Origin: Micromonospora ureilytica
Lineage (GTDB): Bacteria; Actinomycetota; Actinomycetes; Mycobacteriales; Micromonosporaceae
Reading direction: 5' to 3'
Length of the DNA stretch: 64,000 nt
Assembly: GCF_015751765.1 (NCBI RefSeq)
Contig: NZ_JADOTX010000001.1
Location: forward strand, 2,976,001-3,040,000
The notes under the pieces are model-generated. The model made no database searches. It was given only the letters and a program-made list of their open reading frames with translations, and had not been told where the DNA came from. This document shows positions 1 to 64,000 of the stretch, in pieces; the stretch's first letter is position 1, and every line of letters begins with the position of its first letter. Position numbers and translations under genes: made by a program.

Positions 1-1353
<1,353 letters not shown>

Positions 1354-1586
1354 AAATTAGTTGAACAGCATCCTGACAACAAACAAATGTTGCCAAAGGA
1401 ATCCCAACCAGCCAGCAAAAACTGACCAGTCCGGGGTATAAATCATAATTGGCACTGGCTTTACAAGCACCCTGTTGAGTTCTCAAAGAACAACCACACA
1501 CCGACCAGAAGCCCCACCACAGTGGAACCCCAACCGGGGCTATTTCCCGCTCATGTCCGGCGCTTTCAGCGCCAGGCACTTTTACT
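1354..1586 (-). promoter_or_regulatory. rrn leader with boxA-like antitermination site
   Basis: This is transcribed leader between the proximal promoter and the 16S 5' end. Reading the minus strand it holds a GC hairpin (arms GGCGCT/AGCGCC at 1559-1573) and then TTGTTCTTTGAGAACTCAA (reverse complement near 1475-1493), the boxA-like sequence typical of actinobacterial rRNA leaders where Nus factors assemble for antitermination. The final stretch is AT-rich and leads directly into 16S, as expected for the RNase III processing region. No ORF with coding character is seen. Confidence 0.75.
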
Positions 1587-1615
1587 ACGTTACCCGCTCG
1601 TTTCCGCCGTGTCAA
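1587..1615 (-). promoter_or_regulatory. proximal rrn promoter
   Basis: On the minus strand a consensus -35 TTGACA (1615-1610) is followed by a 17-nt spacer and TAACGT (1592-1587), which fits the TAnnnT actinobacterial -10. It sits about 235 nt upstream of mature 16S, a normal distance for an rrn promoter. Confidence 0.7.
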
Positions 1616-1925
1616 ACCGATATTTCGCGGTTCGTCGTGCTTCACCCGAATAACGCGGGCACCATGTCGCAACCGGCTTGCGCCGCTCTCGTCATGGATT
1701 CGGTAGGCCGGCCGTCGCGATTTCTCGCGACCCGCCCGGTGCCCTACCGGTTCGTAACCATACCCGGTCGGTTTCGCCGCGCCAAATCCGCCTCGCGGCG
1801 TTTCTGGTGGCACCTCCCGGACGGGGTTCCCGGTGGGCGTGCCCACCCGGCCCCCAGGCCGTTGGCCGGCGCTCCGGCCGTCTCAGGCTTTCGCCTGTTT
1901 CGTCCGTTCCGCGCTGGCAGAGAGA

Positions 1926-1955
1926 AAGTTACGCGTCCGGCGGGATGATCGTCAA
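1926..1955 (-). promoter_or_regulatory. distal rrn promoter candidate
   Basis: TTGACG (1955-1950), an 18-nt spacer and TAACTT (1931-1926) on the minus strand form a second sigma-70-type promoter just downstream of the tyrS stop codon. Tandem promoters are usual for rrn operons. Between the two promoters a 7-bp hairpin (1714-1731) is the only other clear structure. Confidence 0.5.
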
Positions 1956-1995
1956 ATCCGCCGGACGCGTCCCCCGTCACATCGTCGACGGACGG

Positions 1996-3294
1996 CTATT
2001 CACCCAGCTCAACGCCCGCGAACGAACGCTTCCCGCGTCGCAGCACCAGGTATCGCCCATGCAGCAGATCGGCCGGCGACACCCCAGCGTCCACGGCGGT
2101 CACCCGATTGTTGTTGACGTAGGCGCCGCCCTCGGCGATCACCCGACGGGCCTCCTTGAGACCACTCACCAGCCCGGAGTCCCGCAGTAGACCTGCCACA
2201 TCCGGCAATTCGCCGGAGAGGCGTACGAGACCCGCCTCGGTCAGGGCTGCGCGCAGAGTCTCCGGCGCCAGCTCGTCCAACGATCCGCGGCCGAAGAGCG
2301 CCTGGCTGGCGGCGATCGCCTGCCGGGTCTCGTCGGCGCCGTGCACCAGGGTGGTCAGCTCCTCGGCGAGCGCCCGCTGCGCCAGACGGGCCGCTGGCCG
2401 CTCGGCGGTGGCCTTTGCCAGCTCTTCCAACTCGTCGCGGCTGCGGAAGCTGAAGTACCGCAGGTAGCGGTCGACCTCCTGGTCCTCGACGTTGAGCCAG
2501 AACTGGTAGAAGGCGTACGGGCTGGTCATCGTGGGATCCAGCCAGACGGCGCCGCCCTCGCTCTTGCCGAACTTCGTGCCGTCGGCCTTGGTGACCAGGG
2601 GGGTGGTGAACGCCTGCACCGGCCCGGCACCTCGGCGCCGGACGTAGTCGACGCCGGCGGTGATGTTGCCCCACTGGTCGGAGCCACCGAACTGGAGCTG
2701 ACAGCCGTGCCGGCGGTGCAGCTCGTAGAAGTCGTTGGCCTGCAACAGCTGGTAACTGAACTCGGTGAAGCTGATGCCGGTCTCCAGCCGGGCCCGCACC
2801 ACCTCCCGCGCCAGCATCTTGTTGACCGGGAAGTGTTTGCCCACGTCGCGGAGGAACTCGACGATCGACATCTCGCCGGTCCAGTCCAGGTTGTTGACCA
2901 ACTGGGCCGCGTTGTCGCCGGTGTACGACACGAAGGGCGCGAGCTGCTCGCGGATCCGCTCGACCCAGCCGGCGATCACGTCGAGTGGGTTGAGTGCGCG
3001 TTCGGCGCTCTCCTTCGGGTCACCGATCTGACCGGTGGCCCCGCCGACCAACAGCAGCGGGCGGTGGCCGGCGAGTTGCAGCCGGCGGGCCATGAGGACC
3101 TGCATGAGGTTGCCGACGTGCAGGCTCGGAGCGGTGGGGTCGAAGCCCACGTAATAGGTGGCGACCGCTCCACCGTCGAGCAGCTCGCGCAGCTCGTCGA
3201 GGCCGGTCGAGTCCTGTATCAGGCCACGCCAGAGCAGGTCGTCGGTCAGGGAGTCCCGCCCGGGCGGCGGAGGGCTGCTGTCGGTCACGGTCAC
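1996..3294 (-). CDS. tyrS: tyrosyl-tRNA synthetase
   Basis: Charges tRNA-Tyr with tyrosine in the cytoplasm (class I aminoacyl-tRNA synthetase). The class I HIGH signature appears as HVGN at about residue 59, a GGSDQWGN tyrosine-pocket motif near 204, and the KMSKS-loop equivalent KFGKS near 241; the last ~70 residues form an S4 RNA-binding domain. Length (432 aa) is normal for the bacterial TyrRS family. The GTG start was chosen because GGGGGAG lies about 6 nt upstream. It is the gene immediately upstream of the rrn operon on the same strand, but the rrn promoters separate the two units. Confidence 0.96.
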   Translation of the reverse strand: MTVTDSSPPPPGRDSLTDDLLWRGLIQDSTGLDELRELLDGGAVATYYVGFDPTAPSLHVGNLMQVLMARRLQLAGHRPLLLVGGATGQIGDPKESAERALNPLDVIAGWVERIREQLAPFVSYTGDNAAQLVNNLDWTGEMSIVEFLRDVGKHFPVNKMLAREVVRARLETGISFTEFSYQLLQANDFYELHRRHGCQLQFGGSDQWGNITAGVDYVRRRGAGPVQAFTTPLVTKADGTKFGKSEGGAVWLDPTMTSPYAFYQFWLNVEDQEVDRYLRYFSFRSRDELEELAKATAERPAARLAQRALAEELTTLVHGADETRQAIAASQALFGRGSLDELAPETLRAALTEAGLVRLSGELPDVAGLLRDSGLVSGLKEARRVIAEGGAYVNNNRVTAVDAGVSPADLLHGRYLVLRRGKRSFAGVELGE

Positions 3295-3388
3295 CAATTC
3301 TCCCCCATCGCCGGCACCGAGCCGTACCGGGTTTGGCGCAACCCGCCCCGGCTAGGCTTGCGCCCCGTTGATCGAGGAGGGCTTTGCC

Positions 3389-3778
3389 ATGGAGATTCCG
3401 GATCTGACGGGCGGTTTCGTCGCCCTGCTCGGCCTCAAGTTCGAGGAGGCGAGCGCCAACCGGGTGGTCGTCAGCTGGCAGGTCCGCCCCGAGCTGCACC
3501 AGCCGTTCGGCATCCAGCACGGCGGGGTGTACTGCGCCGTCGTGGAGTCCGCGGCCAGCGTGGGCGGCGCCCTCTGGTTGGCCGACCGGGGCACGGTGGT
3601 CGGGGTGTCGAACCAGACGGACTTCCTACGCGCCGTCCGGGACGGCGAGCTGACCGCCGTCGGCACCCCTGTGCATCGGGGCCGCAGCCAGCAGCTCTGG
3701 CAGGTCGAGATCACCGACGCCGACGAGCGGCTGGTCGCCCGTGGTCAGGTCCGTTTGCAGAACCTCTCCCGCGACTGA
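3389..3778 (+). CDS. PaaI-family hotdog thioesterase
   Basis: A 129-residue single hotdog-fold protein predicted to hydrolyse acyl-CoA thioesters. The motif HGGVYCAVVESAAS matches the PaaI/YdiI-type HGG(x)n-E/D active-site helix, with the second half (VSNQTDFLRAV, QVEITDADERLVARG) matching the conserved central strands. The ATG was preferred to an upstream TTG because GAGGAGGG sits 8-9 nt before it. It stands alone, convergent with the next minus-strand gene, so the context does not reveal the acyl substrate. Confidence 0.85.
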   Translation: MEIPDLTGGFVALLGLKFEEASANRVVVSWQVRPELHQPFGIQHGGVYCAVVESAASVGGALWLADRGTVVGVSNQTDFLRAVRDGELTAVGTPVHRGRSQQLWQVEITDADERLVARGQVRLQNLSRD

Positions 3779-3800
3779 GCGACGGCGTACGCCGGATGGC

Positions 3801-5132
3801 TCAGCTGCGGGCCTCGTCCAGCACCGGCTCCGCGGCCTGGTCGGCGTCGGTGTCGGTGTCATCGGGTACCCGGCTCAGTCGTACCTCGGTGATCGCCCGG
3901 TGGTCGATGCCGGCCACCACCAGCACCCAGCCGTCCAGCGTGACGTCCTCGCCGGCGACGGTGGGGATGTGCCCGAGCCGGGCCAGCACCAGCCCGGCGA
4001 CGGTCGTGTAGTCACCGGCGGGGCGCGACGGCAGCTCCACGCCGATGTCCGTGAGGTCGTGCACCGGGAAGGTGCCGGGCAGCAGCAGCGCGCCGTCGGG
4101 GTCGCGGCGCACCGAGCGCACATCCCGGTCGGTCTCGTCGTAGATCTCGCCGACGATCTCCTCCAGAATGTCCTCCAGTGTCACGATGCCGTCGACGGCG
4201 CCGCGCTCGTCCACGACCAGCGCGATGTGCTGACGCTCGGCCTTGAACTGGCGCAGCGCGTCCACCACCGGTAGCGAGTCGGGCAGCAGCATCGGCGGTC
4301 GGGCGATCTCGTCGACCGGGCGGTCGTCGGGCACACCCACCAGGTCACGCAGGTGGATCACCCCGGCCGTGTCGTCCAGGCCGCCGTGGCGCACCACCGG
4401 AGCACGGGAGTGCCCGGTGGCGGCCAGCACGAGCCGCGCGGCCTCCGCGGTGGTCCCGCTGTCGAGCGTGAAGACCTGCAACCGGGGTACGAGGACAGCC
4501 CGCAACCGCCGGTCGGCGATCTCCACGGCGCCCGCGATGATGGTGCGCTGTTCCTTGGTGAAGCCGTGGTTGCCGGCGACGATGTCGCGCAGTTCGTCCG
4601 GGCCGATCTCCTCCGGCTGGTGTTTGGGGTTGAGCCCGACCAGGCGGACCACCACGTCGCTGGTGGCGCCGAGCGCCCAGACGGCCGGCCGGGTGAGGCT
4701 CGCGAGCAGGTCGAGTGGGCGGGCCACCAGCAGCGCCCACCGCTCGGCGGACTGCATGGCGATCCGCTTGGGCGCCAGCTCGCCGAAGACCAGGGTGACG
4801 AAGGTCAGCGCCAGGGTGACCATCACGATCGCCGCCGTCTCGGCGGCGCCGCCGAACACCCCGAGCAGGGGCACCAGGGGTTTGGCCAGCGAGACCGCCG
4901 CGGCGGCGGAGGCCAGGAAACCGGCGAGGGTGATGCCGATCTGGATGGTGGCCAGGAAGCGGTTCGGGTCCTTGGCGAGCCGGGCCAGCACCCGCCCGGC
5001 CCGGCTGGTGCGCTCCAGCCGCTGGATCTGGCTGTCCCGCAGCGACACCAACGCCATCTCGCTGCCCGCGAAGAGCGCGTTGATCACGACCAGGACTCCG
5101 ACCAGGGCCAGTTGGCTCCCGTAGCTCTGCAC
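3801..5132 (-). CDS. CNNM/CorC-type transporter (DUF21-CBS-CorC_HlyC)
   Basis: An integral membrane protein of the family long called hemolysin C/CorC, whose characterised members act in Mg2+ or related divalent-ion efflux. The order is an N-terminal DUF21 membrane domain (about residues 1-185, several hydrophobic segments, with NALFAGSEMAL near the start), a CBS pair (about 205-325, including LVVDERGAVDGIVTLEDILEE split across the second CBS) and a C-terminal CorC_HlyC domain. The GTG start (443 aa) has CGAGGGAG about 10 nt upstream; a GTG/ATG 30 nt earlier lacks a ribosome site. The ion transported cannot be told from sequence. Confidence 0.85.
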   Translation of the reverse strand: MQSYGSQLALVGVLVVINALFAGSEMALVSLRDSQIQRLERTSRAGRVLARLAKDPNRFLATIQIGITLAGFLASAAAAVSLAKPLVPLLGVFGGAAETAAIVMVTLALTFVTLVFGELAPKRIAMQSAERWALLVARPLDLLASLTRPAVWALGATSDVVVRLVGLNPKHQPEEIGPDELRDIVAGNHGFTKEQRTIIAGAVEIADRRLRAVLVPRLQVFTLDSGTTAEAARLVLAATGHSRAPVVRHGGLDDTAGVIHLRDLVGVPDDRPVDEIARPPMLLPDSLPVVDALRQFKAERQHIALVVDERGAVDGIVTLEDILEEIVGEIYDETDRDVRSVRRDPDGALLLPGTFPVHDLTDIGVELPSRPAGDYTTVAGLVLARLGHIPTVAGEDVTLDGWVLVVAGIDHRAITEVRLSRVPDDTDTDADQAAEPVLDEARS

Positions 5133-5266
5133 GCCCGGTTCGCTCCCTCGTGGTGGTGGCACCGGCCGCTACGCGCGGCACCCGCCGGTCGGCGAGCCCG
5201 CCCGGCGTAGGCGTTGTCTTTGCCCCGTCCGGCGCCGGCCGAATCCTGCCTCGGCGACGCTACGCC

Positions 5267-5328
5267 AATCGGGCGTCAGCGACGCCACGTCGAATCGGGC
5301 GTCAGCGACGCCGCGCTGAATCGGGCGT
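5267..5328. repeat. 26-bp tandem repeat, about 2.4 copies
   Basis: The 20-mer AATCGGGCGTCAGCGACGCC occurs at 5267-5286 and again at 5293-5312, and its first ten bases recur at 5319-5328, a strict 26-bp period. It lies between the CNNM gene start and the stop of the next gene. The copies contain GGCGTCnGCGACGCC-like internal symmetry. No function is evident. Confidence 0.8.
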
Positions 5329-5336
5329 GGACGGCG

Positions 5337-5978
5337 CTACGCCGTCGCGGTGCTCGGTGACGCCGGCAGGTCGAGGACGTACGAGTCGCCCTCCGGTCGG
5401 AAGCCGAGACGGTGGTAGTAGGGGGCGACCATCCGGGGCGGGCTGACCACCCGGTGGAAGCCGCGCTCGGTGAAGAGGTGGCTGCGCCGGTAGACGAACT
5501 CGCCCGGGGTGAAGTCACGGAACTTCGGGGTCACGTAGTCCAGATCGATCTGGGCGACACCGGGCGCCTCGGCGTGGGACAGCACCACCCCGACCACCTC
5601 GTCGGCCGTGACCACGAGGAACGCCGAGCGCCCCGACGCGGCCGGGTCCCAGTGGAAGTCGGGGTTGAACCGGGCGATGTCAGTGGCGTGCACCCGCAGC
5701 GTGTGCGCGAGGAACTGGTCCCCGACACCGACCTCCACCACCTGGTAGGTCTTCTCGTCGTGCCGGGTGGCGAGCATCCCGCGCAGGTACCAGATGTTGA
5801 TCACCGCGAGCACGACGTTGAGCCCGACCCCGGGCCAGACCTCGATCGCGGCGTTGTAGCCGATCAGCACGAAGCAGCCGACGAGGTTGAGCGCCCGCAA
5901 CCGCAGGATGCGCGACTGCAGCAGCGACCAGACCAGCACCGCGGAGCCGGCCCAGCCGACGAGATCCAACCAGTTCAC
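5337..5978 (-). CDS. membrane protein with C-terminal GNAT-like domain
   Basis: 213 residues of unknown function. The N-terminal ~75 residues contain three hydrophobic helices (WLDLVGWAGSAVLVWSLLQ, LNLVGCFVLIGYNAAIEVW, VGLNVVLAVINIWYL) in an arrangement like the YgjV/Imp small inner-membrane proteins. The remainder has the look of a degenerate GNAT fold: ...FLVVTADEVVGVVLSH, then APYYHRLGFRPEGDSYVLDL, the usual last motif of acetyltransferases. The coupling of a membrane anchor to an acetyltransferase-like domain is inferred; no catalytic residue can be assigned. The GNAT gene next door (10 bp away, same strand) may share its transcript. Confidence 0.65.
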   Translation of the reverse strand: MNWLDLVGWAGSAVLVWSLLQSRILRLRALNLVGCFVLIGYNAAIEVWPGVGLNVVLAVINIWYLRGMLATRHDEKTYQVVEVGVGDQFLAHTLRVHATDIARFNPDFHWDPAASGRSAFLVVTADEVVGVVLSHAEAPGVAQIDLDYVTPKFRDFTPGEFVYRRSHLFTERGFHRVVSPPRMVAPYYHRLGFRPEGDSYVLDLPASPSTATA

Positions 5979-5987
5979 GTCGCGAGA

Positions 5988-6488
5988 CTAGTGCCCGCCC
6001 AGGTCAGGGCCATCGGCGGGCAGCTCGAGCAGCCACTCCTCGACGTCTTCGCCGCGGCCGTTGGCGTACCCCGAGTCTTCACCGACCACCACGAACCCGC
6101 ACTTGCGGAGCACCGCGAGGGAGGCGGCGTTGTCCTTGGCGGCGCGGGCGTGGATCGGCCGGGGCAGCTCGCGCAGCAGGGCGGCCAGGGCCGCCGTGGC
6201 GTGACCCCGGCCCCAGCGCGCCGGGTCGATCCAGTAGCTGACCTCGGTCTGCCCCTCGACCGGAAAGGCGCTCACGTAGCCGACCACGTCGCCGTCGACC
6301 TCGACGGTGCGGACCAGGTTCGCCGGGTTGGTGAGCACCCGGGCCCAGTGCGCGGCGAACTCCCGGTGGTCGGACGGGTCCTTGGGGCCGAACGCGGCCA
6401 TCCGGTTGGCCTCCGGGTCCTGCTGGTGCAGGAAGAACTCGACGAGATCGTCCTCACGGACCGGGCGTAGCAGCAGTGCGGAGGTCAT
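5988..6488 (-). CDS. GNAT family N-acetyltransferase (RimJ/RimL type)
   Basis: 166-residue single-domain acetyltransferase. It shows the RimJ-like layout: N-terminal LRPVREDDL, the middle strand VVGYVSAF...EVSYWIDPARWGRGHAT (acetyl-CoA pyrophosphate loop, RWGRGHA), then NAASLAVLRKCGFVVVGED, the conserved C-terminal motif. Substrate could be an amino acid, protein N-terminus or drug; nothing in the context distinguishes these. It is transcribed toward the TM-GNAT gene and only 10 bp separates them. Confidence 0.8.
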   Translation of the reverse strand: MTSALLLRPVREDDLVEFFLHQQDPEANRMAAFGPKDPSDHREFAAHWARVLTNPANLVRTVEVDGDVVGYVSAFPVEGQTEVSYWIDPARWGRGHATAALAALLRELPRPIHARAAKDNAASLAVLRKCGFVVVGEDSGYANGRGEDVEEWLLELPADGPDLGGH

Positions 6489-6534
6489 CCGGCGAGGGTA
6501 CGCAACCGCTGTGACACGAGGCGGCGGCGCGGAC

Positions 6535-8007
6535 TCAGGCGACGACGGCCGCGACGGCCAGCGCGGCGGCCACCAGGGAACTCGCCACCGACAGCACGCG
6601 ACGCCACGGCACCTTCGCGTCGACCGTCGGCAGTGCGCGCCACCGGGCCGCCGCCTGGGCGATTCCCACCGCGGACAGACCGGCCCCGACCGGCCACAGC
6701 CAGGCCGGCACCACCGACCAGTCCCCCATCCGGTGCCCCAGGGCGAGGTAGGCCACCCCCCACACCGTCGCGGCCAGCAGCGTCACCCGGTCCAGTTCGC
6801 GGCGGCGGGCGGTGCCGAGCAGTGACAGGCCGCCGAGGAAGGTGAAGGCCACCGCGAGGCCGATACCAATCCAGACCGGGGCGACCGGGGCTGCCGCCTC
6901 AGCCTCCTCCTGCGGCACTCCGAGCAGCCGCAGACCGATCGGTTCCACACCCTTGTCGGTGTTGCCGAGCACCACGACCGCTCTGCCGGTGGCCCGTTCG
7001 AAGCCGACGTATGACCGGAATCCGCTGGTCGCGCCGTTGTGCCACACCACCTCGCGGTCACCGTGCCGGGTGGTGAACCAGCCGTACCCGATGCGGGTGT
7101 CGCCGTCCTCGCGGAAGCGGGCGGTGGCGGCGTCGGCGCCCGACGCGGTGCCCGCGAGGGTCGCGGCGGCCAACCGGGCCAGATCCTCCGCCGTGGACCA
7201 GGCGCCGGTGCCGGCCGGGGCGTACCCGGCGCCCGTCCACGGGTCGAGCGGTCTGCCGGCGGCCCGACTGCCGTGGGCGCGTTCGGCCGGCAGGCCGTCG
7301 GCCTGGGCGGCGACCACGGTGGCGGTCATGCCGAGTGGCCGCAGCAGCCGCGCCTGGAGCAGGTCGGGGTATGCGACGCCGGCCTTCGCGGCGAGCGCGT
7401 GGCCCAGCACTGACACCCCGAAGTTGGAGTAGTGGACCTCACCGCGCCCGTCACCGGGGGTGGCCCGGTCGGCGGCAGCGCGGACGGTGTCGACGTCCTG
7501 CTCGGCGTACGGGTTGCCACCGGAGACGTTGGACCACAGCATGCGTGCCCAGGCCAGCGGGGAGCCGAGGGCCACCCGGGGCAGGCCGGCACGGTGGCTG
7601 GCCAATTCGGCGAGGGTCACGTCGCGGGCGGGACCGGTGGTCGTGGGCCAGGTGGCGCCGAGCGTGTCGTCGGGATGGACGTTGCCGGCGGCGGCCTGGT
7701 CGGCGAGGAGCATGCCGGTGAACGCCTTGGTGACCGAGCCGATCTCGAAGGGGGTGCCGGGCTCGACGGGTCGACCGGCGGGATCCCGGTCACCCAGGCC
7801 GGCGGTGCGGATCCGGCCGTTCTCCACCAGGGCGACGGCGAGCCCCCGGTGCCCCGACGGATCGGACGCGGCCGACCGTGCGGCTGCGGCCAGGTCGCGA
7901 TCGCCACTGGTCTGCGCGCCCAGTCGGGGCACACGGGGCATCAGCGCCACCCCGACCAGGCCGGCGATCAGCGCGACGACGAGGGCGGTGACGGTCGTTC
8001 GGCGCAT
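6535..8007 (-). CDS. membrane-anchored serine hydrolase, beta-lactamase/PBP fold
   Basis: 490 residues of the beta-lactamase class C/esterase superfamily. An N-terminal signal-anchor (TALVVALIAGLVGVALM) is followed by the catalytic domain with SVTK at residues 91-94 (Ser nucleophile and Lys), HYSNFG near 195 (Tyr-x-Asn motif) and WHNGATSGF near 330 (third motif). The C-terminal ~120 residues hold four further hydrophobic segments. GGAGGAACAACA precedes the ATG. Likely outward-facing D-alanyl peptidase, esterase or peptide hydrolase; true beta-lactamase activity is not implied. It lies 49 bp after the ArsR-type gene and is probably controlled by it. Confidence 0.8.
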   Translation of the reverse strand: MRRTTVTALVVALIAGLVGVALMPRVPRLGAQTSGDRDLAAAARSAASDPSGHRGLAVALVENGRIRTAGLGDRDPAGRPVEPGTPFEIGSVTKAFTGMLLADQAAAGNVHPDDTLGATWPTTTGPARDVTLAELASHRAGLPRVALGSPLAWARMLWSNVSGGNPYAEQDVDTVRAAADRATPGDGRGEVHYSNFGVSVLGHALAAKAGVAYPDLLQARLLRPLGMTATVVAAQADGLPAERAHGSRAAGRPLDPWTGAGYAPAGTGAWSTAEDLARLAAATLAGTASGADAATARFREDGDTRIGYGWFTTRHGDREVVWHNGATSGFRSYVGFERATGRAVVVLGNTDKGVEPIGLRLLGVPQEEAEAAAPVAPVWIGIGLAVAFTFLGGLSLLGTARRRELDRVTLLAATVWGVAYLALGHRMGDWSVVPAWLWPVGAGLSAVGIAQAAARWRALPTVDAKVPWRRVLSVASSLVAAALAVAAVVA

Positions 8008-8056
8008 TGTTGTTCCTCCGTGGGGGTGGTCGGATGCGCGGCCGAGCCGCGTCTGG

Positions 8057-8560
8057 TCAACGGCCAGCGGCGGTGAGGATGGCCAGCAGCGGCACCACGC
8101 GTTCGGCCGGGACCGCGTACCGGCCTCGGCCGGCGCTGCGCAGCCAACCGGCGGCGGTGATCTGGCGCAGGTGGTGATGCAGTTGGCCGGTGGTGCCCAA
8201 CTCCTCGATCTCGGCCAGCTCGCTGGTGCTCTGCCGACCGCCGAGGACCTCCCGTAGCAGCCGCAGCCGCACCGGGTGGGCCAGCGCGGAGAGGGTGCTG
8301 GCCAGCTCGGTCCAGTCGGCGGAGAGCAGGTCGTCGACGGTGCGGCCGTACTGCCAGTCGTAGTGCTGGTCGGCGACGCGGACGGTGCCGGTGTAGAGGA
8401 CCGCGCCTGTGCCGTCGGCCGGCAGTCGTTGCTTGAGGCCGTCGAGGGCCCAGAAGGTGCCCTCGGACGGGGTCGGCGTTGGCGCTGGCGCCGTCGGACG
8501 CTCGATCAACGCGGCGACCTGTGCTTCCAATGCGGCGAGCCGCTCCTCTAGAGAGGTCAT
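8057..8560 (-). CDS. ArsR-type winged-helix regulator with N-terminal coiled coil
   Basis: 167 residues. The N-terminus (SLEERLAALEAQVAALIE) is a short coiled coil; a middle segment (about 35-75) resembles nothing I can name; the C-terminal ~80 residues are a winged helix of the ArsR type (LAHPVRLRLLREVLGGRQ, then ELGTTGQLHHHLRQITAAGW as turn and recognition helix). No metal-binding cysteines are present, so the ligand is not a classical ArsR metal. The ATG is favoured because a promoter -10 ends 6 nt before it. Presumed autorepressor and regulator of the following serine hydrolase gene. Confidence 0.8.
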   Translation of the reverse strand: MTSLEERLAALEAQVAALIERPTAPAPTPTPSEGTFWALDGLKQRLPADGTGAVLYTGTVRVADQHYDWQYGRTVDDLLSADWTELASTLSALAHPVRLRLLREVLGGRQSTSELAEIEELGTTGQLHHHLRQITAAGWLRSAGRGRYAVPAERVVPLLAILTAAGR

Positions 8561-8566
8561 CCGTCG

Positions 8567-8595
8567 ATAATACGAACATACGTAGTTACGTGCAA
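8567..8595 (-). promoter_or_regulatory. promoter with palindromic operator in the spacer
   Basis: On the minus strand TTGCAC (8595-8590), a 17-nt spacer and TATTAT (8572-8567) form a good promoter. The -10 ends 6 nt before the ATG, so the mRNA should be leaderless. The spacer contains the inverted repeat ACGTA-AC-TACGT (8580-8591), well placed for the encoded winged-helix protein to block RNA polymerase. Confidence 0.65.
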
Positions 8596-8697
8596 ACGCC
8601 GAGCCAGTGCGCCGCCAGGAACGCCAGGCCCGGCGCGTCCGGCCCCGCCGGTGCGGCCGAGCGGTCGACAATGACCTGACCGACCCAGGGAGCACCG

Positions 8698-9570
8698 ATG
8701 AACCGACCTGTCGTGGTGGGCGTGGACGGATCGCCGTCCAGCCTCGTCGCCGCCGGGCACGCGGCGCGGACCGCGCTGCTCCGGTCCCGACCCCTGCTGC
8801 TGGTGCACGGCTACCTGCATGCGTCCGGCTACGGCGTGCCGCTCAACCCGTACGACCTCGGGGTGCCCGTGCCCTCGGAGGAGGCGCAGGAGATGTTGGA
8901 GCGCACGGCGGCCGAGCTGACCGGCCGGTGGCCCGGCCTGGCCGTCGAGGTGCGTCAGGTCGCCGGCGGCCCGGGGGCCACCATGATCGAGGAGTCCCGC
9001 CGGGCCGAGCTGGTCGTGGTGGGCAGCCGCGGCCTGGGCGGGTTCGCCGGGCTGCTACTCGGCTCGGTCGGCGCGCAGGTGGCCGCGCACGCGCACTGCC
9101 CGGTGCTGGTCGTCCGGCCGGACGAGCAGCCGATCCCGGTGGACGACCCGGTGCTGGTGGGCGTGGACGGGTCCGAGTCGTCCCGACTCGCCGTCGGCAT
9201 CGGCGCCGACGAGGCGGCGCTGCGGGACGTGCCGTTGGTGCTGGTGCACGTCGGCCCCGCGGACGGGGACCGGACGGTGCCGGAGGAGATCGAGGAGTCG
9301 CAGGCCGCCTACCAGGCCGAGGCGGTGCGGCTGCTGGCCGACGCCTCCGCCGCGGTGCGCGCCGAGCACCCCGACCTGGTGGTGCGGGAGCATCCGGTCC
9401 GGGCGGCCGGCGCGGCCCAGGGGCTCATCGAGGCCAGCGGCGCGGCGTCGCTGCTGGTCGTGGGCACCCGGGGCCGGGCCGGGTTCGCCGGTCTGCTGCT
9501 CGGGTCGGTCAGTCAGGCGGCGATCCAGCACGCGCACTGCCCGGTGCTGGTCGCCCACCCGGTCAGCTGA
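8698..9570 (+). CDS. tandem universal stress protein (two USP domains)
   Basis: 290 residues made of two UspA domains (about 1-142 and 150-290). Each has the beta1 motif VVVGVDGS/VLVGVDGS and the ATP-binding signature G-2x-G-9x-G-S (GSRGLGGFAGLLLGS near 107; GTRGRAGFAGLLLGS near 256), so both halves should bind ATP. Cytoplasmic stress/dormancy-type protein. GGAGCACCG precedes the ATG. It overlaps the convergent FMN reductase gene by 8 bp at their 3' ends. Confidence 0.93.
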   Translation: MNRPVVVGVDGSPSSLVAAGHAARTALLRSRPLLLVHGYLHASGYGVPLNPYDLGVPVPSEEAQEMLERTAAELTGRWPGLAVEVRQVAGGPGATMIEESRRAELVVVGSRGLGGFAGLLLGSVGAQVAAHAHCPVLVVRPDEQPIPVDDPVLVGVDGSESSRLAVGIGADEAALRDVPLVLVHVGPADGDRTVPEEIEESQAAYQAEAVRLLADASAAVRAEHPDLVVREHPVRAAGAAQGLIEASGAASLLVVGTRGRAGFAGLLLGSVSQAAIQHAHCPVLVAHPVS

Positions 9571-10198
9571 CCGGCGTGCCGTCACCCCGGCCGAGCATCT
9601 GCAGGAAGTCGGTGGTGAGGGCGAACGGGTCGGCCGGCCCGGTGGCCGGCGGCCGGTGCTCGATCTGGTCGGCCAACTCCCCGGCGGCGCGCCGGATCCG
9701 GTTGCGCAACGCGCCATCGGCGGTGCCGTCGGACCAGTCCTCCGGGGCAGCGAACACCGCGGTCGGGACCACCACCGACCGGAGGTAGGCGAACATCGGG
9801 CGGACGGCGTGCTCCAGAGCGAGGGAGTGCCGGGCGGTGCCGCCGGTGGCGCCGATCAGCACCGGCCGGTCGACAAGCGACTCGGCATCCAGCACGTCGA
9901 AGAAGGACTTGAACAGCCCGTTGTACGAGGCGCTGAAGATCGGGGTGACGGCGATGACCCCGTCCGCCCCGGTCACCGTGTCGACGACCTCGCGTAGCGC
10001 TGCCGGCGCGAACCCGGTGAGCAGGTTGTTCACCACGTCGTGGGCGTACTCCCGCAGGTCGACGACGTGCAGCTCCACCTCGGAGCCGCGCCGGACCAAC
10101 TCGTCGCGGGTAGCCGCGGCGAGCTGGTCGGCGAGCAGCCGGGTCGACGAGGGCTGACTCAGCCCCGCCGAGACGACGGCCAGGGTGCGGTGGGTCAT
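9563..10198 (-). CDS. LLM-partnered FMN reductase (CE1759 family)
   Basis: 211-residue flavodoxin-like NAD(P)H-dependent FMN reductase. The phosphate-binding loop is AGLSQPSSTRLL (about 11-22) and the flavin-contact segment is TPIFSASYNGLFKSFFDVL (about 84-102). Its start overlaps the stop of the upstream luciferase-like monooxygenase by 4 bp (ATGA). That fixed pairing matches the CE1758/CE1759 protein pair, in which the reductase supplies reduced FMN to the monooxygenase. Physiological substrate unknown. Confidence 0.88.
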   Translation of the reverse strand: MTHRTLAVVSAGLSQPSSTRLLADQLAAATRDELVRRGSEVELHVVDLREYAHDVVNNLLTGFAPAALREVVDTVTGADGVIAVTPIFSASYNGLFKSFFDVLDAESLVDRPVLIGATGGTARHSLALEHAVRPMFAYLRSVVVPTAVFAAPEDWSDGTADGALRNRIRRAAGELADQIEHRPPATGPADPFALTTDFLQMLGRGDGTPVS

Positions 10199-11337
10199 CG
10201 GGTCGCCCCCTCCGGCGCCTTGCCGGTCACGTCGTCGACGGCGTGCACGGTGCTGTCCTTGGCGCCGCCCGCCGCGGCGACCAGCGAGGCGTGCGTCGGC
10301 GCCGCCGGCACGTGCGCCGGACGCAGCGCGTCGAACTCCTTGCGCAGCACCGGTACGACCTCCTCGCCGAGCAGGTCGAGCTGCTCCAGCACGGTCTTCA
10401 GCGGCAACCCCGCGTGGTCCATCAGGAACAGCTGCCGCTGGTAGTCACCGACGTACTCCCGGAAGCCCAGCGTGCGGTCGATGACCTGCTGCGGGCTGCC
10501 CACGGTCAGCGGGGTCTCCCGGGTGAAGTCCTCCAACGACGGCCCGTGCCCGTAGACCGGGGCGTTGTCGAAGTACGGCCGGAACTCCCGGACCGCGTCC
10601 TGCGAGTTGCGGCGCATGAACACCTGCCCGCCGAGGCCGACGATCGCCTGGTCGGCGGAGCCGTGGCCGTAGTGCGCGTACCGCTGGCGGTAGAGCGCGA
10701 CCATCCGCTGGGTGTGCTCCTTGGGCCAGAAGATGTGGTTGGCGAAGAAGCCGTCGCCGTAGTACGCGGCCTGCTCGGCGATCTCCGGGCTGCGGATCGA
10801 GCCGTGCCAGACGAACGGGGGCACGCCGTCGAGCGGGCGCGGCGTCGAGGTGAACGACTGCAGGGGCGTGCGGTACTTGCCCTTCCAGTCGACCACGTCC
10901 TCGCGCCACAGCCGGTGCAGCAGGTCGTAGTTCTCGATGGCCAGGGGGATGCCGGCGCGGATGTCCTTGCCGAACCACGGGTAGACCGGGCCAGTGTTGC
11001 CGCGGCCCATCATGAGGTCCACCCGGCCGTCGGACAGGTGCTGGAGCATCGCGTAGTCCTCGGCGATCTTCACCGGGTCGTTGGTGGTGATCAGCGTGGT
11101 GGCGGTGGACAGCAGCAGCCGCTCGGTGCGCGCCGCGATGTGACCGAGCATGGTGGTGGGTGACGACGGCACGAACGGCGGGTTGTGGTGCTCGCCGGTG
11201 GCGAAGACGTCCAGGCCGACCTCCTCGGCCTTCACCGCGATGGCGACCATCGCCTTGATCCGCTCATGCTCGGTCGGCTCCCGACCGGTGGTCGGATCGA
11301 CCGTGACATCCCCGACGGTGAAGATTCCGAACTGCAT
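10195..11337 (-). CDS. luciferase-like FMN-dependent monooxygenase (CE1758 family)
   Basis: 380-residue TIM-barrel flavin monooxygenase of the bacterial luciferase family. Typical features are the N-terminal QFGIFTVGD, ATGEHHNPPFVPSSPTTML (the EHH active-site region) and LSDGRVDLMMGRGN, followed later by SPEIAEQAAYYGDGFFAN. The ATG was chosen because GAGGAG sits 6-7 nt upstream. It is the first gene of a two-gene operon with its FMN reductase. Function is probably oxidation or desulfurisation of a small substrate, not light emission. Confidence 0.9.
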   Translation of the reverse strand: MQFGIFTVGDVTVDPTTGREPTEHERIKAMVAIAVKAEEVGLDVFATGEHHNPPFVPSSPTTMLGHIAARTERLLLSTATTLITTNDPVKIAEDYAMLQHLSDGRVDLMMGRGNTGPVYPWFGKDIRAGIPLAIENYDLLHRLWREDVVDWKGKYRTPLQSFTSTPRPLDGVPPFVWHGSIRSPEIAEQAAYYGDGFFANHIFWPKEHTQRMVALYRQRYAHYGHGSADQAIVGLGGQVFMRRNSQDAVREFRPYFDNAPVYGHGPSLEDFTRETPLTVGSPQQVIDRTLGFREYVGDYQRQLFLMDHAGLPLKTVLEQLDLLGEEVVPVLRKEFDALRPAHVPAAPTHASLVAAAGGAKDSTVHAVDDVTGKAPEGATR

Positions 11338-11487
11338 GACCAGCTCCTCGCGTGTCAACCGGGTGCCGTCGTGGTACCCGGACGCAGCTCTCAACTTATT
11401 TGACGACGCAACTATTCCGTCGGCGGGACGCCTCGCAGTGGCGCCGATCACCCTCGACAACCGGACATCGGGCCGGGAACTCCCCGC

Positions 11488-11763
11488 TCAGCCGCCCGCC
11501 ACCGAGGGCAACACCTGCACCTCCGCGCCGTCCTTCACGGGAGTGGCCAGACCGCCGGAGTGCCGGCAGTCTTCTCCGTCGACGAAGACGTTGACGTAGC
11601 GGCGCAGCTCACCGCGCTCGTCGCGAATGCGCCGGGCCAGCCGGGGATGCGCGACGGCCATCTCGTCGAGGACCGCCCGCAGCGTCCCCGCGGCGGTGAC
11701 GTTCAGGCGACTCGCGCCCCCGGCCTCGCCGCGCAGCGGGCCGGGCAGCAACACGGTGACCAC
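11488..11763 (-). CDS. MoaD/ThiS-like ubiquitin-fold carrier
   Basis: 91-residue beta-grasp protein ending in Gly-Gly, the tail that E1-like enzymes adenylate and thiocarboxylate. Motifs include VTVLLPGPLRGEAGG at the start, LRAVLDEMAVAHPRL in the helix, and VNVFVDGEDCRHSGG before DGAEVQVLPSVAGG at the end, matching the MoaD/ThiS layout. Only 2 bp separate it from the upstream BNR-repeat gene, so the two are co-translated. No moaE, thiG or E1 gene lies in the window, so whether it serves molybdopterin, thiamine, cysteine or another sulfur pathway is open. Confidence 0.85.
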   Translation of the reverse strand: MVTVLLPGPLRGEAGGASRLNVTAAGTLRAVLDEMAVAHPRLARRIRDERGELRRYVNVFVDGEDCRHSGGLATPVKDGAEVQVLPSVAGG

Positions 11764-11765
11764 GC

Positions 11766-12851
11766 TCAGACCTCCGCGGCGCGAACGCAGAGCACGTCGG
11801 GCAGGTGCGCCGCGACCGACGACCAGGAGTCACCCTCGTCGCGGCTGGCGAAGACCGAGCCGGAGCGGGTGCCGAAGTAGACCCCACCGGGGCTGGCGTC
11901 GTCGGCGCACATCGCGTCACGCAGCACCGCCGGATAGAACGGGCCCTCGGGCAGCCCGACCGACAGCGGCTCCCACTTGCCGCCGGCGTCGGCGGAACGG
12001 AACACCCGGCAGCGGTGGTCGGTCGGGAACCGCTCGCCGTCGGCCACCAACGGGAAGGCCCACACCGTGCCGCCGCGGCCCGGGTGGGCCACCATCGGGA
12101 AGCCGAAGTCGCTGGGCAGCCCATCGGCGATCGAGGACCAGGTGCGGCCGTCGTCGTCGGAGCGGTAGACGCCGTGGTGGTTCTGCGCGTACAGCCGCTC
12201 GGGGTTGCCGGCGTCCCGGGCGACCTTGTGCACGCACTGGCCGAACTCCGGCCACTCGTCGGGCATGAAGTAGGCGCGGATGCCGGTGTTGCCCGGCGCC
12301 CAACTCGCCCCGGCGTCCTCCGAGCGGTAGACCCCACCTGTGGACATGGCGACCAGCAGCCGAGCCGGGTCACGCGGGTGGGGCAGCACGGTGTGCACTG
12401 CCTGACCGCCGAAGCCGGCCTCCCACTGAGGGCGGTGCGGGTGGTCCCAGAGGGAACGGACCAGCTCGAAGCTGCGGCCACCGTCGGTGGACTTGAACAA
12501 CGCCGAGGGCTCGGTGCCGGCCCAGACCACGTCCGGCTCGTCGGGGCCGGCCGGCATCAGCTGCCAGACCCGCCCGAGGGAGACGCCGGTGTCGGCCGGG
12601 AACGCGACAGGCGCCTCGTCGGGCTCGTCCCAGGAGGCGCCGAGGTCGTCGCTGGTGGCGACACTGGGACCGAAGTGTGAGCTGGTCATGCCGGCAAGCA
12701 GCCGCGGGGTGGAACGACGGGTGTCGACCGCGACCGCGTAGACACCGGTCATCGGAAAGTGCGGACCGGTGATCTCCCAACTGCGCCGGTCATCGGTGCT
12801 GGTGGCGAGAAACAATCCCTTGGCCGTGCCGATCGCGAGCAGCGTTGCCAT
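11766..12851 (-). CDS. BNR/Asp-box repeat beta-propeller protein
   Basis: 361 residues with at least seven Asp-box motifs (S-x-D-x-G-x-S/T-W): STDDRRSW, TSDDLGASW, STDGGRSF, SEDAGASW, SDDDGRTW, SADAGGKW, SRDEGDSW. This predicts a six- or seven-bladed propeller of the sialidase/VPS10-like superfamily. The sialidase catalytic Arg triad and FRIP motif are not evident and there is no signal peptide, so a cytoplasmic non-sialidase role is more likely. Its tight coupling to the MoaD-like gene suggests a shared function that I cannot name. Confidence 0.8.
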   Translation of the reverse strand: MATLLAIGTAKGLFLATSTDDRRSWEITGPHFPMTGVYAVAVDTRRSTPRLLAGMTSSHFGPSVATSDDLGASWDEPDEAPVAFPADTGVSLGRVWQLMPAGPDEPDVVWAGTEPSALFKSTDGGRSFELVRSLWDHPHRPQWEAGFGGQAVHTVLPHPRDPARLLVAMSTGGVYRSEDAGASWAPGNTGIRAYFMPDEWPEFGQCVHKVARDAGNPERLYAQNHHGVYRSDDDGRTWSSIADGLPSDFGFPMVAHPGRGGTVWAFPLVADGERFPTDHRCRVFRSADAGGKWEPLSVGLPEGPFYPAVLRDAMCADDASPGGVYFGTRSGSVFASRDEGDSWSSVAAHLPDVLCVRAAEV

Positions 12852-12939
12852 GACGTCCTCCGAACCGTCGGTGAGCAGGTTCGGTGATTATGGCCACACC
12901 CCCCGACAACCTCCGCCGCCCACACGCCGGAGGGGCTGC

Positions 12940-13599
12940 TCAGCGCCGGATGCGGGGCACGTGTCGGCGGTACGCGCTGACCGTGGGGTCGCCGTCGAGC
13001 CAGAACCGCCAGGGCAGGTCGTGCGCGCCGGTCACGCCGACCCGGGGACCGGCCACCACCGTCTCCGGCCGCACCGGTCGGGCCGGGGGCCGCAGGCGGA
13101 CCGGGCCGTCGCCGAGCAGGTGCGCGCCGTACGCCTCGCGGTCGATGCCGAGCGCGGAGCAGAGCCGGGCGGGCCCGCGGGCGAGGTCCACGTCCCGCCG
13201 GATGGCCGGCCGGCGCTCCCGTGCCGTGGTCAGCCCGTCGACCACCTCACCGGCGCGCAGCAGCACGGCGGACGCCTCCCCCTCGACCCCGGTGACCACG
13301 TTGACGCACCAGTGCATCCCGTAGGTGAAGTAGACGTAGGCGTACCCGGCCGGGCCGAACATCACGGTGTTGCGTGGAGTGCGGCCCCGATGGGCGTGCG
13401 AGGCGGGATCGCCGCCACTTCCCGCGTACGCCTCGACCTCGGTGATCCGGACGGTGACCCCGCCGGCGTGCAGCTCGCAGCCCAGCAGGCCACGCGCCGC
13501 CGGCAGCAGTGGACCGGCGAGCAGGTCCGCCAGCGCCGCCAGGTCGGCGGCGGTGCTGCGGTCGCCGGACGACAGGGCCATGTCCCCGACGGTACCCAT
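12940..13599 (-). CDS. DNA-3-methyladenine glycosylase (AAG/MPG type)
   Basis: 219-residue alkyladenine DNA glycosylase that excises alkylated purines in base-excision repair. Characteristic motifs: LLGCELHAGGVTVRITEVEAY (shortened here, catalytic Glu in TEVEAY), the intercalating-loop region GYAYVYFTYGMHWCVNVV, VLLRAGEV and LARGPARLCSALGI. Two in-frame ATGs (ends at 13599 and 13581) are possible and neither has a strong ribosome site; an upstream ATG would add an unconserved tail. Monocistronic. Confidence 0.9.
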   Translation of the reverse strand: MGTVGDMALSSGDRSTAADLAALADLLAGPLLPAARGLLGCELHAGGVTVRITEVEAYAGSGGDPASHAHRGRTPRNTVMFGPAGYAYVYFTYGMHWCVNVVTGVEGEASAVLLRAGEVVDGLTTARERRPAIRRDVDLARGPARLCSALGIDREAYGAHLLGDGPVRLRPPARPVRPETVVAGPRVGVTGAHDLPWRFWLDGDPTVSAYRRHVPRIRR

Positions 13600-13704
13600 C
13601 CCGCCGCACCGGCACCCGGCCGGGCGCACCGACCTCTCAGCGCTCGTGCCGGTCACCGTGACCTGTTCCAAGGCCCTCGAGTGCCGCCAGCCTTCAACAC
13701 TTCG

Positions 13705-13733
13705 TTGACAATTAGGCGTTCATAGGGTGTGCT
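13705..13733 (+). promoter_or_regulatory. promoter for a leaderless mRNA
   Basis: Consensus TTGACA (13705-13710), a 17-nt spacer and TGTGCT (13728-13733) stand 6 nt before the ATG of the next gene, which lacks a ribosome-binding site. The inverted repeat TCAAC-ACTTC-GTTGA (13694-13708) overlaps the -35 and could be an operator. Confidence 0.5.
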
Positions 13734-13739
13734 CGGGGT

Positions 13740-14180
13740 ATGACGACCGAGGACATCTTCACCGCACCGGACCCGGGCCGGGCCCGTGCCCATCGGACGT
13801 ACGAGGCGTTGCAGCGGATCAGCGAGCGGCACGCCGGCACCGACACCCAGCGGGGCCGCTGGGCCCACCCGTACGTGCTGGACCCGTGGGAGGCGGTCGC
13901 CCTGGTCACCGCGCTCGCCGCCGGCGGGGCCGAGCGCGAGCCCGCCGAGGAGCCGATCGACGCGGCCGACCTCACCGCCGCGTTGACCCTGCTGCCCCAC
14001 GTCCGCGCCGAGCTGGACGCCCTGGAGGCCGGCCTGTTGACGTTGGCCCGCGACCGGGGGCTGACCTGGCAGGCGATCGCGTACGGGTTGGGGCTGGGCA
14101 GCGCACAGGCGGCCCGGCAGCGCTACGAGCGGGTCGCCGCCCGCTCGGCCGAGCAGACCACCGGATCCGGCGCGTCCTGA
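13740..14180 (+). CDS. small HTH DNA-binding protein
   Basis: 146 residues. The C-terminal part contains a plausible helix-turn-helix (LTWQAIAYGLGLGSAQAARQ, about 105-124) preceded by a long amphipathic helix (LPHVRAELDALEAGLLTLARD). The N-terminal half (WAHPYVLDPWEAVALVTALA) is not a domain I recognise, although proteins of this shape are common and uncharacterised in actinobacteria. The ATG was chosen from the promoter geometry described for the upstream site. Partner genes are not apparent. Confidence 0.65.
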   Translation: MTTEDIFTAPDPGRARAHRTYEALQRISERHAGTDTQRGRWAHPYVLDPWEAVALVTALAAGGAEREPAEEPIDAADLTAALTLLPHVRAELDALEAGLLTLARDRGLTWQAIAYGLGLGSAQAARQRYERVAARSAEQTTGSGAS

Positions 14181-14257
14181 GCCGACACCCGGATCGGCAC
14201 GCCGCCAGTGCGACGGCGGTCGGGCGGGCACACTGTGCGCACGACGAGGAGGCACCC

Positions 14258-14611
14258 ATGGAGCGCGCGGAAATGCTGGCGTACTGCCTGGCCAAGCCGG
14301 GAGCGTGGCTGGACCAGCCGTGGGAGGGCGACGAGGTGGTGAAGGTCGGAGGCCGGATCTTCGCGTTCCTCGGCAGCGACAGCGGCAAGCCGACGGTCGG
14401 CATCAAGTGCGGGCCGACCCGGGAGGTGGCCGACGAGTGGCTGCACCGACACCCCGACGACGCCAGCGTGATGGCCTACATCGGCAGGTCCGGGTGGAAC
14501 ACGCTGCGCCTGGACGGCGGGATCGACGACGAGGAGCTGACCGAGGCGGTCGACTCGTCGTACGACATGGTGGTGGCCAAGCTCCCCAAGCGGGAGCGCC
14601 CGACGGCCTGA
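14258..14611 (+). CDS. MmcQ/YjbR family protein
   Basis: 117-residue CyaY-like-fold protein of the MmcQ/YjbR family (MLAYCLAKPGAWLDQPW, VVKVGGRIFAFLG, PTVGIKCGP, WNTLRLDGGIDDEEL). The family is annotated as DNA-binding on thin evidence; biochemical role unknown. CGAGGAGG about 6 nt before the ATG is a strong ribosome site. It follows the HTH gene with a 77-bp gap on the same strand and is convergent with argH. Confidence 0.85.
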   Translation: MERAEMLAYCLAKPGAWLDQPWEGDEVVKVGGRIFAFLGSDSGKPTVGIKCGPTREVADEWLHRHPDDASVMAYIGRSGWNTLRLDGGIDDEELTEAVDSSYDMVVAKLPKRERPTA

Positions 14612-14654
14612 ACCGCCGCGGCGCCGGCGGCCAGCGCCGACGCCACGGCACAGC

Positions 14655-16130
14655 TCAGCGCGGGACGACCCGTTCGGTGGCCCACTCCCGCCAGCCGGCC
14701 AGCCGGTCCGCCGCGGCGGCGAGCTGGTCGGCGACCGGACCGGGGCCGGTGGAGCCGGGGGTGGTCCGGGCCGCGAGAGCCGAACGGACCGAGAGCACGT
14801 CGCGCACCGACGGGTCGAGGTGCCCGCTGATCGTGGCCAGGTCCTCGTCGGAGACGTCGTTCAGCTCGCACTCCCGCGCCGCGCAGAGCGCCACCAGCTG
14901 ACCGGTGATCTCGTGCGCGTCGCGGAACGGCACGTTGCGTCGGACCAGCCAGTCGGCGACCTCGGTGGCGAGGGAGAAGCCGACCGGGGCGGCGGCGGCG
15001 AGGCGGTCCACCCGGACCGTCATCGTGGAGATCATTCCCGCCAGGGCCGGAAGCAGCAGCTCCAGGGTGTCGACCGCGTCGAAGGCCGGCTCCTTGTCCT
15101 CCTGCATGTCCCGGTCGTAGGTCATCGGCAGGCCCTTGAGCATGGTGAGCACTGTCATCAGGCCGCCGACCAGACGCCCCGACTTGCCCCGGGCCAGCTC
15201 GGCGATGTCCGCGTTCTTCTTCTGCGGCATGATCGACGACCCGGTGGCGAACGAGTCGTCCAGCTCCACCCAGCCGAACTCGTGCGAGGTCCAGAGCACC
15301 ACCTCCTCACCGAGCCGGGACAGGTGCACCCCGATCAGGGCGGTGGTGAAGAGGAACTCGGCCACGAAGTCCCGGTCGGCGACGGCGTCCATCGAGTTGG
15401 CGAACGACGTACGGAAGCCCAGCTCCTTGGCCACCGCCACCGGGTCCAGCGGAAGCCCGGAACCGGCCAGGGCGCCCGCGCCGAGCGGGCTGATCGCCGC
15501 CCGGTGGTCCCAGTCGCGCAGCCGCTCCAGATCGCGCAGCAGCGGCTGCACGTGGGCGAGCAGCCAGTGCCCGAAGGTGACCGGCTGGGCGTGCTGGAGG
15601 TGGGTCATGCCCGGCGCGGCGGTGTCGATGTGCCGCTCGGCCTGCTCGACCAGCGCCTCCGCCAGCTCCACCAGGCGACTGGCCACGCCCCGGGCGTGAT
15701 CGCGCAGGTAGAGCCGCAGGTCGGTGGCGACCTGGTCGTTGCGCGACCGACCGGCGCGCAGCTTGCCACCAAGGCTGCCGAGGCGCTCCAACAGACCGCG
15801 CTCCAGCGCGGTGTGCACGTCCTCGTCGTCGATGGTGGGACGGAACGATCCGGAGGCGCAGGCGGCCTCCAGATCGTCCAGCGCCGCCAGCATCCGACCC
15901 AGCTCCTCAGGGTCGAGCAGGCCGGCGCCGGCCAGGACCCGGGCGTGCGCCCGGGAACCGGCGATGTCGTACGGGGCCAGGCGCCAGTCGAACTGCACGC
16001 TCACCGACAGTCGGGCGAGCGCCTCGGCGGGGCCACCCGCGAACCGGCCACCCCAGAGGCTCGTCCGGTTGGTGGCGGCGCTGTTCTCGGTCAGGCTCTT
16101 GTCGTCCACCCCGCCCATTGTGGTCCCCAT
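14655..16130 (-). CDS. argH: argininosuccinate lyase
   Basis: Last step of arginine synthesis: argininosuccinate to arginine plus fumarate. 491 residues of the fumarase/aspartase superfamily with LWGGRFAGGPAEALARLS at the N-terminus, the superfamily motif TGSSIMPQKKNADIAELARG near residue 300, and HLQHAQPVTFGHWL. It is the last gene of the arg operon, starting 2 bp after argG. Start is ATG; a second ATG four codons later is equally possible. Confidence 0.97.
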   Translation of the reverse strand: MGTTMGGVDDKSLTENSAATNRTSLWGGRFAGGPAEALARLSVSVQFDWRLAPYDIAGSRAHARVLAGAGLLDPEELGRMLAALDDLEAACASGSFRPTIDDEDVHTALERGLLERLGSLGGKLRAGRSRNDQVATDLRLYLRDHARGVASRLVELAEALVEQAERHIDTAAPGMTHLQHAQPVTFGHWLLAHVQPLLRDLERLRDWDHRAAISPLGAGALAGSGLPLDPVAVAKELGFRTSFANSMDAVADRDFVAEFLFTTALIGVHLSRLGEEVVLWTSHEFGWVELDDSFATGSSIMPQKKNADIAELARGKSGRLVGGLMTVLTMLKGLPMTYDRDMQEDKEPAFDAVDTLELLLPALAGMISTMTVRVDRLAAAAPVGFSLATEVADWLVRRNVPFRDAHEITGQLVALCAARECELNDVSDEDLATISGHLDPSVRDVLSVRSALAARTTPGSTGPGPVADQLAAAADRLAGWREWATERVVPR

Positions 16131-16132
16131 GG

Positions 16133-17334
16133 TCAGTGGCCTCCCAGCCGGGCGTCCCGAGCGGCGGCCATCCGACTCGGCAGCCCCCACAGCTGCACGA
16201 AGCCCTTCGCCAGCGACTGGTCGAAGGTGTCGCCGGTGTCGTAGGTGGCCATCCCGAAGTCGTAGAGGCTCGCCTCGGAGCGCCGGCCGGTCACCGTGGC
16301 CCGGCCGCCGTGCAGGATCATCCGCACCTCGCCGCTCACGTGCCGCTGCGCGTCGTCGATGAACGCGTCCAGCGAGCCCTTCAGCGGCGAGAACCACAGC
16401 CCGTCGTAGACGAGCTCGCCCCAGCGCTGGTCGACGCCCTTCTTGAACCGGGCCAGGTCCCGCTCGACGGTCACCGCCTCCAACTCCTGATGGGCGGTGA
16501 TCAACGCGATAGCGCCGGGCGCCTCGTACACCTCGCGGCTCTTGATGCCGACCAGGCGGTCCTCGACCATGTCGAGCCGGCCCACGCCCTGGGCGCCGGC
16601 GCGTCGGTTGAGCTCCAGGATCGCCTGGTACGGGGTGACCGTCTCACCGTCGATCGCCACCGGCACGCCGCCGTCGAAGGTGATCACGACCTCGTCGGGG
16701 TCGCGCTCCTGGGTCGGGTCGGAGGTGTACGAGTAGAGGTCCTCGACGGGGGCGTTCCAGATGTCCTCCAGGAAGCCGGTCTCCACCGCGCGACCCCACA
16801 GGTTCTGGTCGATGGAGTACGGCGACTTGGCCGACACGTCGATCGGCAGCCCCTTCTCCTCGGCGAAGGCGATCGCCTTGTCCCGGGTCCAGGCGAAGTC
16901 CCGGGCCGGCGCGATGATCCTCAGGTCGGGGGCGAGCGCGTTCAGGCCCACCTCGAACCGGACCTGGTCGTTGCCCTTGCCGGTGCAGCCGTGCGACACG
17001 ATCGTGCCGCCGTGCTTGCGCGCAGCGGCCACCAGGTGCTTGACGATCAGCGGCCGGGACAGCGCCGACACCAGGGGGTAGCGGTCCATGTAGAGGGCGT
17101 TGGCCCGGATGGCCGGCAGGCAGTAGTCGGCGGCGAACTCGTCGCGCGCGTCCACCACCTCGGACTCGGCGGCGCCGCAGTCCAGGGCACGCTGACGGAT
17201 GGCGTCGAGGTCCTCGCCGCCCTGCCCGACGTCGACCGCGACCGCGATCACCTCGGCGCCGGTCTGCTCGGACAGGTACGGAATGGCGACGGAGGTGTCC
17301 AACCCTCCGGAGTACGCGAGCACGACCCGCTCGG

Positions 17335-17338
<4 letters not shown>
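16133..17338 (-). CDS. argG: argininosuccinate synthase
   Basis: Joins citrulline and aspartate using ATP. 401 residues, normal length; N-terminal PP-loop [17 protein letters not shown], then [15 protein letters not shown] and [15 protein letters not shown], all hallmarks of ArgG. Its ATG overlaps the argR stop (ATGA), so translation is coupled. Confidence 0.98.
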
Positions 17339-20085
<2,747 letters not shown>

Positions 20086-20089
<4 letters not shown>

Positions 20090-20991
20090 GTCGCGTCCGT
20101 CCCGTCTCCCGGCACCACCATCGTTCCGAACCCTTCCGAGGTGAACACCTCGAGCAACGTGGAGTGCGCCACCCGACCGTCGACGACGTGCGCGGCGGGC
20201 ACTCCCCCACGCACCGCCCGCAGGCAGGCCTCCATCTTCGGCACCATCCCCGACTCGAGGCGGGGCAGCAGCTTGGCCAGGTCGTCCGCGGCGATCTCGG
20301 ACACCAGGCTTGTGGTGTCCGGCCAGTCGGCGTACAGACCGGCCACGTCGGTGAGCACCACGAGCTTTCGAGCCCGCAAGGCGATGGCCAACGCCGCGGC
20401 GGCGGTGTCCGCGTTGAGGTTGTGCAACACGCCCTCCACGTCCGGCGCCACCGTGGAGATCACCGGAATCCGACCGGCCTCGATCAGGTCGGTCACCGCG
20501 GACACGTCGACCGACTCGACGTCCCCGACCTGACCGACGTCGACCGGCACCCCGTCCACGTACGCCGGACGGCGCACCGCGGTGAACAGCCGGGCGTCCT
20601 CCCCGGAGAGGCCGACGGCGTACGGACCGTGCGAGTTGATCAAACCCACCAACTCCCGGCCCACCTGACCGACAAGCACCATCCGGACCACGTCCATCGC
20701 CTCGGCGGTGGTCACCCGCAGACCACCCCGGAACTCGCTGGCGATGCCGAGGCGACCCAGCATCGCGGAGATCTGCGGACCACCACCGTGCACCACCACG
20801 GGCTTCAGGCCCGCAAAGCGCAGGAAGACCATGTCGGCCGCGAACGCCCGCTGCAACTCCGGATCGGTCATCGCGTTGCCGCCGTACTTGACCACGATCG
20901 TCGAGCCGGAGAAACGCGCCAACCAGGGCAGCGCCTCGATCAGCGTCTCCGCCTTGACCTGGGCGCGAGCCAGGTCGCTGCTGAGTGTCAC
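20086..20991 (-). CDS. argB: acetylglutamate kinase
   Basis: Phosphorylates N-acetylglutamate; usually the arginine-feedback point of the pathway. 301 residues of the amino-acid kinase family with [28 protein letters not shown], and [21 protein letters not shown] start; the ribosome site GAAAGG is supplied by the 53-bp repeat just upstream. Overlaps argD by 4 bp. Confidence 0.97.
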
Positions 20992-20998
20992 CGCGCCG

Positions 20999-21051
20999 GC
21001 CTTTCGTTCGCGACTGCGGGACTCCGCTGCGCTGCGTTCCTCGCGCTCACG
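20999..21051 (-). repeat. 53-bp intercistronic repeat, copy 1 (argJ/argB junction)
   Basis: Reading the minus strand it runs from the argJ stop codon (CGTGAGCGCGAGGAACGC...) to ...GCGAACGAAAGGC just before the argB start. It matches the copy at 22227-22279 in 50 of 53 positions. It contributes both the stop of the upstream gene and the GAAAGG ribosome-binding site of the downstream gene. Confidence 0.9.
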
Positions 21052-22219
21052 TCGAGTACGCCGAGTTCTCGTGGACGTACGCGTGGGACAGATCGTTGGT
21101 CCAGATCGTGGCGGCCGACGTGCCCGCGTGCAGGTCGATCCGGATGGTCACGTCCCGCCCGGTCAGGTCGACCTTCGAGCGGTCCTCGGCGGCGGCGCCA
21201 CCCCGGCACACCCACACCCCGTTGACCGCCACGTCCACCTCGTCCGGCTCGAACGCGGCGGCGGTCGTGCCGACGGCGGCGAGGATCCGACCCCAGTTGG
21301 GGTCGTTGCCGAACAGCGCCGTCTTGACCAGGTTGTTCCGGGCCACCGTACGGCCCACCTCGACCGCCTCGTCCTCGTCCGCCGCGCCGACCACGTCGAT
21401 GGCGACCTGCTTGGTGGCGCCCTCGGCGTCGGCCACCAACTGCTGGGCCAGGTCGTGACAGGCCGCGGTGACGGCGGCGGCCAGCTCGGCCGGCGTCGGC
21501 TCGATGCCGCTCGCGCCGCTGGACAGCAGCAGCACCGTGTCGTTGGTGGACATGCAACCGTCGGAGTCGACCCGGTCGAAAGTGATCCGGGTCGCCGCGC
21601 GCAACGCCTCGTCCAGCGTCGCCGGCCCGGCCACCGCGTCGGTGGTCAGCACGCACAGCATGGTGGCCATCCCCGGCGCGAGCATCCCGGAGCCCTTGGC
21701 CATGCCGCCGACCGTCCAGCCGCTCCCCCGGGCCACAGTGGTCTTCGGCCGGGTGTCCGTGGTCATGATCGCCTCGGCGGCGGCCGGGCCACCGTCACGG
21801 GACAGCCTGCGGATCGCCGAGCGGACGCCCGGCAGCAGCTTCGGCATCGGCAGCCGCTCACCGATCAGGCCGGTCGAGCAGACCGCGACCTCACCGGCAC
21901 CGAGGATCAACCGTGGGCTGACCGAGGTCAACGCGGCGGCGGTGTGCTCGGCGGTGGCGTGCGTGTCCTGGAAGCCGGCCGGGCCGGTGCAGGCGTTGGC
22001 GCCACCGGAGTTGAGCACCACGGCGCGGACCACTCCGCCCTGCACGACCTGCTGGCTCCAGAGCACCGGCGCGGCCTTGACCCGGTTGGTGGTGAAGACA
22101 CCGGCTACGCCGGCGTCCGGACCGTCGTTGACCACCAGGGCGACATCCGCGCCGCCGCTGGCCTTGAGGCCGGCGGCCACACCGGCCGCCCGGAACCCCC
22201 GAGGGGTGGTGACACTCAC
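21047..22219 (-). CDS. argJ: bifunctional ornithine acetyltransferase / N-acetylglutamate synthase
   Basis: Recycles the acetyl group from N-acetylornithine to glutamate, and often makes N-acetylglutamate from acetyl-CoA. 390 residues; the autocleavage site is in [17 protein letters not shown], where the Thr of ATML becomes the nucleophile of the beta chain. N-terminal [17 protein letters not shown] is typical. GTG start; the ribosome site lies in the second 53-bp repeat. Confidence 0.97.
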
Positions 22220-22226
22220 GGCGCCT

Positions 22227-22279
22227 GCCTTTCGTTCGCGACTGCGGGGCTCCGCTGCGCTGCACTCCTCGCGCTCACG
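22227..22279 (-). repeat. 53-bp intercistronic repeat, copy 2 (argC/argJ junction)
   Basis: Same element as at 20999-21051 in the same orientation and in the same relation to genes: it begins over the argC stop codon and ends a few bases before the argJ start. The three differences are single-base transitions. Confidence 0.9.
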
Positions 22280-23276
22280 GCGCGGTCCCCCAGATCGACA
22301 GGCCCGTCGTCTCCGGCAGGCCGAGCATCAGGTTGGCGTTCTGTACGGCCTGACCGGCGGCGCCCTTGCCCAGGTTGTCCAACGCGCTGAGCACGATCAG
22401 ACGACCCGAGTCGACGTCGACGGTGGCCTGCAGGTGACACGAGTTGGAGCCCAGGGTGGCGGCGGTGTGCGGCCAGCGGCCCTCCGGCAGCACGTGCACG
22501 AACGGCGCGTCCGCGTACGCCCGCGCCAGCACGTCCTGCGGGTCGACGCCGCGCGCCGGCACCGCGGTGACCGTGGCCAGGATGCCGCGCGGCATCGGCG
22601 CCAGGACCGGGGTGAACGACAGGCCGGTCGCACCGGTGGCCTGCTTGATCTCTGGGACGTGCTGGTGGGTTCCCACCCGGTACGGCGACAGGTCGCCCAT
22701 CACCTCGCTGGCCAACAGGTGCGGCTTGGCCGCCCGGCCGGCCCCGGAGGTGCCGGAGGCGGCGACCACCACCACGTCGGCGGGGCTGGCCGCGCCGTCG
22801 GCGATCAGCGGCGCGAGGGCCAGGGTGATCGCGGCGGCGTAGCAGCCGGTGTTCGCCACCCGGGTGGAGTCGGCGATCAGCTCCCGCTGGCCGGGCAGCT
22901 CGGGCAGGCCGTAGGTCCACTGCCCGGCGTGCGTGCCGCCGTAGTACTGCGCCCAGGCGTACGGGTCGGCCAGCCGGTGGTCGGCGCCCAGGTCGACGAT
23001 CCGCACCTCGGCCGGGAGCTGTGCCGCGAGGGCCGCCGACTCGCCGTGCGGCAGGGCCAGGAAGACCAGGTCGGCGTCGGCCAGGGTGGTTGGATCGGTC
23101 TTGCCGAGCACCAGGTCGAGCCCGGTGAGCTGCGGGTGCACCACGTCGACGCGGTGCCCGGCCTGGCTGTGCGCGGTGGCGGCGACCAGGTCGAACTCCG
23201 GGTGCCCGGCGATCAGGCGCAGCAACTCACCCCCTGCGTACCCGCTCGCTCCGGCGACCGCGACTCGGATCCCCAT
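22275..23276 (-). CDS. argC: N-acetyl-gamma-glutamyl-phosphate reductase
   Basis: NADPH-dependent reduction of acetylglutamyl phosphate to the semialdehyde. 333 residues; N-terminal GIRVAVAGASGYAGGELLRL (nucleotide binding) and catalytic Cys in ANTGCYAAAITLALAPL. ATG was chosen because GGAGG sits 6 nt upstream; a GTG two codons earlier overlaps that site. First gene of argCJBDFRGH. Confidence 0.97.
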   Translation of the reverse strand: MGIRVAVAGASGYAGGELLRLIAGHPEFDLVAATAHSQAGHRVDVVHPQLTGLDLVLGKTDPTTLADADLVFLALPHGESAALAAQLPAEVRIVDLGADHRLADPYAWAQYYGGTHAGQWTYGLPELPGQRELIADSTRVANTGCYAAAITLALAPLIADGAASPADVVVVAASGTSGAGRAAKPHLLASEVMGDLSPYRVGTHQHVPEIKQATGATGLSFTPVLAPMPRGILATVTAVPARGVDPQDVLARAYADAPFVHVLPEGRWPHTAATLGSNSCHLQATVDVDSGRLIVLSALDNLGKGAAGQAVQNANLMLGLPETTGLSIWGTAP

Positions 23277-23286
23277 ACTCACCTCC

Positions 23287-23332
23287 GCATGACTATGCAG
23301 CGAAGATTAACAAGGACGACACAGAACTGCAA
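23287..23332 (-). promoter_or_regulatory. arg operon promoter with ARG-box-like sites
   Basis: On the minus strand TTGCAG (23332-23327), 17 nt, TAATCT (23309-23304). The probable start site falls in TGCATAGTCATGC (23299-23287), an imperfect palindrome of the TGCAT/ATGCA type seen in actinobacterial ARG boxes. The surrounding 60 bp are conspicuously AT-richer than the rest. ArgR binding is inferred. Confidence 0.6.
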
Positions 23333-23370
23333 GTTAATACACTGCGCTGCATGATGATGTAGTCCCAATT

Positions 23371-23408
23371 CCGATGAGCCAGAGCCTTTCATGCTTCTGG
23401 CTCATCGG
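23371..23408 (-). terminator. 13-bp-arm hairpin at gene end
   Basis: Perfect arms CCGATGAGCCAGA (23371-23383) and TCTGGCTCATCGG (23396-23408) with a 12-nt loop. The stop codon of the following minus-strand gene lies in the loop. It separates that gene from the arg promoter and is a probable terminator, although no long T-run follows. Confidence 0.55.
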
Positions 23409-23712
23409 GCTGCGGAGAGCCGATCTCAGTCCTCCGGTAGGAACGGGTGTGTCGGGCCGGCCAGCCAAGGAATCGATCAAACATGTCACTGGCGCACCCG
23501 GTGGTGGTGGGGTTGAGCTTGTGCAGGTCGTCGATGGCGTGGTGAAGCAGACTTGCCAGGTAGAGGAACAGGCTGACCGGGTTGCCGTCGTACTCGGTGA
23601 CGAGAGCGAGCTTCGCCCGCCCACAGGGCCAGGGTTGGCCGCAGGCACGGCAGAGCCAGATCGGGCGCAGCGCGGTGTGCTCTCGGGGCCGTTCTCGCTC
23701 CTGGGCGCTCAC
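23389..23712 (-). CDS. small conserved actinobacterial protein (often labelled flavin reductase)
   Basis: 107 residues with a CRACGQPWPC motif (CxxC...C, possible metal site) and a helical second half (VSLFLYLASLLHHAIDDLHKL). The pattern PxWLCRxCGxPWPCxxA is a common actinobacterial family that databases often name flavin reductase although it lacks any flavin-binding fold; true function unknown. It is divergent from the XRE-TPR regulator across a 241-bp gap, an arrangement suggesting shared control. Confidence 0.7.
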   Translation of the reverse strand: MSAQERERPREHTALRPIWLCRACGQPWPCGRAKLALVTEYDGNPVSLFLYLASLLHHAIDDLHKLNPTTTGCASDMFDRFLGWPARHTRSYRRTEIGSPQPDEPEA

Positions 23713-23953
23713 TTCTTTCCCCGCTCAGTAGGTCGGGCTTGGAGTGGCAGCGGAACGGGCGGGAGCCCACGTAGTCGCCACACCTTGCACAGCGGCTTCC
23801 GCTCTCACCCGTTCCGGCCATGCGTCTACACAAGCCCCGGCGCTCGCTGGTGCCCAGCGCGGCAACGGCGCAGAACTGACGCATCCCCATTGCGTCACAT
23901 GGCGTGAGCTGGATGAATGGACCGTGACGGATGGAGGTGAAGGGAGGCGGTAC

Positions 23954-25120
23954 GTGGCGGACAGGCGTCGGCATCGGCTTGCCCAGCGCCGTAAGACGAT
24001 CGGGCTGAGCCAGGAACGCCTCGCCGAAGCCCTCGGCGTCGACCGCTCCACCATCGTGCGGTGGGAACGGGCGGAGACTGACCCGCAGCCCTGGCACCGG
24101 CCGCGTCTCGCTGCGGCCCTCAAGCTGTCGATCGAGGAACTGGCCGACCTTCTGGCCGACGTCGGCCAGGCACCGTCACCGCCCGACGAGCGTCTCGGCT
24201 ACGTGCTGCGCAACCCCGGCCGCGCCGACCTGATCGCTGTGGCGTACCTGAGGGAACGCGTGCAGCGCCTCGACGAGCACTACGACCAGACGCCCTCGAC
24301 GCTCCTGCTCGCCGAGGCCGGACAACTACATGGTCAGGCAATCTTCCTTCGCCAGCACGCCAGCAACGGGCCGGTTCAGCGCGAACTGGCGGCAGCAGTC
24401 GCCGAGTCCGCGACGTTGATGGGTCAACTCGTCTGGGACGCCGCGCAGCGGCGCGACCATGTCTCCAGCGCCGCCTACTTCGACCAAGCGATCAGCGCAG
24501 CCCAGGAAACGCGGGACGCGGTCACCGAGGCTAACGCGTTGCTCCGCAAGAGCTACCTCGCCCTCTACGGCACCAAGCAGCCCCACGCCGGCCTCGTCCT
24601 GACGACCCGCGCAGCCGCCGTCAGCAACAGGGACAGTCACGTCATCGCCGGCCTCGCCCAACTGCATCGGGCCGAGGCACACGCGATGCTCGGTCAGGCC
24701 GCGGACCGCTCCAACGCTCTCGGTACCGCTGAGGCTCACTTTGCCGCCGTCGACGACCGAGATCCAGCCACCGACATCTTTTGCCCCAGCCACTACACGA
24801 GGCTCGCGGGCTCCTGCTGGCTCTCTCTCAACAAGCCAGACCAAGCGGTGCCAGCGCTAGAAAACGCCCGACAACTGATCGCCGCACGCCGCAAATCCAC
24901 GGCCGTCATCCTCGGCAATCTCGCCCTCGCCAGCATCCTCCAACACGACATCGACGCCGCGACGTCCTACCTGCATCAGGCTGTCGACGTCATCGAGCGG
25001 ACCCGTGCCGGCGGTGGACTCAACCTCGCCTTCGCCGCCGCCCGACAGCTACGCCCCTGGCGCAACGAGCCCTCGGTCCAGGACGTGAACGACCGACTCC
25101 TCACACTCATGAGCCCGTAG
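23954..25120 (+). CDS. XRE-family HTH regulator with TPR domain
   Basis: 388 residues. N-terminal HTH_3 domain (RRKTIGLSQERLAEALGVDR, then TIVRWERAETDPQPWHRPRL) is followed by ~300 residues of helical repeats of the TPR type (for example ...AQETRDAVTEANALLRKSYLALYG, QAVPALENARQLIAARRKST). This is the plan of peptide-sensing and actinobacterial developmental regulators. GTG start with GGGAGG 6 nt upstream; a longer N-terminus read from earlier codons is not conserved-looking. Its stop overlaps the ribosome site of the next gene, so both are one transcript. Confidence 0.85.
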   Translation: MADRRRHRLAQRRKTIGLSQERLAEALGVDRSTIVRWERAETDPQPWHRPRLAAALKLSIEELADLLADVGQAPSPPDERLGYVLRNPGRADLIAVAYLRERVQRLDEHYDQTPSTLLLAEAGQLHGQAIFLRQHASNGPVQRELAAAVAESATLMGQLVWDAAQRRDHVSSAAYFDQAISAAQETRDAVTEANALLRKSYLALYGTKQPHAGLVLTTRAAAVSNRDSHVIAGLAQLHRAEAHAMLGQAADRSNALGTAEAHFAAVDDRDPATDIFCPSHYTRLAGSCWLSLNKPDQAVPALENARQLIAARRKSTAVILGNLALASILQHDIDAATSYLHQAVDVIERTRAGGGLNLAFAAARQLRPWRNEPSVQDVNDRLLTLMSP

Positions 25121-25130
25121 GAGCACCAAC

Positions 25131-25841
25131 GTGACCGACATCGACCGCGCCAAACACGCCGTTCGGCAACACGTTTGGGACCTCCTCGAACGTCAAGGTG
25201 TCGTCCCACCCGGCGTGCACGGTCACATCCCTGACTTCGTCGGCAAGGAAGGGGCCGCAACCCGCCTCGCGGAACTGGACGTCTGGAAGAACGCCCGAGT
25301 TATCAAATGCAACCCCGACCGGGCACAGCTTGCCGTCCGGGTACGAGCCCTGCAGGAAGGCAAGCTGCTCTACATGGCAGTCCCGAAACTCGCTACACCC
25401 AAGCCCTTCTATCTGCTCGACCCCGCCAGCCTCACCGCACCAATCGAGACCGCAGCTACGAGTAGCGGTGCACCGCAGGTCGCTCCCACCGTGGGACCCG
25501 CCGAAATGCGTCCGGTGGACCTCATCGTCTGTGGCAGCGTCGCTGTCAGCCGCCAGAGCGGCGTGCGGGTCGGTAAGGGCACCGGCTACTCCGACCTGGA
25601 GATCGCCCTCCTCACCGAGGCCGGACTCGTCACCACCGAGACCGCCATCGCCACCACGATCCACCAGACCCAACTACTTGAGGATGTGCTGCCCGACACG
25701 GACCATGACTTCAGCGTCGACTTCGCGATCACGCCGAACGAGGTAGTGGCTTGCAGACCCGACCGGGGACGGCCGTCCGGCATCATCAGATCAAACCTTC
25801 TTCAAGATCAGCTCGACAGCATTCCTATACTGCGCGCCTAG
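25131..25841 (+). CDS. 5-formyl-THF cyclo-ligase-like protein (MTHFSD type)
   Basis: 236 residues. The fold signature SGVRVGKGTGYSDLEIALL is closer to the MTHFSD-like branch (RVGKGxGYxDLE) than to true cyclo-ligases (RLGxGxGYYDR). N-terminal IPDFVGKEGAATRLAELDVW and KCNPDRAQLAVRVRALQEGK also fit that branch. Folate-ring closure is therefore uncertain; a nucleotide/folate-like ligand is the best guess. GTG start with TAGGAG overlapping the regulator's stop codon, indicating translational coupling with the XRE-TPR gene. Confidence 0.75.
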   Translation: MTDIDRAKHAVRQHVWDLLERQGVVPPGVHGHIPDFVGKEGAATRLAELDVWKNARVIKCNPDRAQLAVRVRALQEGKLLYMAVPKLATPKPFYLLDPASLTAPIETAATSSGAPQVAPTVGPAEMRPVDLIVCGSVAVSRQSGVRVGKGTGYSDLEIALLTEAGLVTTETAIATTIHQTQLLEDVLPDTDHDFSVDFAITPNEVVACRPDRGRPSGIIRSNLLQDQLDSIPILRA

Positions 25842-25909
25842 CGACCTTTCGCCACAGGACGTCAGAAGGCCGAGGGCTGTCTCGCTAACGGTGTTTCCGG
25901 CGATCTTGT

Positions 25910-26128
25910 TCAGTAGGTCAGCGGCTGGGAAGCGGTCGCTGAACGGCCAGCTCGTTGGGAAGATGGCCACCGGCCTTGACCGGCCGCCGGTAGCGGGCGT
26001 CCAACGGCACCGCCAGGACCCCCGCCGTTCGCAGAAACACGGTCAACGGCGGGGTGTGTGCAGCCAGGCTCGACGATCTCCCACTCGACGTCGGTCAGGT
26101 CAGACGGGTACCGCCGCACACGATCCAT
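25910..26128 (-). pseudogene. IS5-type transposase remnant
   Basis: The reading starts VRRYPSDLTDVEWEIVEP, the standard N-terminus of IS5-family transposases, and then loses homology; no full-length transposase follows. Upstream (26129-26270, minus sense) the DNA contains ACTTTGTCAGACGCCCTGATAA, shortened here to its recognisable core CTTTGTCAGACGCCC, which could be the element's terminal region. A truncated insertion sequence is the best reading. Confidence 0.6.
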
Positions 26129-26375
26129 ACCTGCTTACCGACCGAGCTACACCCATCGACCGGACCCACTGCGCGACACACCCAACCGACCCACAGACCA
26201 AGCGCGCCCTTAGAGAGAAGATACGTTCGAGTCGTGGCGTTATCAGGGCGTCTGACAAAGTCCGATGAGAAATCGACGTAGCCACACCGGGGCTCGGTGT
26301 CTTGTTCCACTGCAACAACTTCAGGTGTGGAACCAACCCAGCCTCACCCTGCTACTGCACCGTCGCCCCGAGCGG
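26129..26375. other. non-coding remnant DNA
   Basis: No gene with coding character is seen. Its first part is probably the 5' untranslated end of the IS5-type element, and the rest (26280-26375) is unassigned sequence, AT-richer than the flanking chromosome. Confidence 0.5.
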
Positions 26376-26576
26376 CTAGCGCCGCGTTGATGAGTGCCTC
26401 AGGTATAACGCACCCACCGCGAGGACCAGGGAGAGACAACCTAGTGCCCCTGTGATCCACACCTGGTGCTGCTCATGCGGACGGAACAGCGGGGGAACTG
26501 ACAGGATGAACGCGCCTGCCGCCAAGGCCATTCCGATGAGTAGCACCGCAGGAAGCAGGTTAGACATATTGCGCAT
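26376..26576 (-). CDS. small two-TM membrane protein, possible immunity protein
   Basis: 66 residues almost entirely made of two hydrophobic helices (LLPAVLLIGMALAAGAFILS and VWITGALGCLSLVLAVGALYL, the second trimmed by one residue) joined by a charged turn RPHEQHQ. AAGGA lies 7 nt before the ATG and overlaps the stop codon of the upstream gene, so the two are translationally coupled. No family recognised. The pairing with a Cys-rich peptide gene suggests export or self-protection, by inference only. Confidence 0.6.
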   Translation of the reverse strand: MRNMSNLLPAVLLIGMALAAGAFILSVPPLFRPHEQHQVWITGALGCLSLVLAVGALYLRHSSTRR

Positions 26577-26585
26577 GTCAAATCC

Positions 26586-26927
26586 TTACTTGAAGCAACT
26601 TGCGATTGCTGTGATGGAAGCACCGCCGATAGTGGCGTAGGCAGCGATGCACGCAATACAGAACGGGACACCGCCACCGACGCAATACCTCGTGCTTTGG
26701 GCTTCGTGCGACGTATCCGTCGAGCTGTTCTTCTGCAACTGAGCATCAGACATGTAGGGCATCTGTGTCCTGGCTGCTGATGAGTTGCCATCGCTGTAGC
26801 TGGTGATGTTGAAGTTCCCGGCGGCGTTCTCACTGATGTACGTCTCGGTGTACTGGACGATACTGCTTTTCTCGTCGAAGAGGACAATGAAGTTACTCGT
26901 CAGGCTGTAACCGGCGCCGATGGGCAC
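26586..26927 (-). CDS. putative Cys-rich secreted peptide precursor
   Basis: 113 residues from a GTG. The body (LTSNFIVLFDEKSSIVQYTE, NAAGNFNITSYSDG) is a Ser/Thr/Asn-rich pro-region; the C-terminal 34 residues are Gly/Ala/Ile-rich with four cysteines in the order C-x8-C-x2-C-x17-C, ending SCFK. This leader-plus-hydrophobic-core layout recalls precursor peptides of circular, sactipeptide or halocin-like bacteriocins, but I recognise no family. An ATG at 27034 in another frame (MKSRLVTPRVAKSALKTSDA...) may be the original N-terminus, joined by a one-base frameshift near 26935. DNA is visibly AT-richer than the neighbours, pointing to transfer. Confidence 0.55.
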   Translation of the reverse strand: MPIGAGYSLTSNFIVLFDEKSSIVQYTETYISENAAGNFNITSYSDGNSSAARTQMPYMSDAQLQKNSSTDTSHEAQSTRYCVGGGVPFCIACIAAYATIGGASITAIASCFK

Positions 26928-27092
26928 GATCGCGGCCGGTAGGTGCCCTGCTCTGACGGGGTGGCGTAGACCTTGGCATCTGATGTCTTGAGCGCACTCT
27001 TCGCGACGCGAGGGGTGACCAGACGGCTTTTCATCGCCGCGGCCACATCGGTCAGGGCTTCCGCCCCGTCAACCCAGCCGACCCAACGTCCT

Positions 27093-27362
27093 CGCCCGTT
27101 CCACCCCTACCTGCGGCAACGCCTCACCGATGGCGTCCACCACACCGCCGACCTGCACACCGAGATCCTTGCCTGCGGCCAACAGGGCAGCCTGCGCGCA
27201 CTGCAAGACTGGCTCACCACCAACCTCGCCGACGCCCGCAACCGCTGCCCGGACCTCGACGCCGTCGCCGACCTCGCCCGCCGGTTCACCGCACTGGTCC
27301 GCCACCAAGGCACCGGACAACACCTCGACGCCTGGATTCACCGCGCCCGACACGGCACGGCG
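27093..27362 (+). pseudogene. ISL3-family transposase fragment
   Basis: The plus-strand reading FHPYLRQRLTDGVHHTADLH, EILACGQQGSLRALQDWL and LDAVADLARRFTALVRHQGT, DAWIHRARH follows the ISL3 transposase segment that begins KPYLxxRWxEG and includes the central DxLxxWxxxA region. Both ends are missing and no catalytic DDE set is complete. It sits immediately upstream of the Cys-rich peptide gene in the opposite orientation and may have cut into its promoter. Confidence 0.65.
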
Positions 27363-27471
27363 CATGGTGGTTCATCTATCCGCCGCACGCGGCACGCGCC
27401 CAACGGGGCGTGGCCGGTCCAACGGCTTCCGAGCACCCGCCGAGCGACCACTCACCATCGACGTACACGAG

Positions 27472-27514
27472 AAGGGCCCCGACCCGGTGTGAACCACCAG
27501 GTCAGGGCCCTTTT
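27472..27514. terminator. tRNA-type terminator, bidirectional
   Basis: Arms AAGGGCCCCGACC and GGTCAGGGCCCTT (12 of 13 paired) enclose a second small stem GGTG/CACC; a TTTT run follows on the plus strand. It stands 3 nt beyond the CCA end of the tRNA-Lys remnant and is presumably that gene's own terminator. It would also end the pheS-pheT transcript. Confidence 0.75.
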
Positions 27515-27517
27515 CGT

Positions 27518-27560
27518 TGGTGCGCCGCCAGGGACTCGAACCCCGAACCCGCGGATTAAG
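27518..27560 (-). tRNA. orphan 3' half of tRNA-Lys(CUU)
   Basis: Reading the minus strand, the sequence starts exactly at CTT (27560-27558) in the anticodon and continues through the anticodon-stem 3' side, variable loop, T-arm (GGTTCGAGTCC core as GGGGTTCGAGTCCC) and acceptor 3' strand ending CACCA. The 5' half (acceptor 5' strand, D-arm and anticodon 5' side) is absent; the sequence on that side is unrelated. A 43-nt tRNA 3' remnant that breaks in the anticodon loop is the classic footprint of a tyrosine-recombinase attachment site. Confidence 0.85.
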
Positions 27561-27590
27561 GGATCGCGGGGCGGGGACGGGCCGGTCCGG

Positions 27591-30137
27591 TTACGCGCCG
27601 CGCAGGGTGGCGCCGAGGCGTTCCGCCGCGACGGCGACCGCCGCGTCCCGTGCCGCGACCGCCTCCTCGACGGTGAGCGTCCGGTCCGGTGCCCGGAAGG
27701 TGAGCTTGTACGCCAGCGACCGGCGACCGTCACCGAGCTGTGCGCCGGAGTACACGTCGAACAGCCGCACGTCCTCCAGCAGCTCACCGGCGCCCGCCTC
27801 CAGCGCCCGGCGCACCTGCTCCGCCGGCACCGAGTCGTCCACCACCAGGGCCACGTCGATCAGCGCCGGCGGGAAGCCGGAGACCGTCGGCGCGGGCGTC
27901 ACCGGGGTGGGCGGCAGCGCGTCGAGGTTCAGCTCCATCGCGCTGGTGCGGCGGGGCAGCTCCAGCGCCGCGACCACCACCGGGTGCAGTTCGCCGGCGT
28001 GTCCGACGACCGAGTCGTCGACCCGCAGCTCGGCGCAGCGGCCCGGGTGCCACGGGGCGTACTCGGCGGCGCGCACCTCGACCCGCTCGTCGGGGACCCC
28101 GGCGGCGGCCAGCACGTCACGGGCCGCCTCGATCGCGTCCGCCCAGCCGGCCGGTCGACCCGGCCCCCACCAGCCGGCCGGGTCCAGGTCGCCGGAGAGC
28201 ACCACCGCGACGTGCACCGGCTGCGCCGGCACCACCGCGTCGGCGGCCGCGAACTCGGCGTCGGTGGGGCGCCGGTCCACGCCCATCGCCGGCGGGCTGC
28301 CGGCGCCGATACGCGGGTGGAAGACCGCACCGATCTCGTAGAGGGCGAGGTCGCGGTGACCCCGGCCGAGGTTGCGCTTGAGGATGCCGAGCAGCGGGCC
28401 GAGCAGCGTGGTGCGCAGCAGCGGCTCCTCCTCGGACAGCGGGTTGGCCAGCCGCACCGCGGGCCGACGCGGGTCATCGGCCGGCAGGCCGAGCTGGTCG
28501 GCCAGCTCCGGCGACACGAACGGGTGCGCGAGCACCTCCACGTATCCCCGCTCGGCCAGCGACCCGGCGACGGCCCGGCGGCGACGCTGCCGCGGGGTCA
28601 GACCGCTGCCCGGAGGCGCGGTCGGCAGCACCGACGGCACCTTGTCGTACCCGTCGAGGCGGACCACCTCCTCGACCAGGTCGGCCGGGTCGGTCAGGTC
28701 GGGCCGCCAGGTCGGCGGGGTGACGCTCAGCACCGCGCCGACGCCGCTGGCCACGCCGACCGTGCCCGGGTCCTCGGACAACCGGTCCGCGCCCTGCGCG
28801 ACGGTGCAGCCGACCCGCTCCAGCAGGGCGACCACCCGCGCCGGCGGGTACTCCACGCCGACCCGCCGGGTCGGCAGGTCCGCCGGAAGACTGATCGGAG
28901 TACGCGGCCGAACGTGGTCGATGTCCAGGATCTCCGCGCTCGGCGTGCCGCCGCCGTGCTCGGTGAGCAGCCGCACGGCACGCTCCAGCGCGACAAGCGC
29001 CACGGCCGGGTCGACGCCCCGCTCCCAGCGCTTCGCGGCCTCGCTGAACAGCTTGTGCCGGCGGGCCGTGCGCCCGACCATCGCCGGGTCCCAGTGTGCC
29101 GCCTCGAAGAGCACGGTGGTGGTGTCGGCGACGACCTCGCTGGTCTCGCCGCCCATCACCGCGGCGAGGGAGATCGGACCAGTGTCGTCGCAGATGACCA
29201 TGTCGTCGGCGGTGAGCACCCGGTTGACGCCGTCGAGGGTGGTCAGCTTCTCCCCCGCCTCGGCGCGACGGACCACCAGCGGCCCGACGATCCGGTCGGC
29301 GTCGAAGGCGTGCATCGGCTGGCCCAGCTCCACCATCACGTAGTTGGTGATGTCGACGGGCAGCGAGATGCTGCGGATGCCGGCGGTGACGAGCCGCTGC
29401 TGCATCCAGGACGGCGTGGGCGCGCTCGGGTCGACCCCGCGCACCAGGCGGGCCGTGAACCGGTCGCAGCCGACCGTGTCGAGGACCTCCACCGGGTACG
29501 CCGGCGTCTCGGTGCCGCCCGGGGCCGGCGCCAGGGCCGGGTCGCGCAGCGGCACGTCGAACGCGTGCGACAGCTCCCGGGCCAGGCCGCGCAGGCTCAG
29601 CGCGTACCCCCGGTCGGGGGTGATCTCCAGGTCGAGCGCGACGTCGTCGAGGCCGACCACCGGGCGCGCGTCGTCACCCGGCTTGGCCGTCACGTCCGGC
29701 CCCAGCACGATGATGCCGGAGTGGTCGTCACCCAGGCCCAGCTCCTTGGCCGAGCAGATCATGCCCGCCGAGTTGTGCCCGTACGTCTTGCGGGCGCCGA
29801 TGGCGAAGCCGCCGGGCAGCACGCCACCGGGCAGGATCACCACCACCCGATCGCCCTGGGCGAAGTTACGCGCCCCACAGACGATCTCCTGCGGCTCGCC
29901 GGTGCCGTTGGCGGCACCCACGTCGACCCGGCAGAACCGGATCGGCTTCTTGAAGCCGGAGAGCTCCTCGATCTCACGAACCTCACCGACGACCAACTGG
30001 CCGGTGACGGTCTCGGCCAGGTCCACCACGGACTCGACCTCGATGCCGAGGTTGACCAGGGCCTGCTCCAGGTCACCGGTGGGCAGATCGGCGGGCAGGT
30101 CGACGTACTCCCGCAGCCAACTGACAGAAACTCGCAT
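27591..30137 (-). CDS. pheT: phenylalanyl-tRNA synthetase, beta subunit
   Basis: 848 residues; forms the alpha2-beta2 enzyme with PheS. Domains in order: N-terminal tRNA-binding OB fold (about 40-155, VVGEVREIEEL...), B3/B4 editing domain (about 210-370), B5, the inactive synthetase-like core and the C-terminal FDX-ACB anticodon domain (about 755-848, GFPPALIDVALVVDDSVPA). Normal length. Follows pheS after 40 bp, and its stop lies just 31 bp from the tRNA-Lys remnant. Confidence 0.98.
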   Translation of the reverse strand: MRVSVSWLREYVDLPADLPTGDLEQALVNLGIEVESVVDLAETVTGQLVVGEVREIEELSGFKKPIRFCRVDVGAANGTGEPQEIVCGARNFAQGDRVVVILPGGVLPGGFAIGARKTYGHNSAGMICSAKELGLGDDHSGIIVLGPDVTAKPGDDARPVVGLDDVALDLEITPDRGYALSLRGLARELSHAFDVPLRDPALAPAPGGTETPAYPVEVLDTVGCDRFTARLVRGVDPSAPTPSWMQQRLVTAGIRSISLPVDITNYVMVELGQPMHAFDADRIVGPLVVRRAEAGEKLTTLDGVNRVLTADDMVICDDTGPISLAAVMGGETSEVVADTTTVLFEAAHWDPAMVGRTARRHKLFSEAAKRWERGVDPAVALVALERAVRLLTEHGGGTPSAEILDIDHVRPRTPISLPADLPTRRVGVEYPPARVVALLERVGCTVAQGADRLSEDPGTVGVASGVGAVLSVTPPTWRPDLTDPADLVEEVVRLDGYDKVPSVLPTAPPGSGLTPRQRRRRAVAGSLAERGYVEVLAHPFVSPELADQLGLPADDPRRPAVRLANPLSEEEPLLRTTLLGPLLGILKRNLGRGHRDLALYEIGAVFHPRIGAGSPPAMGVDRRPTDAEFAAADAVVPAQPVHVAVVLSGDLDPAGWWGPGRPAGWADAIEAARDVLAAAGVPDERVEVRAAEYAPWHPGRCAELRVDDSVVGHAGELHPVVVAALELPRRTSAMELNLDALPPTPVTPAPTVSGFPPALIDVALVVDDSVPAEQVRRALEAGAGELLEDVRLFDVYSGAQLGDGRRSLAYKLTFRAPDRTLTVEEAVAARDAAVAVAAERLGATLRGA

Positions 30138-30177
30138 GACTTCAGACCACCGTTCCCGTGTCTCGTACCCGCATCGC

Positions 30178-31245
30178 CTACGCCCCGGTCCCGAGCGCGC
30201 GGCTGAACCGCACGTCGCCCTCGAAGAGATGGCGGATGTCGCTGACCCCGTGCCGGACCATCAGGGTCCGGTCGATGCCCATGCCGAAGGCGAATCCGGA
30301 GTAGACCTCCGGGTCGACGCCGCAGGCGCGCAGCACCCGCGGGTTGACCATGCCGCAGCCACCCCACTCGACCCACTGCGGGCCGTCACGGTGCTCCGGG
30401 AACCACACGTCGAACTCCGCCGACGGCTCGGTGAACGGGAAGTAGTGCGGCCGCCACCGGGTCTTCGCCTCCGGGCCGAACATCGCCCGGGCGAAGTGGT
30501 CGAGCGTGCCCCGCAGGTGCGCCATCGTGATGCCCTTGTCGACCACCAGACCCTCGGCCTGGTGGAACACCGGGCTGTGGGTGGCGTCGATCTCGTCGGT
30601 GCGGTAGACGCGGCCGGGCACGATCACGTAGATCGGCGGCTTGCGGCTGAGCATGGTGCGGGTCTGCACCGTCGACGTGTGCGTTCGGAGAACAAGACCC
30701 GAACCCTCCGGTGCGATGTGGAACGTGTCCATCAACCCCCGCGCCGGGTGGTCGGCGGGGATGTTCAACGCGTCGAAGTTGACCCACTCCAGGTCGACCT
30801 CGGGCCCCTCGGCCACCTCGTAACCCATCCCGACGAAGAGATCGCTGATCGACTCCATCAGGGTGCTCAACGGGTGCCGGGCGCCACGCGGACGCCTGTC
30901 GTAGGGCAGTGTGACATCCACCCGCTCCTCGACCAGCACCCGCTGGGCCTGCTCGCGCTCCAGCACCTCGGCGCGGTCGGCGTACGCGGTCTCGATCGCC
31001 CGGCGGGCCTCGTTGACCCGCTTACCGGCGTCGGACTTCGCGGCCGGCGGCAACGCGCCGATCTCCCGGCGGGCCAGCGAGATCGGTGACCGGTCACCCA
31101 GGTGCACCGAGCGCAGGGCGGTCAGCGCGTCCGGGTCGGTCGCCGCTGTGAACGCCTTCGTGGCGTCCGCGACGGCCTCGTCCAGGGCGGCGGGGTCGAG
31201 CAGGGCGACCTGCTTCGGGTCGTACGGATCGTTGCGGTAGCTCAT
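30178..31245 (-). CDS. pheS: phenylalanyl-tRNA synthetase, alpha subunit
   Basis: 355 residues, class II catalytic subunit. Motif 2 region [20 protein letters not shown] (here with YRTDEID) and motif 3 [20 protein letters not shown] are clear; a coiled-coil tRNA-binding arm precedes the core. The ATG seven codons into the open frame was preferred: GAGGGAG lies upstream. A TAGACT hexamer at 31305-31300 may be the -10 of the operon. No T-box or leader peptide is evident. Confidence 0.97.
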
Positions 31246-31464
31246 GGCGTACGGGCACTCCCTCACGGCGGCGCCAGCCCTCAGCGGGGCGGCTAGGCGA
31301 GTCTACGGACGCGCGGCTGTGCCGCAGCCCGCCGGTAGGAGTTGCGCAGGGAGCAGGTCAGGCCCGCCGCCCGCCGACACCGGCGGGCTGGCTAAACGAA
31401 CGCCGTGTCGCGTTCATGGACGGACGCTCTCCCCTGCTGTCAGTCGCGCCGGAGGCAATCACCC

Positions 31465-32262
31465 TCAGCGCTGCGCTCTCGCTGAAGCGTACAGGCAGAC
31501 CGCCGCGGCGGCAGCCAGGTTCAGGCTCTCCGCGCGCCCGTACAGCGGCACCCGCACCCGGGCGTCGGCGGCGGCGCTCAACTCCTCGGGCAGGCCGTGC
31601 GCCTCGGAGCCGAACAACCACGCGGTGGGCGCGACGAGCCGACCGTAGTCGGTCATGTCGTCCAGGTCGCTGTCGCCGTACCCAGTGGTTGCGAAGATCG
31701 ACAGCCCGGCGGCGCGCAGCGCGTCGACCACCGCGACCGGGTCGCTGGCGCGGACCACGTCGACGTGGAAGAGGCTGCCGGCCGAGGCCCGCACACACTT
31801 GCCGTTGTACGGGTCGACGGCGTCTCCGGCGAAGACCACAGCACCCGCACCGGCCGCGTCGGCGGTGCGCAACACCGTGCCGGCGTTGCCCGGGTCGCGG
31901 ATCTCGGCGAGCACCGCCACCAGCCGGGGCGCGCCCGCGAGGGCCTGCTCCAACGAGACGTCCAGGTGCCGGCAGACCGCCACCAGCCCCTGCGGTGCGA
32001 CCGTCTCGGCCAGCGCCGCGATGGCGTCGTCGGTCACCTCGGAAACCGGCACGTCGGCACGGGCCGCCGTGGCGGCCAACTCCGGATACCTGTCGAGCGC
32101 GGTGGTCGTACCAAACAGTTCGGTGACCACGCCCGGCCGCGCGAGGGCCTCGCGGACCGCCTGCGGGCCCTCGGCCAGGAAGCGGCCGGTGGCGTCGCGG
32201 TCCCGGCGGCGTTGCAGACGGCGGGCGGCGACAACCCTGGGGGTACGCGGGGTGAAAGCCAT
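31465..32262 (-). CDS. TrmH/SpoU-family RNA 2'-O-methyltransferase
   Basis: 265 residues: an N-terminal L30e-like substrate-binding domain (FLAEGPQAVREALAR) and a C-terminal knotted SPOUT domain with motif 1 EIRDPGNAGTVLRTADAAGA, motif 2 WLFGSEAHGLPEEL and motif 3 RAESLNLAAAAAVCLY. Likely methylates a ribose in 23S rRNA or tRNA using SAM; the exact target (RlmB-like or other) cannot be told. Sits between rplT and pheS, the usual actinobacterial order, with a ~84-bp gap to rplT. Confidence 0.92.
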   Translation of the reverse strand: MAFTPRTPRVVAARRLQRRRDRDATGRFLAEGPQAVREALARPGVVTELFGTTTALDRYPELAATAARADVPVSEVTDDAIAALAETVAPQGLVAVCRHLDVSLEQALAGAPRLVAVLAEIRDPGNAGTVLRTADAAGAGAVVFAGDAVDPYNGKCVRASAGSLFHVDVVRASDPVAVVDALRAAGLSIFATTGYGDSDLDDMTDYGRLVAPTAWLFGSEAHGLPEELSAAADARVRVPLYGRAESLNLAAAAAVCLYASARAQR

Positions 32263-32345
32263 GATGTGCGCTCCTCCGGCACGATTGAGGCGCCCCCCGG
32301 ACGGCGATGCCGACACGGGAGACGCCTCGCTCTGGTGCGTGGGGA

Positions 32346-32738
32346 TCAGGCGGCCTGAGCCGCCGCGCCGCCGGTGCCCTCGGCCGTGACCGCGGCCCGG
32401 GCCAGCTCGACGATCGCCGCGAAAGAGGCGGCGTCGTTGACAGCCATGTCGGCCAGGATCTTGCGGTCGACCTCGATGCCGGCCAGACGCAGGCCCTGGA
32501 TCAGACGGTTGTAGGTCATCCCGTTGGCCCGGGCGCCCGCGTTGATCCGCTGAATCCACAGCTGCCGGAAGTCGCCCTTGCGGTCGCGACGGTCCCGGTA
32601 GGCGTACTGCATCGAGTGCAGCACCTGCTCCTTGGCCTTGCGGTACAGGCGGGAGCGCTGACCGCGGTAACCACTCGCGGACTCCAGCAGGGTACGACGC
32701 TTCTTCTGGGCGTTTACAGCCCGCTTGACGCGTGCCAT
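32346..32738 (-). CDS. rplT: 50S ribosomal protein L20
   Basis: 130 residues, starting [19 protein letters not shown], then [15 protein letters not shown] and [20 protein letters not shown], the standard L20 sequence. Carries a short Ala-rich C-terminal extension. Third gene of infC-rpmI-rplT. Confidence 0.98.
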
Positions 32739-32770
32739 CTCAACTCCTAATTACGTAAAGGTGGCGCGCG

Positions 32771-32965
32771 TCAGCGGCCGAGCAGCTTCTTGATGCGCTT
32801 GACGTCGGCCTTGGCCAGCACGACCGTGCCGGTCAGCCGGCGGGTCTGGGTGGAGGGCTTCTTCTCCAGGTTGTGGCGGAGGCCGGCCTGCTGGGCAACG
32901 ATCTTGCCCTTGCCGGTCACCTTGACCCGCTTACCCATACCCGTGTGGCTCTTCATCTTCGGCAT
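32771..32965 (-). CDS. rpmI: 50S ribosomal protein L35
   Basis: 64 residues: MPKMKSHTGMGKRVKVTGKG at the N-terminus and the basic H-N-L-E-K-K-P-S segment are diagnostic of L35. Middle gene of the operon; normal length. Confidence 0.98.
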   Translation of the reverse strand: MPKMKSHTGMGKRVKVTGKGKIVAQQAGLRHNLEKKPSTQTRRLTGTVVLAKADVKRIKKLLGR

Positions 32966-32985
32966 GTGGAACGTCTTCTCCCCTG

Positions 32986-33654
32986 TTACTCGCCGCTGGT
33001 GTCGGCGGCGAGGCCGGTGTCACCGGCTGCTGCGGTCTCGCTGACCGCCGCGGTCTCATCGGCTTCCGGAGCGGCGGACTCGTCCCCTGCCCGGTCCCGA
33101 GGTCCGCCGCGAGACGCCGTGGCGGCGACCGCGGAGGCCTTGACGGCCCGATGCGGGGCGAGAACCATGATCATGTTTCGACCGTCCTGCTTCGGAGCGG
33201 CCTCGACGTATCCCAGTTCCGTGATCTCGGACTCGAGCCGGCGCAGGAGCCGGTAACCCAGCTCCGGGCGGCTCTGCTCGCGACCGCGGAACATGATCGT
33301 CACCTTGACCTTGTCGCCCGCCTTGAGGAACCGCACCACGTGACCCTTCTTGGTCTCGTAGTCGTGCGGGTCGATCTTCGGCCGAAGCTTCATTTCCTTG
33401 ATGACGGTCTGCTGCTGATTACGCCGCGCTTCGCGCGCCTTGAGTGCGCTCTCGTACTTGAACTTGCCGAAGTCCATGAGCTTGCACACCGGCGGGCGCG
33501 CCATCGGCGCAACCTCGACCAGGTCCAGATCGACGTCCGCGGCCAGCTGAAGAGCGCGCTCCAGCGGGACGATGCCCACCTGCTCACCCTCTGGGCCGAC
33601 CAGTCGGACCTCACGTGCCCGGATCTGCTCGTTCACGCGTGGTTCGACGCTGAT
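32986..33654 (-). CDS. infC: translation initiation factor IF-3 (AUC start)
   Basis: Keeps 30S subunits free and proofreads start-codon choice. The IF-3 N-domain begins [20 protein letters not shown] and the C-domain includes [19 protein letters not shown] and [20 protein letters not shown]. No ATG/GTG/TTG lies at the expected start; instead ATC stands 4-5 nt after CGAGGAGG. Rare starts (AUU in E. coli) let IF-3 repress its own synthesis, and AUC here would do the same. The last ~40 residues are an acidic Ala/Glu/Asp/Thr-rich tail, common in high-GC actinobacteria. Confidence 0.93.
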
Positions 33655-33720
33655 GGGGCCTCCTCGAGTCGTTTCTGCTCTGTCGCCGACCCCTGCGGCT
33701 CCCAGGAGGGAACCGACCCG

Positions 33721-33752
33721 AAAAGCAGAAGGCCCCGGCGTATGCCAGGGCC
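33721..33752 (-). terminator. intrinsic terminator/attenuator in the infC leader
   Basis: On the minus strand a 9-bp stem GGCCCTGGC/GCCGGGGCC (33752-33731, one mismatch) with a 4-nt loop is followed by TTCTGCTTTT. It lies about 70 nt before the infC start within the transcript, so it is a candidate attenuator for the operon. A second perfect 9-bp inverted repeat (AGGCTGTCT/AGACAGCCT, 33874-33903) lies further upstream in the leader. Confidence 0.6.
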
Positions 33753-33969
33753 CGCTCGACCGGTCAGCACGATCACAAGGATCGCGCATCCGGCACCGGG
33801 ACATGCCCGGAACCGGTGACCGGACCCGGCCACCGTAGCGGTGACTCGGGTGGGAGCAGGCGCCCCGCTTTCAAGGCTGTCTGCTCGCACGCGGAGACAG
33901 CCTGGTCGACTCGATAACACTACACCGGCGCCCCGGCCACCCCCAAACCGGGCACGACCTGCGCTCACA

Positions 33970-34020
33970 CCGGCGCGCCGCGCCCCGCCCCGCGCCGCCG
34001 CCCCGCGCCGCCCCGCCGCC
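33970..34020. repeat. 51-bp tract of only G and C
   Basis: An uninterrupted run of G and C made of CGCCG/CCCCG units in the non-coding space upstream of the infC leader. Low-complexity; no coding or regulatory role can be assigned. Confidence 0.7.
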
Positions 34021-34038
34021 TGGTGAGATCCGCGCACT

Positions 34039-34088
34039 TTCCCCGAAACTGCTGCCTCAGGATGTCGGGAGGCAGCAGTTTCGGGGAA
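34039..34088. repeat. long perfect inverted repeat, 20-bp arms
   Basis: TTCCCCGAAACTGCTGCCTC (34039-34058) and its exact complement (34069-34088) flank a 10-nt loop. The arms are the same length as many IS-derived miniature elements; flanking GATC words occur on both sides. Not a typical terminator, because no gene ends here. Confidence 0.85.
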
Positions 34089-34144
34089 GTTGTCCAGATC
34101 TTGGCGTGGGTGCGCGCGCCCGTGGTGGGCGGTTCGGTCGCCGG

Positions 34145-34186
34145 CGGTGGCGGTGGCGGTGGCGGTGGCGGTGGCGGTGGCGGTGG
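34145..34186. repeat. hexanucleotide microsatellite (CGGTGG)7
   Basis: Seven perfect CGGTGG units in the intergenic space between the 20-bp inverted repeat and the stop of the next gene. Could vary in copy number between strains. Confidence 0.9.
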
Positions 34187-34219
34187 CACGTGATTTTGTG
34201 GGTGGGCGGTTTCGCCGGG

Positions 34220-34693
34220 TCAGCGGCCGACGGCGCGTTCGGCGAGACGGGCCTGGTGGGCCTCGTGCAGCCGGCGCAGCGCGCGGACCCCGTCGACGGC
34301 CAACTCCTTGTCGGCGGCCTGCAACGCGACCATCGGCAGCAGGTCGTCGTCGTGCAGCTCCAGGCTGGCCCACGGCGCGCCCCGGTCGAAGCGCACGCCC
34401 CGGACAACCTCCCAGGGCAGCTCGTAGGAGCTGATGACGTTACGCACCCGGATGCCCCGCGCATCCGCCTCCACCCGGGGGCGGGTGAACAGCAGGAACC
34501 CCAGCGCCCCGAAGACGCCCAGGCCGATCATGGCGATCTGGTCGCCGCGCTGGAAGCTGCCGTAACCATCGCCGGTCGGGCCACTCAGCGACGTGGCGAC
34601 CAGACCGAACACCAGTACCAGGACAACCGCCGCCGACCAGCAGACCACGCGAATGCGGCGGGGCTTCAGGCGGACCAGCTCGGTTTCACTCAC
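34220..34693 (-). CDS. PH-like-domain membrane protein
   Basis: 157 residues. Two hydrophobic helices (VVCWSAAVVLVLVFGLVATS and QIAMIGLGVFGALGFLLF) are followed by a bacterial PH-like domain (VEADARGIRVRNVISSYELP, WEVVRGVRFDRGAPWASLEL) and a charged tail. This matches the small actinobacterial PH domain-containing family of unknown role. GTG start with GGTGGG upstream; a longer ATG form would add an unrelated N-terminus. Confidence 0.8.
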   Translation of the reverse strand: MSETELVRLKPRRIRVVCWSAAVVLVLVFGLVATSLSGPTGDGYGSFQRGDQIAMIGLGVFGALGFLLFTRPRVEADARGIRVRNVISSYELPWEVVRGVRFDRGAPWASLELHDDDLLPMVALQAADKELAVDGVRALRRLHEAHQARLAERAVGR

Positions 34694-34796
34694 CCCACCA
34701 GTCTGCCACCCACACTCCCCCATCAAACGCACCACCCGCCGAGCCACCACCGGAGAACCGCGAGCCCCTGTGCCCCCTGGCGAGCGGAAGGGTCGC

Positions 34797-34883
34797 CGAT
34801 CTTGCGGTTTCGGTTGTCGGTACAGGGTGATATGCGCCTTGTGTCGGTGCAGAAAGTGCAAGATCGCGGAGCGAGGTATCACC
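34797..34883. repeat. interleaved inverted repeats (dispersed-element type)
   Basis: CGATCTTGC (34797-34805) pairs with GCAAGATCG (34858-34866), and GGTGATA (34826-34832) with TATCACC (34877-34883). The first pair's arms resemble the AGATCTTGG arms of the argD element. Lies between the PH-like gene and hisG. Confidence 0.6.
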
Positions 34884-34943
34884 GGAACAGGGGTGCCCCT
34901 GGCGCGGACACCCCGGTCCAGCGGCGCTCGGGACAGGGGACGG

Positions 34944-35789
34944 TCAGAGGCGACAGGCGTGGATGTTGGTGACGAGGATGGCGCGGGCGCCCAGCTCGTA
35001 CAGCTCGTCCATGATGCGGTGCACGTCGTCGCGGAGCACCATCGCCTGCACCGCCACCCAGCCCTCGCGGTGCAGCGGCGACACGGTGGGCGACTCGATG
35101 CCCGGGGTGAGCCCGCTGGCCCGGTCCAGCAGACCGGCCGGCACGTCGTAGGCGAGCATCACGTAGCGGCGGGCCACCAGCACGCCGTGCAGGCGGCGCA
35201 GCAACTGCTCGGCCTGTGGTTGTGCGGGCGCGCCGGCGCGCCGGACCAGCACCGCCGACGAGCGCAGCAGCGGCTCACCGAAGACCACCAGGCCCGCCTG
35301 GCGCAGGGTCGCGCCGGTCTCCACAACGTCCGCGATCACGTCGGCGACGCCGAGGCGTACGGCGTTCTCCACGGCGCCGTCGAGGCGGATCACGTCGGCC
35401 TTGACCCCCACCTCGCCGAGGTGCCGCTCGACCAGCCCCGGGTACGCGGTGGCGATCCGGTGACCGCCGAGCTCCTGGACGGAGGCGATGTCGTCGGGGC
35501 GGGCGGCGAAGCGGAAGGTGGCCCGGCCGAAGGCGAGGTCGACGACCTCCTCGGCCGGCGCGGCCGAGTCGATCAGCAGGTCCCGGCCGGTGATCCCCAG
35601 GTCGAGGTCGCCGGAGCCGACGTAGGTGGCGATGTCCTTCGGGCGCAGGTAGAAGAATTCGACGTCGTTGGCCTCGTCCCGGCAGACGAGGTCCTTGGGG
35701 TCGGTGCGCTGGCGGTAGCCCGCCTCGCGCAGCATCTGGGCGGCCGGTTCGGCCAGGGTGCCCTTGTTGGGAATGGCGACACGCAGCAT
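34944..35789 (-). CDS. hisG: ATP phosphoribosyltransferase (long form)
   Basis: Commits ATP and PRPP to histidine synthesis. 281 residues, i.e. the long HisG with a C-terminal ACT-like regulatory domain, so no HisZ partner is required. MLRVAIPNKGTLAEPAAQML at the start, GSGDLDLGITGRDLL and the PRPP-site region ENAVRLGVADVIADVVETGA are typical. Downstream of hisE with a 49-bp gap. Confidence 0.97.
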   Translation of the reverse strand: MLRVAIPNKGTLAEPAAQMLREAGYRQRTDPKDLVCRDEANDVEFFYLRPKDIATYVGSGDLDLGITGRDLLIDSAAPAEEVVDLAFGRATFRFAARPDDIASVQELGGHRIATAYPGLVERHLGEVGVKADVIRLDGAVENAVRLGVADVIADVVETGATLRQAGLVVFGEPLLRSSAVLVRRAGAPAQPQAEQLLRRLHGVLVARRYVMLAYDVPAGLLDRASGLTPGIESPTVSPLHREGWVAVQAMVLRDDVHRIMDELYELGARAILVTNIHACRL

Positions 35790-35838
35790 GACGGAGTGCT
35801 CCTTCGATCCGGATGGCGATCAACGGGGTTGGGGGCAC

Positions 35839-36102
35839 TCACAGATGTCGGTAGACGTCCTTGAGCTCGAGGCCACTGGCGAGCATCAGCACCTGGACCT
35901 GGTAGAGCAGTTGGGAGATCTCCTCGGCGGTGCGCTCCGGCCCCTCGTGCTCGGCGGCCATCCACGACTCGGCCGCCTCCTCGACGACCTTCTTGCCGAT
36001 GAAGTGCACGCCCTTGTCCAGCGCGGCGACGGTGCCCGAGCCCGGGGTGCCGGCGGCGGCCTTGGCCTGCAGCTCGGCGAACAACTCCTCGAACGTCTTC
36101 AC
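35839..36102 (-). CDS. hisE: phosphoribosyl-ATP pyrophosphatase
   Basis: Second step of histidine synthesis. 87 residues of the all-alpha MazG-like fold: [37 protein letters not shown] (metal-binding acidic residues) and [23 protein letters not shown] start; the ribosome site is weak. hisE-hisG pairing is the usual actinobacterial arrangement. Confidence 0.96.
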
Positions 36103-36192
36103 GGGAAACGATTCTTCCAGCCACCCGGCCGGCACCCCGCGTCCGGGTCCGCCGGAATCCAGCAAGCGGACAATTTCCTACCAACATGGTGG

Positions 36193-36228
36193 GACAATTG
36201 TCGATCGACGCCCATGGAGCTCTACGCT
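36193..36228 (+). promoter_or_regulatory. operator palindrome and -10 for the ABC transporter
   Basis: The perfect palindrome GACAATTGTC (36193-36202) is followed by TACGCT (36223-36228), a -10-like hexamer ending 7 nt before the ATG. The -35 would overlap the palindrome (TTGTCG), so a regulator bound there would block transcription. The mRNA would be leaderless. Confidence 0.45.
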
Positions 36229-36235
36229 GTCCGCC

Positions 36236-37099
36236 ATGGCCAGCCGCTCACGTCTCCTCGCGCTCACCCTCGCCGGTGCCGTCGTCGTAGCCACCGCCGG
36301 ATGCGCGCCACAGAAGGAGCTACCAACCCCCACCGTCACCACGGGGCTGTCCTGCGCCAAGGACAGCCTGCCCACCCGTACGCCGGGCAAGCTCACCATC
36401 GCCACCGACCAGCCCGCGTACGAGCCGTGGTTCTCGAAGGACAAGCCGGAGAGCGGCGAGGGCTTCGAGTCCGCCGTCGCGTACGCGGTGGCCGAGAAGC
36501 TCGGCTACGCCCGCGCGGACGTGGCCTGGACCCGGGTCAAGTTCGACACCGCGATCGCGCCGGGGCCGAAGGACTTCGACTTCGACATCAACCAGTTCTC
36601 CATCACCGAGGAGCGCAAGCAGGCGGTCGACTTCTCCGCGCCGTACTACCTGGTGCGGCAGACCGTCATCGCGTTGAAGTCCTCGAAGATCGCCGGCCGG
36701 AAGTCGCTAGCCGAGCTGCGGGACGCTCGGCTCGGCGCGCAGGTCGGCACCACCAGCTACCAGGCGATCACCGACGTGATCAAGCCGGCCGCCAAGCCGC
36801 AGGTCTACAACAGCAACGACGACGCCAAGAAGGCCCTGCAGAACGGGCAGTTGGACGGTCTCGTGGTGGACCTGCCGACCGCCTTCTACATCACCGGCGC
36901 GGAGATCACCGACGCGACGATCGTCGGGCAGGTGCCGCAGGTCGGTACGCCCGAGGCGTTCGGGTTGCTGCTGGACAAGAACTCGCCGCTGACGTCCTGC
37001 GTGAGCGGGGCGGTCGGTCAGCTCGCCGCGGCGGGCACGCTGAAGGAGCTGGAACAGAAGTGGCTCGCGCAGGTGGCGGGGGCGGCCGAGCTGCGGTGA
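36236..37099 (+). CDS. amino-acid ABC transporter substrate-binding lipoprotein
   Basis: 287 residues, family 3 solute-binding protein. Signal peptide with lipobox ending TAGC (Cys 23), then KLTIATDQPAYEPWFSK, FDFDINQFSITEERKQAVDF and AQVGTTSYQAITDVI. Binds a polar amino acid outside the membrane. No ribosome site precedes the ATG, in keeping with a leaderless message. Its TGA overlaps the GTG of the permease gene. Confidence 0.92.
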   Translation: MASRSRLLALTLAGAVVVATAGCAPQKELPTPTVTTGLSCAKDSLPTRTPGKLTIATDQPAYEPWFSKDKPESGEGFESAVAYAVAEKLGYARADVAWTRVKFDTAIAPGPKDFDFDINQFSITEERKQAVDFSAPYYLVRQTVIALKSSKIAGRKSLAELRDARLGAQVGTTSYQAITDVIKPAAKPQVYNSNDDAKKALQNGQLDGLVVDLPTAFYITGAEITDATIVGQVPQVGTPEAFGLLLDKNSPLTSCVSGAVGQLAAAGTLKELEQKWLAQVAGAAELR

Positions 37100-37941
37100 C
37101 TCTTCTGGATCACGTGCCGTCCGAGGCACAGCTGCGGCGGTCGGCGTACCGGCGGCGGCAGACCGTCTACAGCGTGCTCGTCGCGGCGTTCTCGACGGCG
37201 GCGCTCGGCACGCTGCTGGTGATCGCGGTGACCGGGGCGCCGGGCTGGGACCGGGTCCGGCGGTCGTTCCTGGATCCGGAGATCGCCCGCGACGCGCTGC
37301 CGACGGTGCTGAGCGGGCTCTGGCTCAACGTACGGCTGCTGGTGTGCTGTGCGGTCGGCGCGCTGCTGGTCGGATTGGTGATCGCCGTGCTGCGGACGCT
37401 GCGCGGGCCGGTCTTCTTCCCGGTCCGCGCGCTGGCCGCCGGCTACACCTACACGTTCCGCGGCCTACCGCTGATCATCGTGCTCTACCTGCTCACCCTC
37501 GGCGTGCCGGGGCTGCGGTTGCAGGGCATGCCGCCGGTGCTGGTGCTGGGTGGGGTCGCGTTGGTCCTCACCTACGGCGGCTACCTCGCCGAGGTGTTCC
37601 GGGCCGGCATCGAGTCGGTGCACTCCAGTCAGCTCGCCGCCGCCCGCTCGTTGGGCCTGACCTACCGGCAGACGATGCGGCACGTGGTCCTGCCGCAGGC
37701 CGTCCGTCGGGTGGCACCACCGCTGCTCAACGACGTGGTGGCGTTGCAGAAGGACGTGGGCCTGGTGTCACTCGCCGGGCCGATCGACGCGGTCCGCGCC
37801 GCCCAGATCGCCACCGCCCAGACGTTCAACTACACGCCGTACGTCGTGGCCGGGGTCCTCTTCGTGCTGCTCGCGATCCCGCTGATCGCGGTCACGGACT
37901 GGGTGACGCTACGCGCGGCCCGCCGACAGTCGGGGGGCTGA
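37096..37941 (+). CDS. amino-acid ABC transporter permease
   Basis: 281 residues of the HisMQ/GlnP family with about five TM helices and the cytoplasmic EAA loop (YLAEVFRAGIESVHSSQLAA, ARSLGLTYRQ). GTG start overlapping the binding-protein stop (GTGA); 3 bp separate it from the ATPase gene. Membrane component of a three-gene importer; a single permease suggests a homodimer. Confidence 0.93.
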   Translation: MTLLDHVPSEAQLRRSAYRRRQTVYSVLVAAFSTAALGTLLVIAVTGAPGWDRVRRSFLDPEIARDALPTVLSGLWLNVRLLVCCAVGALLVGLVIAVLRTLRGPVFFPVRALAAGYTYTFRGLPLIIVLYLLTLGVPGLRLQGMPPVLVLGGVALVLTYGGYLAEVFRAGIESVHSSQLAAARSLGLTYRQTMRHVVLPQAVRRVAPPLLNDVVALQKDVGLVSLAGPIDAVRAAQIATAQTFNYTPYVVAGVLFVLLAIPLIAVTDWVTLRAARRQSGG

Positions 37942-37944
37942 CCC

Positions 37945-38688
37945 ATGGCGTTGTTGCAGTGTCGGGGCCTGCGCAAGGAGTTCGGCGGGCACGTCGTGCT
38001 CGACCAGCTCGACCTGACCGTCGCCGAGCACCAGGTGGTGGCCCTGATCGGCGCGTCCGGGTCCGGCAAGTCGACACTGCTGCGCTGCGTCAACCTGCTT
38101 GACGAACTCGACGACGGCACCATCGAGTTGGACGGGGAGGACATCTCCGATCCCCGGGTGGACCCCGACCAGGTCCGGCGGCGGATCGGCATGGTGTTCC
38201 AGGCGTACAACCTCTTTCCGCACCTGAGCGTGTTGGACAACATCACCCTCGCGCCGCGGCGCGTACACCGGCGGGCCCGGGCGGAGGCCGAGGCGCAGGC
38301 CCGCGAACTGCTCGACCGGGTGGGGCTCGGCGCCAAGGCGAACGCCTACCCGGACCGGCTCTCCGGCGGGCAGCAGCAGCGGGTGGCGATCGTCCGGGCG
38401 CTGGCCAACTCACCTCGACTGATGCTGCTCGACGAGGTCACCTCCGCGTTGGACCCGGAACTCGTCGGCGAGGTGCTGTCGATGATCCGGGACCTGAAGG
38501 CCGACGGCATGACCATGGTGCTGGCCACCCACGAGATGGGCTTCGCCCGGGAGGTCGCCGACGAGGTGTGTTTCCTCGACGCCGGGCGGGTCGTCGAGAG
38601 CGGCCCGCCCGAGCAGGTGCTCGGCGAGCCGACGCAGCCCCGTACCCGGCAGTTCCTGCGCCGGATCATCGAGGCCGGTCGGCTGTGA
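37945..38688 (+). CDS. amino-acid ABC transporter ATP-binding protein
   Basis: 247 residues with Walker A GASGSGKST (36-44), ABC signature LSGGQQQRVAIVRAL, Walker B LMLLDEVTSALD and the switch His in ATHEMGF. Belongs to the GlnQ/HisP branch. Last gene of the importer operon; convergent with ribH 36 bp away. Confidence 0.95.
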   Translation: MALLQCRGLRKEFGGHVVLDQLDLTVAEHQVVALIGASGSGKSTLLRCVNLLDELDDGTIELDGEDISDPRVDPDQVRRRIGMVFQAYNLFPHLSVLDNITLAPRRVHRRARAEAEAQARELLDRVGLGAKANAYPDRLSGGQQQRVAIVRALANSPRLMLLDEVTSALDPELVGEVLSMIRDLKADGMTMVLATHEMGFAREVADEVCFLDAGRVVESGPPEQVLGEPTQPRTRQFLRRIIEAGRL

Positions 38689-38724
38689 GGGCCCGCTTCA
38701 GAGACGGCCGAGGCCGACGGCGGC

Positions 38725-39227
38725 TCAGCCGCTGAAGCCGACCCGCTGGGCGTTGCCCGCCGCCACGGTGCGCACGGCCAGTGCCGCGTCGAGCGCCGCG
38801 ACGGTGGCGGCCCAGCCCTTGTCCTCCGCGGACCCGGGCAGACCGGCGCGGTCGCGGGCCTGCTCGATGGTCTCCACGGTCAGCACCCCGTGCGCCACCG
38901 GCTTGCCCTCGTCCAGCGCCACCCGGGTCAGCCCGTCGGTGACCGAGCGGCAGACGTAGTCGAAGTGGGCGGTGGCCCCGCGGATCACGACGCCGAGGGC
39001 GACCACGACGTCGCAGCGGCGGGCGAGGGCCTGTGCCACCACCGGCAGCTCGACCGACCCGGCGACCCGGGCCACCACGGAACGGGCGCCACACGCCTCG
39101 GCGGCGGCAACCGCACGCTCCAGCATGTGATCGGTCAGCTCGCCGTGCCAGCGGGCGGCAACGACCCCGACGGTCAGCCCCGCGGCGTCGACCGCCTCGA
39201 CTCCCGGCTCACCGAAACCCGCCATCG

Positions 39228-39231
<4 letters not shown>
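38725..39231 (-). CDS. ribH: 6,7-dimethyl-8-ribityllumazine synthase
   Basis: Condenses the ribityl-pyrimidine with dihydroxybutanone phosphate. 168 residues: [57 protein letters not shown] match the family. Last gene of the rib operon, overlapping ribBA by 4 bp. Confidence 0.96.
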
Positions 39232-40489
<1,258 letters not shown>

Positions 40490-40493
<4 letters not shown>

Positions 40494-41173
40494 GCCAGGG
40501 CCTCCGTGTAGGTGGGCGTACGGACGGTGGCCGTCGCGCGCGAGGTGCGCCACCAGGCGGCGAAGCCCCAGACGCAGAGGGCGCCGTAGATCAGGTACAT
40601 GACGGCCGACGGGTAGAACCCGCCGCGCAGCAGCAGCGGCACGCCGACCGCGTCCACAGCGATCCAGAGCAGCCAGAACTCCACCCAGCCGCGGGCCATG
40701 CCGTAGGTGGCCAGCAGGCTGCCGGTGAGGATCCAGGCGTCGGGCAGCGGGCCCCACGAGCCCAGGGCCTTAAGTAGCGGGTACGCCGCGGCGGTGCCGA
40801 TCACGGCGGCCACCAGCAGCAGCAGTCGTTCCCGTCCGGTGGCCCAGCGCGGGACGACCGCCGCCTGCCCGGCGTCGCCGCGACGGTTGCGCTGCCAGCG
40901 CCACCAGCCGTAGACGCTCACCGCGAAGAAGAACACCTGTCGGCCGGCCTGCCCGTACAGGTCGTGCTCCTGCGGGGTGGCGAACACCCCGCCGAGGAAG
41001 ACGGTGAGGAGTAGCGCGTTACCGATCATGCCGACCGGCCACGCCCAGACCAGCCGGCGCAGCCCGAGCAGCGCCGAGACCAGCCCGAACGTGTTGCCGA
41101 CGATCTCGCGGGCCAGCACCGGCGAGCCGGCGACCTGCACCTGGGCGTCCAGCAGCCAGCTGAGCGGGCCCAT
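40490..41173 (-). CDS. ribM: PnuC-family transporter, probable riboflavin importer RibM
   Basis: 227 residues, about seven TM helices of the PnuC/PnuX/RibM type ([56 protein letters not shown]). In the roseoflavin producer Streptomyces davaonensis the rib operon also carries a PnuC-like gene, ribM, between ribE and ribBA that imports flavins. Location inside an FMN-riboswitch operon makes riboflavin rather than nicotinamide riboside the likely substrate. Confidence 0.85.
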
Positions 41174-41817
41174 CAGGCCACCCCGCCCGGTGTCGAGGCC
41201 ACCCCGCGAGCGTCGGCGTCGGTGACCCGGTCGCCGAGCAGCCGCTCGACGTACTTGGCCAACACGTCGACCTCCAGGTTGACCGGGTCGCCGACGCCCT
41301 TCGCGCCGAGCGTGGTCAGCTTCAGCGTGGTCGGGATCAGCCCGACGGCGAACTCGTCCGCGCCGACGGCGGCCACTGTCAACGAGACGCCGTCGATGGT
41401 GATCGAGCCCTTCTCCACCACGTACCGGGACAGGGCGGCGGGCAGTCGGAACCGGACGGTCTCCCACTGCTCGGCCGGCTCCCGGGAGATCAGTTCACCG
41501 ACGCCGTCGACGTGGCCCTGCACCAGGTGCCCGCCGAGGCGACTGCCGAGCGCGGCGGCTCGTTCCAGGTTGACCGGGTCGCCGGGGCGCAGGGCGCCCA
41601 GCGCGGAGCGGCGCAGCGTCTCCCCCATCACGTCGGCGGTGAAGACCCCGTCGGCCACCTCCACGACGGTCAGGCAGACACCGTTGACGGCGATCGAGTC
41701 GCCGTGCCGGGCGTCGGACGTGACGAGCGGGCCGCGTACGCCGAGCAGCGCCGAATCTCCCGCCGTCGGCGCGACCCGGACGATCTCGCCCAATTCCTCA
41801 ATAATGCCGGTGAACAT
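41173..41817 (-). CDS. ribE: riboflavin synthase, alpha type
   Basis: Dismutes two lumazines to riboflavin. 214 residues made of two similar lumazine-binding halves; starts MFTGIIEELGEIVRV, with SIAVNGVCLTVVEV in the first half and SITIDGVSLTVAAVG in the second. Its TGA shares one base with the ribM ATG and its ATG starts 1 bp after the ribD stop. Confidence 0.97.
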   Translation of the reverse strand: MFTGIIEELGEIVRVAPTAGDSALLGVRGPLVTSDARHGDSIAVNGVCLTVVEVADGVFTADVMGETLRRSALGALRPGDPVNLERAAALGSRLGGHLVQGHVDGVGELISREPAEQWETVRFRLPAALSRYVVEKGSITIDGVSLTVAAVGADEFAVGLIPTTLKLTTLGAKGVGDPVNLEVDVLAKYVERLLGDRVTDADARGVASTPGGVA

Positions 41818-41818
41818 C

Positions 41819-42880
41819 TCAGCCCTCCCTTTTGCGGGGCAAAGCGGTGATCCGAAGATCCGGACCGATCTGCGTAACGTCGACGAACTCCAGATCGATG
41901 GCCTCAGCGATGGTGGTCACTCCCGCGTCGACCAGAGCGGTCGGGCCGGCGCCGAGCAACCGCGGCGCGACGTACCCGACGATCTTGTCGACCAGGCCGG
42001 CCCGCAGGAACGCGCCGGCCAGTCGAGGGCCGCCCTCCAGCAGCACCGCGCGGACCCCACGCTGGTGCAGCGCCGCGAGCAGCGCCGACAGGTCGACCCG
42101 GCCGTCCGCGTCAGCGCCGACCTCGTCGGCGGTCGCGATCCACGTCCGCGCGGCGCCGTCGCGGACCAGGGCGTCAGCCGGGGTACGCCCCGAGCTGTCC
42201 ACCACCACCCGCAGCGGCTGCCGGATGGCCAGGCTGCCGTCGCGAAGGTTGCGGGCGGTCAGCCGGGGGTCGTCGGCGAGCACGGTGCCCACCCCGGCGA
42301 CGACCGCGTCGACAGTGCCCCGCAGCGCGTGCACGTCGATCCGGGCCGCCTCCGAGGTGATCCACATGCTGGTGCCGTCCGCCGCGGCGGAGCGGCCGTC
42401 GAGCGTGGCGGCGTACTTCCAGATCACATACGGCCAGCCCCGGCGCATCGAGGTCAGCCAGGCGACGTTGCCGGCCTCGGCCTCCTCGCCGCGTACCCCC
42501 AGATCGACCCGGACCCCGGCGGCGCGCAACGTGGCGGCGCCCCCGGAAGCGACAGGGTTGGGGTCGGGCACGGCGATGACCACCCGGCCCACCCCCGCCT
42601 GGACGAGCGCGGAACTACAGGGGCCGGTGCGGCCGGTGTGATCGCAGGGTTCCAGAGTGACGACAGCGGTGCCGCCCTTGGCCCGCCGCCCGGCCTGTGC
42701 CAGCGCGACGATCTCGGCGTGCGGTCCGCCGGCGTACGCGTGGAAGCCCTCGCCCACGACCTCGCCGTCCTCGTCGAGCAGCACGCACCCGACCACCGGA
42801 TTGGGGCTGGTGGTGCCGAGCCCGCGCGCGGCCAACTCGATCGCACGCCGCATCGCCTCATCAACGGAGACGCTGGCCAT
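41819..42880 (-). CDS. ribD: bifunctional pyrimidine deaminase/reductase
   Basis: 353 residues. N-terminal zinc deaminase (HAEIVALAQAG as the His-Ala-Glu motif, PCDHTGRTGPC as the zinc cysteines) and C-terminal NADPH-dependent reductase (VIWKYAATLDGRSAA, VLLEGGPRLAGAFLRAG). First structural gene under the FMN riboswitch; ATG follows GGGCAGGGCG. Order ribD-E-M-BA-H. Confidence 0.97.
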   Translation of the reverse strand: MASVSVDEAMRRAIELAARGLGTTSPNPVVGCVLLDEDGEVVGEGFHAYAGGPHAEIVALAQAGRRAKGGTAVVTLEPCDHTGRTGPCSSALVQAGVGRVVIAVPDPNPVASGGAATLRAAGVRVDLGVRGEEAEAGNVAWLTSMRRGWPYVIWKYAATLDGRSAAADGTSMWITSEAARIDVHALRGTVDAVVAGVGTVLADDPRLTARNLRDGSLAIRQPLRVVVDSSGRTPADALVRDGAARTWIATADEVGADADGRVDLSALLAALHQRGVRAVLLEGGPRLAGAFLRAGLVDKIVGYVAPRLLGAGPTALVDAGVTTIAEAIDLEFVDVTQIGPDLRITALPRKREG

Positions 42881-43000
42881 CGCCCTGCCCCTGCCCTCTC
42901 ACTCGCCGATCCGCGCGCGGGCGGTCAGGGAGGCGGTGGCCATGGGGCCACGGGCAGGCGGTGGCGGATTCCGGGAACGGCACAGCCGGCCCCGGAGGGT

Positions 43001-43048
43001 CGGGACGGCACGCTGAAGCCAGCGGCCGGCTCGGACCCGTCCGTCCCG
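43001..43048 (-). terminator. expression-platform hairpin candidate
   Basis: Perfect 8-bp arms CGGGACGG and CCGTCCCG (43001-43008 and 43041-43048) with an internal CGCTG/CAGCG stem, directly downstream of the riboswitch P1. It lacks a T-run. It may be a terminator or a fold that competes with the aptamer; the ribD start is still about 120 nt away. Confidence 0.45.
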
Positions 43049-43217
43049 CGCGCTGTCTCCCATCCGGACTTTCTGGGCGCGGACGAACCGCCCCCAACCG
43101 TCGGCCCCGGATTTTCACCAGGTCCACCGGACAGCAGAGCCGTCCGGGTCGCGGGCTGACCACGGTTGGACCGTGGATCACCGCCGGTTCGGAATTTCAC
43201 CGAGTCCCGCCAGCGCG
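43049..43217 (-). promoter_or_regulatory. FMN riboswitch (RFN element)
   Basis: The minus strand contains the conserved RFN blocks in order: GGTGAAATTCCGAACCGGCG, CAGCCCGCGA, GGTGAAAATCCGGGGCCGAC and AGTCCGGATGGGAGA. Closing P1 arms CGCGCTG and CAGCGCG are at 43217-43211 and 43055-43049. It senses FMN and should shut off ribD-E-M-BA-H when flavin is plentiful. Confidence 0.95.
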
Positions 43218-43296
43218 TGGTGGGTACACGGGAAGTCTTACACGCCGATGCGACTCTGCCGCCACCTAGGCGAGCTACTTCACAGCGGTATCACGC

Positions 43297-44253
43297 TCAG
43301 GTGACGCCGCGACGCCGGTCCACCGCCACGTACGAACCCGGTTGACTCTTGGCGACCGTCTTCATCTCCGAGGCCACCGCGATCGCTTCGAGGGGGTCGG
43401 TGAACCGCTTGCCGTCGTCGGAGAGGGACACCCCGATGGAGAGCGTGACCAGGGCCGCGCGCCTGATGTTGCCTCGTCGGTCCTTCAGCTCGACGAAGCC
43501 GCGCTCCCGATCGGTCGGGTCGTAGAGCGTGTCGGCGGCGTTCTCGAAGTCGACGACCGCCCGGGACGTCAGTGGGCGCACCTGGTCCGGGGCGCAGACG
43601 ATGACGAAGTCGTCACCGCCGACGTGGCCGAGGAAGGCCGGCGGCAGGCCCACCGCCACGACCGCCCGGTGCAGGCTGCGGGCCAGCGCGGAGATGAAGT
43701 CGTCGCCGCGCACGAAGCCGTACCGGTCGTTGACGCTCTTGAACCGGTCGATGTCGACGTAGCCGACCGCGTAGTCCACGCCGTTTCGGACCCGGTCGCT
43801 GATCTCCCGACGGATCCGGCTGTTGCCGGGCAGCCCGGTCAGCGGGGAGACCTCCCGGAACTCCTTGTTGCGGCGCAACGTGGACGAGACCCGAGCCACC
43901 AGCTCGGCGGTGTCGAACGGCTTGACCAGGTAGTCGTCCGCACCGGCGCTGAGCCCGTGCACCTTGTCGACGGTCATCCCCTTGGCGGTCAGCATGATCA
44001 CCGGAAGGGCGGAGGTCATCGGGTCCGCGCGCAACCGCCGGGTCAGCTCCAGCCCGTCGATCCGCGGCATCATGAGGTCGACCACCGCCAGGTCCGGCCG
44101 CTGGCGCTCGATGACCTCCAGAGCCTCCTGACCGTCGCTGGCGTGGATCACCTCGAAGCCGTGCAGCCGCAGGTTGAACTCGACGAAACGAGCGATGTCC
44201 TCGTCGTCGTCGACGACGAGAATGATGTCCTTGCGGTCGACCTCGGGCTCCAC
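43297..44253 (-). CDS. response regulator with GGDEF domain (GGDDF variant)
   Basis: 318 residues. Receiver domain (about 10-125: LVVDDDEDIARFVEFNLRLH, phospho-Asp in VVDLMMPRIDG, Lys in LVKPFD) followed by a GGDEF domain (about 145-310: SPLTGLPGNSRIRREI, GYVDIDRFKSVNDRYG). The active-site loop reads GGDDF rather than GGDEF, so diguanylate cyclase activity may be retained or lost. GTG start one base after the rpe stop, implying co-translation with an unrelated metabolic enzyme. PleD-like output, no kinase nearby. Confidence 0.9.
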   Translation of the reverse strand: MEPEVDRKDIILVVDDDEDIARFVEFNLRLHGFEVIHASDGQEALEVIERQRPDLAVVDLMMPRIDGLELTRRLRADPMTSALPVIMLTAKGMTVDKVHGLSAGADDYLVKPFDTAELVARVSSTLRRNKEFREVSPLTGLPGNSRIRREISDRVRNGVDYAVGYVDIDRFKSVNDRYGFVRGDDFISALARSLHRAVVAVGLPPAFLGHVGGDDFVIVCAPDQVRPLTSRAVVDFENAADTLYDPTDRERGFVELKDRRGNIRRAALVTLSIGVSLSDDGKRFTDPLEAIAVASEMKTVAKSQPGSYVAVDRRRGVT

Positions 44254-44254
44254 C

Positions 44255-44935
44255 TCAGGCCCCGGGAGCCGCGCGTTCCGCCAGTGCCCGCAGGTGGCGT
44301 ACCGCCTCCGCCGGATCGGCGGCCCCGTACACGGCGGTGCCGGCCACGAACGCGTCGGCACCCGCGGCGGCTGCCTGCTCGATGGTGTCGGCGGCGATCC
44401 CGCCGTCCACCTCGATGCGCAGCTCCAGGTGCCCGGCCGACACGTGCCGCCGGGCCGTCTGCACCTTCTCCAGCATCTGCGGAATGAACCGCTGCCCACC
44501 GAAGCCGGCCTTGATCGTCATGATCAGCAGGGTGTCGAAGCTGGGCAGCAGGTCCAGGTAGGGCTCGATCGGGGTGTCCCGATCGATGGCCAGGCCCGCC
44601 TTCGCACCGGCCGAGCGCAGATCCTTGGCCAACGCCACCGGGTCGTCCGACGCCTCCGCGTGGAAGGTGACGTTGTACGCCCCCGCGTCGGCGTACCCGG
44701 GCGCCCACCGGCGCGGGTCCTCGATCATCAGGTGCACGTCGAAGGGCATCGCCGTGACAGCGCGCAGGCTCTGCACCACGGGCAGCCCAATGGTCAGGTT
44801 CGGCACGAAGTGGTTGTCCATCACGTCGACGTGCAACCAGTCCGCGGCGTCCTCGACGGCACGGACCTCTTCGGCGAGTCGGGCGAAATCGGCGGCCAGG
44901 ATGCTCGGCGCGACGATCGGCGGCGGTACGGTCAC
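44255..44935 (-). CDS. rpe: ribulose-phosphate 3-epimerase
   Basis: 226-residue TIM barrel interconverting ribulose-5-P and xylulose-5-[19 protein letters not shown] at the start, [18 protein letters not shown] (His and Asp metal ligands), [10 protein letters not shown] and [11 protein letters not shown] are diagnostic. GTG start has no ribosome site; TACACT (44947-44942) stands 6 nt before it, suggesting a leaderless mRNA with a weak -35. Confidence 0.96.
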
Positions 44936-45189
44936 GGGGCCAGTGTACGAACGTGGCCACCCGCCACCCGCATCGCGCCACCTTCGGGGACGCGCTGTGA
45001 CCCAGTAGTGACCAGTGGTGCAGAATTGGGCGCTCCGGACCCCCGAATCCGGACGAACAGACATCAGCGACTGGCCGATCGACGGAAACGCGACGACACT
45101 CCAACCGGGACGGTGCCATAGGCTGCACGCCCGCCGGGGTTTCGCCGCGGGGCGCGGTGACCGGCCGCCAGCTCCCGGGAGGGCGGACG

Positions 45190-46083
45190 ATGCGACGGTG
45201 GCTTCCAGCGCTGGTGCTGGCCGGCGTCACCACGATGCTGCTGCTGACCGGCTGCGCGCCGGCGCGGGGCGCGGACGGTGATCTCACCGACGACTGGCCG
45301 ACGCTGCGGGTGCCGAAGCCGTTCACCCCCGCCACCGACACCTGTCTGCCGCGGATCGCCACTGTGGTGCAGGCCAGCACGTACGAGACGGTGGACTGCG
45401 CGCGTAACCACCTGGCCGAGACCATCCACGTCGGCACCTTCGTCGGGCCCGACGCGCTGACCGAGACCCGACCGGAACCCGGGTCGTCGGCGCTGCGCAC
45501 GGCTCGCGCCGAGTGCGACCAGCGAGCCCGACAGGTGCTCGGCGGTGACTGGCACACGGCCCGACTCGCGCTGTCCCTCGCGCTGCCGTCCGCACCCGCG
45601 TGGACCGGCGGCGCCCGCTGGTTCCGCTGCGACCTCAGCGAGACCGGCAGCATCGACAACACCCGCGCGGTGAACCGCACCGGCAGCCTTCGCGGAGCCC
45701 TGATCGGCGACACGCCCCTGACGCACCGCTGCTTCGATCCCAAGCTGATCGGCGACAACCTCAACTACATGGCGCCGGTGCTCTGCACCGAGCCGCACCG
45801 CGCCGAGTTCGTGGGCGTCTACGAGGAGGGGGACCTGAGCTGGGCGGACTTCGCCAAGTCCGCCGAGCAGGCGCACCGGCGCTGCATGGCGCTGATCGCC
45901 GAGTACGCGGCGGTACCCAACAACAGCGAGCTGCCGTACCGGGCCGGGTCCATCTACTACCCACCCTCGCAGCGGGAGTGGGAGGAGGGCGACCGTGGAG
46001 TGCGCTGTTTCCTGTGGAGCGACGACCGCAAACTCACCCGCTCCATGCGCGGCGCCGGCCCGGAGGGACTGCCCGCGATCTGA
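45190..46083 (+). CDS. septum-formation-family lipoprotein, copy 1
   Basis: 297 residues. Lipoprotein signal ([12 protein letters not shown]...LLLTGC) followed by two Septum_form-type repeats: each has a Cys-bearing strand, [15 protein letters not shown] in the first and [13 protein letters not shown] in the second, with [20 protein letters not shown] linker ([15 protein letters not shown]). GGGAGG precedes the ATG. Surface-anchored; the family name comes from a mycobacterial septum-formation report, and the molecular role is unknown. Confidence 0.83.
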
Positions 46084-46165
46084 GCATCGGTGCCGTATGC
46101 TGCTGCGCCGTGGCGCTATCGACCGGCTGGGTCCGGTCGGGGGCCAGCAGCGGCGGGAGGTCGGG

Positions 46166-47056
46166 ATGCGACGGTGGTTGGCGGCGTTCGCCGGGGGTGG
46201 GGCACTGGCCCTGGCGCTGGCCGGGTGCGGCGCACCCGCCGGACTCGACCGTGACCTCATCGACGACTGGCCGGCGCCCGTCGCGGCGCAGCAGTTCGTC
46301 CCCGCCGCCGACGTCTGCCACCACAGCTCCCAGCAGGTCGGCTTCCTGACCGGCTACAACCCGACGGCGTGCACCGAGTCGCACCGGGTGGAGACCATGC
46401 ACGTCGGCACCCTCACCGGCCCGGGCGCCACGGGCGGCACTCCCCCGCAGCCCGGCTCGGCCGGCATGCGGGCCGCACAGGCCGGGTGCGACACCGCCGT
46501 CAACAAGGCGGTGGGCGCCGACTGGCGTTCCGGGCGGCTCGGCCTGACCGTCGTGCTGCCGTCACCGCAGGCCTGGTCGGGCGGGGCCCGCTGGTACCGC
46601 TGCGACGTCACCGAGATCGCCAGCATCGACGACACCGCCGTCGACCTGCGCACCGGCAGCCTCCGCGGCGCGCTGTCCGGCGCGGCGCCGCTGGCGTACC
46701 GCTGCTTCAACCCGAAGCTGGTCAAGGACGACATCGACGAGATGAAGCCGGTCTCCTGCACCGCCAAGCACCACGCCGAGTTCGTCGGCGTCTGGCAGGC
46801 CCCGGACGTCAGTTACGCCGAGTTCACCCGCAGCATCAAGCAGACCCACCGGGCCTGCCAGACGATGATCGCCAAGTACGCCAAGGTTCCGGACAACTCC
46901 CAGCTCGACTTCCGCGCCGGGACGATCTACTACCAGCCGTACGAGGAGGAGTGGCGCAACGGCAACCGGGGCGTGCAGTGCTTCCTCTGGATCTCCGACC
47001 GGAACCTGACCCGGTCGATGAAGAACGCCGGCACCAAGGGTCTTCCGGTCACCTGA
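46166..47056 (+). CDS. septum-formation-family lipoprotein, copy 2
   Basis: 296 residues, a clear paralogue of the preceding gene: same start MRRWL, lipobox LALAGC, then DRDLIDDWPAPVAAQQFVPA, CTESHRVETMHVGTL, AWSGGARWYRCDVTE, CTAKHHAEFVGVW and a shared ending NLTRSMKNAGTKGLP. GGGAGG before the ATG is also conserved. The pair arose by tandem duplication and has since diverged moderately. Confidence 0.83.
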   Translation: MRRWLAAFAGGGALALALAGCGAPAGLDRDLIDDWPAPVAAQQFVPAADVCHHSSQQVGFLTGYNPTACTESHRVETMHVGTLTGPGATGGTPPQPGSAGMRAAQAGCDTAVNKAVGADWRSGRLGLTVVLPSPQAWSGGARWYRCDVTEIASIDDTAVDLRTGSLRGALSGAAPLAYRCFNPKLVKDDIDEMKPVSCTAKHHAEFVGVWQAPDVSYAEFTRSIKQTHRACQTMIAKYAKVPDNSQLDFRAGTIYYQPYEEEWRNGNRGVQCFLWISDRNLTRSMKNAGTKGLPVT

Positions 47057-47106
47057 GCGCCGCGTCCGGCCAGTCGGGTCACCGACCGGCCGGACGCAGG
47101 GTCGGG

Positions 47107-48543
47107 TCAGCCTCGGCGCAGGACGGCGAGGAACATCGCGTCGGTGCCATGCCGGTGTGGCCAGAGCTGCACGGTCGGCCCGTCGCCGAGACCGGGCATG
47201 CCGGCCGGCAGCAGCGGCCGGGCGTCCACGAAGTCCACCGGAACCCCGCTGCGGCGGGCCGCCTCGGTCACCGTCACGTGCGTCTCGACGGTGTGCGGCG
47301 AGCAGGTGACATAGGCGACCAGGCCACCCGGGCGGACCGCCCGCAACGCCGCGCCGAGCAACTCCCGTTGCAGCCGGGTCAGCGGCGGGAGGTCGGACGG
47401 CTGGCGACGCCAGCGCGACTCCGGCCGACGACGCAGCGACCCCAGCCCGGTACACGGTGCGTCGACCAGCACCCGGTCGAAGTGCTGCTCCGGCAGCTTC
47501 GGGTCGCCGCCGACCTCACGGCCGTCCATGGTCAGCACGGCCACCGGCAGGTCCCGGGTCGCCAGGGAGACCAGCCGGGCGCGGTGCTCGGCCACCTCCA
47601 CCGCTGTCACCCGGGCGCCCCGCTGCGCGGCCAGCGCGCCGAGCAGCCCGGCCTTGCCACCCGGGCCGGCGCACAGGTCCAGCCAACGCCCGTCCGGGCC
47701 GTCCAACGGCGCGTCGGCGAGCGCTGTCGCCACCAACTGGGAGCCCTCGTCCTGGACGTGGGCCCGGCCGTCGACCACCGCCGGGATGTCACCCGGCGCG
47801 CCACCGGGCAGATAGACGGCGTACGGCGAGAAGGCACCGGGCGCACCGCCGACCTGGTCGGCCAGCTCGACCGGGTCGATCAGCCCCGGCCGCGCGCACA
47901 GGTGCACCGGCGGGCGCTCATTGTCCTCGATCAGGAGGCGCTCCGTCTCACCCAGATCGCCGCCGAGCGCCTCGGAGAACGCCCGCACGATCCACTGCGG
48001 GTGGCTGTACGCCAACGCGAGGTGCCCGACCGGGTCGGTCTCCATCGGTGGGGCGAGCTTGGCCACCCAGGCGTCCGCGTCACGGGTGGACACCTCGCGC
48101 AGCACCGCGTTGGCGAAGCCGGTCGCGCCCGGTGCGACCGAACGGACCAGATCCACAGTCGACGAGACCGCGGCGTGCGCCGGCACCCGGGTGTGCAGCA
48201 GCTGGTACGCCCCGATCCGCAGCGCGTCGCGTACCGGCGGGTCGATCCGGGCCACGTCCCGGCCGGCGGCGTCGGTCAGGATCGCGTCCAACGTGCCCAG
48301 GTGGCGCAGGGTGCCGTAGGTCAGCTCGGTGGCGAAGGCCGCGTCCCGACCGAACAGCCCCTCCTCCCGCAGGATGATGGGCAGCACCAGGTTGGCGAAC
48401 GCGTCGTCACGGTGCACCGCCGCCACCGCCTCGTACGCGGCGCGGCGCGGTCGGTCCAGCGGTGGTCGGACCGGGCGACGATCCCCGCCACGGCCCGTCG
48501 ACGGGCCGGAGCGCGTCGGTCGGGTTCCCTCCGGTGCCGTCAC
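47107..48543 (-). CDS. rsmB: 16S rRNA (cytosine-967-C5)-methyltransferase
   Basis: 478 residues. NusB-like N-terminal RNA-binding domain (about 25-170), then a Rossmann SAM domain with [39 protein letters not shown] (motif IV Cys) and [13 protein letters not shown] (motif VI catalytic Cys). Overlaps fmt by 4 bp; def-fmt-rsmB is a classic translation-linked cluster. Confidence 0.95.
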
Positions 48544-49466
48544 GCGAAGTCCTCTCCAGTGCCGACCCGGACGCCGCGCGCCCAGTCGGTAGCGTCCATC
48601 GCCCGCTTGCCCGCGGCGCGGACCTCACCGAGACGTACCGGCACTGTCGCCGTGCCGGCCAGCACCCGGGACTTCTCCACCAGCAACTCCCCCGGCTTCA
48701 GCTCGGGGCCGTCGGGCACCGGGACGACCGGGCCGAGCTTCACCCGCTCGTCGCGGAACGTGGTCCAGCCGCCCGGCGCCGGGGTGCAGGCCCGGATCCG
48801 CCGATCGACGGCGAAGGCCGGGTCACTCCAGCGCACCCGCGCGTCGTCCACGCTCAGCTTCGGCGCCAGCGACACCCCGTCGGCGGGCTGCGGCTCGGCG
48901 CGGGCGGTGCCGTCGGCGATCGCGTCGAGCACCGCCACCAGCAGCCCGGCGCCGGAATCGGCGAGCCGACCCAACAGGTCACCGGAGGTGTCGGCGGCGC
49001 GGATCTCGTCGGTCAGTGTGCCGTAGACCGGGCCGGTGTCCAGGCCCTCCTCCAACTGGAAGACGCTGGCCCCGGTCAGTTCGTCACCGTGCAGCACGGC
49101 ATGCTGCACGGGCGCGGCGCCACGCCACGCGGGCAGCAGGGAGAAGTGCAGGTTGATCCAGCCGTGCCGGGGGATCTCCAGGGCCGCCGGTGGCACCAGC
49201 GCGCCGTAGGCGACCACCGGCACGCAGTCCGGCTCCAGCTCGCGCAGCCGATCGAGGAACTCCGGCTCGCGGGGACGGGCCGGCGTGAGCACCTCGACGC
49301 CGTGCTCGTCGGCCCACGCGCCGACCGGGGAGCGGGACAGACCCCGCCCACGCCCGGCGGGCGCGTCGGGCCGGGTGACCACGGCCACCAGCTCGTGGCG
49401 GGAGGCGGCGACGGCGGCCAGTGCGGGAACGGCGACGGCCGGCGTACCGGCGAAGATCACGCGCAT
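48540..49466 (-). CDS. fmt: methionyl-tRNA formyltransferase
   Basis: Formylates initiator Met-tRNA with 10-formyl-THF. 308 residues; [20 protein letters not shown], the formyl-transfer signature [20 protein letters not shown], and a C-terminal OB-fold tRNA domain (about 205-300). ATG chosen at the conserved MRVIFAGTP; the longer open frame is unlike the family. Starts 5 bp after def. Confidence 0.97.
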
Positions 49467-49471
49467 CCGGG

Positions 49472-50029
49472 TCAGCGCCCCAGACCGAAGGGGTCGCTGA
49501 TGTGCGGGCTGAGCTTTACCGTGGGCGGGGCCGCCGCGTCGTACCACTCGGCCTGGCGGATCACCTTCATGGCTTCCTTGCGTCCCTCCGGGTCCAGTCG
49601 GTCCAGGAAGAGCACCCCGTCGAGGTGGTCGGTCTCGTGCTGCACGCAGCGCGCCATCAGACCGGTGCCGACGATCTGCATCGGGTCGCCGAACGAGCTG
49701 AAGCCCTTGGCGACGACATTCTGCCGACGCTTGGTGTCGAAGTAGAGCCCGGGGATCGACAGGCAGCCCTCCGGGCCGTCCTGCTCCTCCTCGTCGGGGA
49801 ACTCCAACACGGGGTTGATCAGGTGCCCGAGGACGTCGTCGACGTCGAAGGTGAACACCCGCAGGCTCACACCGAGCTGCGGCGCGGCCAGGCCGGCGCC
49901 GTTCTGCTCACGCATCGTGTCGGTGAGGTCGGCGACGAGCCGACGTAGCTCGGCGTCGAAGTTGACCACCGGATCGGCCGGCGTGCGCAGCACCGGATCC
50001 CCAAACAGACGGATGGGCTGGACGGTCAC
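49472..50029 (-). CDS. def: peptide deformylase
   Basis: Removes the formyl group from nascent proteins. 185 residues with motif [11 protein letters not shown], motif [10 protein letters not shown] (metal Cys) and motif [18 protein letters not shown] (HExxH as HETDH). First gene of def-fmt-rsmB. Confidence 0.97.
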
Positions 50030-50116
50030 GCGGGACGGCTCCTTCTTGCGGTGGGACGAGCTATGCGGTGACCAGTCTACGGAGTGCCCGGCTGGACACC
50101 GGCCAGCGCACCTCGG

Positions 50117-52609
50117 TCACCCACCGCCGGTGTGCCCAGCGTCACCGGCGGGCAGCCCGGCCAGCAGGTCACGCACCCGCTCGGCGTCCGGGTGGCCGAG
50201 ATCGTCGAGGATGGCCAGGGCACGCCGCCACGTACGCGCGGCAGCGGCGGTGTCCCCCACCGCCTGCCAGCTCTGGCCGAGCCGGGACAGGGTGTCCGCC
50301 TCGTCGTAGCGGTCGCTGACCCGCCGGTACAGCCCGAGCGCCCGCTGGAAACAGCGGATCGCCGCACGGTGGTCACCCAACCGGGCGTTTATGAAGCCGA
50401 GGCTGTCCCAGGTGTTCGCCTCACCGTGCCGGTCACCTGTCGTCCGCAGCAACGCCAACGCCTCCTGGCAGTGCGCGAGCGCCGGCTCGTACTGCCCGAG
50501 CTGGGCGTGCGCCCAACCCACCGCGTTGCGGGCGCTGGCCTCCCCGGAGACGTGGCCGGCGGCCCGGTACAGCGCCAGGGCCCGCTCGCTCTGCTCCAGC
50601 GACTCGGCGTGCCGGCCGAGTCCGTCGAGCATCGCGCCGAACGCCCGGTGGGTGCGCGCCTGCCCGGTGTGGTCCCCCAGCTCCGCGAAGATCACCAGGG
50701 CCTGGCGGTAGTTTGTCGCCGCCTCGTCCACCCGACCCAGCCGGGACAGCACCCGGGCGAGGTCACGGTGGGCGTTCGCCTGCCCGGGTCGGTCGCCGGC
50801 CCGCCGCGCCCCGGCCAGGGCGTTCCCCTGGGCCACCGCCAGGTCCGGCCAACGTCCCCGGCGTTGCAGGAAGTCCACGAGTGTCCAGGCCAACTGCCAG
50901 GCGTGGCCGTCGAACCCGGCCCGCCTCGCGTGGGCGACCGCCGCCAGCAGCACCGGATACTCGACGCTGAACCAGGCGAGCGCCTGACCGTGGTCGGTGA
51001 TCTCCTCGGGCACCACGCCCGGTGCGGCGGCAGCGAGGGTGACCGGGTCCCGGCCCGGTTGCAGCAGCAGCGCCGCCGCGTGCGCGGTGTGCAGGTAGTG
51101 GTCCAGCCCGCGCCGGATCGCGGCCCGCCGGGCCGGTGCCGGTTCGAGACGTTCGACCTGCTCGGCCGCGTACGCCCGGAGCAGGTCGTGCGCGCCGAAC
51201 CGGCCGGGGGCGTGCTCGGTGACGAGGTGCGCGTGGGCCAGCTCGGCCAGCAGTCGGGGCGCCTGGGCCCGGGGCAGCCCGGCCAGACTGGCCGCCGCCG
51301 CGAACCCGATGTCCGGCCCCGGATGGCAGCCGAAGAGCCGGAACAGGCGGGCCGCCTCCGGCGTCAGGCTCCGGTACGACCAGGAGAAGACGGCCTGCAC
51401 GTCGGTGCCGGCGTCCCCTCCGTCGAACGAGTCGAGTGGTCGCGGCGCCGCCCGCAGTTCGGCCGCGAGGGTGGCCAGCGGGAACGTCGGCTTCTCCGCA
51501 CCTCTCGCGGCGAGCACGGCCAGCGCCAACGGCAGCCGCGCGCACCGCTCGATGATCTCGTCCACCGCCTGCGGCTCGGCCGCCAACCGGTCCGGGCCGA
51601 GCCGTCGGGCCAACAGTTGCCAGGCCTCGGCGGTGGTGAGCAGGTCGACGCCGATCGGCCGGGCGCCCTCGGCGGCGATCAGGCCGGCGAGCCGGTTGCG
51701 GCTGGTGACCAGGACCAGGCAGCTCTGACTGCCGACCAGCAGGTGCCGTACCTGGTCGGCGTCACGGGCGTTGTCCAGCAGCACCAGCATCCGGCGGCCG
51801 GCGAGCAGGCTGCGGTAGAGGCCGACCTGCGCGGGCAGGTGGGTGGGGATTCGTTCGGGCGGCACCTCGAGGGCCTCCAGGAAGCCCCGAACCGCCTCGA
51901 CGGCCGTCACCACAGTTCCGCTGGAGTCGAACCCCCGCAGGTCGACGTAGAGCTGGCCGTCCGGGAAACGGTCGGCGACCCGGTGCGCCCAGTTGACCGC
52001 GAGGGTCGTCTTGCCGACCCCGGCCGTGCCGGACAACGTCATGACGGTGACCGACGCCACGCCGTCGTCCCCGGGTGCCACCGCGCGAGCGCACTCGGCA
52101 TCGAGCTGGGCGAGTTGGGCCGCGCGTCCGACGAACCCGGGCAGTGCCGGGGGCAGTTGGCGGGGCACCGGGAATCGGGGGGACGTGGCACCGGGGCGCG
52201 GGCCGCCCGCCCGGGCCCGAACGACAGCCCGCCCGGTGGTCGCGTGGTCCCGGTTCGGGCGTCGACGTCGCTCCTCGACCCGGTCCCGCGCGGTGGCCAG
52301 CACCCCCTGCTCGGCGGGGGTCGCGCCGAGCAGTCGGATGAGGGCGTCGAACCGCTCCGGCGGCGGCAGGATGTTGCCGGCGAAGTACTCCCCGATGATC
52401 CCGCGCGACCAGCCGGTCTTCGCGGCCAACTGCCGGTACGTCAGCAGGGTCTCGCCCTGTTGCCGGGCCTCGCGGCGACGCAGCTGGCGCAGCAACCCGG
52501 CCAGTTCCGGCAGTGTCTGTGCCTCGCTGGCAGCGCGGGCCAGCTCGAACACCGCGGGTGACCCATGTGACGTCTGATGAGTGCCGGACGGTATCCACTG
52601 CTCGGACAT
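50117..52609 (-). CDS. HTH / NB-ARC / TPR regulator (AfsR-like without the SARP domain)
   Basis: 830 residues. N-terminal HTH (LTYRQLAAKTGWSRGIIGEY, about 57-76); NB-ARC ATPase (about 155-430) with P-loop GTAGVGKTT (194-202), Walker B RRMLVLLDNARD and CARLPLALAVLAARG; a winged-helix segment; then TPR repeats (about 610-815: ...TNYRQALVIFAELGDHTGQA, CQEALALLRTTGDRHGEA). Predicted ATP-dependent signalling regulator. Divergent from the secreted protease, with 241 bp between starts. Confidence 0.85.
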   Translation of the reverse strand: MSEQWIPSGTHQTSHGSPAVFELARAASEAQTLPELAGLLRQLRRREARQQGETLLTYRQLAAKTGWSRGIIGEYFAGNILPPPERFDALIRLLGATPAEQGVLATARDRVEERRRRPNRDHATTGRAVVRARAGGPRPGATSPRFPVPRQLPPALPGFVGRAAQLAQLDAECARAVAPGDDGVASVTVMTLSGTAGVGKTTLAVNWAHRVADRFPDGQLYVDLRGFDSSGTVVTAVEAVRGFLEALEVPPERIPTHLPAQVGLYRSLLAGRRMLVLLDNARDADQVRHLLVGSQSCLVLVTSRNRLAGLIAAEGARPIGVDLLTTAEAWQLLARRLGPDRLAAEPQAVDEIIERCARLPLALAVLAARGAEKPTFPLATLAAELRAAPRPLDSFDGGDAGTDVQAVFSWSYRSLTPEAARLFRLFGCHPGPDIGFAAAASLAGLPRAQAPRLLAELAHAHLVTEHAPGRFGAHDLLRAYAAEQVERLEPAPARRAAIRRGLDHYLHTAHAAALLLQPGRDPVTLAAAAPGVVPEEITDHGQALAWFSVEYPVLLAAVAHARRAGFDGHAWQLAWTLVDFLQRRGRWPDLAVAQGNALAGARRAGDRPGQANAHRDLARVLSRLGRVDEAATNYRQALVIFAELGDHTGQARTHRAFGAMLDGLGRHAESLEQSERALALYRAAGHVSGEASARNAVGWAHAQLGQYEPALAHCQEALALLRTTGDRHGEANTWDSLGFINARLGDHRAAIRCFQRALGLYRRVSDRYDEADTLSRLGQSWQAVGDTAAAARTWRRALAILDDLGHPDAERVRDLLAGLPAGDAGHTGGG

Positions 52610-52850
52610 GCGGCCCCCACCCCCGGTGATCCGGCCCCCCGGATACGCACGGGCAGGGTAATTCCGGGCCGGCGCCGCTCGATAGAAGATTGCCAATGTA
52701 TGACAGTTCCACTGCGGAGCGTCACCCCGTCCGGCGGTGTCCAACGGTGTCCAGTCCCGTCCAGGATCCGCCCCGTGGTGCCAACGCCCCTGCCACCGTC
52801 CTGGTGCGGGCCCAGCCCGCTCCACGATCCCCTGGGGGAAGAGGTACCCG

Positions 52851-54131
52851 ATGATCCGTCCACACCCGACCACCCGACGCCCCGTCATGATGCTGCGTCG
52901 ACTCGCCGTCACCGCGATCGGTCTCACGCTGCTCGCCGCGGGCATGACCGCCACCCCGGCCGCCGCCGCACCGGGCGGCAAGGCCGCCACCACCGGATCC
53001 TTCGTCGACAACACACCGGTGCCCGGCGGCTTCGCCTCCTGGTCGGAGCTGCTCGGGCTGCAGCAGCGCATGAACACCGCCGCCGCACGGATCACGAAGG
53101 CCGCCGAGCGCAACGCGAACTCCGGCTTCGCCGGAATCGTCGCCGATCCCACCACCCGGCACCTCCAGGTCTACTGGAAGGGCGAGCCGCCGGCCAACCT
53201 GGTGGCCACCACCCGGGCCACCGTCGCCACCAAGGTGCTGTCCGCCCCGTACTCGCAGCGGGAACTCGTCGCCGCGGCCGACCGGCTGCGGGCCAAGGTC
53301 GGCAACCAGATCACCACGGTCGGGCCACGCGCCGACGGCGCCGGCCTGCTCGTCGGCACCCAGGACGGTCTGCTCGGCGCGTCGGCACTCGCCGGCGTCC
53401 CGGTGACCGTGCAGACCGGGGTCGCCGCCGCGCCGGCCACCCGGTGGGACGACTCGGCGCCGTGGTGGGGTGGCGCCGCGTGGCGCAACACCGCGACCGG
53501 CGGTGGCTGCTCGACCGGCTTCGGCGTCTACCAGGGCGGGGTGACGCGGGTGCTCTCCGCCGCGCACTGCGCCAACATCAACGTCCTGGCGACCGACCCG
53601 ACCGGGCAGACGATCGGCACCGTCGGCACCCGCAACGTCGGCACCGACACCCTGCTGCTCAACGGCAGCGGCGGTGGCCGGGTCTTCAACAACAGCACCA
53701 ATGCGGCCGGCCAGGTGGTCAGTGAGTTCAACAACCAGGTGATCGGCGCGACGGCCAGCCAGGTCGGCAACTGGGTTTGCACCTCCGGCGCGTACTCCGG
53801 CACCCGCTGCTCGATCCAGGTGAAGGCCCGCAACCTGTGCATCAACGTGCGCAACTTCGGCACGGTCTGCGGTCAGGTGCAGGCGGAGAACACCACCCGC
53901 ACCAACGCCGTCGGTCAGGGTGACAGCGGCGGCCCGGTGGAGATCGTGAACGCGGCGAACACCCTCCAGGTCTGGGCGACCGGGACCAACACCGCCATCG
54001 ACGACACCAACACCTCGGTGGCCTGTACCGGCTACGTCCCCACCGGTCGGGTCTGCGCCTGGCGGTTCTACTACGAGGACATCTTCTCGGGCATGGCCGG
54101 CGTCGGCGCCTCGGGCGTCGTCCTCGGCTGA
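52851..54131 (+). CDS. secreted trypsin-like serine protease
   Basis: 426 residues. Twin-arginine-free Sec signal peptide (LAVTAIGLTLLAAGMTATPAA, trimmed), a pro-region (about 45-195; SGFAGIVADPTTRHLQVYWK) and an S1-type catalytic domain: His239 in LSAAHC, Asp266 in VGTDTLLL, Ser359 in GQGDSGGPV. The layout with a long pro-region is that of alpha-lytic/streptogrisin-like secreted proteases. AGAGG lies 6 nt before the ATG. Followed by a strong terminator; expression may be governed by the divergent regulator. Confidence 0.9.
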   Translation: MIRPHPTTRRPVMMLRRLAVTAIGLTLLAAGMTATPAAAAPGGKAATTGSFVDNTPVPGGFASWSELLGLQQRMNTAAARITKAAERNANSGFAGIVADPTTRHLQVYWKGEPPANLVATTRATVATKVLSAPYSQRELVAAADRLRAKVGNQITTVGPRADGAGLLVGTQDGLLGASALAGVPVTVQTGVAAAPATRWDDSAPWWGGAAWRNTATGGGCSTGFGVYQGGVTRVLSAAHCANINVLATDPTGQTIGTVGTRNVGTDTLLLNGSGGGRVFNNSTNAAGQVVSEFNNQVIGATASQVGNWVCTSGAYSGTRCSIQVKARNLCINVRNFGTVCGQVQAENTTRTNAVGQGDSGGPVEIVNAANTLQVWATGTNTAIDDTNTSVACTGYVPTGRVCAWRFYYEDIFSGMAGVGASGVVLG

Positions 54132-54160
54132 GCCGTCCCGGCCACCGCCGTACGACTCAA

Positions 54161-54201
54161 AGGCCGGGCCGGCGCGCGTACCCCGCGCGTCGGCCCGGCC
54201 T
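54161..54201. terminator. very strong bidirectional terminator hairpin
   Basis: An 18-bp stem (17 Watson-Crick pairs and one G-U) with a 5-nt loop lies between the convergent protease and kinase/ParB-like genes. Arms AGGCCGGGCCGGCGCGCG and CGCGCGTCGGCCCGGCCT. No T-run, typical of high-GC actinobacterial terminators. Confidence 0.85.
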
Positions 54202-54211
54202 CGCGCCGGGT

Positions 54212-55195
54212 TCAGACGCTGGCGCCCGGGTCCCCCGCGAGCACCGCGTCGCCGCGCAGCAGCGCCGGCTCGGGCAGCGGCAGCTGGATCTTGTGGGCCG
54301 CCTCCCAGTCGTAGATCAGGCCGGGGCGCACCTGGGCGGCGAAGTAGTCGATCGCGGTCATCCCACCCACGACCGGCTCGTCGACCTCGGCGACCAGTTG
54401 GGCCGGGACCAGGGAAAACCCGTTCTGCAGCGCGGCGCTGAGGCGGCGGTGACCGTCGACGACGAAGAAGTACTCGCCGGTGAACCCGATCTTCAACGGC
54501 TCGAGGGCCTCGTCGCCGGCCTCGGCCACCCCACCGACGAAGTCGGTGTCCCACAGACCCCGCAGGGTGGCGATGTCCTCGGTCGGGTAGACCCGGGCCG
54601 GGTCCAGCAGCAGCAGCGGCGGCGCGTCGCGCAGCACCTCGGCGCCGAGCGTGCCCTCGTACGCGGCCACGATGTGCTCGATCACCTCGCCCGCGGACGC
54701 CCGGGTGGTGTCACAGATCAGGTCATAGTTGCGCAGACGGGCCTTGTCCACCCCGTAACGGATGATGAACCGGCTCCGCTCGCTCGAGCTGCGTTCACGG
54801 AGCTTGGCCTTGGCCTCGTCCAGGGAGGCGTAGCTCTCCGCCGGCCCGGAAGGCCGGGCGAGAACCCGACGGGCCGCCTCACCCGGCTCGGTGATCATGT
54901 GCACCTTGAGCGCGTCGGTGAAGAAGTGCCAGGCCAGCCGGGAGTCCATCACGAGGCGCTCACCGGAGGCGGCGATGTCCCGCTGGAGCTGGTCGACGTA
55001 TCCGTCCACGGCCTGGTCGAGCTCGGCGTGCAGGTTGAGCTGCAGGGCGGTCATCTGCCGCTGCTGCGCCATCTCCCGGTAGAGGTCCCCCACGCTGACC
55101 CGGCGCATGCCGAGCCGCTTGGCGATCTCGACCGACACGGTGCTCTTGCCGCTGCCGAGGTCGCCGTTGAAGACGATCGATTGTCCAACGGTCAC
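54212..55195 (-). CDS. P-loop cytidylate-kinase-like protein fused to a ParB-like domain
   Basis: 327 residues from a GTG. The N-terminal ~180 residues resemble CMP/shikimate-type kinases: Walker A NGDLGSGKSTVSVEIAKRLG (P-loop GDLGSGKST), VSVGDLYREMA, LVMDSRLAWHFF and a RxxSSERSRF lid. The C-terminal part contains FFVVDGHRRLSAALQNGFSL, the ParB/Srx-like DGHHR-type motif. I know of no characterised protein of this build. GGTGGA lies upstream of the chosen GTG; another GTG 21 nt earlier is possible. Confidence 0.75.
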   Translation of the reverse strand: MTVGQSIVFNGDLGSGKSTVSVEIAKRLGMRRVSVGDLYREMAQQRQMTALQLNLHAELDQAVDGYVDQLQRDIAASGERLVMDSRLAWHFFTDALKVHMITEPGEAARRVLARPSGPAESYASLDEAKAKLRERSSSERSRFIIRYGVDKARLRNYDLICDTTRASAGEVIEHIVAAYEGTLGAEVLRDAPPLLLLDPARVYPTEDIATLRGLWDTDFVGGVAEAGDEALEPLKIGFTGEYFFVVDGHRRLSAALQNGFSLVPAQLVAEVDEPVVGGMTAIDYFAAQVRPGLIYDWEAAHKIQLPLPEPALLRGDAVLAGDPGASV

Positions 55196-55396
55196 GACTG
55201 GTCCACCCCTGATCACCGGCTCATTGACATCATCGACCTCGCGCGCGGCTGACGCTCCGTGGCGACCTGGAGCCCGTCGTACGCCTCGGCATGACGGGCG
55301 ATGCTACCACTCGGACGCCACCGCTCTGCCGGACGCGGTGTGCGAGGACCACCCCAGCGGGAGAGGTCCGTCACCGCCGGCACCGGCCGAAACTCC

Positions 55397-57370
55397 TCAG
55401 AACAGGCTCAGCGGATCGACCTGGAGACGAACCGGATCGGCGGCCTTGCGGGCGGCCCGAGCGCCGGCGGCCGAGTGCAACGCCTCGGCGAGCGCGGCAG
55501 CCCGGGCCCGGGGCACCCGAACCAACATCCGCTCCCGACCCTCCTCTGCCGGCACCGGCCCGAGCACCTCGGCGTCGTCCGGCAGCCGGGCCGCGGCCAG
55601 CAGGTCCGCCACCGCCTCGGCCGCGCCGGTGACGCTCGCCATCCGTACGGCCGGGGGGAAGCCCAGCTCGCGGCGCTCGGCCAACTCCCGACCGGCGAAC
55701 CAGCCGGCGTCCCAGCGCAGCAGCGCCTGCACCGGGGCGAGCGCGCCGTCGGCGACCACCACCACCCGACCGGCCGGCGCCGGGCGGGCCAGCGCCGCAG
55801 CCGCCAGCCAGCGGCGCAGCGCCTCCTCGCCGGCGCGCAGGTCGGCTCGCGTCAGCAGGGCCCACGAGTCGAGCAGCAGCACCGCGCCGTAGCCGCCCTC
55901 GGCGACCGGCTCGGCGCCCGGGGTGGCCACCACCAGGGCCGCGCCGCCGGGCACGTCGGTCAGCACCTCCTCGCGCCCGGAGGTGCGCACCGGGACGCCG
56001 GGGAACGCCCGGCCCAGCTCCTCGGCGGTCCGCCGGGCGCCGGTCACCGCGGCCCGCAGCCGTCGCCCACCGCACTCCGGACAGGCGTACGCGGCGTCCA
56101 CCCGGGCGCACCACCGGCAGGACGGGGTGCCGCCGGCCGAGGGCAGCGCGAGCGGGCCGGCGCAGTGCGCGCAGCGGGCCGGGGTGCGGCACTCGGCGCA
56201 GGAGATCGACGGCAGGTAGCCGCGTCGGGGCACCTGCACCAGCACCGGCAGGTCCTGCCGGAGCGCGTCACGGGCGGCCGTCCAGGCCAGGCTGGGCAGC
56301 CGGGCGGTGGCGGCCCCGGGGTCACGGGCCAGTTGCGGGTCGTCTCCGGTCGGTGCGATGGCCGGGATCCGCGCCCGCACGGTGGCCCGGTCGGCGACCA
56401 CCTCCGGGGCCCAGCCGGTCTCCACCAGCAGCTGCGCCTCGGCCGTCCGGGCGTACCCGCCGACCAGCGCGCCGGCCTCGGCGAGGTGGGCGCGGGTGAG
56501 CAGCACGTCGCGGGCGTGCGGGTAGGGCGCCCGGGGTTCGGAGTGCAGGTCGTCGCCGTCGTCCCAGACGGCGACCAGGCCGAGACTGCCCACCGGGGCG
56601 AACATCGCCGCCCGGGTGCCGATCACCACCGGCACCTGTCCACGGCGAGCGGCGAGGAACGCCCGGTACCGCCGGGCCGGGCCGAGCGCGGCGGAGAGGC
56701 TGACGTGTCGCCCCGGGCCGAGCACGCCGGTGAGCGCGGCGTCGAGGCGGTCGAGGTCACGCGCGTCGGGCACCACGACCACCGCGCCGCGCCCACCGGC
56801 GACGGTGGCCGCCACCGCGTCGGCGTAGCGGGCCGCCCAGTCCTCGCCGGGCAGCGCCGACCAGACCGCGCGGGGCGCCCGGCCGTCGGCGAGCGCCCGC
56901 AGCAGGGCCGGGCCGGTGGGGTAGTCGCGCCACCCGCGCGGGTCGACCGCCCCGGTGGGGACGGCCGGCGTGGGCTGGTCGTCCTGGGGCTCCTTCTCCA
57001 CCCGCGCGTGCCGGGGCGGCACGGCGAGCCGGAGCACGTCGGCGAGGCTGCCCGCGTACCGGTCGGCGACCGCCCGGGCCAGCCGGGCGATCTCGGGGGC
57101 CAGCACCGGCTCCGGCGAGACCACCTTCTCCAGGTACGCGAGGCGGCCGGTGTGGCCGGAGTCGTCGGCGCGCGACAGCAACCACCCGTCGACGAGCTGC
57201 CCGGCGAAGCGCACCTTCACCCGGGTACCGGGGACCGCCACCTCGTCCAGCTCCGCCGGCACCAGGTAGTCGAACGGCCGGTCCAGGTGCGCCAGTCCGA
57301 CATCCACGCAGACGCGCGCGACCGGCGACCCGTCCGCGGGTCGCCGGTCGCTGCGCTTGGTGGCGGTCAG
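55397..57370 (-). CDS. priA: primosomal protein N' PriA, helicase-degenerate actinobacterial type
   Basis: About 657 residues. N-terminal DNA-binding domain ([20 protein letters not shown]), degenerate helicase lobe and a complete zinc module (CAEC, CAHC, CRWC, CPEC). The Walker A lysine loop and DEAH box are missing ([10 protein letters not shown] and WDDGDD stand in their place), so it cannot be an ATP-driven helicase; this is usual for actinobacterial PriA, which probably only loads the restart primosome. No ATG/GTG/TTG exists between the middle of metK and the conserved N-terminus: the start placed here is CTG, overlapping the metK stop as CTGA; a GTG at 57307 would remove conserved residues. 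Confidence 0.85.
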
Positions 57371-58560
57371 GCTCCCGCGGCCGACTTGAGGTCGGCGGCC
57401 CGGTCGGTGCTCTCCCAGGTCAGGTCCGGCAGTTCCCGGCCGAAGTGGCCGTACGCGGCGGTCTGCTGGTAGATCGGGCGGAGCAGGTTGAGGTCCCGGA
57501 TGATCGCGGCCGGACGCAGGTCGAACACCTCGGTGACGGCCTTCTCGATCGAGGAGACGGGCACGGTCTCGGTGCCGAACGTCTCGATGAACAGGCTCAC
57601 CGGGTGCGCCTTGCCGATGGCGTAGGCGACCTGCGCCTCGCACCGCTCGGCCAGGCCGGCGGCGACCACGTTCTTGGCCACCCAGCGCATCGCGTACGCG
57701 GCCGAGCGATCCACCTTGGACGGGTCCTTGCCGGAGAACGCGCCACCACCGTGGCGGGCGTACCCACCGTAGGTGTCAACGATGATCTTGCGGCCGGTCA
57801 GCCCGGCGTCACCCATCGGGCCGCCGATCTCGAACCGGCCGGTCGGGTTGACCAGCAGCCGGTAGCCGTCGGTGTCCAGACCGAGGCCCTCCAGCTCCGG
57901 GGCGATCACGTGGTCGCGCACGTCCGGGGTGAGCAGCGAGTCCAGTGAGATGTCGGCGGCGTGCTGGCTGGACACGACAACGGTGTTCAGCCGGACCGGG
58001 CGCAGCCCCTCGTACTCGATGGTGACCTGGGTCTTGCCGTCCGGCCGCAGGTACGGGATCGTGCCGTCCTTGCGCACCGCCGAGAGGCGGCGGGCCAGCC
58101 GGTGGGCGAGCGCGATCGGCAGCGGCATCAGCTCGGGCGTCTCCGAGCAGGCGAAGCCGAACATCATGCCCTGGTCACCGGCGCCCTGTGCGTCGAGCGC
58201 GCTCTCCGACGCCCCGGTCCGCAGCTCGAAGGCGTTGTCGACACCCTGCGCGATGTCCTCGGACTGCGCGCCGATGGACACGCTGACCCCGCAGGAGGCG
58301 CCGTCGAAGCCCTTCTTCGACGAGTCGTAGCCGATGTCGAGGATGGTCCGGCGGACGATCGTCGGGATGTCGGCGTACGCCTTGGTGGTCACCTCACCGG
58401 CGATGTGCACCTGACCGGTGGTGATCATGGTCTCCACCGCCACGCGGCTGTGGGGATCCTCGGTCAGCAGCGCGTCGAGGATGCCATCGCTGATCTGGTC
58501 AGCGATCTTGTCCGGGTGGCCTTCCGTGACCGATTCGGACGTGAAGAGACGGCGTGTCAC
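57367..58560 (-). CDS. metK: S-adenosylmethionine synthetase
   Basis: Makes SAM from methionine and ATP. 397 residues; [20 protein letters not shown] at the N-terminus, [20 protein letters not shown] and [20 protein letters not shown] are family signatures. GTG start with TAGGAG just upstream. Its stop overlaps the presumed priA start. Confidence 0.98.
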
Positions 58561-58593
58561 GGCACTCCTAAGCGTGTGAGGTCGTTCCGCGGC

Positions 58594-58622
58594 AGTCTAA
58601 TCACCACTGCGGCCGGTGTCGG
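58594..58622 (-). promoter_or_regulatory. metK promoter candidate
   Basis: CCGACA (58622-58617), a 17-nt spacer and TAGACT (58599-58594) on the minus strand. The TAGACT -10 fits the actinobacterial TAnnnT rule; the -35 matches TTGACA in four of six positions. No SAM riboswitch motif is visible. Confidence 0.45.
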
Positions 58623-58647
58623 GATCGGTCGCGCCCTGTTCCACCCG

Positions 58648-59856
58648 TCAGGAGCGGCCGGGCAGCCGCGCCACGACGAGATCCCAGACGGCGTCGGCCA
58701 CGGCCTCCTTGGCCTGCTCGGGCAGCCGGCTGACCGAACCGTCCGCGCCGATGACCGTCACCGTGTTGGTGTCGGCGCCGAAGACCAGGTCCGGACCGAC
58801 CTCGTTGACCACGACCAGGTCGGCCCGCTTCCGGGCGAGTTTCGCCCGACCGTTGGCCTCGGCATCGCCGGTCTCGGCGGCGAACACCACCAGCACCTGT
58901 TCTGGTCGCTTGCGCTGGCCGAGCTCCGCCGCGATGTCCGGGTTCGTGACGAGCTCGATGGTGGGCGCGACACCGTCGTCCGACTTCTTGATTTTGCCAG
59001 GCGCGTACGTCGCAGGCCGGAAATCGGCCGGAGCCGCCGCCATCACCACCGCGTCGGCCTCGACGGCGGCCTTGACCGTCGCCTCCCGCAGCTCGGCGGT
59101 GGTGCCCACCCGGATCAGGTCGACGCCGGCCGGGTCGGCGAGGCCGACGTTGGCCGCGATCACTGTGACCCGGGCGCCCCGGGCCACCGCCGCGCGGGCG
59201 AACGCGTACCCCTGCTTGCCCGACGAGCGGTTACCGAGGAAGCGGACCGGGTCCAGGGGCTCGCGGGTGCCACCGGCGGTGACGACCACCCGGCGACCGG
59301 TCAGGTCGGCGGGGGCAGAGTCGCCGCGGGCCAGGAGCCGACCGGCGACGGCGAAGATCTCCGCCGGATCGGGCAGCCGACCCTTGCCGGTGTCGGCGCC
59401 GGTGAGCCGGCCGACCGCGGGCTCGATGACCCGGACACCCCGGGAGCGCAGCGTGGCGACGTTGGCCACGGTGGCCGGGTGCTCCCACATCTCGGTGTGC
59501 ATGGCCGGGGCCAGCAGGACCGGGCAGCGGGCGGTCAGCAGGGTGTTGGTCAGCAGGTCGTCGGCGAGGCCGTGCGCGGCCTTGGCGAGCAGGTCGGTGG
59601 TGGTCGGCGCGACCACCACCAGGTCGGCCTGCTTACCGAGCCGGACGTGCGGCACCTCGTGGACGTCGGTCCAGACGTCGTCGGCGACCGGTTGACCGGA
59701 GAGCGCGGCCCAGGTCGGCGCTCCAACGAACCGGAGCGCCGACGCGGTCGGCACGACCCGAACCCGGTGACCCGATTCGGTGAAGAGTCGCAGCAGCTCG
59801 CACGCCTTGTAGGCGGCGATGCCGCCGCCGACCCCGAGGACGATCGAGGCGGACAT
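58648..59856 (-). CDS. coaBC: phosphopantothenoylcysteine decarboxylase/synthase
   Basis: Two consecutive steps of coenzyme A synthesis. 402 residues: N-terminal flavin decarboxylase CoaC (SIVLGVGGGIAAYKACELLR; active-site loop PAMHTEMW, where the family's usual Asn after PxM is His) and C-terminal CTP-dependent synthase CoaB (RVVVTAGGTREPLDPVRFLG, NRSSGKQGYAFA). 14 bp after rpoZ. The His variant appears to be tolerated in actinobacterial enzymes, but that is from memory. Confidence 0.96.
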   Translation of the reverse strand: MSASIVLGVGGGIAAYKACELLRLFTESGHRVRVVPTASALRFVGAPTWAALSGQPVADDVWTDVHEVPHVRLGKQADLVVVAPTTTDLLAKAAHGLADDLLTNTLLTARCPVLLAPAMHTEMWEHPATVANVATLRSRGVRVIEPAVGRLTGADTGKGRLPDPAEIFAVAGRLLARGDSAPADLTGRRVVVTAGGTREPLDPVRFLGNRSSGKQGYAFARAAVARGARVTVIAANVGLADPAGVDLIRVGTTAELREATVKAAVEADAVVMAAAPADFRPATYAPGKIKKSDDGVAPTIELVTNPDIAAELGQRKRPEQVLVVFAAETGDAEANGRAKLARKRADLVVVNEVGPDLVFGADTNTVTVIGADGSVSRLPEQAKEAVADAVWDLVVARLPGRS

Positions 59857-59870
59857 CGGCCAGCGGGGGC

Positions 59871-60134
59871 TTACGGCTGGTCGGTCGGCTCGGCGGTGAG
59901 CAGGCCCGAGTTGATCTCGCGCATGGCGATCGAGAGGGGCTTCTCCTGCGGGGTGGTCTCGACGAGCGGACCGACGTACTCCAGCAGACCCTCACCGAGC
60001 TGGCTGTAGTAGGCGTTGACCTGGCGCGCGCGCTTGGCGGCGAAGATGACCAGCGCGTACTTCGACGTCGTCTTCTCGAGGAGCTCGTCGATCGGCGGGT
60101 TGGTGATGCCTTCGGGGTTGGCGATGGATCCCAC
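59871..60134 (-). CDS. rpoZ: RNA polymerase omega subunit
   Basis: 87 residues; [20 protein letters not shown] and [20 protein letters not shown] are characteristic of omega, which helps fold beta'. Placed between gmk and coaBC as in other actinobacteria. Confidence 0.96.
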
Positions 60135-60198
60135 GAATTAACCTCTGCGTCTTTCGAGCCGCGCGGACGCGGTGCTGAGTCTCAACGGCGGCCGGCTG

Positions 60199-60732
60199 TC
60201 AGCCACGCAGGCGTGACCAGGCCGGATCCGGATAAGAAGAACCGAGTAAGCCTACCAGCTCGTCGACCACCCGTTCGGTGTGGTCGTGCGTCAGCGTGTG
60301 CTCGACGATGGCGACCACCGTGGCGTCCGGCGCGTACCCGGGTGGGCTCAGCAGCACCAGCCGGGCATCGGGCAGGCGCGCCCGGACCAGTGGGGCGCCG
60401 CGCAGGTCGAGCGGGAGCAGCACCGGCTGCCCGGCGTCGAGCCGAGCGCGCAGTGGTGGGTACGGGGTGCCCCGGCGGTACGAACCGATCCGGGACCACT
60501 CCAGCAGCTCGCCGTCGACGATCCGTCGATCGAACTCGGCGGGGGCGAGGAAGACGCGGTCCACCCCGTCGATCTCCGACACCCGGCGCGGCCTGCTGGT
60601 CGCCGCGACCGGGATCCACACGGACGGAGAACGCGCCCGGACGAGCTCGACGACACTCTCCCTGCCGGAACCCGAAGGTCCAGCCAGGACAGTGAGCCGA
60701 GCCGCCGGGCGCGCCTCGTCATCCGTGCTCAC
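60199..60732 (-). CDS. gmk: guanylate kinase with altered Walker A
   Basis: 177 residues, positioned where gmk normally lies. Family features are recognisable but worn: the P-loop reads GPSGSGRES (usual GPSGxGKST), so the phosphate-binding lysine is arginine; SRPRRVSEIDGVDRVFLAPA stands for the GMP-binding TTRPPRxGExDGxDYxF; LLEWSRIGSYRRGTPYPPL is the next motif. Catalysis may be weak or absent. If so the cell needs another guanylate kinase. Sequencing error is unlikely given one AAG-to-AGG type change amid several other deviations. Confidence 0.85.
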   Translation of the reverse strand: MSTDDEARPAARLTVLAGPSGSGRESVVELVRARSPSVWIPVAATSRPRRVSEIDGVDRVFLAPAEFDRRIVDGELLEWSRIGSYRRGTPYPPLRARLDAGQPVLLPLDLRGAPLVRARLPDARLVLLSPPGYAPDATVVAIVEHTLTHDHTERVVDELVGLLGSSYPDPAWSRLRG

Positions 60733-60757
60733 TGCTTGTTTCTACACGCTGCCAGGT

Positions 60758-61075
60758 TCAGTTGGCGGCGAACTCTCCAAGCAGTGCCTTGCGCTGCTGC
60801 TCGCCGAGGCCGCGCAGGCGACGGCTGTCGGCGATCTTGAGCTTCTCCATGATCTGGGTAGCCCGGATCTTGCCGATGCCCGGCATCGCCTGCAGGACGG
60901 CCGACACCTTGAGCTTGCCGACGACGTCGTCGCTCTCGGCCCGCTCGAGGACAGCACCGAGGGTGGTCTTGCCCTGCTTGAGCTGCTCCTTCAGCTGAGC
61001 ACGGGCCTTGCGGATCTCCGCGGCCTTCTCGAGCGCGGCAGCGCGTTGTTCGGGGGTCAGTGACGGGAGCGGCAC
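60758..61075 (-). CDS. mihF: actinobacterial integration host factor
   Basis: 105-residue mIHF, a nucleoid-associated DNA-bending protein found only in actinobacteria. A long N-terminal helix (PEQRAAALEKAAEIRKARAQ) leads to the H2TH DNA-binding module (LQAMPGIGKIRATQIMEKLK). Precedes gmk by 25 bp; a promoter stands about 100 nt upstream. Confidence 0.95.
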   Translation of the reverse strand: MPLPSLTPEQRAAALEKAAEIRKARAQLKEQLKQGKTTLGAVLERAESDDVVGKLKVSAVLQAMPGIGKIRATQIMEKLKIADSRRLRGLGEQQRKALLGEFAAN

Positions 61076-61178
61076 CAGTTCTCCTCAGGTCCCTATCGCG
61101 GCGGGCGGGGCGCACCGCCGCATCTGTGAAACGTGGTGTCGCTGTGAACCAAGGGGTCCATGGTTCCCAGCGCGGGGA

Positions 61179-61207
61179 AAACTAGCGGCCAACGGAGCTT
61201 TCGGCAA
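61179..61207 (-). promoter_or_regulatory. mihF promoter
   Basis: TTGCCG (61207-61202), a 17-nt spacer and TAGTTT (61184-61179) on the minus strand, giving a leader of about 100 nt. A 6-bp inverted repeat GAACCA/TGGTTC (61146-61166) lies in that leader. Confidence 0.6.
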
Positions 61208-61253
61208 CGTGGGGGCCGCATGATCACCGTAGAGTGACCGACCCGTCAGTCAG

Positions 61254-62090
61254 TCACCGGGCAGGCAGGACGGCCCGGCAGTCGACCAACACGCGGTCCG
61301 CGGCGGCCCGCAGCGCGGCCACGTCGGGGCCGGCCGAGAGCACTTCCCGGGAGTACGACGGGAGCACCGAGGCGAGGCTCGAACCGAAGACGGTACGCAG
61401 ATCGGCTGCGCCGGCACCCTGCGCGCCGAGCCCCGGAGCGAGCAGTGGGCCCCCCACACCGGAGAGGTCGTGACCGGTGTCACCGATGGTCGCGCCGACC
61501 ACCAGACCGAAGCTCCCGAGCGGAGACGCACCCATGTTGAGCTGGGAAATCTCGTCGATCACGGTCTGCGCCACGGTGCGACCGTCGGCCGTGACGGCCC
61601 GCTGCACGGCCGCGCCCTCGGGGTTGGAGGTGAGGGCCAGCACGAACACCCCGCCGCCGTGCTCGGCGGCCAGCTCGAACATCGGCGCCAGCGAACCGAC
61701 CCCGAGGTAGGGGCTCGCGGTGACCGCGTCGACATACATGGGGCTGGATGGGTCGAGATACGCGGCGGCGTACGCGCTCACCGTCGAGCCGATGTCGCCG
61801 CGCTTGACGTCGAGCAGAACGAGCGAACCGGCATCGCGTAACTGTCGGATAGTTGACTCAAGAATCGCCACACCTCGGGATCCGAACCGCTCGAAAAAGG
61901 CCGACTGAGGCTTGACTACCGCAACCCGGTCACCGAGGGCTTCCACGACGGTCCGGCTGAACCGGTCGAGCCCGTGAACGTCGTCCGGGAGGCCCCACTG
62001 AGCCAGCAGACCGGGATGTGGGTCGATGCCCACACAGAGCGGGCCCCGCTCAATGACCGCCCGGTGCAGCCGGGTACCGAAGCTCTCCAT
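61254..62090 (-). CDS. pyrF: orotidine 5'-phosphate decarboxylase
   Basis: Final step of UMP synthesis. 278 residues of the actinobacterial OMPdecase type: GIDPHPGLLAQWGLPDDVHG, VVKPQSAFFERFGSRG, and the catalytic LLDVKRGDIGSTVSAYAAAY (Asp-Lys-Asp tetrad). Follows bioA by 73 bp; pyrD is two genes upstream on the same strand. Confidence 0.97.
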   Translation of the reverse strand: MESFGTRLHRAVIERGPLCVGIDPHPGLLAQWGLPDDVHGLDRFSRTVVEALGDRVAVVKPQSAFFERFGSRGVAILESTIRQLRDAGSLVLLDVKRGDIGSTVSAYAAAYLDPSSPMYVDAVTASPYLGVGSLAPMFELAAEHGGGVFVLALTSNPEGAAVQRAVTADGRTVAQTVIDEISQLNMGASPLGSFGLVVGATIGDTGHDLSGVGGPLLAPGLGAQGAGAADLRTVFGSSLASVLPSYSREVLSAGPDVAALRAAADRVLVDCRAVLPAR

Positions 62091-62163
62091 CGGAGTGTTC
62101 CCCTCTTCTCGTCCGGGCGGCTGCCCCGCCCGGGTAACCCGTCGACCCGGTGACCGGACCGAC

Positions 62164-63438
62164 TCAGCCAGCCGCCACCGCCGCCGCCACCCCGCTCGTG
62201 ATCCGGGCCAGGTCGACGTCGTCGGTGACGTACGGCGGCATCGTGTAGATCAGGTCGCGGAACGGACGCAGCCACACCCCCTGGGCGACCGCGGCCGCGG
62301 TCGCGGCCCCGAGGTCGACCTCGTGATCGAGCTGGACCACGCCGATCGCACCGAGCACCCGTACGTCGACCACGCCCGGGGTGCCACGCAGCGGCTCCAG
62401 GCCGGTTCGCAGGCCGGCGCCGACCCTGGCGACCTGGCCGGCCCAGTCCCCGGCCCGCAACAGCCCGATGGAGGCGTTCGCCACCGCGCAGGCCAGGGGG
62501 TTGCCCATGAACGTGGGACCGTGCGCCAGCACGCCGGTCGCCGAGATGCCCCGGGCGACCTGCGGGGTGCACAGGGTCGCCGCGAGGGTCAGGTACCCGC
62601 CGGTCAGCGCCTTGCCCACGCACAGCACGTCCGGCGTCACCCCGGCGTGCTCGGCGGCGAACATCTCACCGGTACGGCCGAACCCGGTGGCGATCTCGTC
62701 GAAGATCAGCAGAATCCCGTGCGCGCGGGTCACCTCGCGCAGCACCCGCAGGTAACCCGGGTGGTGGAAGCGCATCCCGCCGGCGCCTTGGACGACCGGC
62801 TCGACGATCACGGCGGCCAGCTCGTCGGCGTGCCGCTCGACCGTCTCCACAAGCGCCGCCACGTACGCGTCGTCGGGCGGATCGGTGAAGCCGCCCGGCG
62901 GCACCGGGGCGAACACCTGCCGGGGCAGCACGTCGCCCCACAGGTGGTGCATCCCGCCCTCCGGGTCGCAGACGCTCATCGGGTGGAACGTGTCGCCGTG
63001 GTAGCCACCCCGCCAGGTCGCCAGCCGGCGCCGCTGGGGCCGCCCGACGGCCCGCTGGTACTGCAGGCACATCTTCACCGCCACCTCGACGCTGACCGAG
63101 CCCGAGTCGGCCAGGAACACGTGCTCCAGGCCGTCCGGGGTCAGCTCGACGAGGGTCCGGGCGAGCCGCACCGCCGGCTCGTGGGTGAGCCCGCCGAACA
63201 TCACGTGACTCATCCGGCCGAGCTGGTCGGTCACCGCCGCGTCCAGCACCGGGTGCCGGTACCCGTGGATGGCCGCCCACCAGGACGACATCCCGTCCAC
63301 CAACTCCCGGCCGTCGGCCAGGGTCAGTCGTACCCCCTCGGCGCCGCGCACCACGTACGGCGGGTTGGCCGGCGGCAGCGCGGCGTACGGATGCCAGACG
63401 TGCGCCCGGTCAGCGGCCAGAATCTCCTCGGGTGTCAC
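62164..63438 (-). CDS. bioA: adenosylmethionine-8-amino-7-oxononanoate aminotransferase
   Basis: Biotin synthesis step using SAM as amino donor. 424 residues, class III aminotransferase: [57 protein letters not shown] and [18 protein letters not shown] (PLP Lys). GTG start with AGAGGAG 6 nt upstream. It stands without other bio genes, between pyrD and pyrF. Confidence 0.95.
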
Positions 63439-63510
63439 GCGTACTCCTCTGCGCCTCAAGCGGTCCGGACGGCGGACGTCCTGCGGCCGGGTCGAACCTC
63501 TCCGCCGCCG

Positions 63511-63596
63511 CCTTTGCTCTGCACCCGCGGATGCGACACCCGTCGGCCGGGTGTCGCGCTCCGGGTGGTGGTGCACCCTGGGGTGCAGAGCAAAGG
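63511..63596. repeat. nested inverted repeat, 16-bp outer and 9-bp inner arms
   Basis: CCTTTGCTCTGCACCC (63511-63526) pairs with GGGTGCAGAGCAAAGG (63581-63596); inside lie GCGACACCC (63533-63541) and GGGTGTCGC (63549-63557). The fold is a branched cruciform between bioA and pyrD. It might terminate pyrD transcription but resembles a mobile palindromic element. Confidence 0.85.
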
Positions 63597-63676
63597 GGCA
63601 ACAACGGGCGTGGGCTGCTCGACGCGGAGCGGGCTCGGCACCCGGTTGGGCCGGGCCAACACCGGGCCGAGGGCGG

Positions 63677-64000
63677 TCACCGGCCGGCGACCGCGTCCGG
63701 TGCCGCCGTTGTGGCCACCGCGCGGGCGGCGGCGCGGACCAGGGCCGGTCCTCGGTAGATGAAGCCGGTGTAGAGCTGCACCAGGGCGGCGCCGGCGTCG
63801 AACATCCGCGCCGCGTCGTCCGGGTCCAACACGCCGCCGACGCCGACGATCGGCAGCCGGCCCTCGGTCTCCCGGTGCACGAAGGCGACCACGTCGCGGG
63901 CCCGCCCGGTGAGGGGCCGACCGGAGAGGCCACCGGCCTGCGCGCCACGCTCGACGTCGACGTCGGCGAGCCCGTCCCGGGACAGGGTGGTGTTGGTGGC
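63677..64000 (-). CDS. pyrD: dihydroorotate dehydrogenase (C-terminal part)
   Basis: The last 107 residues, continuing past the right edge. [20 protein letters not shown] and AGGLSGRPL, then [20 protein letters not shown] and [20 protein letters not shown] are the FMN-phosphate-binding end of class 2, membrane-associated quinone-linked PyrD. Fourth step of pyrimidine synthesis. Stop codon intact. Confidence 0.95.

Follow-up and report, generated by a model that had tools for sequence, protein, structure and literature searches.

A probable decayed remnant of a bacteriocin-type two-gene system, with its two-TM partner gene still open, in Micromonospora ureilytica

In the 64,000-nucleotide stretch of Micromonospora ureilytica DNA analysed here (the window), we found a minus-strand gene pair which, on balance, we regard as the decayed trace of a bacteriocin-type system that was probably gained by horizontal transfer and whose two genes would encode a secreted disulfide-rich peptide and an immunity partner. 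From sequence comparison, the homology of the precursor to a family present in other bacteria, its linkage to the partner in the window's branch and the decay of the window copy are solid, and a bacteriocin-type role can reasonably be inferred as the best reading by analogy and from weak profile scores.

The two open reading frames claimed by the sequence-only reading are both present, each with homologues beyond chance: a 113-aa ORF with a GTG start and, beginning 9 bases downstream of it, a 66-aa ORF with an ATG start (Table 1). As had been described, the ribosome site of the second gene lies on the stop codon of the first (TAAGGA, then ATG), a layout that is similar in loci L001, L002, L006 and L008, unlike L010, where a 60-base gap separates precursor and partner. 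The two membrane segments ascribed to the partner are recovered as two hydrophobic stretches, with Kyte-Doolittle 19-residue means, taken from residues 7 and 39, of 2.49 and 2.13, respectively. Other statements had to be adjusted. The distinct base composition holds against the window as a whole (GC 0.55 for the 113-aa ORF and 0.60 for the partner vs 0.716) but is shared with its first 2 kb, positions 1-2000 being nearly as AT-rich as the gene pair (GC 0.587 and 0.603). The cysteine spacing, given as C-x8-C-x2-C-x17-C, is corrected to C-x7-C-x2-C-x17-C. Regarding the 113-aa ORF, its assignment as a precursor stands by homology to pro-domain and core, but it is the C-terminal part of a broken one, with no signal-peptide part and a short core.

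Table 1. Features of the gene pair and its surroundings (window positions).
Feature	Position	Strand	Basis
Two-TM partner gene, 66 aa, open, apparently whole; probable immunity/accessory protein	26376..26576	-	profile A6, alignment, hydropathy
Precursor stop and overlapping/abutting partner ribosome site	26577..26590	-	sequence inspection
C-terminal part of precursor pseudogene (second half of pro-domain and core remnant), 113 aa	26586..26927	-	tblastn, alignment
Core remnant, 33 residues, 4 Cys	26586..26687	-	alignments with L001, L002, L010; cysteine pattern
Upstream pro-domain piece, different reading frame	26930..27073	-	three-frame translation, alignment
ISL3-family transposase gene remnant at expected signal-peptide position	27054..27389	+	tblastn
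47-bp copy (98%) of the 3' end of the tRNA-Lys(CTT) gene, next to pheT; likely attachment-site scar	27514..27560	-	sequence match to the genome's tRNA gene

The 113-aa piece is 44-46% identical to its Actinopolyspora and Streptomonospora homologues (tblastn). Aligned against three relatives (L001, L002 and L010), its core is without 25-27 residues, in frame, and with them two of the family's first three cysteines, which leaves four cysteines vs six; on the predicted core model, the missing piece would comprise helix 2 and the remainder of helix 1. By three-frame translation, a frame break near 26,93x separates this piece from the upstream pro-domain piece, a weak match when taken alone (11.1 bits, E=0.03, profile A5), and no signal-peptide part lies upstream of the precursor, its place being taken by the ISL3 remnant. 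In tblastn, the latter is matched at 30% (E=5e-6) by a plasmid-borne Streptomyces transposase annotated as ISL3; no Pfam family matches it above cut-off. The window copy thus has neither the whole frame nor the signal peptide nor the full set of six core cysteines that mark intact members, being truncated, frame-broken and without about half of the conserved core. Judged from its sequence, it is probably dead, with the partner still open. Therefore, the antimicrobial or signalling peptide system proposed by the sequence-only reading stands in so far as a bacteriocin-type role is the best reading, but not as a working system in the window, because of the truncation, the broken frame and the halved core.

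With the 113-aa piece as query, a contig scan of GTDB returned three loci (Actinopolyspora, Paeniglutamicibacter and Halosaccharopolyspora; best E 3e-31), and the intact Actinopolyspora protein returned 28 rows at E<=0.01. A wider profile gave 12 rows, 11 of them new, the named ones being Peribacillus, Bacillus cereus, Shouchella, B. licheniformis and Cutibacterium, and tblastn on plasmids added Arthrobacter, Pseudalkalibacillus, B. licheniformis, B. subtilis, B. pumilus, Streptomyces and Terribacillus. Across these groups, the actinobacterial family profile reached 98.9% against the Bacillus pFL5 group and 98.1% against the Streptomyces/B. pumilus pair (hhalign). Intact members have ~230-275 residues, with a signal-peptide-like N-terminus (judged by inspection only), a pro-domain and a C-terminal hydrophobic core of ~60 residues, and the homologues support the earlier claim of a leader/pro/core-type precursor with a coupled small membrane protein. 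Homologues sharing the cysteine pattern in other genomes, on which that claim depended, were found: six conserved core cysteines are present in 37 of the 39 listed, with the family pattern C-x18-C-x3-C-x6..11-C-x2-C-x17-C and, in the pFL5 group, spacings of x17, x3, x7, x2 and x14.

The core is the best-conserved part of the system, with a mean identity of 80% vs 57% for the pro-domain and 57% for the partner (45 comparisons among 10 precursor-partner pairs, nine of them paired by contigs of identical size, plus L010). AlphaFold predicts an alpha/beta pro-domain with high confidence and models the core as four helices (pLDDT 81, pTM 0.57). Core GRAVY values range from 0.87 to 1.56 in nine loci, and the core net charge lies between -1 and +1 in seven of the nine; being near neutral, the core is therefore no classic cationic peptide. 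The window copy is not the only damaged one, the Paeniglutamicibacter precursor (L002 4722-5444) carrying an in-frame stop while its partner is open. In Halosaccharopolyspora (L003 4719-5402), a deletion takes away the end of the precursor and apparently fuses its core to the partner tail, with no whole partner left. The distant Terribacillus plasmid member (L058 3839-4600) has extra C-terminal cysteines and possibly bridges towards the halocin-C8-like type, and the Arthrobacter member is followed at ~2 kb by a TasA-family gene and at ~3 kb by a signal peptidase I gene.

Regarding the two-TM partner, a search with profile A6 gave 73 rows at the E<=1 threshold, of which 72 lie at E<=3.3e-8; one row, P0051, is 94% identical to the window's. 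The gene lies directly downstream of the precursor in L001, L002 and L010, and in L005 too, where it is marginally recognisable (13.4 bits; hhalign 59%). It adjoins the precursor in four of the five actinobacterial loci with a recognisable full-length precursor, the fifth being L016, a Streptomyces plasmid locus without partner; the synteny with the two-TM gene that the earlier reading had proposed to check is thus found, in one branch. Moreover, 9 of the 28 precursors are on contigs identical in size to that of a partner row, three of the nine with neighbouring locus tags. The six plasmid loci from Bacillota or Streptomyces (L011, L012, L015, L016, L017 and L058) yielded no clear partner; a single marginal row in L015 (11.4 bits) lies on the opposite strand. 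Immunity at these loci would therefore need another source, for instance the pro-domain or, at pFL5, an unrelated downstream ORF (5042-5416). Annotation is sparse at two plasmid loci: the partner gene at L010 6670-6876 is missing from the PLSDB gene table for the Arthrobacter agilis plasmid, and the L016 stretch (Streptomyces p1) has zero listed genes in PLSDB.

In the window, L002, L006, L008, L021 and L024, the partner frame is open, and the precursor is either undetected or damaged by truncation, a frame break or a nonsense codon. The partner is present with no detected precursor in G250 and G283 and with a truncated one in G189, G338 and the window, the G189 locus lying near a contig end. 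The partner thus tends to survive loss of the precursor, which would be expected of an immunity gene, but the pattern is suggestive only, since a 66-codon gene is a small mutational target and its dN/dS of 0.67-1.01 among L001, L006, L008, L021 and L024 gives no sign of strong constraint; the other computable pairs give 0.19-0.58, at dS >1, where such values are unreliable. These data bear directly on the possibility, which we take seriously while rather doubting it, that the partner is an accessory for export, folding or processing and that the pro-domain self-protects, as the name of the TIGR04450 model suggests. The Bacillota members appear to manage without partner and the pro-domain is conserved across phyla (the hhalign value of 98.9%), whereas an open partner beside a decayed or undetected precursor is what a retained immunity gene would leave, an argument itself weakened by the small target, the dN/dS near 1 and the position of L006 near a contig end.

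In a DNA search of 151 genomes of the genus, the pair was found only in the window's own genome (a second row, of 26 bases, is taken as chance), and by profile the precursor was absent from the 299 other genomes among 300 searched in the bacterial family. Among 394 genomes of the class, the precursor is present in four and the partner clearly in five, and the distribution of the precursor is patchy, plasmid- and island-borne. The interval between argC and pheT in which the pair lies (about 23,31x-23,35x to 27,57x-27,59x) is without equivalent in five relatives, a 25-bp match excepted, and its size varies from ~1.2 to 19 kb among six relatives (by coordinates); with the tRNA-Lys(CTT) copy next to pheT, this fits an old, tRNA-targeted mobile element. 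Because of the absence from the 299 family genomes and of this variable interval with its tRNA-Lys scar, the precursor was probably acquired horizontally, in line with the transfer proposed earlier. The same interval holds, on the plus strand, a gene for an NsdA-family HTH/TPR regulator (23744-25120; 123.8 bits, cut-off 75), followed by a 5-formyltetrahydrofolate cyclo-ligase-family gene (25131-25841), which scores 73.9 bits with Pfam and only 20.3 of 84.9 with the NCBIfam equivalog.

No Pfam or NCBIfam model matches the window's family at cut-off, as the sequence-only reading, which recognised no family, had anticipated; its term "undescribed" needs care, as distant members touch halocin-C8-like models. 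With TIGR04450, whose cut-off is 27 bits, L016 gives the best score (13.2 bits, E=0.051), ahead of P0036 (11.8 bits, E=0.14, nearly end to end) and L017 (8.1 bits, E=1.8), none of them significant. Among the families listed at E<=1 for the 28 A3 members this model is absent, and it reaches its cut-off in none of the 394 class genomes, the control Lactococcus lactis likewise matching only below cut-off. With NF040679, P0027 scores 16.4 bits (E=0.0051; cut-off 200), the sole one listed of the 28 A3 members; a search with this model matched neither the window's own genome nor any of 14 controls, so that its silence carries no weight. P0036 has one non-significant EntV_fam row (E=1.2). The kind, halocin-C8-like fusion precursors, is already suspected by curators; the branch in which a separate two-TM gene accompanies the precursor is new to the two libraries searched, Pfam and NCBIfam. 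On plasmid pFL5 of B. licheniformis (L012 3038-3885), thioredoxin-like and disulfide-oxidoreductase genes lie directly upstream of the precursor, annotated as hypothetical; of the six Bacillota or Streptomyces plasmid loci, with L016 judged from its ORF list only, this is the one where such disulfide genes are seen. Downstream of the pFL5 precursor, the ORF at L012 5042-5416 is hydrophobic-looking and has no NCBIfam match. The annotated plasmid neighbourhoods showed no dedicated transporter.

We favour the bacteriocin reading because of the leader/pro/core layout, the conservation of the core above the pro-domain, the six cysteines on a hydrophobic, predicted four-helix core, the patchy mobile distribution, the weak TIGR04450/NF040679 similarity and the disulfide-type genes at pFL5. 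In intact relatives, a Sec-type precursor would comprise a signal peptide, a pro-domain of ~130 residues and a core of ~60 residues, Gly/Ala-rich and folded in four short helices, whose six cysteines would presumably be paired as three disulfides. Once exported, the core would undergo oxidation and be released by an extracellular protease from the pro-domain, which would keep it inactive or protect in cis; the mature core would act on the membrane of competing bacteria, and the translationally coupled two-TM protein would, in the window's branch, protect the membrane of the producer. Secretion, disulfides, cleavage, killing and immunity are all steps we infer. The near-neutral core, the scores below cut-off, the restriction of disulfide genes to one locus and the lack of a conserved transporter in annotated plasmid neighbourhoods are points against this reading.

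It is unlikely that the core is a signalling or developmental peptide with the two-TM protein as exporter or sensor partner. The secretion-type layout and the highly conserved core would suit such a role, and three Bacillus plasmid members are on plasmids also carrying RapH-type genes; however, Rap proteins act with their own Phr peptides. To our knowledge, a 60-residue, six-cysteine hydrophobic core is also unlike known short signalling peptides, no clear partner was found in the Bacillota loci, and the pFL5 disulfide genes fit a disulfide-rich effector. We consider equally improbable a non-antagonistic family of secreted structural or surface proteins, to which a neutral, Gly/Ala-rich core and the TasA-family and signal peptidase I genes near the Arthrobacter member would point: the patchy plasmid- or island-borne distribution (4/394 class genomes), a precursor that has decayed repeatedly and a weak resemblance to halocin-C8-like models argue against it. 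Finally, the possibility that the two ORFs arose by chance in decayed mobile-element remains and never formed a gene pair, as the ISL3 piece, tRNA scar and broken precursor might suggest, is refuted by the homology of the precursor fragment (E down to 9.5e-34 by tblastn in a small database and 3e-31 in the contig scan) and of the partner (94% identity).

Returning to the bacteriocin reading, a wider proposition has in our view an even chance of being right: that the window preserves a fossil from an unnamed bacteriocin class, Sec-secreted and built on six cysteines and four helices, which is spread over Actinomycetota and Bacillota on plasmids and islands and which, in the window's actinobacterial branch, has a dedicated two-TM immunity gene, often missed in annotation, that persists after decay of the killer gene. 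If true, this would be a ribosomal peptide family unrecognised by Pfam/NCBIfam in this branch, with a compact and easily expressed two-gene layout, and a testable example of a resistance partner outlasting its killer gene; halocin-C8-like precursors would be extended to actinomycetes (Actinopolyspora, Arthrobacter and Cutibacterium relatives). The main interest lies in the intact family in other bacteria rather than in the decayed copy of the window.

One of the closest known systems is TIGR04450 (Gpos_C8_like, putative immunity/bacteriocin fusion bifunctional protein), whose name suggests a secreted precursor with an N-terminal domain and a Cys-rich bacteriocin-like C-terminus. Total lengths are similar (the profile has 240 positions), the weak matches run from the pro-domain (the N-terminus in P0036) into or through the Cys-rich C-terminus, and intact relatives, judged by inspection and alignment, may fit this layout provided that they are secreted; the window copy lacks the N-terminus. 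Unlike TIGR04450, the window's branch adds a separate two-TM gene, and scores of 8-13 bits vs 27 were obtained only with the distant members L016, L017 and P0036. With NF040679 (halocin C8 precursor-like protein), residues 5-225 of P0027 align to positions 2-210 of 243; archaeal halocin C8 is a ten-cysteine mature peptide, and the family core has six. In the sublancin operon, bdbA/bdbB accompany the peptide gene (PMC5100339), as do the thioredoxin-like and disulfide-oxidoreductase genes at pFL5. Sublancin is a glycosylated peptide whose precursor has 56 residues, 19 of them leader (PMC5100339), unlike the ~230-275-residue family precursor with its signal-peptide-like N-terminus. The SunI immunity gene is expressed homogeneously, also in cells not making the peptide (PMC6391423). 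By analogy and not by sequence, EntV of Enterococcus faecalis, a secreted bacteriocin with an active 68-residue piece that needs protease cleavage and a disulfide (PMC6606811), offers a precedent for both steps in a secreted bacteriocin.
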